Assembly: GCF_021917145.1 (NCBI RefSeq)
Contig: NW_025813938.1
Span: forward strand, 2,116,856-2,180,855
Direction of reading: 5' to 3'
Source of the DNA: Hypomesus transpacificus
Lineage: Eukaryota; Chordata; Actinopteri; Osmeriformes; Osmeridae
Length of the DNA stretch: 64,000 bases
Shown: positions 1 to 64,000 of the stretch, one piece after another
Position numbering within the stretch: position 1 is the first letter of the stretch
Layout: the number at the start of each line of letters is the position of its first letter
Program-made: the position numbers and the translations under genes
The notes under the pieces: generated by a model
Database searches by the model: none
Told to the model about the DNA's origin: nothing
What the model saw: the letters and a program-made list of their open reading frames with translations, nothing else

Positions 1-28
1 ATATGATCTTCCAGTTTACGTGACTTGG

Positions 29-133
29 AAGATGACAGCAAAGGGCCCAGGTTGGATTTGAACCCGGGTCGCTGCGATGAGGCCTCAGACTAAAATGCTA
101 CACACACTTATCCTGTGAGCTACTTGGGCGCAC
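29..133 (-). repeat. tRNA-derived SINE fragment
   Basis: Read on the minus strand this has an A-box-like stretch (GTAGCTCACAGG) and a B box (GGGTTCAAATCC), followed by a TTTGCTGTCATCTTCC tail typical of fish tRNA-derived SINEs. It lies in a kntc1 intron, downstream of the last visible kntc1 exon. It is too long and unpaired to be a functional tRNA gene. Confidence 0.6.
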
Positions 134-216
134 CCTTGAATTTCTGCACCAGGAGAAGCACATCTGGTAACAGTTTTCACAGAGATGTCATGTTTCGAGT
201 TGACGTGTTGACTCAC

Positions 217-3200
217 TTGGGTCCCTCCATCTCCAGGTACTGCTGGACCAGCTCCTCCACCACAGCGCTCCAGGGAACCACGGCCTTCTGCATGATCTCC
301 AGCACGGCCTCCACCACCAGCTGGAAACACAGCACACACACTGACTTCACAAGCAACACATGCAACACCCGTTCATCTTAGGTCACTTCTTTTTAATGGA
401 TGCCTGAATTGGATCCAGAAGAGAGGAGGAGGAGGGGACGACGACAAGGGGAGGAGAGGAGGTGGAGAAGGGGAGGAGGAGGAGAGGTCCCACTCACGTC
501 TGTGTCCGTCATGCAGCCCTGCACGGCCACAGCCTTGGCCTCCCACTCAGTGAACAGCGTGGTGGTCTGAGAGCTGCAGCGCTCCAAAAGGTCCTGCCAG
601 GGTCAGAGGTCAGTCAGTGACATCATGAGGCAAGATGACGGGGCAGGATTCATCCATATCAGGAAGCGTCTCTGTTCTGGCAGCAACACTTCATGTGTGT
701 GTGTGTGTGTGTGTGTGCGTCCACCTTGATGTAGTGCAGCAGCAGCTCATCCAGGCCCAGCTGGTTCTGCAGGGCGTAGGGCCTCACGCTGCTCTCTACA
801 GCACAGGGGATGAGGGCCGGGGCAGGAACCTTGTCCAGCATGAAGCATGCCACACTGCGGACACTCCCCTGCACAGGAAACACCACACACACACAGCCAA
901 CATACACAGTCAAATAGGAGTCAGGTGGCTGAGCGGTTAAGGAATCGGGCTACTAATCTGAAGGTCGCCAGTTCGATTCCCGACTGTGCTAAATGACGTT
1001 GTATCCTTGGGCAAGGCACTTCACCCTATTTGCCTCGGGGGGAATGTCCCTGTACTTACTGTAAGTCGCTCTGGATAAGAGCGTCTACTAAATGAACAAA
1101 TGTAAATGTAAATAGACACCTCCAGACCCAGTCCAGACCAGATCCCAGTTGTGTCTGAGAAGCCCTGTTGCCCCCCTAACACACACCTTCTCGAAGACAG
1201 ACAGAGACAGCCGGCAGTTGTACTTCTTGTGGAGGTCAAGCAGCCGACAGAGGCTGGAGACCAGAGCCTTCAGGTGCTCCACTTCCTCCGCTCCATACTC
1301 ATCCTCCTGCCATCAACAAGCACAGGTCGCTCGCATCACTTCCTGTCTGGAATCAGGCAGGGATTCTACACTTTTTATGTGGGTTAAGGAGGAGAGTAGA
1401 GGGGAAAAATTAAAGTAAATGCTTCTTACGGAGGGCATCCACATCCACAAGGAAGGCAGTCCGATTTGGGCCAGGTCTAGGCCGTTCTGGGGCCAGTCGC
1501 CCTGTGGAAAGCGGTAAGGTGAAATGAGACCGGTGTTGATGCTGATGTCTTGAATTACAGACCAGTGATCAGGACAACTTTTCCTTCTCGGTCAATTACA
1601 GATCAGTGATCAGGACAACTTTACCTTCTCAGTCAATTCCAGATTCCTTGCTTTCTGCTCACACCATCTGGCTAGAATTTTCTAGGATCATAAATGAAAT
1701 AATATATATATATGTATATATACACATTTCTCTTTTAAGATGTATTTTTATGGGGAATTTTTCATGCTTTATTGGAAAGTTTGAGAGTGAGAGTGAGAGT
1801 GAAAGAGAAGACATGCAGCAAAGGATCCAGTCCAGATCCCAAGCCAGGCCTCTGCAGTACGCCCTCAGCTACAGGGCCCCCCTGGTGTCACCTGGTGTCC
1901 AGGTGGGACTCACCTGTCCCCTGGGGAGGACCCTCCTAACAAAGGGGACTATGACACTCCTGAGCCAGAGACAGATGTCCTGCGAGGGGAGCTCCTCTGG
2001 GAACACACTCAGCAGGGACTCAAGGCTGCCCTCGTCAAAGTGTCCCGCTATCTCCCCCTGAGAAGAGAAAAACTACAGATGAAAACGTACTCATGCTACA
2101 AAAAAAGAAAGTGCTGATGTTGCTCTAGGGTTTGTGTTCTGGGCGTGGTCTGGGGGCGTGGTCTGGGGCGTGGTCTGGGGGCGCGGTCTGGGGGCGCGGT
2201 CTGGGGGCGCGGTCTGGGGGCCTGGTCTGGGGGCCTGGTCTGGGGGCCTGGTCTGGGGGCGTGGTCTGGGGGCGCGGTCAGGGCCGTGGGCTGGGCCTGG
2301 TCTGGGGCGTGGTCTGGGGGCGCGGTCTGGGGGCGCGGTCTGGGGGCATGGTCTGGGGGCGTGGTCTGGGGGCCTGGTCTGGGGGCGCGGTCAGGGCCGT
2401 GGGCTGGGCCTGGTCTGGGGCCTGGTCTGACCTCGTGACGGAGCCACAGGTGCTGGGCGCTCCTCAGTTCCCCGTCCCGGAGGAGGGAGAGGACCTCCCC
2501 CATACAGTCCCCGCTGTTCAGAAACTCAATCCAGGCGATGCCACTGAGAAGCCAGATCAAGTCAGAGGTGATCGCCACACGTTACTTTAACAGTTACAGA
2601 CCAGGGGCTGTTCCCAGGGCCTGAGGTTTCATTATATGAAACAGGAAGTCTGCCTTCCCCCCCAGACTTCACAGCCTCATCCTTGTTATTAAATAAAGCT
2701 CTCCCATCCACATTTGAAAAACAGACCTACACTGTCCTGACATGACATTCACAAGTCCTTCATTCAGACCATCAGAGTTACTCAGTACTAGCATCTTCTC
2801 CAGCCCTGGTACTCTCCTCCCTGACCCTACCCGTGAAGCACATGTGGACCTACTTGAAGGTGTCCGGGCTGTGCAGGCAGCAGAAGGTGGCCAGCCGAGC
2901 CAGCGCCTCCTGGATGTGGGAGGAGGGGTAGCGCGAGGCGGCGTGGTCAGCATCTTCTCCGCCGTGTCAAAGGTCGGCCAGGGAGCCTTGAGGCAGTACT
3001 CCACCACATACTGCTCGTCCTGACGGATCACACACGTGTCCATCAGTCAGCTAGTTAAGACGTTTGTTTTTATGTTTATGAAGGTGCCGTGCAACACAGA
3101 AAGCCCGTAACTGGGTTTGACACCCGTTTATGGCCGGAGTTTCCGACTTTTCCGTCCCCCTCTGATGATGCAGGCAGCTTGAGGTGAGTTTGCTCACCTG

Positions 3201-6200
3201 GATCTTGGTCAGGTTGGTCTTGGCTTCCTCAACCTGCTCTGCCCACACCTCCTGCCCGTAGCCTCCGACCGAGGCTGAGGCCAGCTGCTCCAGCACAAAG
3301 TCCAGCTTCACCTTGTACACCAGCTACACACAGGAAGTTGGAGACGGAGCGCGGGTTGGGTGTACTTCCTGGTTTTATTCCTTGAATTTCTATTTCTTAA
3401 AAAAATAACTGTGCAGTGTTAAGGCTCTTATACTTACCTCAACATCTAGTTCAAATGTTATGGCGAATTTCTCTGCCTCTTCAAATTTGTGTTTGTGTAA
3501 AAGTCGGCTGAGTCTAAAAGGCAAAGAACGTAAAAGTGTAAAAGATGTAATCAAAGTCCTAAAACGAGGAAACACTGGGTTGTGTGTGTGCGCACGAGTG
3601 TGTGACTGTGTGTGAGTGTGTGTGTGAACACATCACCTGTTCTCTGGTAAAGCCTCAGTTAAACACCTGACCACAACAGCAGACAGCTTCTCAGGCTCCT
3701 CTTCCTGGCTACAAGACCAACACCGACAGTAAAACACTGTTACTTTTAGCACAAACTCATTCTGTGTTCATCAGTCAGGCTGTAGGGATAAAACTCCTAC
3801 AAAGTTACACTGTACAATACAGACAGAATACTCGCCCATGCAGATGCTCATAAACACCCTCCAGCAAGTATATCGTGTCCTGAAATCAGAAGGGAAAAGT
3901 GAGGCATGGGAAACAGAGTAATGTTCTGTATGGGTAATAAGTAAGGCCTACTAGTTGTGGTTTACCATGCTCATCCTGGACTGGACGAGGCAGGACGTGG
4001 AGGACACCTCCAGAGAGTAGAGGACGTTCATGGAGGGCAGGGAGCACACCTGGAGGCTTCTCATCTTCAGAACAAACAAAAGATTCCTGTTCAAAATGGT
4101 GTCGTTGTGACTATTTCAAGCGTTTGGAGTGACATGGCGGTGACAAGGTGGCAGAAAAACGGGGCTGTTCTGTACACAGGCATACAATATGAAAAGATAC
4201 ACCCAATGATGCCATTGACTAACCTTATTCTCCTTCTGTACAGTCAAGGTAATGATTTTCATGCTGCCATTTTCTTGGCTGTAAGGAAAATTACAAACAT
4301 TATTTAATTTTTTAACCCTTATGCTGCCTTCGGGTCACATGACCCCGGTTCAAACGAACCATTGTTGTGTTTACCCAATTTTAACCAATACAAAAACAAA
4401 TAAAAATAATTGTATTTTAACCTTCGCAATGTCGGGGGTCTGAGACAGCCCAACAGTTAAAAGAAAATGCTTCACTTTGTTTTCGTATGCGGTAAAGTTG
4501 TCGCAGTACGACGGTGGGTCACAATGACTGATGGGTCAGAATGAACCCGAAGATAACACAAGGGTTAAAGCAATATAGCACAGCCAGAGTGGCTTTGATC
4601 CTGGTGATGATGACACTGCACACTCACACAGCTTTGGAGGCGGAGTCACACTCTGTGATGAGCAGGAAGTCCTGGATGGACACGGCAGGCCAGCAGCACA
4701 CCATGACGAGGTGCTGCACATCCCAGAGGCTCAGGACGCTCTGTCGCCGTGCCAACAAAACCAGGAGGATTTATTATCGTTTTGTTGTGCTTACTAACCT
4801 CTGACCCCGAGAAACCGACCAATCAAAAACAAAGTAATTTATCGGGTCGGTTGTGCTCACCTCAACGTCTAGAACATAGAGGAGACTGTCGACCACCAGC
4901 ATCTTCCTTATCCCTGTGAGGAGAAAAAACACACTTTAAGAACACTTCCAAGACTCCAAATATCGAACAAGGATCGAAGCATTTCAAAGGAGGCAAGCCT
5001 GAACCAGAAGTGGAGGAAACATGGCACTGCCAGTGCAACGTAGAGTCAGGCGTACGTTGTGTTTGTGAAACAAGGAGGATAACCTGGTATCAAACTAGGA
5101 GGATTACCTGGTATCAAACTAGGAGGATAACCTGGTATCAAACTAGGACGATTACCTGGTATCAAACTAGGACGATTACCTGGTATCAAACTAGGACGAT
5201 TACCTGGTATCATACTAGGAGGATTACCTGGTATCAAACTAGGAGGATTACCTGGTATCAAACTAGGAGGATTACCTGGTATCAAACAAGGAGGATTACC
5301 TGGTATCAAACTAGGAGGATTACCTGGTATCAAACTAGGAGGATTAGCTGGTATCAAACTAGGAGGATTAGCTGGTATCAAACTAGGAGGATTACCTGGT
5401 ATCAAACTAGGATTACCTGGTATCAAACTAGGAGGATTACCTGGTATCAAACTAGGAGGATTAGCTGGTATCAAACTAGGAGGATTACCTGGTATCAAAC
5501 TAGGAGGATTACCTGGTATCAAACTGGAGTCTAGTGACTGACAGAGGGACATACTGGGCTGCTGAGGGTCCATTCTCCAGTGGGTTAGAACACTGTCACA
5601 GTCCCCATGCGCCTGAACAAAACAAGCACTCTTTGAAACACTGATTTGGGCGAATAGCGTAGTTTGTTGACCGAATGCAATGATTCAACAGACGAAAATG
5701 TGCATACAAGTAGTTGAGAATGATGGAAGTGGTATATTTCTCAGAATCGTACCCCGATCATCAGGTCGATTCCATTACTAAGGCTGCACACGACTGCAGT
5801 GCTGCAGGCGTCTCCGTGAAACTGTGTGGTGCTGCAGAAGTCTGTCTTGATGCGAGACTGGAGCTGAGTGGGGCAACGGGAGGAGGAGACCATTAGAATC
5901 ATTGTAACTTCAATAAATATTGACATTTATCAACCAGATTTCTTGAAAACGTCTCATGTCCTACCTCTTTCAAAGCCCCCATGTCCCTTTTCTCCAGAGC
6001 TACAGAAACCAGGACAAAATATTTGAACGATGAATGTGACATTCATTGTTCGAATGTGTCATTTAACTCAAGTAACAACTGTAATTATTATAGAAAAAGC
6101 AGTTTACCTGTTTGAATTTTCTCAAGAGCCAGGTTAGTCATGTGGAAAAACCCATCTTTAGTGAGGAGGAACAAGTGGACCATTCCTGCCAACAAGAAAC

Positions 6201-7256
6201 AATAAGATCATCTCTCCTCTCTGACTGAGAATCATGAATTGGTTTGCCATAACGCCTTCTTAATTAGGACAAGCTGCACCACTAAACATGATTTTCTTAG
6301 AAGATACTACCAGGATCGAGTTGTAGGTCTCACCTAAAGATGTCTTATCCTCTTGCAGGATAAGACGCTGATATGTTTTCCCATCTCCAGACAGAGTTGT
6401 GTCCACCACAGCCTACCATAATACACATTAATCATACAACCACAATAATTATACAATCTAAGAAACCACATCATTCAACACCCCCCGCCCCCCCCCCCCC
6501 CCTCATACAACATGAGAAACAATTCAAACAATCAGTATAACGGTCACCTTCCATGCTCACATTGTGTTGAGTTTATATTACAGTAGCAGTCCATCAGCAG
6601 TCATGTGGAACATACAGTGTACTATTTGAGAATATTGTCAAATCATAACTGAGCGTTCAGGTCAGGGAGATGGGATCCTGGGTTCTTACCCTGGTGAAAA
6701 GAGTCCTTTTTTGGGGCACGTAGATGAGATGCAGTTTTCCGTTTCTCTCACAGACCACCAAAAATTGTCCGTTAAGACACACTTCCACGGCATCTAAGTT
6801 ACTATCTGAAAAACATTTTTTTTTTTTGATCTGACATTACTTTCACGGTCAAATCACCTAAGGTTGAGTTCCTAATATTGATGTCTACTGATGCTCACCA
6901 AAGCAAAGATGAAGCAATTTGGTTTGATAACTCTGGTCAAAAAGTATGACTGTTTTATCTGCGACGACAACACTGCAGTTTGCATCACTGGAAGAGAAAA
7001 GCTGGGGAACGGAGAGCACCTACACAGAAAATATCAAGTTAACTTACAATTAATAACTTTTTTGAAGATTTGCATGAAACGGCCCATGATTGTACGTTAT
7101 AGTCTCCGGTTTATTTACCTTCTCGGGGGTAGAGATTTTCACTAATGTATCCACTTGGTATAAACCACTGCAACTCTCGTCTCTTGATATATTGTCATTA
7201 TAAAGCCGGATAGTATTGGTGTCCTCATTGGTCAGCAGTTCAACGTCGTTCCACAT
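217..7256 (-). CDS. kntc1: Kinetochore-associated protein 1 (ROD homologue), N-terminal part
   Basis: KNTC1/ROD is the large subunit of the RZZ complex (with ZW10 and ZWILCH), which brings Spindly-dynein and MAD1 to unattached kinetochores. The start is ATG at 7256-7254 (MWNDVELLTNED), matching the human N-terminus. Coding exons in gene order: 7096-7256, 6899-6987, 6690-6805, 6334-6412, 6108-6185, 5965-5999, 5753-5863, 5513-5612, 4861-4913, 4628-4740, 4224-4278, 3966-4064, 3836-3879, 3637-3708, 3438-3513, 3198-3323, 2854-3019, 2432-2543, 1914-2057, 1430-1501, 1187-1306, 725-868, 498-593, 217-320. These give about 788 of the roughly 2,200 residues usual for the family; the rest lies left of the window. 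Family-matching segments include LSRLLHKHKFEEAEKFAI, WIEFLNSGD, VPFVRR and LHKKYNCRLSLSVFEK. Exon 13 appears to use a GC donor and exon 17 lacks one base. A human segment between the residues of exons 19 and 20 has no counterpart that I could see. The gene lies head-to-head with rsrc2. Confidence 0.95.
917..1114 (+). repeat. tRNA-derived SINE, full length (family A)
   Basis: It starts with GGAGTCAGGTGGCTGAGCGG (A box) and has a B box AGTTCGATTCCCG about 55 bp later. A conserved body follows (GGGCAAGGCACTTCACCC; TAAGTCGCTCTGGATAAGAG), ending in a short TAAATG repeat tail. Copies of the same family lie on the opposite strand at 26525-26715, 27324-27507, 34484-34679 and 48297-48470. Confidence 0.85.
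1545..1642. repeat. Tandem duplication of about 50 bp in kntc1 intron 19
   Basis: The segment containing CAGTGATCAGGACAACTTT and CCTTCTC(G/A)GTCAATT occurs twice head-to-tail with a few substitutions. No exon could be read here, although human KNTC1 has about 20 residues at this place. Confidence 0.6.
1735..1905 (-). repeat. Degenerate tRNA-derived SINE next to a splice donor
   Basis: On the minus strand there is an A-box-like GTAGCTGAGGG, a decayed B box, TTTGCTGCATGTCTTC and an end containing CCAATAAAGCATGAAAA, the usual 3' layout of a teleost SINE. It lies within 10 bp of the donor of kntc1 exon 19 (donor GT at 1913-1912). A perfect 7-bp-arm palindrome (CACCTGG-tgt-CCAGGTG) lies at the junction. 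Confidence 0.55.
2134..2431. repeat. GC-rich minisatellite starting at the kntc1 exon 18 donor
   Basis: About 20 units of roughly 14 bp (GTCTGGGGGCGTG and variants with GCGCG or CCTG) fill this stretch. Read on the minus strand, the array begins within a few bases of the donor GTCAGACC at 2431. All six frames stay mostly open through it because of base composition, so the long ORFs here are not genes. Confidence 0.9.
4312..4568. mobile_element. MITE with TTAA ends (piggyBac-like)
   Basis: The left end TTAACCCTTATGCTGCCTTC and the right end (inverse complement TTAACCCTTGTGTTATCTTC) form imperfect terminal inverted repeats. Each is bounded by TTAA, the target site used by piggyBac-type elements. 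It is about 250 bp with no ORF, so it is non-autonomous. It sits in kntc1 intron 10, immediately upstream of exon 11 (4224-4278). Confidence 0.7.
5068..5524. repeat. 24-bp minisatellite that copies the kntc1 exon 8 splice donor
   Basis: About 20 units of 24 bp (one of 21) occur. On the minus strand each reads TTTGATACCAG-GTAATCCTCCTAG. The first unit contains the genuine end of exon 8 (ATACCAG) and its donor. About 17 units keep CAGGT; three have CAGCT. The array encodes an open reading frame in the exon's own frame, as repeats of SLIPGNPP. Confidence 0.95.
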
Positions 7257-8438
7257 CCTTATTCCTTCCACCTGGCCTGACTAAGATTATAAACAAACTT
7301 GTGAATTTCTGAAAACTGACATCAGAGAAATCGAAATCACAGCTGGATTACTAGTACAGGAGTTTGTTGATACTTCAGATGACACTCGCTGATCTATCAA
7401 ATCGCATGAAATTACTCTGATTTACGGACATGGGCAACACGTTGGACTGAAATGGTCGACTATGTTCATTAACCCGTTTGACAAGGCGGGTTCAATTAAT
7501 TGAATCGGTGTTAGACATTAAATGCGACGAAAATAAACAATCTGTCAGTGCTGCAGTGCTACTGTAGCCGGGTAGCTAACCATCCCGAAATGAGCCAAAC
7601 CCCAAAAAATTCAAGGATGCAGGCATACACCTTCTGGCAACTAACAAATTACTTTACTTAATTATTGATTAATATCATACCCTTGTTATATATAACAAAA
7701 TGTTAATGAAACCTCAATACCTCGCAAAAGTATTTGCTGTGTTTTCTGGAGGAGAAATGTCACAATCAACCCGAATCAACCAACACGCAGATCCATTAAG
7801 TTTCAGAATTTGGCGGGTTAGGGATAAGGACTGTTCGTTTTGGCTACCCTGATGCGCGCCCTAACCACAGGTGTTTCCCCTTCTATGTGATAGAGTCAAG
7901 ACAGAGCAAGACACTGTGATATTTTGTACATGTATGTATTGTATCTACTATTATATTATTAATGTGACAACTGACAGTGTTTTTACGTGTCGGTCTATGC
8001 GTGCCTCCAAATTAATCGTGTTTACTTGCAGGATGCTCCAAACCCACGTGACAACAGACATGGTTGTAGACTTTAGCGCAATGGAACTTGTAGGGGGGTT
8101 GCCATGTTGTAACATAGACTTTCATTTGTTTTAGATTTCTTCAGTCAGTCGTTACAGGTGAATTTTGAATTGTGTGTGTATACGTGTTTAGGGTAATGCC
8201 GTGTATAAATGGTTTTTGAAAAGTAGGAATTCTCGCCAACCAAATATACATGGACTAAGAAATATCGGGGGATGTTTTTAATCTCCTGGCAACTCAGTGA
8301 GCTACCACCTGATTGGTCCGAAGACGCCAATACGCGGAGATGTTCAGCTGGCTAGCTATTCTAGAACCTTTCCAACGAGCTAGCCAACGTAGCTAGCGAG
8401 GGAACATAACCGACCGAAAGGTTTCTTTCGAGTTAACC
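7257..8438. promoter_or_regulatory. Divergent promoter region between kntc1 and rsrc2
   Basis: The two start codons face away from each other 1.18 kb apart. A kntc1 5'UTR acceptor lies at about 7272 (CAG before GTGGAAGG), so its first exon is non-coding and lies further right. No coding sequence was recognised. The part next to rsrc2 (8340-8438) is dense in GCTAGC motifs. Confidence 0.6.
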
Positions 8439-11400
8439 ATGGCGGTGAGTGTAGAATATAACTCTCAAATTGTACATGAACATCTAGTTTATAATTAAAT
8501 GTGATGTAATGCATTAGCTACCCCGCTATTAGTTTGCTAACGTTAACTTGAAAACTACGATAGCATATCCGCTACTAGCTACCCGTTTCGTCAAGATGGC
8601 GTTTGAAAGGCTTTATTGACGATAATATGGCTAAGCTATCGGCAAGCTAAGCCCGATCGTAGGTAGCCCAAATGCTTTTGTATCTGCTACTCCAGTAGCT
8701 GGCTCAGTGACGTCGTTTGCTTTTTAAGTGGTACTAGTGTAAACTACCTACCACACTGCTAGCTGTCTTTGTTGTGCTGGGGGATTATTTTGTTGTTGAA
8801 TACTGTAATGTAGCTTACTACTGTTGGCAAAATTACGTCACGTCACGGAAGAATCCTGTCCCACGTCTGACTGGACTGGCTAGCTAATGTTACACGGCGT
8901 ATCGTGGGGAAGTGATGGCTAGCTATTGACTAGCTACTTTATGGTACAAATACGTCATGTCCAAATATCTCTCATTAATATTGGTAACTACTCGGTTGTA
9001 ATAACTAACTTGCTGTTATTGACTTCCTGTTGTGTCCCTTTCTAATTCAGGCAAGTGACGCCGAATCGATTGACCTTCCCATGGCTAACTCATCTGATTC
9101 ACACAAGAAGAAACACGGTATGGAGTCTAAATCCCCGAGAAGCTCTAAACATCATCATTCACGATCGAGGTCACGCTCTAAGGACCGTAAACGGAAATCA
9201 AGTGAGTGGATTGGAATATTGGTCTGAGTAGGCAGTGAACACATTAATTTCACATTGGTATCAAACAAGATTTCGTCCGTATTTGGTTGTAATACAGTCT
9301 GACAAGATTTCGTGTTCTTGAAATTAACAGGCGACAAAAAGCACAGACGAAGTCGAAGCAGGAGCAAAGAGGTAACTAATCACAGTTCATTCAATGAACT
9401 AAACACACTTTAGCATCTCTTGAATGTCAGTGTTGATTATAAAAAATTAAAAAACAAACAAGTATTACTTAAGGTAAGTATAAATCATCAGGTTTAGTGA
9501 ACTTTGGGGGTTCAAGATGCTACAGAAAGGGGCCTTATTTTTTTTTAACCATAGGAGATTTTATTTTTTTAATAAATCTTGTGTGTAGATCACATGATAA
9601 CATTTCTATAATAAATCATACTCAGCGTGCTAATGCACGAAGAGACACTGAACAGAAGACCCACCTGACATAGCAAAATTATATGCCTACTTCTTGGAAA
9701 GGTAACTATCAGTCGTTCAAACTCATTTGTCTCTTAGAACAGAGTATGTAATTGAAAAGTAAGGACAAGTTTTGCATCATTTGCAGACTGTAATGGAATG
9801 GAATCGATTAGACGTTTCTCTGTTGTTGCTATTAAACCTAAAGAAAAGCTCCTCTCTAACCGTATTGACAAAATTCTTACTTAGCTGCCATTTTAAGTCA
9901 TGGATGCATGAACTTGTTTAGGTATGGAAGCTAAAGGACAAACTGGAACTAAGATGATGATACTGTGGTTCACCAACACAGTTTTATCTTCCCTTTGAGT
10001 GCCTCCCAAAGGTGTTGCATCATCGTGATTTAGCTATTTGAAATGACATTATTGGGACAGTAATGATGAATGTGAACTCATTTCTGCTTGCCCACATATT
10101 GTCGTTATCAATATGAAATTATATTAAATTGGTTGTTCACACCTTCTAGGTCCTTTTTCCCCCCTTCTCCAGTTAATCTTATTAGCCCGTAGATGAAGAG
10201 ATTAAAATGGATTTAGTATCTAGATCTTGCATATATCTTCTCATGGTCGAGTTAGGAAGATAAGGTTTTATCAACTTAAGTTGGTATATTTTGTCTTCAA
10301 CCGTGGTACTAACTCTCTTTGTTGCACTATTTTCCTGAAAGAGACAACTTCTTCTTAAAACAGGCACGTAAAAGGGACTCTGAGAAGCAGTCAAAATCCT
10401 ATAGCAGGCTGGAGGAGGAGCAGAGTGACAGAGGGAAGGAGAGACTTGCACCTGAGAACGGGGAGGAGAGACACCGCCGAAAAGATAAGAAGACCTCCAG
10501 GGGGCGGAGCCTCTCCAGGTCGCCCTCACGAGACAAGTGAGTCTTCGAATGATCGTTTCGTTCTGCGCGATGAACGTAAGTTTTTGAAATCTCACCCGGT
10601 TCTTATTCCTCGCGGCGTTAAGGCGTCATCGTAGCAGGAGTCGGGAGAAACGCAGGTCTCGGTCTCGTAGCCGGGAGAAGAAGAGGAAGGCGAGGTCTCG
10701 CTCGGGATCGAGGACCAAACACCGGCACCGCAGCAAGAGCCGCAGCAAAAGCAGGTTGGCTCACCTGCCCGGCGCCCCACTAACACCCGTGTCAATGTCT
10801 CAGATTGTGCCTATGGCTTAAACTTCCATGATCCTGTCAGCCAAAGACGGTATTAAACAAACCTTTTTTGTGTGTGTGTGCGCGCGTTCTCTCTCTGCCT
10901 TCACAGGGAGAGGAAGAAGAGAGTTGAGAAGGTGCGAAGGAAGAGTCGCAGCAGGTCTGGCAGCCCCCCAGCTTTCAGAGGTAGAAACACGGCCATGGAC
11001 GCTCAGGAGGCCTTGGCCCGAAGGTACCACAACTTAGAGGAACTGTGAGGCCGACACGGGTTTTCTTCAGTATCTTCCTGGATATTGCGTAATTTAGCAG
11101 CTTTTCAGCTTCCGGAACCCGAGAAACTTAAAGCAATTGTCGTTCTCCTTTCAAACCCAGGTTAGAAAGAGCTAAGAAACTTCAGGAGCAGAAGGAGAAG
11201 GAGATGTTGGAGAAACAACAACAAGAAGTAGTTACAGGTGAGAAATCCAAGAGACTCTTTGATATTGTTACTGATATAGTCAGTAGTTGTCAGTGGTCAT
11301 TATTGCCCGCAGAGCCAAATGCAAAACAAACACCAGCTCTTGTGCTAATGCTAATTCGATTCCAACTGTCGAGCGCTAACGTTCGTTTGTTTTGTTTGTC

Positions 11401-12258
11401 GTAGTGCCCCCTTTGATGTGTGATACCGTTGCGGCTGCTGCTGCTGCTGCCGCCGCCGCGGCCGCTGCTGCCGCCAACCCCGTCCTCAACGTGGCAGCTC
11501 TCCTGGCATCTGGAACCCAGGTCACTCCCCAGATCGCCATGGCAGCTCAGATGGCGGCCCTGCAAGCCAAAACGTTAGCGGAGACTGGGATTGCTGTGCC
11601 CAGTTACTACAACCCATCTGCTGTTAACCCCATGAAGTTTGCAGAACAGGAGAAGAAGAGGAAGAAACTGTGGCAGGGGAAGAATCAGGGCATGAGGGTG
11701 AATTCCTTTTTCACTTTAAAATATTTAAATATATTTGTGGTTTGTCTTTGTAATCCTTTTTTTTTTGTATATTACTCATAAGATTTCTTTTTTGTAGGAC
11801 AAGTCCCAGACTGCAGAGTTGTGGGAAAAGCTGAACTTTGGCAACAAGGACCAAAATGTTAAATTTCGCAAACTGATGGGCATCAAAGTATGTATTTATC
11901 AGTTAAACTAAACGCTCTCACCCTTGTTTGTTTTCAGTTGCTAAATCGTATCTAATTTAAACTTGTTTTGGCCACACTATCGATGATATATTTTCACACT
12001 CTATTTCCCTGAGCAGTTTTCGAGCCGTGTAAAGAGCCGTCCGTTCTCTAAATCTGGCTTCTGTCCTTGCAGGGAGAGGAGGAGGGGGAGGCGTCTAAAC
12101 CACTTAACGACGAAGGCTTGAAGACTCTGCAACAACAGGAAGAAATGTTCCGGAACCTGGACGTCCAGTACGAGATGGCCAGATCCCAGACCCACACTCA
12201 GAGAGGGATGGGCCTGGGCTTCTCATCATCCTTCTCTCGAGGGATGGACACCATTTAA
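8439..12258 (+). CDS. rsrc2: Arginine/serine-rich coiled-coil protein 2
   Basis: A nuclear RS-domain protein related to splicing factors. Ten coding exons: 8439-8444, 9051-9201, 9331-9371, 10364-10536, 10623-10754, 10907-11023, 11161-11237, 11405-11697, 11798-11887, 12073-12258, in frame and giving 421 aa (human about 434). The first exon encodes only Met-Ala. Exons 2-6 encode the RS-rich region (RSRSRSKDRKRKS and many SR/KR pairs). Exon 6 carries NTAMDAQEALAR and exon 7 a charged coiled coil. Exon 8 has a long alanine run followed by the highly conserved VLNVAALLASGTQVTPQIAM. Exons 9-10 encode LWEKLNFGNKDQNVKFRKLM and the C-terminal MARSQTHTQRGMGLGF. Intron 3 is nearly 1 kb and holds a candidate poison exon. 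The match to the family is unambiguous. Confidence 0.97.
9626..9701 (+). other. rsrc2: Candidate poison exon in rsrc2 intron 3
   Basis: A 76-nt segment lies between an acceptor (ATACTCAG) and a near-consensus donor (GAAAG-GTAACT). Included after exon 3 (phase 0) it would add 15 residues and then an in-frame TAG, and its length is not a multiple of three. It contains AGAAGA and CGAAGA motifs of the type bound by TRA2/SR proteins. This is inferred from sequence only; the acceptor's pyrimidine tract is weak. Confidence 0.3.
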
Positions 12259-13030
12259 CCACAGCCCACGTTTCGGTTCCTCTCTTTGTACTACCCATTA
12301 GGTTTATACACTCACACCTAGCCCTCAAGTTTGCATGGATGTTACATCGGATCTGTAATTTATTTAGTCATCACATTTGGAAACATTCTCATGCTAAATG
12401 TCAAGTCTGTTGCTGGGTTTGTATCAATGGGGAATCTGTACATCTCTCCAATTATGCAATAGATTAATAATGCTGATGTTTGGATCTGCAAAAGAACTGT
12501 AATTGCATTCTTTTTCTTTTTTACTAAAATGTATATATTTGTGATGGTTTGCAATGGAACATGATGTAGATCAAGTGGAATAATCGTTTACATTCATATG
12601 CCAAGATTTAATGACATTTCTGATATCAACAAAGAAACATTGCGTTTCGGTTTCCTCTTAAAGGTGCAATAAGTAACGTTATCAAAGAAATGTAGATATG
12701 AGAATTGGTGCCCCCAATTCTTGTCTGAACTTTGTGCTTTCCTACAGCTTGAGTTTGGCAGTGGTTTCTAAGCCAATGAGGAAGGCGATTAGCTGGAACA
12801 TAATTGGCTGGAAGTTAGAGGACTGCTTCAAAATTTGAAATTGACATTCCACTGGCACTGAACTGCTATTCAACTTCACAACATGTATATAGGGGGAGAA
12901 AACTGTTTTTACTGAAAATCTTACATATTGTACCTTTAATTGCTTAATCTCCTGAATGGTAATCTGATGTATAGGGATTGTTTCACAACATTGTCCAAAT
13001 TACCAATAAAGTTATAGGTTTGTGGAAGAA
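12259..13030 (+). other. rsrc2: rsrc2 3'UTR with poly(A) signal
   Basis: Follows the stop codon TAA at 12256-12258. The best AATAAA is at 13005-13010. The UTR contains a whole MITE (12658-12939). The minus-strand gene downstream ends at 13199, so the two genes are tail-to-tail with under 200 bp between signal and stop. Confidence 0.6.
12658..12939. mobile_element. MITE with TTAA ends in the rsrc2 3'UTR
   Basis: The left end TTAAAGGTGCAATAAGTAA pairs with the inverse complement of the right end (TTAAAGGTACAATATGTAA); TTAA flanks both. It is about 280 bp with no ORF. It is a different family from the element at 4312-4568. Confidence 0.75.
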
Positions 13031-13198
13031 ATAAGATTACTGTTTCATATTTTCTTGATGTAAAAGTCCCTCAACATTCAATACCCTTGTATTATCTGGT
13101 TTGACTGACACAATTTCACAAGAGTGCAGTTCTGAAGATGCCTTAACATCTCAAATCATAACAGTAGGAAATATTCCACCACATCTCTCAGGACTATC

Positions 13199-14617
13199 CT
13201 ACTTGCATATTAGACTCGAGTACAAAACATGAGCCACGCCAGTGATGAGGTTATGATTCGCAAACTCCAGGATGAGGAGAAGGATGGGGTATTCACTCTG
13301 TCTCTTCCAGTGAGTGGAGTTATCACTGAGGCCCATCCAGTGGAGCAACAGAGTCCTCATGGCTTCAGGAAACAGCTCCGCAGCAAGCGCCTCCGCCGGA
13401 GGCAAATCGGAGATCCGTTCGATGTGCTGCACTTTGAAAGTCTCGACCTGCTGGCTGATGCTGCTGTTAGCTGCATGGAACTGCTGGCCGAGCCAGCGGC
13501 CTACAGACTGCAGAAGGTGGCTGGAGTACACTGAACCGGTCGCTTTGCTCTCGAGCAGCGCTATCACCGTGTCCGCCAAGTCTCTTTCCTCCGGTGGCGC
13601 GCTAACACAGTGCTCGATGTGCTCCAACAGCAGCAAGATGGTGCTCCTCTGATCCATTCCCAGATCACCCTCAGCGGATAACTTGGCTTCCAAGCTCTGG
13701 AGTTTTTGACTGAGGGTAGAAGGTCTCTCGAGAGGGGAGCAGTAGTCGTGATCGGCGGAGGAATCTCCTGAAAGCCCAGACTCGGTCAGAGGGATGTCCA
13801 TGTCTGGAGATGGATTCTCCTTAAAATCATGACTATGCTGGGTGATAAGTTTGAGTTTTAGGTCTTTGTCGTACATCTCTGTGATGTTCTGTTGGGGTGA
13901 TGGATCAACCTGCACACTCAGATTGTAGCTCATTTCCAGAGGGCTGTCGTCTATCTGTGCCTTCCATACATCCTAGGATGAGAATAGCCATGTTTGTTAA
14001 TGAAACCCCCAAAACAATTTGTGAAAGTTGCACGGATGGTGTAATGAGTCACCTGGAAGTGTTCCAAAACAGTGAGCTGTTGTTGTTTACTGTACAATTC
14101 AAAAGCGATTCGGAAAAGACCTTGGATGCTGTAGAACCACAGACAATTGTTGGCAGTTGGTACCCTCAGCCCATGGAACCTGAACGCTAAAATTTTATTA
14201 ACAAAATTAGATGATACATATGGAGGTGAAAATTCGTCTCTTTTTATGTACAGCATCAACATTAACTGGTGCGTTTAACGTACCCGAGGAAAAAATTATC
14301 TTGGTAGCCAAACCTTTCTTTGCAAACTTAGCATGGTATCTGGAACGGTTCTCGGAGCGAATGTCAGTAACGGAGAAAAGATCGGCTCCTAAAAACAGCG
14401 GGATCATTCCCCTCTAAAGGAGAGAAATGACACGGTGAATATGATGGTTAGTTATCTAGTAGTTGCGTGTCAATTCAATGAACTGCACAACAATAAGCAT
14501 ACTCACCTCCAACGGAGAAGTCAGCTTAAAAGAAGTTGCATTTGCCAAGTAAATAAAGCGAATTTTCTGCGTTCCTCCATCCCATTGAGGTAAGTGGATG
14601 GTTGTGAAGGGTGCCAT
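13199..14617 (-). CDS. Uncharacterised four-exon gene, 382 aa
   Basis: I do not recognise the family. The exons 14507-14617, 14284-14413, 14053-14186 and 13199-13972 join in frame with good GT-AG sites (GTGAGT, GTACGT, GTGACT donors), giving 382 aa from MAPFTTIHLPQWDGG to VLYSSLICK. The N-terminal 140 residues alternate hydrophobic and charged residues like a beta-rich domain (IPLFLGADLFSVTDI; NCLWFYSIQGLFRIAFELY). Residues about 150-215 are acidic, serine-rich and probably disordered. The C-terminal 150 are helical and leucine-rich (STILLLLEHIEHCV; MRTLLLHWMGL). There is no signal peptide or clear membrane segment. It lies tail-to-tail with rsrc2 and head-to-head with zcchc8 (390 bp between start codons). 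As I recall it, the human locus has no gene here. Gene structure is well supported; function is unknown. Confidence 0.85.
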
Positions 14618-15007
14618 GATAAAAAAAATCTGCATCAGCTGATATCAGTCACATCACCGATCACCAACATCGTGCCGAATAAACCTTAACTTGAACGGAT
14701 CTTGCCGAGTCAAACGTTTTGACTCACCCACTCAGGGAAAAACAATACTACAAATTCGGTCATAGCCTGCAAAGGTATGATAGCCAGGGTACCAACACGA
14801 GAAAGCGTAAAAAAATTGTGTCAATTAATAAACTGAACGTATCAAATGCACTTTAAGAACACTGTTGAGCGTTCGTGTTTTGAGGCCTCTTGTCTCGATG
14901 AAGAAGGGGTGGAGCGTGTATCTTGAACACGTGGCATGGTAGAAGCCAATGAGTGATATTGTGTGTATTCGTTTGGCCCTCTGAACTCAAGACAATCCAC
15001 AGTGAAG
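14618..15007. promoter_or_regulatory. 390-bp bidirectional promoter, unknown gene / zcchc8
   Basis: It separates two divergent start codons. It contains a palindromic E-box CACGTG at 14928-14933 and a CCAAT at 14946-14950, both about 60-80 bp upstream of the zcchc8 ATG. No TATA box is evident. Shared promoter use is inferred from spacing. Confidence 0.6.
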
Positions 15008-18000
15008 ATGGCGGAGGTTGATTTTGGTGACAGCGAGCTCTTTCAGCAACTGGATGACAGTATGCCTGTCTCCTCTCACATTCGGTTTACTGATCAGGAA
15101 ACGGATCAGGAGGACACTCCTAAATTTAAGGAGAAGCTGGGGGGGTGTGAGGAGACGAACCAGAGGCTGATAGAAGAGAATATCCTTCTTGTGTTGCTAG
15201 CAAATCAGCTAGTTTAGCTAGCTCTAGCTACCTAGAGCTAGTGGTGTTTAAACGTGTTTTGAGATGCGTCGCCAGCTAGCAAGCTAATAGACTTTATTTC
15301 GTAGATTGATGTGGATGGGACAATACATAGCTTGCGCATTCAAATTACTTTCCGGTACCAAATGTATATTCTTTCAGTTACACTTATTTCTAATGCATGA
15401 ACACGTACGCAATAAATCCGCTTGCTGTTTTGGCTCCGCTACTGGTTTCGTTTCAATGAAACCGAACTGACCAATAATCCAACATACTTTGTAATTTCCC
15501 CTGTAAGATGTCACACTTTTCCTCATTCATAATAAGTGAGGAAAAAAAGTGACCACGTGTTCCTTGACAGTCATAGTCCACGTAATAATTTCCTTAAAAA
15601 ATGCCCACATCAGGATCTGAAAAGGAAGTTGCGCACCCTGACAAGGCCAAGGTAATTGACACAACTCCAATTGAATGCACTTCCATAAGTTGACTTGAAC
15701 ATTGCACTGTTATCTTTTAACGTTTTCTGTCGTATTTATCTCACCCAGCGGGCTCCTTGTTGACAACATTAAAACAGATGGGCCGCTTCTTCAGATCCTT
15801 TTTGCAAATAACAGCATCTCAAAGTAGGTGGATGTTTTGTTCCGAAATAAACATTTATTTTTTAGTATTCAAATAATGCGTTATGTCTAACTAGTTCTAA
15901 CTCCCAGGCAATGCCGTCAAGAAGTTGAAGACTGCGTATGCAGTGTCATTCAGAAACATCAGCAACAAGCAATTGAGAAAAGTTCATCCTACAATGTATC
16001 CCCTCAGGTATTCAAACACGTGTGTAAAATCAGTGTTTCAATGAAGGTTAGCAGGAAAAACATGGGTAAAAACTTATAATATCCAAAACATTATTTTGCT
16101 TCCAGGCTTCAAGTTTTGTTATGGAAGAAGATCACACGTTCAAAACCCCCTGCAGCATCAAAACAGTCACTGAGGCCTTCAGTGTGAGTCTGCAATCTAT
16201 GCTCCTACCAGACCAGGGTTACAATATAATTCCTTACCAATTGTAATTCTGGTTTCTGACTTCCTGTAGATGGTGGGAAGTGTCCTGTATTTCACCACGT
16301 TCTGTCTAGACAAACTTGGACAGCCGTTGCTGAATGAAAATCCTCAGCAGACGGATGGATGGATTGTCCCAACGTATCTTTCAGCCTGCCAAAATGCTGC
16401 CCCTTCGCGTAGCAGTCTGTCTGTGTGTGTCTGTGTACTGTGCGTGTTTGTCACAACTTTGAGTTCCTGAATTGTTGTAAAGATATCAGCAGGTGTTCAA
16501 CCAGGTCATTGCCGTAGATGGCCAGGAGGTCCAGATTAAAGAGAGAAGGTGAGCCAGAGCTCTTTACGGTCTTGATGTGAAGAAAACCTGTGGTATAGTG
16601 TTTCGGTCTTACTGCTAATTGTGTGTGTCTGTGAACAGGTCTAAACCATCCTGTTTCAACTGTGGGTTAACCGACCATCAACTGCGAGACTGTCCAATGG
16701 TAACAAGCCTCAAGTCTGTCTGTCCATGTGACTGCTAACTTCAGTTGTCTTTAGACAACTGCTTTTGAATCCCCTCGCCAACGTTTCTCTGAATGTTGTT
16801 TCTCCCAGCCAAAGGACATGACTCGTATCAATGAGAAAAGGAAGGAGTTTTCTCAAGGCAACAACCAGATATCAGGCAACCAGCGCTACCATGCAGAGGA
16901 GGTGGAAGAGAGATTTGCCAAATACAAACCTGGCATCCTGAGGCAAGAACTAAACAAAATGAGTCAAGTCGCAAGTGTATCGATTCTTCATTTTAGTAGT
17001 ACAAGTGGAGATATTGGCTTAGTAGTGTGCTTTGATTCATTTCTTTGTTTGTGGTGTTGGATAGTGAGGATCTGTTGAATGCCTTGGGAGTCAATATGAA
17101 CACTCTCCCCCCGTTCATCTACCGGATGAGACAGCTAGGCTACCCTCCTGGCTGGCTCAAGGAAGCAGAAACTGAGACCTCAGGTCTCACGCTATACGAC
17201 GGCAACGGTATGGTTCCAATCGAAGATGGCAGTTGAACTGAATAGCTACAGCCGTTCTGGCTGAGGCACGTTTGAATCTAAACAGATATTCACCAGGCAG
17301 CTTTGCATGTGAACTGTTCAATTTCTTCTTCTTCTCTAGTGTCGAGTGACGGTGATCTAACAGAGGAAAACGATGGACACAGAATCTCCTATGACGTGTC
17401 CAAGCTAGTAGATTTCCCAGGCTTCAATGTATCTACATCACCCACCGTGAAAGATGTGAGTTATCTATGGCGTTTTAAATGTTGGGCCATCAACGAGTAC
17501 CCTCAACCCAGCACCTCGCAATAAACCTGTTCTTGCAACTTGAATATAAGCTTGACACTCATTCAACAAGCACAGTGTGTGGCGATGTTCAACTGTATTT
17601 TTAAATGTATTTTCCTTTCACTTACAGGATTACAGGCTATATGGCTCAGTTCCAATGCAGCCTAACCACTTGAAGGAAAACTATGCTGCCTATCTGTCCA
17701 GCAGTTTTCCAACGGTATTGCTACCTACTTATGCCATGCTTGAATTCAATTGGAAAAACCATTTGCATCACCCTCTATCAGCCTTTCTCTATCCTGGTCC
17801 TCGGGACTCCCTGTCCTGCATGTTTTTGATGTTTCCCTCTTCCAACACAGCCGATTCAAATAATAACTTGTCAGTTGGGTGTGCGCACAAAATACAAACA
17901 GTTTTATTTTGTTTTTAGACGGACTCCAACTGCAACAAGAGACGACATGAGTTTGAATCGACGCCTCGGCAGACAAAGAAGAGACGATCTAACTCCGACA

Positions 18001-19236
18001 GTCACGGTTCAGACATGGATGTTGATTCAGGTGGAGTGCTCAGTCTGGGCCAAGCCTGGTTTATTTGAAAAAAAACCCCATCAGCTACAGCTGCACAACA
18101 GAAGGGGGGGTTTGTTTCTCCCGGATCTCGCTTGCATAGCTGCAAAAACGTTTTTTTCTCCTAACGCTTTCTCCCGTCTCTCTTGTCCAGATTACAGTTC
18201 CCCCCGACACCACCGGAGCTCAGACGGTTTCCAGTTTCAGCCTCCGCTTCCTCCCGGCTCACCCTCCTTCGGCTCACCCCCTCCTTTGCCCCAGAGCACC
18301 CCCCCTGCGACTCCCACTCCACCCCCTCTCCCCAAAGGTACCCCTCCCCTTACCCCCACCAACGGCTCCCCAGCTTTACGTGGACGGGCCTGGGGAAGTG
18401 GTGAGGAGGCCGGGGCCGGGGCTGGGGCTGGGGAGGAGGATGCTTTGACCCTGGAGGAGCTGGAGGAGCAGCAGAGGCTGATCTGGGCGGCATTGGAAAA
18501 CGCAGACACAGCCACCAACAGCGACTCGGAAACGCCTGCCTCTGGAACGCCTGCCTCTGGAACGCCTGCCTCTGGAACGCCTGCCTCTGGAACGCCTGTC
18601 CCCAGCTCTCCCAGCATCTCCACCCCCGTCCATGTTGACACGGAAACAGAAATGGAGGAAGGTGATACTGAAGAGGAGCAGGGCGCGGTTGAGCTGCCCG
18701 GTGGGAGCCAAGAGGATGAGGATGGTGACGGTGCCACAGTGCTCGCAGTTAAACCCAGTGAGCTGCTCATGGCACAGGACAGTCCACAGATCCCTGAACA
18801 AATGAGAGTTCTAGAAGACAGTCCTGAAAGCCCTGCTCCAAAACAGGCCCAAGAGGAGAGTCCTGAAAGCCCTGCTCCAAAACAGGCCCAAGAGGAGAGT
18901 CCTGAGAGCCTTGTTCCAATGCAGGCCCAGGAGGAGAGTCCCGAAAGCCCTGTTCCAATGCAGGCCCAGGAGGAGAGCCCTCTCAGCCCTCCTTCTATCA
19001 AGGTCCAAATCCGGTCTCTGAGTCCTGAGTCATGCCAGGGGGCAGTGGAAAGTGAACTTTCAGAGTCCACAGGGAAGGTGTCAGCGGTGCCCCATCGGAG
19101 TAAGTTTGCAGAGGGCATCATTCCATTTGAGGACACTCCAGAATACACAGAGGTTGCCGAGGCGACTGGGACCTACCTACGAATCAAAGACTTGCTGAAA
19201 GGTTCCCCCCGAAATCAGTCAAAAAACAAGAAGTAA
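15008..19236 (+). CDS. zcchc8: Zinc finger CCHC domain-containing protein 8 (NEXT complex scaffold)
   Basis: ZCCHC8 joins RBM7 and the helicase MTREX in the nuclear exosome targeting complex, which degrades promoter and other unstable RNAs. Fourteen exons: 15008-15190, 15614-15651, 15749-15823, 15908-16007, 16106-16183, 16270-16373, 16483-16548, 16639-16699, 16809-16942, 17065-17207, 17340-17455, 17628-17714, 17919-18030, 18191-19236; 780 aa in frame (human about 707). There is an N-terminal coiled coil. The CCHC knuckle CFNCGLTDHQLRDC falls in exon 8. The PSP domain (RYHAEEVEERFAKYKPGI, then LPPFIYRMRQLGYPPGWL) is in exons 9-10. Exon 13 encodes a basic KKRR signal. The C-terminal exon holds FQFQPPLPPG, DALTLEELEEQQRLIWAALE and the MTREX-region-like TYLRIKDLLKGSPRNQ. 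Intron 9 starts with GC, not GT. The exon 1 donor (GTGTTG) is weak, so that boundary is less certain. Exon 14 contains two coding minisatellites that account for part of the extra length. Confidence 0.96.
17790..17870. repeat. Relic of foldback repeat (see 54290-54510)
   Basis: ATCCTGGTCCTCGGGACTCC, CTGTCCTGCATG and CCAACACAGCCGATTCAAAT match one arm of the inverted element at 54290-54510. It lies in zcchc8 intron 12. Confidence 0.6.
18531..18600 (+). repeat. zcchc8: 15-bp coding repeat in zcchc8 exon 14
   Basis: Four to five near-identical units of ACGCCTGCCTCTGGA encode TPASG repeats in a low-complexity part of the protein. Confidence 0.9.
18818..18980 (+). repeat. zcchc8: 39-bp coding repeat in zcchc8 exon 14
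   Basis: Four units encode 13-residue repeats of the type ESPESPAPKQAQE. The frame is preserved, so copy number changes would alter protein length without a frameshift. Confidence 0.9.
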
Positions 19237-20513
19237 GATGAGGCATCTATGAATTATTAAATTCCAGGGACACTTCGTTATTTTTTTGTCGGTCTGTGGA
19301 GCTATATTTTTTTATGGAGATGTAACAGAAGTTGGCATTGGAACAGTTTGATGGCATTCAAACGTATTTTAATTATTTTTCTTTGTAATTGGCTACATGT
19401 CTTTTTTGTGCATTGCTCCTGTCAATTCAGGTTCAACATGACTTTCATGTTCTTCAAACCACTTTTGTAGCAATGGTAACAGCCATGTTGCCCTTTGGGT
19501 TTTTATAACGTGTTTTATGTACTGACATGTTTTTATCACCAATTGCAAATATATTTGTAACAATATTTAACTTGCGCCCTGAAATCTCTGCACACATGGC
19601 TATCATTGGCAACTTTTATCTGTGGACGTTATTTTGACTGGTCACCATTCTTTTTTAACTGGGTAAAACGGATCTTGTTTAATCATGTAGCGATCTCATT
19701 TAAGAATCGGAATATTCGTTCAAATGTTCAAGTTGTCAAATGTTATTTTTGGTTACAAGATTTCAGTGTTCGTAGAATGACTCAAGGGGGCAGCAACGTA
19801 TTGAAACTCACGCTGTCTATCAGGAATACGGCTCGGTCTCATAAGATCAACAACATGCTATGTTCCTCAAAATACAAACGCATTGAAATGACAAAGTAAT
19901 CTAGGGAAGGGCTGATAATTGATGGCCTAAATTTGTTTGTTACGTTTGTTATCAGTCAGTGTTTTAGAGTGGCACGGTCGCAAGAAAGTCCCGGGTTCGA
20001 TTCCCGCTTTTGACTGTTGGTATTGAGGGTGGGCCTTTTATAAAAACCAATGCAAAGACACATTTCTTCAGTGGCCCTAACGTGTGTGTGTGTGTGTCCA
20101 CATTGTGACATTAATAAAGGATTATTCGATCTTTGTAGGAGAATATATCAGAATGTTAGTGTAGAGTTGATTAGGATGGAATCTTTTACTGTAGTCTTAT
20201 TCTTGCTATATTTTGCACGGTGCAAAATTGCACCTTATTTCACGCTTTAAATTTTATTTGGAAAGTGTGAAGTTATTGTAGTAAAGTCAGATATGTCAAA
20301 GACGGATGGTATTCAGAGAAAAATATGAACCTAGGGCACTGCAGAGGACCGTCTGAACACCTGTTGGACATTGCCCAAGTATTTTTATGATATGAATTAC
20401 CCGGTATTTTCTGGTTGTTTGCAGGGAAATGTATCTTATGACGTAACAAATTCAAGTTGACACATTTTTTAAATGTAATTGTGGTAGGTTGGAGGAGCGA
20501 TACCACTTGGTCT
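19237..20513. other. zcchc8 3'UTR and intergenic spacer to clip1
   Basis: AT-rich sequence without convincing genes. A B-box-like GGGTTCGATTCCCGC at about 19994-20008 is probably a SINE relic, and AATAAA occurs near 20112. The ORF-like stretch at 19606-19899 has no recognisable similarity or coding character. Confidence 0.5.
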
Positions 20514-20684
20514 TTACGTCATACCTACTACTTCTCATTCGGCCCCTCGTGAACGATTGGAATGGTCCTGCTGTAGGAATTCGACCTGCTGGATTGCAAA
20601 CCTTCGTTGGAGACGGTTAAGCAAAACGGGGAGGCGTTCACTCGTTTCTATCTTTTCATCTTGGAAATCAAATGCGAACGTCAG
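20514..20684 (+). promoter_or_regulatory. clip1: Probable clip1 promoter and non-coding first exon
   Basis: A CRE-like TTACGTCA lies at 20514-20521. A strong donor (CGTCAG-GTGAGA) at 20684/20685 ends a plausible untranslated exon 1. The next exon starts at about 24496 after TTTTCTTACAG and carries the start codon. This is inferred from position and splice sites. Confidence 0.5.
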
Positions 20685-23600
20685 GTGAGACAATGTACTG
20701 ACTATACTCGTTTGTCAGCTACTTCGTTAAGTTTTAGCTTGCTTGCTGGCAATGGACTGCGTCAATGTAAGTGAGAAAAGGGAGTTGCTTTGACGGGCTG
20801 CTAGCCTAACTGTCATGCTAGGCTAACGACGTTAGCTGTTACACACTCACTAGCTAGCTTCTTAGGCTAGCGTTGGCGGTGTCAGTAGTCTAGCTGTAAC
20901 ATCATTGCACGGACAATGTCACGTCAATTTGTCATTTTAATAATTTGTGGAATCTCGGAGAAAACACAAACAGCTAGCTAGGTGGCCCTCACTTACGCAA
21001 TCATTATAGTTAATGAGCAAGCAGGGTGGTGTTATAAACAGAGTTAGACTGGCAACCCTAGGACGGCTGTAGCTGGCTGATGTAAGCTTGGCAGGGAGCT
21101 AACGCGTAGCTTAAGTAACGTTATTCTGACACCGGTTCCAACCCTAGTGGTATTACAGGTGTGGCGACGGGCCGGTGACATTGGGAGCGAATGTTTCTGA
21201 ACTTCATGTAATCGTTACAGTAGTGATGAAACACCACACTACCGAGCGCTAGCTAAATAAGACTTTCACGTAAGTTCAAGAAAGTAAGGCACAGGTATCA
21301 AGCTAGCTAGTTCCGTACCATATGTAATTGAGCTAGCAGAGCTAGCTAGCAATGGACAGCATTGATTTGGACTTTGCTAGCCTGCTACCTATATTAAAAC
21401 GAAAGCTAAGATTCTGGGCATGCTAATTTGTGTATCAGTGTTAGTTAAGGTAGAGTATTGCCAACATGTATTTATTCTTACGGCAGTAAGATAGCCAAAG
21501 TTTTGTTGTTGTTGAAACTATCAGTTATTTAAGTGGGTTTCCAGTTGCGTTGGTTGGCCTTACGATATCCAGATGTGCCACCTCATCAGCTGCACAGGAA
21601 TAATCAGATGACACGTAGGGGCTGTGCCATCTGTCTAACTTGGATCACTTTACCTAGTACAAAACCAACTTATTGTTAACCAATTTCACCTTTTTTTTTT
21701 TTACACGATTTGTTTGTTTTTTACTATTCCTGTAGCTAAAAGAGTTGTATTAAGCAATATTGTGTTGCAACTTGCTTGATTGGCTCTGTACTTTGCTTGG
21801 TGCAGGAATGATGCATCAGAGGCACCGATGCGCCTGTCACATACCCATAGACTTGATTTGTGTGTTAAGTCTCCATGCAGCTTGTCTTTTGTTTCTTAGC
21901 CGGGGAATGGGGGAAGTATCCTTCCTTTCTGTCTCTTAATGGGCTTTTTGTGCTTCCACACACCTCCTGCCGGCAGTGCTACGGGGGCTGGAATGACCCC
22001 AGCAGATGTGTCCTGCAAAGGGGGAAAACTGGAGCATGGCCTGGCATAGTGCAAGCTGATTGATACAGAAGTATTTGTTTACACAGACAAACGGAGACTG
22101 CTTGTGCCTTCACCGTGCACCGGTCTGCTGTTGCTGTTGTGATTATAGCTAGTCTGTTGTAGTGGTCTATCCGTATTGCCAGTGTAAGCGACGGTAAATT
22201 ATGTCAGTTGAAGGAAGTAGCTTAAGAGTGTTTGTTTTGAAGCCAAACTGGAAACTTATCACTTTGCACGGCTACTTACACCACTGATGTCAGCAAAATA
22301 GTATCCGATTGCTATCTGCTGATTCAGTAAAATATCTAATCTTATTTATTTGGCCTTACCAATAGAAGTTAATTCGATTTATTTGTTGAAAGAAATTATC
22401 AGTCTGCAGAGTTATACACAATAACCTATTTTCCTATGTCCATGCCTCAGTGCAGTGTGATGTTGCTGTGCGAGGCTTTCACATGGCTGAGCCAGATACA
22501 CCAAGCTGTCACTACAGGAATCATGCGGGAAGTCAATGATCTCTGTTGTGGCCACTCAAAATGGGATTTAGGTATTTTGTAGCAGACACTCTCTTCCCCT
22601 TCAACCACATTATGAATGTCATTGTTTAGCTCAGAGTTTTGTTTTAAACATATTTGTCCATGGAACTAAAGTGGTTCCCTTTTATAAGGGTCTGGCACCA
22701 AATCTGATGCTGCAACCTATCTGAAATGAATTCAAGGACAAAGTGAGGGGTGTTTCGGATTGTAGAAGTGAATTTCTTAAACCTGGATGAATTGATAGAA
22801 CATTGACGTTTTGGCTTCTTTCCTAGAAGCAGATTAGTGAGTCAGGAGTGAAGGATTACCAGTGATGCAGGGGGAAACATCGACTGCATAAGTGGATGTT
22901 TTTGATCTGACCACACCAGCACACATCATAAGACTGAAACACACCCAACTTCTCACCAGATTAAGATTCTGTGAAACACTTATTGGTTTCAGCCCGAAGT
23001 GCTACAAGACGTAACCTGAAATAAGTAATGGCCCAACCCAAATGGGGACATTGTGAATGGGCTGTCCCTCTACAGTATCTTGTGCTTAGAAGATATCAAT
23101 TATTAGCCTCGTGTTTTCCCCTGAGGGCTTGTGCTGGAGTACTGAGAGGAAACTGGGTCACTGGCTACTGACCACTTCTCTCCGTACAGGAAGAAACTCC
23201 TTGGGTGTGTGTGTGTTCCAGCTTCTTTTGGTTAACTGGGCTCAGGACATGGTAGGAATGACAGGTATGTGTCCATGACACTGTGCTGCAAAGTCCATAT
23301 TGGACTGACTCCTCCTTTGCAGTTTAATACTAGGCTGTGCGTAGGGAGAATGGAAGGGAGCTAGTTTGTTAAATGTTTACACTGAAAGCGGTCATTGCTA
23401 ACTCTAGTTTTGACACAGTGTTAGGAAAGGTGTGCAGTGACTTTTCTCTGTACGGTGTAGTGTTAGTTTTAGTGTTGCCATAGCTCCAGTTTTAGTTTGA
23501 CCTCAAGGGTGAACTAGTAACGTGATATGGAGAGATAATCGTTGCTCTCGTCTGTATTCCTCACCTGTTGTTTTCCAGAGATATTGGAGAACATTGAAGG

Positions 23601-24495
23601 ACCTAAACAGGATGCATTTCACGTCTCATTTCAATCTTATTTCATATCTCGCAAGATGGCATTCATGTTGTTATCTTACGTGTAACCTAAGCCATGTTGT
23701 ATCCAGAAGTCTTTAGACGGCAGGAGCACTCAAAGGCATCTCAGGATTATGCAAGGTCAGGCTGCGAATAACCTGCAGACCCTAAAGATAATCTCAGTGT
23801 ACATTAGGCAGGCTGGTAATGGGTGTAATCCTTTGCATTCAACCATAATCCCTGTTTTGGTTCAGTGTACTGTACAAATCACCTATCTGACAGTAGACTA
23901 CATGTCATGGCTGGAGGCAGGTTTATGTTCTACTGTTATTGCTTTTCATTTAGTCCACTATTCCTATTGTATAGCTCTCAACGCACATGGAAAAAGCAGA
24001 TTAAGAACATTTAAATAGAGTTTGAATGTGTTTATTCTATGAGCCTTACAAACACAGTGACACTTGTTTGGTGTGGAATGGCTTGTGACAGTGTATAAAT
24101 AGTACTAGAATGTGGTGGCTCCGTTAGGGGAGCAGAGCTTGTTGTCATAACAGATTGCTGCTTTATATGAAAACAAGTAACGTTTTGAATGATGAGCAGG
24201 CGCCACAAACCCAATATTAACCAGCCATTTAGCTATGATCTATGTAGTCATGTGTTTCTGATGCAACTTGTATAATGATGGCTTTTGAAAAGAATTGGTT
24301 GAGAGGTCTGTAGAAATTGTCATTCTATAACAGAATGTGAGCCTTAATGCAGAGTGACAGTGAGGATGTTGTATTCGGCAACTTTAAATGTGGTGTGCTG
24401 CAGTGCTAGTGGATAACACTGTCGTTATTCTACCATGACATGCAATTTGGACCTATATTTAAAACCCTTTTTTTTCCCCATATCTTTTCTTACAG
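20685..24495 (+). other. clip1: clip1 intron 1 (3.8 kb)
   Basis: The first 750 bp are dense in GCTAGC/GCTAGG/GCTAAC motifs. I see no genes, RNA genes or clear mobile elements in the rest. Confidence 0.5.
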
Positions 24496-24693
24496 GGTCA
24501 TTTTGAGGTGTGCTTCCTTTTTTCTTTCCCTTCCCCCCTTTTCTGTTTTTCTTTGTTCTTTTCACTGGTGCCGTGAGGAACACTTCCACGTGGTCATCCC
24601 AGCTGAGCTTGGCCCAGCCACCATCCATGGTTCGTGGTCAGCAGACACCCACCGATGACCTTTTGGATCTTTAATGCCACATAGCGAACAATC

Positions 24694-44268
<19,575 letters not shown>

Positions 44269-45150
44269 AGCCTTTCGGCGCACGCCATCTTTCAAACAAT
44301 CTCTCCTTTTGCACATTTCTCAAACGTTGAGGTGCTCGTGGGGTTCTTTGCTACACTGTACGTGTGTGTGTGTGTCTGTGTCTTTCTTGCCCAAGCCCTT
44401 AAAGCCAGGGCTGTACAGCGCTGTTCCTGGATGATCTGTATTGTGGGGTTCCACTGTAACCCTCTAAATTATTTGCAATATCTAGCTGGTTAATAAGCTG
44501 AATTAGGTGGGAAGGGAAAACCTACAAGTGGGTGGCTCTTCAAAAACCGGGTTGGAAAGCTTTGCCTATTGCCCTGAAAGGAGTCTGTTGACTTGAATAT
44601 CATCAAACACGCTATGTTTATAAGGGCGAGGATTTATACAGATTGCTAATAATAACAATAATAATAAAAAAAGGTTTTCTTCCGGGCTTGTAAAATACTT
44701 TTGTAAAAGAAATCCATGGTTCGTGATGCTTTCATGAGTTTGTGCAAAAGATGGGTTATCATAGTTTATTTTTTTACGCTTCGAAAAAATACTTAATACT
44801 TTTTAAACGGTTGCCTTGTCAGTCAGTCAGTGTGTCAGAGTGATAACTGTGTGGTGGAAACTATAAGCATGAGGGACTCTGTTGGCCTCTGATTGGAGCA
44901 GTGGATCCCAGAACCAGGTTAGACTGAGAGCAAGGCATTGTGGGTCAACAGGATGGGAATCAAAGAAGAGGCTGCTAGACGAACCTAAAGCACTGCACAC
45001 ACTTTATTCCTCAAATCCTCGGTTCATTATCAAAAGCCTTTTCCAGAAACTTGGTTTGAATGGTCATTTTTAAGAAGATACAACGCTTATCGGTTTTGAA
45101 TGTTGAATACTGTGTCTAAAAACAATAAATGAAATTTATGAGTAATTTGA
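44269..45150 (+). other. clip1: clip1 3'UTR with poly(A) signal
   Basis: Runs from the stop codon TGA (44266-44268) to AATAAA at 45124-45129. It converges with lrrc43, whose own AATAAA (minus strand, 45163-45158) lies within 35 bp, so the two transcripts probably overlap at their ends. Confidence 0.7.
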
Positions 45151-45193
45151 AAGACTGTTTATTTCCCCCTGTACCTTTTTAGTTTTTCTGGTT

Positions 45194-48100
45194 TCAGCCT
45201 GTGAGGACTAGGTTGTGTAGTGGCTGTTGGGCGTCTGAAGTGGACAGCCATTTCTCCAGCTGCACCGTGAACTCCACAGACATGGGCTCAGGCTGGTTGG
45301 AAACAGCGTCTTCTGCGTGCACGTCCATCTCACTTTCCTTACGTCCTTTCCCCTTACCTACCGAACGGCAGTTATGACTGTTTAACCGTTAGCCTCACGT
45401 GCTACCGACACTACTGGGAGTTATGTTGGGTTACGCGTGACCTCTGACCTTTAGGGGCTGTAGCGCTCTTCTGGTCTGCGGCCTTTCCTTTCTTCTCCTC
45501 CTTCTTCTTCTCGTCTTTGGTTTTCTTACTCGACTCCTGGTGAGAAACGTACAGCACTGCTTCACGTTCTGCTGCTGTGGGCTGTACATGCTAAATGTTC
45601 CAAGTTTCAGGTTAATTTGCTCATTTGTAAACTACAAGTACAGCTATATTGGAATTATAGATCCTGGCTCCTCTCTATAGTTTTCTAGTGGTCTGTACTG
45701 ATCCTATGAATAAAATAAACCCCTAATCCCATGCCAGCTCAACATTCTTAGCAACATTTCATAAAGTAAATCAGAATCAGAAAGGGATTTATTCACCATG
45801 AAAGTTTGCACAGACAAGGAATTTGCTTTGGCAGGAGGGTGCATACAATAAACATATAGGAATCTTAAATTTAGATATATGGTCTAACTATACTAAGGAT
45901 ACATAAACTAGTATAAATAAAGATGGACTACCTATGCCTAGATATAACTACAACGTTTTACGTTTCGAGGGTGCGCCGCAGGAGCGTAGATCTACCTTCT
46001 CTCTTGAAGCCGTGGTCCTCACCCCGTGTTCTGTTTGCTGCACCCCCAGGTCACACAGGACCGTGACCCTGTGACCCCCCATGGAGAGGTCCTGGAGGGG
46101 TACGTGGACCGAGCCCAGAGCCCTCCGGATCGGAGCGTCTGGGATCAGGTCCGCCGTCGACTCCTTCTTCTTCTTGTCTTTCGATTTTGGCACGGAGCCG
46201 GTTTTGCTTACGGGGCCTACACACTGTGAAAGAAACAAAAACAGGCCGATCCGTCACACACTTTTTTTACACACATTTTGAAATCTTTCGAACTTTTTTT
46301 CGAATATATATTTTCATTCGTAGAAAAAAGTGTGAAACTTCTTGTCACTAATATTTTTCAACCTTTAGATTAAAAAATATTTTATTAGAAAATATTTATT
46401 GTAACCTTTAAAAAGTCTCTATAAATATCTCTGTATTTAGATGTTTACATAATATATTTAGACTGAAATATACAAGAGTAACACATGATTGAGTAATCTC
46501 ACATCTTTGCCCCCTTTCTTGTCTGGGTTGGGTTTGGGTCCTGGGATAAGGTTTAGGTCTGGGGCAGGCCAAGATAGGACCTGGAAAAAATAAAATTAAA
46601 TCACAACCGGACTTCCTGTTAGTCTTTCTGCTTCTTTCTCCACACAGCAGCTCTGGTTCAGCTCTAACCTTCTCCTCCTCGACGGTCAGAGACAGGCCTC
46701 CAAGGAGGAAGCTCTTTAGCAGGCCCAGGTCGGCAACACCGTGGACGCCAGTGTGGCAGAAGTCCATGGTCTCTGCCCACACCAGCTTCGGTGTGCTGTG
46801 TTTTACCACTGGTGGAAAATAAACAAACATGGAGTAGAGTTAGAAAGGTGAGAATGGAAACATACACAAACGATTACACACAAACACTCACAAAATAATA
46901 GAAATGTGAATCGTTAATCAGAGAGACACCGATTAGAAGTGGATTACCACTGTGGGAACGACGGTGAGGATTCCCCGCGCTTCCTGTGGTGCTGATGACA
47001 TGATCTGGCTTCGGAGCATCTGGTCTCTCCTCTGCAGAGCCTGGTGCTGCGTCCGCTAGCGAAGCACCCTCCACGCTCACCTGCTGCCCCACACCGTGAA
47101 CGCCACACAACCACCCGCCACAATCACATCACCTCAAGGACAAATCCTGCTGAGAATGTCGCCGTTGAGGAGGACCACGTGTAAATAAATAAACTTGGAA
47201 GGGTTACCTGGACGTCAGCAGCGGAGGGCTGTCGGTTGAGAAACTCGTAGTTGACAGAGTAGGTGTAAGTGACGACAGGAAACTCGGGCGCGTTGTCACA
47301 CTGACCAATCAGTGGATCAGGAACACCCCTCATTTTACCCACAGTTACCATGACAACCGCCTGGTCCAATATCATGTCTGCAAACAGAGCAAGGCCACGA
47401 CCAGGACATGTTCTTACTCCAGAACAGCCCACCTCAGCAAAACGTCACCAGGCAAAAAAGCAACGGTAATCTTTATCAAAGATGCAGATGGCGCTACTAG
47501 CTGCTGTGTGTTTAAACGTTCAAAAGTCAAGTGGTGTCAAGTGGTGATATGAGGTGTTATCATGTTCGAACAAATCTTCAAAAGTCAAGTGGTGTATTGG
47601 ACGATAATGAACCAGCTCTGCCTGTTCCCTGCCAGTCTGACCTCTGACCTCTCATGTTTGCCAGGCCTCTGAAGCGATGACGATCGTCAGGCGTGACCCT
47701 GGCAGCGTCCAGGTACAGCAGCCGGGGAAGGCTGTCCAAGGTGAACCCTGGGAAGGAGGGGGTCAGGGTGAGGGGGTTTCCCTGCAGGACCAGGGTCCTC
47801 AGGCAGGGCAGGGTGGCCAGGGCCTCCACCATGATACGATGTCCCTGGAAGTCAGACCAGCTGAGGTCCAGAGAGACCAGCTGTGGCCTGAGGCGGGGGG
47901 GAGAGGAGATGGGGGGGGGGGTATGGGGGAGAGGAGATGGGGGGGGGGTATGGGGGAGAGGAGATGGGGGGGGGGGGTATGGGGGAGAGGAGATGGGGGG
48001 GGGTGGACAGAGAGTCTAGGCTGAGCACCACACTGACGAGAGACAGAGTCATTCTAGACATTGAGTTTGTTGCGATGGAGGATGTTCCTTCATCAACCAT

Positions 48101-49956
48101 CTGTTGGTTTTTAGGACTTGTAATGTACTTATTATTATCTGCACAGGCCTGTCCCTGTTTGGTTTTTAGCCTGGAGAAAAGTTTGATACAAACAAAAACC
48201 TTACATCGTGCAGATTACTACTAAACTGTGACACACCACGTTAAACTGCTCAAGAGAGCCACAGGTGCATCTCTACATCTGCTTGTCCCTGAAAACATTT
48301 ACATTTAGTCATTTAGCAGTCGCTCTTATCCAGAGTACAGGGACATTCTCCCCGAGGCAAGTAGGGTGAAGTGCCTTGCCCAAGGACACATCATTTTGCA
48401 CGGCTGGGAATCAAACCGGCAACCTTCTGATTAATAGCCCGACTCCCTAACTGCTCAGCCATCTGAACCCAACGGAATGCGCTTCGCTTCCCCCAGCCTG
48501 TGACACGAGCACTGACCAGAACGCCCCGGTGAGGAGCTGGACGTCTGCAGGGGAGCCCAGCCGGTTGGCGCCCAGACCCAGGTGCTGCAAGCTGGGCCGC
48601 GGATGGCAGCTTAGCCCCTTCAGGTCAGACACCTGGTTGGAATACAGCTCCAACACCTACCAAACAAACACACAATGCCTTCAAGGAAAGACTAAAGTTT
48701 TTTTGGCTGGCACGTAACAATGATGTTGGAACACAATGGAGGTGATTTTGATCGGAATTTAACTCTGAAACTTTCCAAATCACAGACTGAGGTTTTTGGT
48801 CGATTCTGTTAAGAGTCAGTGATTCCACAAGATAAGCTTCTGATTATTGCGAATATAGCTCCACCTCTGGTGTAAGCAGTGTGTCTGACTCAGAGTGACT
48901 CACTCTGAGGGCGGAGGGAAGACTGCCGCTATGCAGATCAGAGATACTGTTAGCACTCAGCACCAGCTCTCTCAAACTGGAGAACCGTAAAAGGTCTTCG
49001 TCGACCACGGACACCTGGTCCACACAAACAAAGTTGCATAAAAAAACATACAAACCATACAAACACAAGTGTCTGTATGGTTACAAATAGAATATATACG
49101 TTAATAACAAACTGTACTTTACATAGTTAGATTGGAATCATTCTATCTCTTTGCGATTGACTTCAATCGCAGTCAATTACGATTCACTGTTCCCACACTC
49201 TGACCACTGAAATACTTTTTTTTAACTCCTCGATCTTCTGCTGTACTTTCTAGAAAACACTGTTTGGACGTCAATTTGGATGAAAAAATCCACTGAGTCA
49301 ATGAAATGTCATGTAACCCAAGGCTGGGGGAGACACACAGATTGGGGAGTCCCCGATCCAGGCCTACTACTTTTACTCACACCTTTATCCACGATCCTCA
49401 GGGTGATGAAGTGTGTGTGGACGGTGTCATCAGGACGACCTTCAGGCCCTCCCACACACAGCTCCCTCAGGGTGGACACCTGGGGGCTCCAGGACCCCTC
49501 CTGTCGCCATGGAGACATGGGACAGGTCAGGAGGTCCCGGAGGCTTTCCTTCTCCTCCTTCTCTGCACCGTCTCTCCCTTCGTCCTCTTCCGCATATCCC
49601 CAGTTCCTCTCCTCGTGTTTGTTACCGGTGGATTTAGTCTGAACACAAGAAGCAGCTTACGTTCAAAAAGGGACATCTTGACAGTTTGAATTCCATTTAC
49701 TTAACAATAACTGCCAATGACTGAATGGATAACTTGTAAAGGTAAAGCTAGCATGCTGGAAAAGTCTATGGATTGATGGTAGCATTCTCCATCAGGTGGA
49801 CCAGTGGTAGTTTTGTTACATTATACATATAAATCTGTGTTATACATGTACAATAGTTTGTGAACTCACCCAGGTACCACACCCACATGGGAAGTCTTTC
49901 AGACAGAGGCTGCGAATCTGTTTGTCCAACACGGATGACAGGGTCACAGTGGCCAT
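45194..49956 (-). CDS. lrrc43: Leucine-rich repeat-containing protein 43
   Basis: Twelve exons in gene order: 49870-49956, 49381-49638, 48904-49014, 48517-48656, 47649-47887, 47208-47377, 46948-47080, 46669-46808, 46503-46580, 46023-46223, 45449-45536, 45194-45357; 602 aa in frame (human about 656). The N-terminal IRSLCLKDFPCG matches the family. Exons 3-5 hold the LRRs (LRELVLSANSISDL; VLELYSNQVSDLKGL; LVSLDLSWSDFQG; LRTLVLQGNPLTL). Exon 6 carries VVTYTYSVNYEFL, exons 8-9 MDFCHTGVHG and LTVEEEKVLSWP. Lysine-rich segments follow (KSKDKKKKE; KDEKKKEEKKGK), and the C-terminus has VEFTVQLEKW. The molecular role is not established to my knowledge; LRR proteins of this type are often cilium-associated, which is only a family-level guess. 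The acceptor of exon 5 abuts a pyrimidine minisatellite. Confidence 0.95.
47889..48005. repeat. G-rich minisatellite at the lrrc43 exon 5 acceptor
   Basis: About four units of GGGGGAGAGGAGATGGGGGG-type sequence (roughly 27 bp) begin directly next to the acceptor AG at 47889-47888. On the gene's strand the array is almost pure pyrimidine and supplies the polypyrimidine tract. Confidence 0.9.
48297..48470 (-). repeat. tRNA-derived SINE (family A), slightly shortened
   Basis: Same body as the other copies, with a deletion around GAGTACAGGGAC. It lies in lrrc43 intron 4, close to exon 4. Confidence 0.8.
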
Positions 49957-51109
49957 GGACAGGATCAGGGCTGGAGGAACTCTACAGGCCTAACTGGCTC
50001 GTCTGTTCCGTGGCTTGTTTACAATCGAGGGGTTGTTAGACGTTGCTTGGCGACCGTTGGTAGAACCACTGGTCTACATTACACGACTACAGAGCTTCAA
50101 TAAAACACGAGGGAATGTATTCTACGTTATTTATTCAGTGTCAACCTTACAACTATCTAATCAAATAAAGTCAATAAAATAATGTCATGATATCTTTGCT
50201 TCTTAAAAAAAAAATATTGGCAACATATGTTGTTTAGCATTGTTTTTAGATGTGTTATACTGTTGAAATAGTTACACATAAGTTTGTAGAGTTCTAATTA
50301 ACCCCTGCTTTGGACTGTCCATGTGTTTTGTGAAGGAACCCCATTACTCACCCTGGTCAGTCCAATAAGCAGGGGAAAAAACACTAATTATTCAATGACT
50401 AATTTCTTTATTTTTGTAATGACAATTATGACCAATTCTGATGAAAAATGAAAAACTGTGGCAATGTTATTATGTCACCTTTACATTGTGACCTTATCCG
50501 ATCCATAGCTCATGCAAACATCTCTTGTAGTCAGAAAAATTGGTTATGAACAAAAGTTTATGTGGAATGATGTTTCGATTTGCTGTATTCAACATAATCA
50601 ACATCTTCTTTGTAGAAATAATTCTGTATTTATGTTGTTTTATGTTATTGTCTGAAGTAGAAAAACCCAAATACAGTTCACCTTTCTATCGTGATTACAT
50701 TATCCTGTCAACAGTGGCTCTCATAACTTCTGTTAATCAAAGCCTGACATCTTGATAATGACACTATCAAATTAAAATGTATTTACATCCCTTTTTACAA
50801 GCAATGTCACAGAGGGCTTTACATACGCCCATAAAACTGCCCCTTAACCAACCTAAACCCTCAGGGAAAACAAGGAAAAAGAGAAAAAATTGAAGAAACC
50901 TTGGGAGGAGAAATTCAGTGAGGGATGTAAATGTACTATTTTAAGCGTTCATCTCTTGAAATGACAGTTTACTTTCCAGTCAACTAGATTTCATCATCCA
51001 TTAGACGCATTTAGGAATTTACTGATTATTATCTTACAGGCTTCATAAATATGCACCAAAGAGAGGTTGAGATTAGAACGCATCAAGCTGATCAGTTGAA
51101 TCTTTTGAA
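49957..51109. promoter_or_regulatory. Divergent region between lrrc43 and the cytokine gene
   Basis: It separates the lrrc43 start codon from the cytokine start codon. A TATA-like CATAAATAT lies at 51044-51052, about 60 bp before the cytokine ATG, consistent with an inducible promoter. A dispersed repeat-like segment occupies about 50795-50932. No coding sequence was recognised. Confidence 0.5.
50795..50932. repeat. Probable dispersed repeat
   Basis: The stretch from CAATGTCACAGAGGGCTTT through CTAAACCCTCAGGGAAAAC to CTTGGGAGGAGAAATTCAG resembles a repeat I recall as common in teleost genomes. There is no second copy in the window, so this rests on memory. Confidence 0.4.
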
Positions 51110-51936
51110 ATGAAGCTCATCGGTAAGCATAGTAGTACTCTGTGTGTGATCTGTTAGACAAAAATGCCTAAGTGTGTCTTTATCCAGATCTTTTACATTT
51201 CAACTCGTCTTTTTTATGTGTATATCTTGCCAGATAATATATAAATGCCTTTTTTGTTTTACCTTTGTTTGATACGTTAATTTGATAATGATCTTGTGTG
51301 CTCCCACAGCAGTGATTATGCTACCCTTGTTCATCGCACAAGTTAAAGGTGCTCCGCTTGAAACCCCAACTCATACCCTGATTGAACGTGTTAACGGAAT
51401 ACTAAAACACTTTGTAAGTAACACATTTTTTTTATCATTATTTCTGTCAGTTTAGGGTAAACATTCCTAACTGGAATCTTAATGGGAGAGGGTTTTGCTA
51501 CAACGGATTGCTGTCACTCACTAAAACAAAATATGGTCCAACAGGAAATAATTGACCTTTTTTCTGTCTTTTCCCTTTCCACCAGAGGAACATCATGGAG
51601 GGGGCTCCTTCTCTGATCCCTGAGTTTGACTATCTGAAGATGCTTGAACCTGGTCAAAACGAAACGTTCACCTGTCATCATCTTTCCAATTTCAGCTGTT
51701 ACATGACAAAAGTGGTAGAGCTGGAGAGCCTAGAAGGCATGTTGCCGGATGACTTCATGGAAATAAATCAAGAGATTAGAGACATGATCGAAATGGAGGA
51801 ATTAAGATGCCACAACAACCAACAAGAAACATGCCAACTTCCATTTAATGACAACCCTACTGAAGCCTTAATATTTATTCAAAATCTCCTCAAGGGCCTT
51901 GTCAAATGTCTGGAAAAAATATTTGAAATGTACTAG
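51110..51936 (+). CDS. Small secreted helical cytokine in the IL31 position (candidate IL-31-like)
   Basis: Three exons, 51110-51122, 51310-51413 and 51586-51936, encode 155 aa. An 18-residue signal peptide (MKLIAVIMLPLFIAQVKG) precedes a mature chain of about 137 aa. Four amphipathic helical stretches are visible (near residues 25-45, 77-90, 94-112, 130-155), the layout of a short-chain four-helix cytokine. Cysteines are at 69, 77, 114, 122 and 147; N-glycosylation sites at N64 and N74. Introns are phase 1 then phase 0, and exon 2 has a tandem CAGCAG acceptor, so Ala5 may be optional. The gene lies between lrrc43 and mlxip, opposite in strand to both, exactly as human IL31 does, and IL31 also has three exons. 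Direct sequence similarity is weak, so other type I cytokines (IL-2/15/21 or IL-3/5/CSF2 types) remain possible. The cytokine assignment is firm; orthology to IL31 is inferred. Confidence 0.85.
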
Positions 51937-52090
51937 ACAGCTTTATTTTATTTTTTATTTATTTTCAATCCATTTTAATTTAAGTATTTATAAAACAGAT
52001 TATGTATCTATTTATTGGTGAAATATTCTATTTTTAATTATTTATAAACATTTGTTAAATTAAACATAAAAATATCTCAATGTATTGGTG
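51937..52090 (+). promoter_or_regulatory. AU-rich element cluster in the cytokine 3'UTR
   Basis: At least four ATTTA pentamers (within 51955-51963 as TTATTTATT, and at 51986-51990, 52010-52014 and 52040-52044) lie in an A/T-rich 3'UTR. Such clusters mark short-lived cytokine mRNAs. A canonical AATAAA is not obvious. Confidence 0.8.
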
Positions 52091-54060
52091 ATCACGCTTC
52101 TGTTTAATGGGAAAGTCAAAACAAATGCAAAAGAAGGTTTAATTGTTCAATTGACTTAGTGGGGATCAGTGATAAATGTAGGAAAATATTTTATTTTTTA
52201 GAGCAGTATGACAGTATTTACAACTCTTAAGGCAAGACTCAAACAAGGTCATGATTTGAACAACTGCAGAATTAATGAATTCATTCAGAATTCACCTGCA
52301 GGAGACATTTCAGACTTCAGGTCCCTAAGAACATTAAAGAACAGTTTGATTTCTTCATTGGAAAAAATGAGCTAGATCCAAAACAATATGTAATAAATGA
52401 ATATTTTCTTTTACCAAATCGTTGCCCTCTAGACCTAACAGTTCAATTTTCCACCTCCTCAAAAAAACAAAAAGAAAATCATGATTCTTGACAGAAAATA
52501 ACGTGGGCAATATTATGGCTGGTTGTCTTGTTTTGTCCAAGTAATGATCGTGTACTCTGCAACAGGAATTACACAAGTCAATCTGCACATCCCAAAAGAA
52601 TGTGACCACATCTGCACATCACATGTAGAGAACCTCCAGAAACTAAGACTCCTAACCACTAAAGCAAAACATTCAAACCAAAACAGACAAAACTATCCGA
52701 TTTACGGTGCTTGTTTCATTCAAAGTAAACTAACGTTTTGTGCAGAAAATAAATAAATACTGCAAAACAAAGGTAACGAGCTCTTGTGTTCCATGAATAA
52801 CCACTAAGGGGTGTTGAACAAAAAACACCGAAAGATGCCAGAAGATGTCTGACATTATCCCCGTACTGAAAAACGAAGTAATAAATAAGATGCCATTTGC
52901 TCACAGAACGTTACATGAAGTTAGATTTGATTATGAAAAAATAAGAAAGAAAAACACGTATAGGCATTGTACGTGACATGTTCACTGCTGTGTTTTGTGA
53001 AGACATCCTGATTTATTTTGTTCGTTTTGGTTATAGTTATATTGATGCTCACCAGTGCATCCCTGAGTGAACAAATACAATTTCTTTCAAAAAAATATAT
53101 CGAAAAGTAACAAAGCACCTGTACATTCAGCGAAGCTCCATTGACGCTTGTTTTGTATGGTTATATTTCCACTGCCACATCACTGACAGGTAGAGAAGTT
53201 TGTATTTTATCAGTCCAGTCTGGCAGACCATCCTGTCAAGGCGTGGTGTCTCTCCGATTGACCCCTGAAGAGTTCAGTAGCGCTGGAACAGCCCAGCACA
53301 TGAAAAGACGCAAGAGTAGCTTCAACGTTCCACGCACGCTGCCTCCATCTGGCTGGAACACTTCGGGAACAGGGTTTTACAGCACCAGGACTGGCACACG
53401 TGCATGTGGTTGAGCTCCACAATGCGACGAACACAAGAGAAAAACACTTTACAATAATCCTTCAAGCTCGGAAACGTTTTTCACTCGGTTTCACGGTAAG
53501 ATCCGCGTCTCCCGTGCACGTCGTTCGTCAACAAAAAGTAAACTTATTCTTTTGTTTTCCCTTTTTAAGATAGCTTTTCTTTCTTTCTTTAAACTATTTC
53601 TACCTCACATAAAACAAACCATAAAAACATCACGGTAAGAATCTAATTTGAACTAAAAACCCTGAACAGCTGACTGTGATTGGCATCATACGTCACTCGG
53701 TTGCCCCTGACAGCAGAGGATGCTTTTGCAGAGATTCAAACCTTTTTCTGCATGCACATTTCACATATTCTTTGAAAATATGACTTTGACATTTTCAAAG
53801 ATTAACGTTATTGACACCCTAGCCAATGTGAAGGAATAAAATCCTTCAGTGAGAATAAGGCAGAAATCTTGTGCTTTTTTCTGTGTGCGATGAAAATCTA
53901 GACTGAGAGGAAGACTGGAGTAATCTCTTTGGAACTTTACTCCAAAGGCCAGCTGGTGAGGTCTTATTTTTCGACGTTTTTTCAAAGTGTTTTTTTGAAG
54001 GGTCGATTTGGACGTGAAGTGAGAGTAATTTGTGATGAGCTCGCCCGCTTGACTAAGCAG
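52091..54060 (-). other. mlxip: mlxip 3'UTR / intergenic spacer
   Basis: Follows the mlxip stop on the minus strand. A minus-strand AATAAA at 53017-53012 would give a 3'UTR of about 1 kb; another lies near 52194. No further gene was recognised, and ORFs here lack coding character. Confidence 0.45.
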
Positions 54061-54797
54061 CTAGGAGTCTCCAGAACTGTTGTGGGAGTTTGCAACAGCT
54101 TGTCTGGCTTCCTCGGGTAGCAAGGCCGGGTCGGTGAGGATGGAGGTACTGGTGCTAAGCTGCCTGAGGGTCCCGAGCACCGCTGTAAAACCAAACAAAG
54201 AAACAGTAAGACATGAACCGTTACTTCACGCCGTCCATACCCACTAGCATACTAGCTAACTCGACTTGCATAACTTCCTGTTCACTTATCAGTGTTTGTC
54301 AATCCTGGTCCTCAGGGACCCCCCCCGGTCCTGCATGTTTTAGATGTTTTCCTGCTCCAACACACCCGATTCAAATGAATGGATTGTTATCTAGCACTTT
54401 AGAAGCCTGGTAAAGAATATGCATTTGAATCAGGTGTGTTGGAGCCAAGAAACATCTCAAACATGCAGGACAGGTGTCCCCGAGGACCAGGGTTGAGAAC
54501 CACTGTACTAAATAATTAAACAAGGGTTAGGAGTTCCTGATTGAGAAGCTGGAGTGTAATGCAAGCTCAGGGTCCTTGGTGACAGGAAGCTTAAGGACTG
54601 GCAGACTTGGCATTTTACCCTCACAAGGGAGGACGGGCACGCATTTACAAAGCATTTATGAGAATCAAAATAAGAGCAGAACTGCATATACGGCAAGAAA
54701 GTGCAGACACCTTGATATTTAATTTATAGCCAATGCCAGTATTTCTTCTTTATACTTTATAACCCAATTATTTTGAGAGGGGGCACAGCATTCCATT

Positions 54798-54845
<48 letters not shown>

Positions 54846-57245
54846 AATGCTGTGCCCCCTCAAAAAATAAGTTCCCGTCAATGCACCCCACTGGATCCAG
54901 CCCTGGCGATAAGACATGTGACTTTTCCACCCCTCCCCCTGTCATCACATCCTCTGACCGGCGAGACGCAAGCACAGGAAGAGACAACACGATAACAAAA
55001 GGAGGAAGAAGTGACTTTCAGCGATCTAAAGATACTGGAGAACCCAAGATTCGTTATGGAACCATGATTCAACTTTCTCTAGCGTGAAATAAATCCCCAA
55101 TGCCTCTGGGGTTCAAATAAACGGGTTGTCAGGAAACTCAGCAGAAGTCTGATAACGATCATTCTTTTGACTCGGGTGTGTTGAAGCAGGGAAACATCTC
55201 AATCAAGCAGGGCAGTGGGTCCAGAGGACCAGGGTGGAGAGAGGCTGTGTTAGCGTGACTGCTACTCACTGGGCCTCAGCACGGGTAGAGAGCAGTGTCG
55301 TTCCAGCCACTGTAGGGTGCTCTCACATAGCTCCCCCTTGCTGGTGATGGAGACCGAGCCGTTGAACGACTCAAACAGGGGCTTGATGATGATGCTGAAC
55401 TGTGACAAGTGGGTCAAAGGTCAAATTCATGAAGTGGAGGTTAAACAGATGCAATCTGATGATCAGCTCAAGTCCTCAGAGCCCTACATAGCGTAGATAC
55501 CCTTTGATGACTGGTTTGGAATTTTATGTTTTTTTCCCCTGTGCCTAAAGTTGTCTTTTAACTCAAACAGCATGAAACTGTTTTGGCATGGGGCATCTAA
55601 TCATACAATCAGAATTTAGTAGAAACTTGCATCAGTACACATTAACGTTTTGACTTTAAGAAGCTTGTTTGCGACTGTAATATAGGCCCCTGGGCCCCTG
55701 TGTGCTTACCAGGTTAAAATAAAGATTTAAGGAAAACACAAAACTCAACAAAGTAGTTTTTTTTTTAAGGATACAATCCAGAACTTCCAGTTCTGAAGCG
55801 TGCGACTCTTCACATACTCGTCAAACTTCTCCCTCATGTGGTCGAAGCGGTGTCGTGTTATGGGCACTCCTGTAGCGGGCAACTGCTCCTGGCACGTGCT
55901 GCGAGACACGTGATTGGATGATGGAGAGAGGGGGTGGGGGTGAGGGAGAGAGAAAGGAGAGGCCAAGATTTAGACAGACATAAACGTTACCAGATCTGCC
56001 TTAGCTCTCTATACACGTCTCTCCTCTCTGTCTCCCCCTCAGATCTCTCCTCTCTGTCTCCCCCTCAGGTCTCTCTTCTCTGTCTCCCCCTCAGGTCTCC
56101 CCCTCAGGTCTCTCCTCTCTGTCTCCCCCTCAGGTCTCTCCTCTCTGTCTCCCCCTCAGGTCTCTCCTCTCTGTCTCCCCCTCAGGTCTCTCTTCTCTGT
56201 CTCCCCCTCAGGTCTCCCCCTCAGGTCTCTCCCTCAGGTCTCTCCCTCAGGTCTCTCCTCTCTGTCTCCCCCTCAGGTCTCTCCTCTCTTGTCTCCCCCT
56301 CAGGTCTCTCCTCTCTGTCTCCCCCTCAGGTCTCCACTAACAGGAGACACAGGTGTCCTTCATACAGTGACAGTCGTGTTTCTACTTTATGGAAGCATTG
56401 AGTTCCTCGATCTCCTCGCGGAGCCTCTTGGTCTCTTCCTGCAGGTGTTGTCTGTCCTGCTGTAGCTTTCCCACATACTCCACAGTCTTCTGCAGCGTGG
56501 CTGCGTTGCTGATCTGGAGACACGACACAGAGGAGAGAGGGTCACCGCTGTCCCCTGCACCTTCACAACGACGAGGATCGAGGAACAGAGGTCTGGGTTT
56601 ACGTTTGACTGGGACTTGAGGGAGGGAACCATGTTGCAGAGCGTCTTGAAGCCAATGTTGATGTTGAAGCGTCTCTTCTGCTCAGTGGAGATGTGGGTCC
56701 CTCGGCGACTCTGGGGCAGAAGGTGGGAAGGATGACGAGGACGAAGTGCCGAAACGTTTTTCAGGGCGAGCGCAGACACACCCAAGCAGGCATTGCTGAC
56801 CCTTGTTCTTTTGTGTTCAAACTTACATACGTTTTTGGGGGGATATAGACCCTGTTTTGCTTAAATACAGCTTTGACATTGGCTGACTGTTGACCATTTA
56901 TCATACTGAATTGGAACTGAATTTATTATTAATATGTAAACAAATTATTCATAAATCATTTTTCATAATATTCAATCTGTTCTAAGTATTATCCCTCCAT
57001 TAAGAATGTGACTGCTAGATAGACAGACTGTTACACATGCATACTGACACACACACACACACACACACACCCACCTGGTTGGACTCGTTCTTGGAGAGAG
57101 CTGCCGTGCTGCTGAGGGGGGACTGGGGGCTGGGGGCCTGCTCCGAGCCACAGGGGGAGCCCTGGCCCGAGCCCAGCCCGTCCAGTGCTGAAACACACCA
57201 CACGTCAAAGTACCACACTAGACTCTGTTGTTACTTTGAAAGGCT

Positions 57246-57276
<31 letters not shown>

Positions 57277-60200
57277 GAGAGAGGAGAAAGAGAACGGGAC
57301 AGAGAGAGAAGGAGAGAAAGAGAGAGAGGAAAAAGAGAGAGAGAAGAGAGAGAGACAGAGAAAGAAAGAGAGAGACGGAGAGAAGGACAGAGAGAGAGGG
57401 AAAGATCATCTCACCAGCTCCTGAGGGCGCTGTAGTCTTGTGCCTGGTCTCCTCTTTAGGCACGATGAGCTGCTGAGCCTTGTGAGTTTGGGGCAGGATG
57501 TGGAACCCTTGAGACTGACAGAGAGAGAGACCAGGACACACAGTGTTACCATCGAGCTCTCCTACTGGGCTCAGGGCCCCAACCACAGGAGAGTTAGGCC
57601 AGGTGGGCTCCTACCGGTGCCAGGCTGGGCGGGCCGGCCAGGACCATGTTGGAGGGCACCGCATCTGGCTTCAGGGGGCTCTGGGTGACCAGCACTGCTC
57701 CAGTGTGCCCTGGGAAAGGAGCTGATGGGCAGGGGGGACAGGGGACAGGGGGCAGGGAGGACAGGGGGGCAGGGAGGACAGGGGGGACCAGGGAGGACAG
57801 GGGGACAGGGGGGCAGGGAGGACAGGGGGGCAGGGGGGACAGGGGGCAGGGAGGACAGGGGGGCAGGGGGGACAGGGGGGCAGGGAGGACAGGGGGACAG
57901 GGAGGACAGGGGGGACAGGGAGGACAGGGGGGACAGGGAGGACAGGGAGGACAGGGGGGACAGGGGGGACAGGGGGGCAGGGAGGACAGGGGGGCAGGGA
58001 GGACAGGGGGGCAGGGAGGACAGGGAGGACAGGGGGGCAGGGAGGACAGGGAGGGGTGCTGGGTTACATGAGGCTGGTAGAGCTAACAAGAACATTACTT
58101 CTGCGCACGTGAGTATTTCCTTATTAAATAACTCAAGTTCTCAGTCAGCAGTCGTAGCAGCCCTTGAGAGGAATTGAAGACAGGTATCGGCGCCACCGTG
58201 TGGAGAGAGGTGAAAGTGGACTAACCTGTCAGGATGAGGTGTGAGGAGGAGGGGAGAGGATTGGCCGGAACGATCCTCTGTACGTGGCGTGTTTTTTTGC
58301 TGGAGTTGGAGGGGTGGATTGGTTTGGGCAGGGCAAAAGTCTGGGGGTGCTGGCGGAGCGGGGGCGGCGAGGGACCCTGGGGCTGGAGGGGAGGAGCGTG
58401 GCTGGAGGGGGAGCAGAAGTCTGGGGCGTGGCTGAAGGACGGGGCGGAGTCTCTGGGCGGGACACTGAAGGAGGGGGCGGAGTCTCTGGGCGGGACACTG
58501 AAGGAGGGGGCGGAGTCTCTGGGCGGGACACTGAAGGAGGAGGTGGAATCTCTGGGCGGGACACTGAAGGAGGGAGCGGAGTCTCTAGGCTGGACACAGA
58601 AGGAGGGGGCGGAATCTCTGGGCGGGTCACTGAAGGAGAGGGCGGAGTCTCTGGGCGGGACACTGAAGGAGGGGGCGGAGTCTCTGGGCGAGACACTGGG
58701 GGAGGGGGAGGCTGTGTGTGTGATGACCGTCTGGGACGGGGTCTCTTCCAGACGGCTGGCCGGGGGCAGGGGGGGACGGGGGGCGGTCTGGTTGAGAGGG
58801 GAGACCGCTGGAGCCCTGGGGCCTATGGGACCTGGGAACAGGGGCAGGTAATCGTGCATGTAGGCAGGGCATCCAGAAGTCCCGCTGGCCTGAACAGGCA
58901 TGCTGGAGGTGAGGGGCAGGGGGGAGGGGAGGGACAGGGGGGAGGAGAGGGACAGGGGGTCTGGGGGGGGGCCCAGATCAGTCGACAGGTGCATGGAGGG
59001 GAGGAGCTGAGCCTGAAGTCATGAGAAGAGACACACACAGATTAGCTAGAGGACGAGAAGCAGTGTGGCACCACCTACTTGATCTGTGGTCAGAAGGCCT
59101 CACTGCCACTGAGCTATACCTGTTCCTCTAGACAGTGTTAGGGCTGTGTGTGTTAAGGGTGTGCGTGTGTGTGTGTGTTAAGGGTGTGCATGTGTGTGTG
59201 TGTTAAGGGTTTGTGTGTGTGTGTTAAGGGTGTGCGTGTGTGTGTGTGTGTTAAGGGTGTGTGTTAAGGGTGTGCGTGTGTGTGTGTGTGTGTTAAGGTT
59301 GTGAGGCATGGGGTTTACCTGTGTCTGACAGCTGCTACTGGGGACAGCAGAGACAGACTGAGCAGTGAGGGAAGCGGAGTATAACACAGGCTGGCGGTGA
59401 AATAAGTCTGGAAGAAAGTCGCGGGGTTAGTCACCGATTAGTAAAAACACACGCTACCGTGGCAACCGTCACACGTGCTACTGGCTGCATTAAGAGCAGC
59501 AGAGTGACAACGACACAGTGCTCCAGGGTCCTGGTGAAACAAACGTGGGGGGAGGTGTTATGTTGCTGTGTCCCCCTGTGGGCCCCCTGCGGTTACCCTG
59601 GAGCGGCTCGAAGGAGTCCATGAAGTCCAGGTTGGGCTGTAAGGGGATGAGTCCTGGCTGGATCATGTCTGCGTTTCCTGCATGGGCTGAGGACAACAGA
59701 GGACCCATGTCAGAGTGACAACAGACCAGGGAGTGTCTATAGACGGGAGAATGATACAAGTGTTCATTTCGTGTATTCATTTGGGAGATGGTTTTATCCA
59801 AACTGATGGGGTGGATGGATCATTACCAGGCTTCTGCAGAGCTAGATAAGGACCCGTTTATTTGAGCCAGGTGTATTGGTGTGTCTTAGTGATCTAAGAG
59901 GCTGAGCTTGATGACGCGCCCTCCTCACCGATCTCCCTGGGGTTGGGCCAGCCTATGGGCTGGTGCGAGGCCAGCGTTGAGAAGAGTGTGTCTGAGAACT
60001 CAGACATCAGTACGTCCATGTCGAACAGGGAGTCCATCTCCATGGGGATGGGAGAGTCGCGGCCCCTGCGAGCGATGCGACGCCCCGCCAGCTCCTCGTC
60101 CTGCCAAAAGGAGACACGGAGGGTGTCTGGAAAGACTTCCCCAAACAGGGAAAACTGCTCCTCCGGACCCTTGGAGGGTTAGAAATGCAACACAAGCCTG

Positions 60201-61065
60201 CCAGTCAGTATCGAGAGCATGCAAGATTCACACACTAATTCAGCAGATGAAATCTGGTTGTTAAAAATAAAATAAAAAATTGTTAAAAGAACACATCCAA
60301 ATCTCTGTATCAGCTATTCATCCCCATTGTTATGATCAAAAATATTTTGCTTGGTTAAGTTAGTCTGTGCAACAAGACACATGCCTCCAAACATATCTTG
60401 CAGATTTGATCAGCAAGATGCTACCGCACATAAGTCAAAACACCCAGAATAGACACCCAGAGCAGACCAAAACTAATACTGTTCACCACATTCAGGCATG
60501 AATAAGCCTAGTAAACACTAAACACGTTTTCAATGAAGATCATCATAGAATTTCTCTCTTACTTTAGGACTAGGCCTAATCCATGTCTGGGAAACTGTAC
60601 CCGTATGTCCATAAGATGCATGTATGCTAATGGAAACTAAGAATATTCAGATATTGTAGTATATACCTTGAGAAGGCTTGACAGATCATCATCTTTGTGC
60701 TTCTGTAACTGTGACAAACCGCAAATCAATGTTTTTACATGTGAGAATTAAGCACAGCAAACGACTGTACTCAATTGGATAATCAAGCCAATTATCTTAT
60801 TAGCTATATTACATTAAAGTCTGAAATGAATGCTTAATAAAACAAATTAAACAAGTCATGTGAGTGGTGCATTATGAAATTAAAAAAAAAGACGTCAAAA
60901 AATACAGCATCACAATCTGATTCTAAGATACCCTCTTTTTGAAGTAAGTCCTCCATTTGTGATACTCTCTGATGACTATTTCAATTCTTCTCTTCCAGTA
61001 CTTCCCCTCCGTGGCTATCGCCTGTGGAGAGTAGAGGGAAGGGACAGCCGGGTAACGCAACAACA

Positions 61066-61102
<37 letters not shown>

Positions 61103-63440
61103 AAGAGAGAACAAGAGAGAGAACAAGAGAGAGAACAAGAGAGAGGTAATCAGCAATAAGGCTTCTCTTGAAAGGAAGCTCGAACATTATCCATGGGATG
61201 AAGAGAAGTGGATGACGGCCCGGTCTGATGTTACCTCGGCTGGGCGGTTATCCTCCATGTCTATGTTCCCATCTAAAGGAGTCACAAAATGGCACACTGG
61301 GTTTTCCCTTTTTTCCACATCTGTAAGATCGGGGGGGAAAATAATTGAGAGTTGCAGTTAGGAGACAGGAACCTCCCTCTGTTCCAACCTTGCTCAAAGT
61401 CACATGCATGTCCATCTTCCTTCAGGTACGCTTTCAATGTTTAGAGAAACACCGGATGTGTACGAAACTCTTACATTGCATATACCAGGCCCTCCAAATA
61501 GCGTTGTTGAGTCGGATTTTGTCCCTCCATAGCAACTTTAGCCCTTTGAAGTTCTTCCATTTAGGGGACACTAACTTGCCACTGAAAAGGAGAGGAAGCA
61601 TCAGGAATTATGAACATAATATTAATGTATTTACTTATTTGGGGGGGGGGGGGTTACAGTGCTAGTTGTGTTGTGAGCAGCGTTTGAGTTCTGCACTGCT
61701 AGAAATGTTGGAACCAGCAGACGTTGTGTTCATTCACCTATCGGTACACTAAACCGGTCGGTAGTGTGTGCAAATATTTTTGATTGCCTCCATGGTAATG
61801 AAGCCAGGGACGCCGTATAGAGGGGGAAATTTAGGACAATTCCAAGGGCCCCTGAATGACAGGGGCCCCAAAAAATTTAAAAACTAATAGAGGCCCAAAA
61901 TTCCTGGGGGCGCCACTGAATGTAGCCATACTGTGTAGCTGTAAGCCTGTGGAATCGCCCACTCCTCACCAGATTTTATTTGTCTTTTTTTTCGTGGTAC
62001 TATACGTTGTATATGAAGGCTGATGTGATGAGTCTGAGGTTGATGAGGTTACTATAAAAACAAACGATTCGATTGATATCTCAGGTCTGAAAAGGAAATC
62101 GGAAAATACTGAGCACCCACGTGTGCCGGACTGCCAGGCTACATTCAGTTAAAATTAAACATTGCAGTTGGTGCTAAGTGGAGCGTTTGTCATAGTGTGA
62201 TTGGTTTTGTCGCTGTCAGTCCCCTACTCCATATCCTATCCACCAATCACAGCGTGCGCCCGTGAGCACCCTCGGAGGAAAACATAAATCGGCGCCTATG
62301 GCTGGATGATAGACTGACGTCACTGATGGTGCATTAAAGGACTTTCCAGACGGAACCCCAACACTGAACAGACAAGTCCATAGGGAGCAGTTGGAAGATT
62401 AACGCTTCCTAGATCAAAACAAAGGAAAAGCAAGATACCACAGACAATCTGCTCATACCAATCAACCAGTTTTTTAAGTTGCACTGAAATGATCAGTAAA
62501 TCGTTGCACACATTTTTTTTCCATTTATGTTTTTCATTCTCACACAAACAACAACCTGGGTACTTAAGTTAGGGCCTTTGAGCAATGTGCAAAAGCCTTT
62601 TATGCCCTAATAATAGCCCTTTCCCTGTTGCGCACACACAATGTAAGATTGAGTTTCTCCTAGCAGCTGTCTTAATTCCCCCCCACAACATTGCACAAGA
62701 CTTGCACAAGTAAAATACGGAAAAGGGGGGGTCGTGTTAGTGATGGTCTTTTTAGTGGGGGTCTTTATAATGGATCGTCTCCGGCATTCCCTGAGTATTG
62801 AGCAAGATGCCTGAAACTTGAGACTCGTGACTGCAAGCTGCACCCATATCCAATCATAGAGTGTAGCGAGCTATCATATCACTTTCACTATCCTAAACTC
62901 GGAGGAACCGTTGAATAAAGTCGTGATTAAGATGATCACGGTGAATTATGCATAATATAAAATGCAAGTTGCTCAACATTAGCTAGAGCATTTTATATGA
63001 TTGGTAGCAGAAACTTCATGGTAACGAGCTAACAATAAGCTAGACCTAGCCAGGTCGTCCAACTCATTGAAAGTTAGGTACGTAGTCGTAGAGGTATACA
63101 AGCTAATTTTAGAAAAAAAATACCTGTATGCAAGTGTCATGCACTCGAACAGTTTAGTCAACGACGCATCTATTGATAGATGTGATGTACTTGTCTTCCC
63201 AAAGTGATAAGTTTGACAGGTCTGCTTGTTCACTGTGTCAAAGTCGTAGCCCTTTTTTGGTGGATGTTCAATGTGTGGTGAAGACACCATGAAGTGACCA
63301 CTGTGGATGATCTGTGATTCACGTCCATCGGACTTCTTAAATCCCAATTGGGATTCCTCTGCGTCCGAGTCATCGTCTTGTTCCTGCTTGATACTCGCCG
63401 GGGTACGGCGATATTGTCGTCGTGGTTCTCTGTTAGCCAT
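54061..63440 (-). CDS. mlxip: MLX-interacting protein (MondoA), glucose-responsive bHLHZ factor
   Basis: MondoA dimerises with MLX and responds to glucose-6-phosphate, moving from mitochondria/cytosol to the nucleus to activate genes such as TXNIP. Exons in gene order: 63124-63440, 61475-61581, 61235-61320, 60932-61021, 60667-60708, 59929-60100, 59597-59686, 59319-59407, 58226-59012, 57615-57709, 57415-57514, 57075-57187, 56603-56710, 56386-56513, 55775-55898, 55270-55399, 54061-54182; 899 aa in frame (human about 919). The Mondo conserved regions are intact (SQIIHSGHFMVSSPH, VNKQTCQTYHFGK, GKLVSPKWKNFKGLKL, YWKRRIEIVIREYHKWRTYF), as is the transactivation segment (MLIGHT-like NADMIQPGLIPLQPNLDFM). 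The bHLHZ is in exons 13-14 (THISTEQKRRFNIN; LQKTVEYVGKLQQDR). The C-terminal dimerisation domain follows (LPATGVPITRHRFDHM; LRQLSTSTSILTDPA). VNKQTCQTY favours MondoA over its paralogue ChREBP. Exon 6 could start 72 nt earlier without a frame change. Confidence 0.97.
54290..54510. mobile_element. Foldback (inverted-repeat) element
   Basis: The left arm (CAATCCTGGTCCTCAGGGAC ... CCTGCTCCAACACACCCGAT) and right arm (ATTTGAATCAGGTGTGTTGG ... GAGGACCAGGGTTGAGAACC) are inverse complements over about 75 bp. There is no ORF. Single-arm relics lie at 17790-17870 and 55165-55245. Confidence 0.8.
54771..54866. repeat. Inverted repeat around a 41-nt poly-C run
   Basis: A left arm (54771-54798) and right arm (54841-54866) of about 25 bp (AATGGAATGCTGTGCCCCCT and complement, one 2-nt difference) flank C41 at 54800-54840. 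It lies in the last mlxip intron. Confidence 0.9.
55165..55245. repeat. Relic of foldback repeat
   Basis: GACTCGGGTGTGTTGAAGCA, GAAACATCTCAATCAAGCAG and GAGGACCAGGGTGGAGAG match the right arm of the element at 54290-54510. Confidence 0.6.
56030..56338. repeat. 26-bp pyrimidine minisatellite after mlxip exon 14
   Basis: About ten full or shortened units of TCTCTGTCTCCCCCTCAGG begin about 50 bp beyond the exon 14 donor (minus strand). Confidence 0.93.
57243..57410. repeat. GA-rich microsatellite, mlxip intron 11
   Basis: Imperfect (GA)n/(GAGAGAA)n tract; pyrimidine-rich on the gene's strand, lying upstream of the exon 12 acceptor at 57188. Confidence 0.9.
57722..58057. repeat. GGGACAGGG minisatellite upstream of the mlxip exon 10 acceptor
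   Basis: Irregular 9-19-bp units of GGACAGGGGGGCAGGGA fill most of intron 9 and end about 12 bp before the exon 10 acceptor (57710). On the gene's strand this is an almost pure C/T tract. Confidence 0.93.
58431..58712. repeat. mlxip: 33-bp coding minisatellite in mlxip exon 9
   Basis: About eight units of 33 bp (containing GAGTCTCTGGGCGGGACACT) encode 11-residue repeats of the type SFSVPPRDSAP within the proline-rich middle of MondoA. The frame is kept throughout. Confidence 0.93.
59150..59300. repeat. (GT)n / TTAAGGGTGTG composite repeat near the mlxip exon 8 donor
   Basis: Runs of GT alternate with GTTAAGGGTGTGCG about six times, ending about 18 bp from the exon 8 donor at 59318. Confidence 0.85.
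61066..61143. repeat. GA microsatellite in mlxip intron 3
   Basis: (GA)n followed by repeats of GAGAGAACAA, about 45 bp from the exon 4 acceptor. Confidence 0.9.
61582..63123 (-). other. mlxip: mlxip intron 1
   Basis: A 1.5-kb intron. A short G run lies at 61641-61653, and a likely dispersed repeat at about 61800-61915 (CAGGGACGCCGTATAGAGG ... CCTGGGGGCGCC). No genes were recognised. Confidence 0.5.
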
Positions 63441-64000
63441 TACTGCTAGCTAGCTAATTAAGTAACCAAAACAGTTGTCTCCAGCGCAGCAGCTAACGAT
63501 AGCAACGTAGCTATCTAGCCTATCTATCAGTGGTACAAGTATTTGGAATAACACAAATACTACCAGCAAATAAACTACCAAGTTAGCTGGTTAACTAATG
63601 CATCGAGTTCTCAAACTACTCATGCTTGTTATTCGTTATCTGGCTTTGTAGTTGATAAGCTTGCTAAACTTGTTTTGCTAACTAGCAGGCTTGCTAGCTA
63701 GCTGACTACCAGCTGACGAAAGTGTTCGCTAAGGAGTTGATTCTACGGTAAGACCTGCTACTCTGCAGTTGCTCCGTCAACTCAAGAATGATTGGCTGCA
63801 GCCACAGCACCACCCTCTGCTGAAAATAACTATCCTGAAATTGTTAGCTAAAGCACAAAGCAGAACTGAATGACTCCTGCAGACTTTATAAATGATAGTC
63901 GTTTACGCTCAAAGCATGTCACATACACGATACAGATCTATATTGTTTATTTCAATATTTGAGGGTAAAGACGCTGTAACAAACTGTGTTGTACTGTATT
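63441..64000 (-). promoter_or_regulatory. mlxip: mlxip 5' flank
   Basis: Upstream of the mlxip ATG. The first 280 bp are dense in GCTAGC/GCTAAC motifs, as at the other gene starts. No neighbouring gene is visible before the right edge. Confidence 0.5.

Follow-up and report, generated by a model that had tools for sequence, protein, structure and literature searches.

A candidate IL-31-like cytokine gene between lrrc43 and mlxip in the ray-finned fish Hypomesus transpacificus

Mammalian IL-31 starts JAK-STAT signalling via IL31RA and OSMR (PMC7902767). In the passages cited here, a 2016 review gives this cytokine as unknown in fish (PMC4929537), a 2021 survey places IL-31 first in rodents and its receptor first in lampreys (PMC8226699), and a 2026 survey describes IL-31 as exclusive to mammals (PMC13203501). 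A marsupial IL31 is listed elsewhere (PMC4662006). The IL-31 receptor gene is reported in salmon studies (PMC12896750, PMC7509425, PMC13183206), and IL31RA has been attributed to the elephant shark (PMC12162339). A preliminary description of the DNA analysed here, which proposed an IL-31-like candidate at the IL31 locus of a fish, was aware of no described fish orthologue. As far as the cited passages go, the review and the two surveys agree, and the matches listed from the open-access literature include no fish IL31; an annotation may exist in subscription journals or gene databases.

In the horse, the gene order given in the cited passage is MLXIP, IL31, LRRC43, B3GNT4, DIABLO, CLIP1 (PMC6402180). 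We analysed a window of 64,000 nucleotides (C270:2116856-2180855) and searched the genome to which it belongs (437 Mb, 376 contigs). The order in the window is clip1, lrrc43, candidate gene, mlxip. Both loci thus have the MLXIP and LRRC43 flanks and a nearby CLIP1 in common, B3GNT4 and DIABLO being outside the search. The left neighbour, lrrc43, is present as pieces on the minus strand (45197-49080, extent by eye). An 81-aa piece from 47581-48015 matches LRRC43 in the PDB (9ijj_5C; 2.9e-18, next family 4.1e-9); the other pieces were assigned by eye, and the Pfam LRR matches of the lrrc43 pieces stay below the cut-off. The pieces of the right neighbour, mlxip, are also on the minus strand (56385-63449, extent by eye) and include a bHLH domain (PF00010, 7.3e-6) that has no match in the PDB; the name is based on this domain and on motifs that we take to be of the Mondo type. 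Beyond lrrc43, clip1 (25038-44265, plus strand, extent by eye) was identified by CAP_GLY (1.5e-25) and CLIP1_ZNF (zinc knuckle, 3.1e-16) matches. The candidate is read from the plus strand, against lrrc43 and mlxip on the minus strand, and human IL31 has this arrangement with respect to MLXIP and LRRC43. The position and relative strands claimed in the preliminary description were recovered, the former from the PDB match, the bHLH domain and the horse order, the latter from fish strands read in the sequence and the human arrangement.

Tandem repeats were also observed in the window. Within a minus-strand open frame of mlxip, a 33-bp unit is repeated 8.4 times (58432-58708) and reads as PPRDSAPSFSV-type peptides, possibly as a coding repeat in the middle of the gene. 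The clip1 gene contains three minisatellites (33282-33718, 39483-39712 and 41985-42351) with units of 48, 33 and 41 bp, 9.1, 7.0 and 9.0 copies, and 99, 93 and 100% matches, respectively. A 39-bp unit (4.3 copies, 18813-18981) lies in a 468-aa plus-strand open frame without Pfam match, and a 24-bp unit (19.4 copies, 5068-5529) leaves more than one frame open.

The candidate gene (51110-51936, plus strand) was modelled from the sequence as three coding exons, which encode 155 aa. The coding part of exon 1 (51110-51122, 13 nt) provides MKLI and the first base of codon 5, and ends in phase 1 at the donor GTAAGC. Exon 2 (51310-51413, 104 nt), between the acceptor CCCACAG and the donor GTAAGT, ends in phase 0; it completes the leader and includes the first stretch predicted to be helical. 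Exon 3 (51586-51936, 351 nt with the stop, 116 aa) holds all five cysteines (69, 77, 114, 122 and 147) and both NxS/T sites (N64 and N74). Both introns are of the GT...AG type, the first with 187 nt in phase 1 and the second with 172 nt in phase 0; the reading frame has no internal stops and the splice sites are unbroken. The protein starts with the hydrophobic leader MKLIAVIMLPLFIAQVKG. The gene model and this leader bear out the 155-aa, secreted-type protein with five cysteines and two N-glycosylation sites that had been described from this interval. The preliminary description gives mammalian IL31 three exons as well, a structure for which no paper was found among the matches listed from the open-access literature. 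Phases 1 and 0 agree with LIF/OSM-type genes better than with short-chain cytokine genes, a point in favour of IL31.

Upstream of the gene, CATAAATA (51044-51051, plus strand), read directly in the sequence, is a possible but weak TATA-like element; a motif search for the stricter TATA[A/T]A found none upstream. Downstream on the same strand, motif searches identified an AU-rich element in which ATTTA occurs five times (51957-52044, 3' untranslated) and ATTAAA as a possible polyadenylation signal (52059-52064). Five ATTTA motifs were seen versus 2.0 expected, and 4.3% of shuffles reach five. This AU-rich mRNA is therefore probably short-lived.

The candidate resembles mammalian IL-31 in its locus and gene order, its opposite strand, its mature length (about 140 residues in mammals) and its secretion, but has five mature cysteines versus three in human IL-31. 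It shares 25 of 117 aligned residues with human IL-31 and 26 of 128 with dog IL-31 (20-21% identity). In these alignments, C69 and C147 coincide with cysteines of IL-31, and N64 coincides with an N-glycosylation site of human IL-31 (both settings) and of dog IL-31 (one of two settings). The 2026 survey states its BLAST cut-offs as 1e-5 and, for identity, 30%, in a passage that names invertebrate phyla and leaves their use for fish uncertain (PMC13203501); the candidate gene would miss these cut-offs.

Sequence and profile comparisons gave a divided answer. In a profile test with 18 cytokines, IL-31 came first: the score was reached by 10, 11 and 12 of 3000 shuffles for the three IL-31s, for mouse and for dog. 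For human IL-31 alone, 583 of 3000 shuffles were as good. On the other hand, the IL31 profile PF15209 failed to recognise the candidate protein (positive control with human IL-31: 2.5e-57). This profile is built on known IL-31s and is thus a test of recognition, not of a property. Searched against the whole genome, PF15209 gave no match; since control genomes gave none either, this result is uninformative. The spliced protein matched no Pfam family (0 families) and, in a PDB sequence search, obtained four matches with no cytokine among them; exon 3 matched only DUF6520 in Pfam, at 0.13. Furthermore, global alignments were led by IL-9 (Z of 3.96 and 4.22), with IL-5 second in one setting. The sequence evidence for an IL-31 identity is weak; the tests disagree on whether IL-31 or IL-9 comes first.

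The global alignments speak for some other class I helical cytokine, IL-3/IL-5/IL-9-like or fish-only, that would have come to lie between lrrc43 and mlxip and would use another receptor. The profile test, too, put IL-3 and IL-9 next after IL-31 (60 and 65 of 3000 shuffles, respectively), and IL-9 and IL-3/5 have a short mature chain like the candidate. However, their profile scores are weaker than that of IL-31, and much of the IL-9 score in global alignments may come from its many cysteines, as we infer. The gene plan and the locus of IL-9 and IL-3/5 are also unlike those of the candidate; the exon plan of short-chain cytokine genes differs, and locus, strand and size would all have to coincide. 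We consider this origin unlikely.

Another member of the IL-6 family (OSM/LIF/CNTF-like), or a duplicate of one, might instead have taken or kept the locus. According to the cited passage, fish M17 (LIF/OSM-like) and CNTF-like are known fish cytokines of this family (PMC4929537). The human LIF, OSM and CNTF profiles scored at shuffle level, the fish proteins themselves being outside the comparison. LIF/OSM-type intron phases are common to fish M17-type genes and the candidate. The profile test gave poor results for OSM, LIF, IL-6, CNTF and CLCF1 (708 to 2083 of 3000 shuffles), members of this family are longer than the roughly 137 mature residues of the candidate, and no paralogue was found in the genome. 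Such an origin is very improbable. No second copy of the candidate was found in the 437-Mb genome by a search scoring best candidates only, and a scan of viral contigs revealed no relative. Apart from the two larger exons of the candidate itself, the sole genome match, on contig C13 with an E-value of 3.1, was rejected as chance level.

That the gene is non-working, as chance open frames or a decaying relic, is hardly credible: the length of the last exon is not significant and codon usage is uninformative, but across 308,000 strand-bases the complete model turns up once, with none in 2000 simulations, and neither stops nor broken splice sites are present. Taken alone, the last-exon open frame is unremarkable (ORFs of at least 126 aa occur in 23 of 300 simulated regions). 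The candidate frame has the best codon usage of the six, yet remains inside the non-coding range. Both measures were dropped as coding evidence. We then considered the whole plan, i.e. a short ATG exon, two good introns, a hydrophobic leader and 80 or more codons in the last exon. The candidate was the single model found in the window and nine 10-kb loci, and none of the simulated regions matched; these criteria were set after the model was seen, so this rarity should be taken as a guide only, not as a probability in the strict sense. The candidate, as a predicted model, is a real gene, and its product is probably a cytokine.

Structure prediction of exon 3 alone gave three helices with low confidence (mean pLDDT 48.1). 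A fold search with this model returned no PDB match at E<=0.001, the best being a ferritin with an E-value of 1.1. Among the best 50 of 112 matches, ferritins came first, a leptin complex was at rank 5, IL-6 at ranks 30 and 42 and CNTF at rank 50, all of these matches having E-values >1. The fold search was therefore dropped as evidence.

We also looked for the receptor. In human, IL31RA is 24 kb from IL6ST (PMC7902767), and ANKRD55 and DDX4 are treated as neighbours in the cited passage (PMC8801523). Using human IL31RA and gp130 sequences as probes against the fish's own genome, we found il6st on contig C22 (about 7.54 Mb, plus strand) and, tail to tail with it, a second gp130-type receptor gene (about 7549.2-7554.2 kb, minus strand). 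A vasa-type helicase gene on the minus strand, taken as ddx4, adjoins this second receptor (vasa best at 5.8e-36, DDX3X 7e-33; a shorter piece has DDX3X, at 1e-4, and not vasa as its best match). The opposite flank of il6st holds a gene that we named ankrd55-like by eye and that has no significant Pfam match. The second receptor gene is thus in the IL31RA position, beside il6st with the ddx4-like and ankrd55-like genes around. By reading, it has a WSEWS motif, a membrane-spanning stretch, a box-1-like VPDP and YWNQ (YxxQ). An N-terminal Ig domain (PF06328) was detected at 28.9 bits for a cut-off of 28.8. In this respect it differs from mammalian IL31RA, which is not known to have such a domain, and we therefore name it a positional IL31RA candidate only. 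Mammalian IL31RA is described with five fibronectin III domains (PMC7902767). The cytokine-binding part of the fish receptor is closer to LEPR (68.0 bits, two stretches) and gp130 (59.4 bits) than to IL31RA (41.4 bits), and its second part matches gp130 (23.0 bits), IL31RA not being among the matches listed. The identity of this receptor, too, thus rests on position. An OSMR/LIFR-like gene was found by collinear exon matches at about 13.9 Mb of the same contig. A fragment with a WSEWS-type motif, gp130/IL31RA-like, was also observed at C24:5062564-5062764.

Altogether, the candidate is likely a ray-finned-fish orthologue of IL31, a reading based on position and circumstance and not on sequence or fold proof, and further supported by a receptor gene where IL31RA would be expected. 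The proposal of an IL-31-like candidate at the IL31 locus agrees with the locus and gene order, the strand, the size, the number of exons and the secretion, while the term orthologue is to be read as likely only. The orthologue would encode a glycosylated helical cytokine with a mature chain of about 137 residues, which stimulated immune or epithelial cells would most likely make from an unstable mRNA and secrete. This cytokine would bind the gp130-type receptor adjacent to il6st, which may pair with an OSMR/LIFR-type chain and lead to JAK-STAT signalling.

A complete-looking cytokine gene at the place of mammalian IL-31 indicates that this signalling system may predate mammals. We consider it on balance probable that the IL-31/IL31RA pair predates the split between ray-finned fish and mammals, that the receptor was then gp130-like and still had an Ig domain, and that IL-31 seems confined to mammals only because it evolves too fast for ordinary searches. 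If the orthologue reading is true, the candidate ligand would be the partner for the IL31 receptor reported in salmon, and the origin of this itch/type-2 cytokine would move back to the bony vertebrate ancestor. The barrier and nerve functions of IL-31 would then become testable in fish skin and gill.
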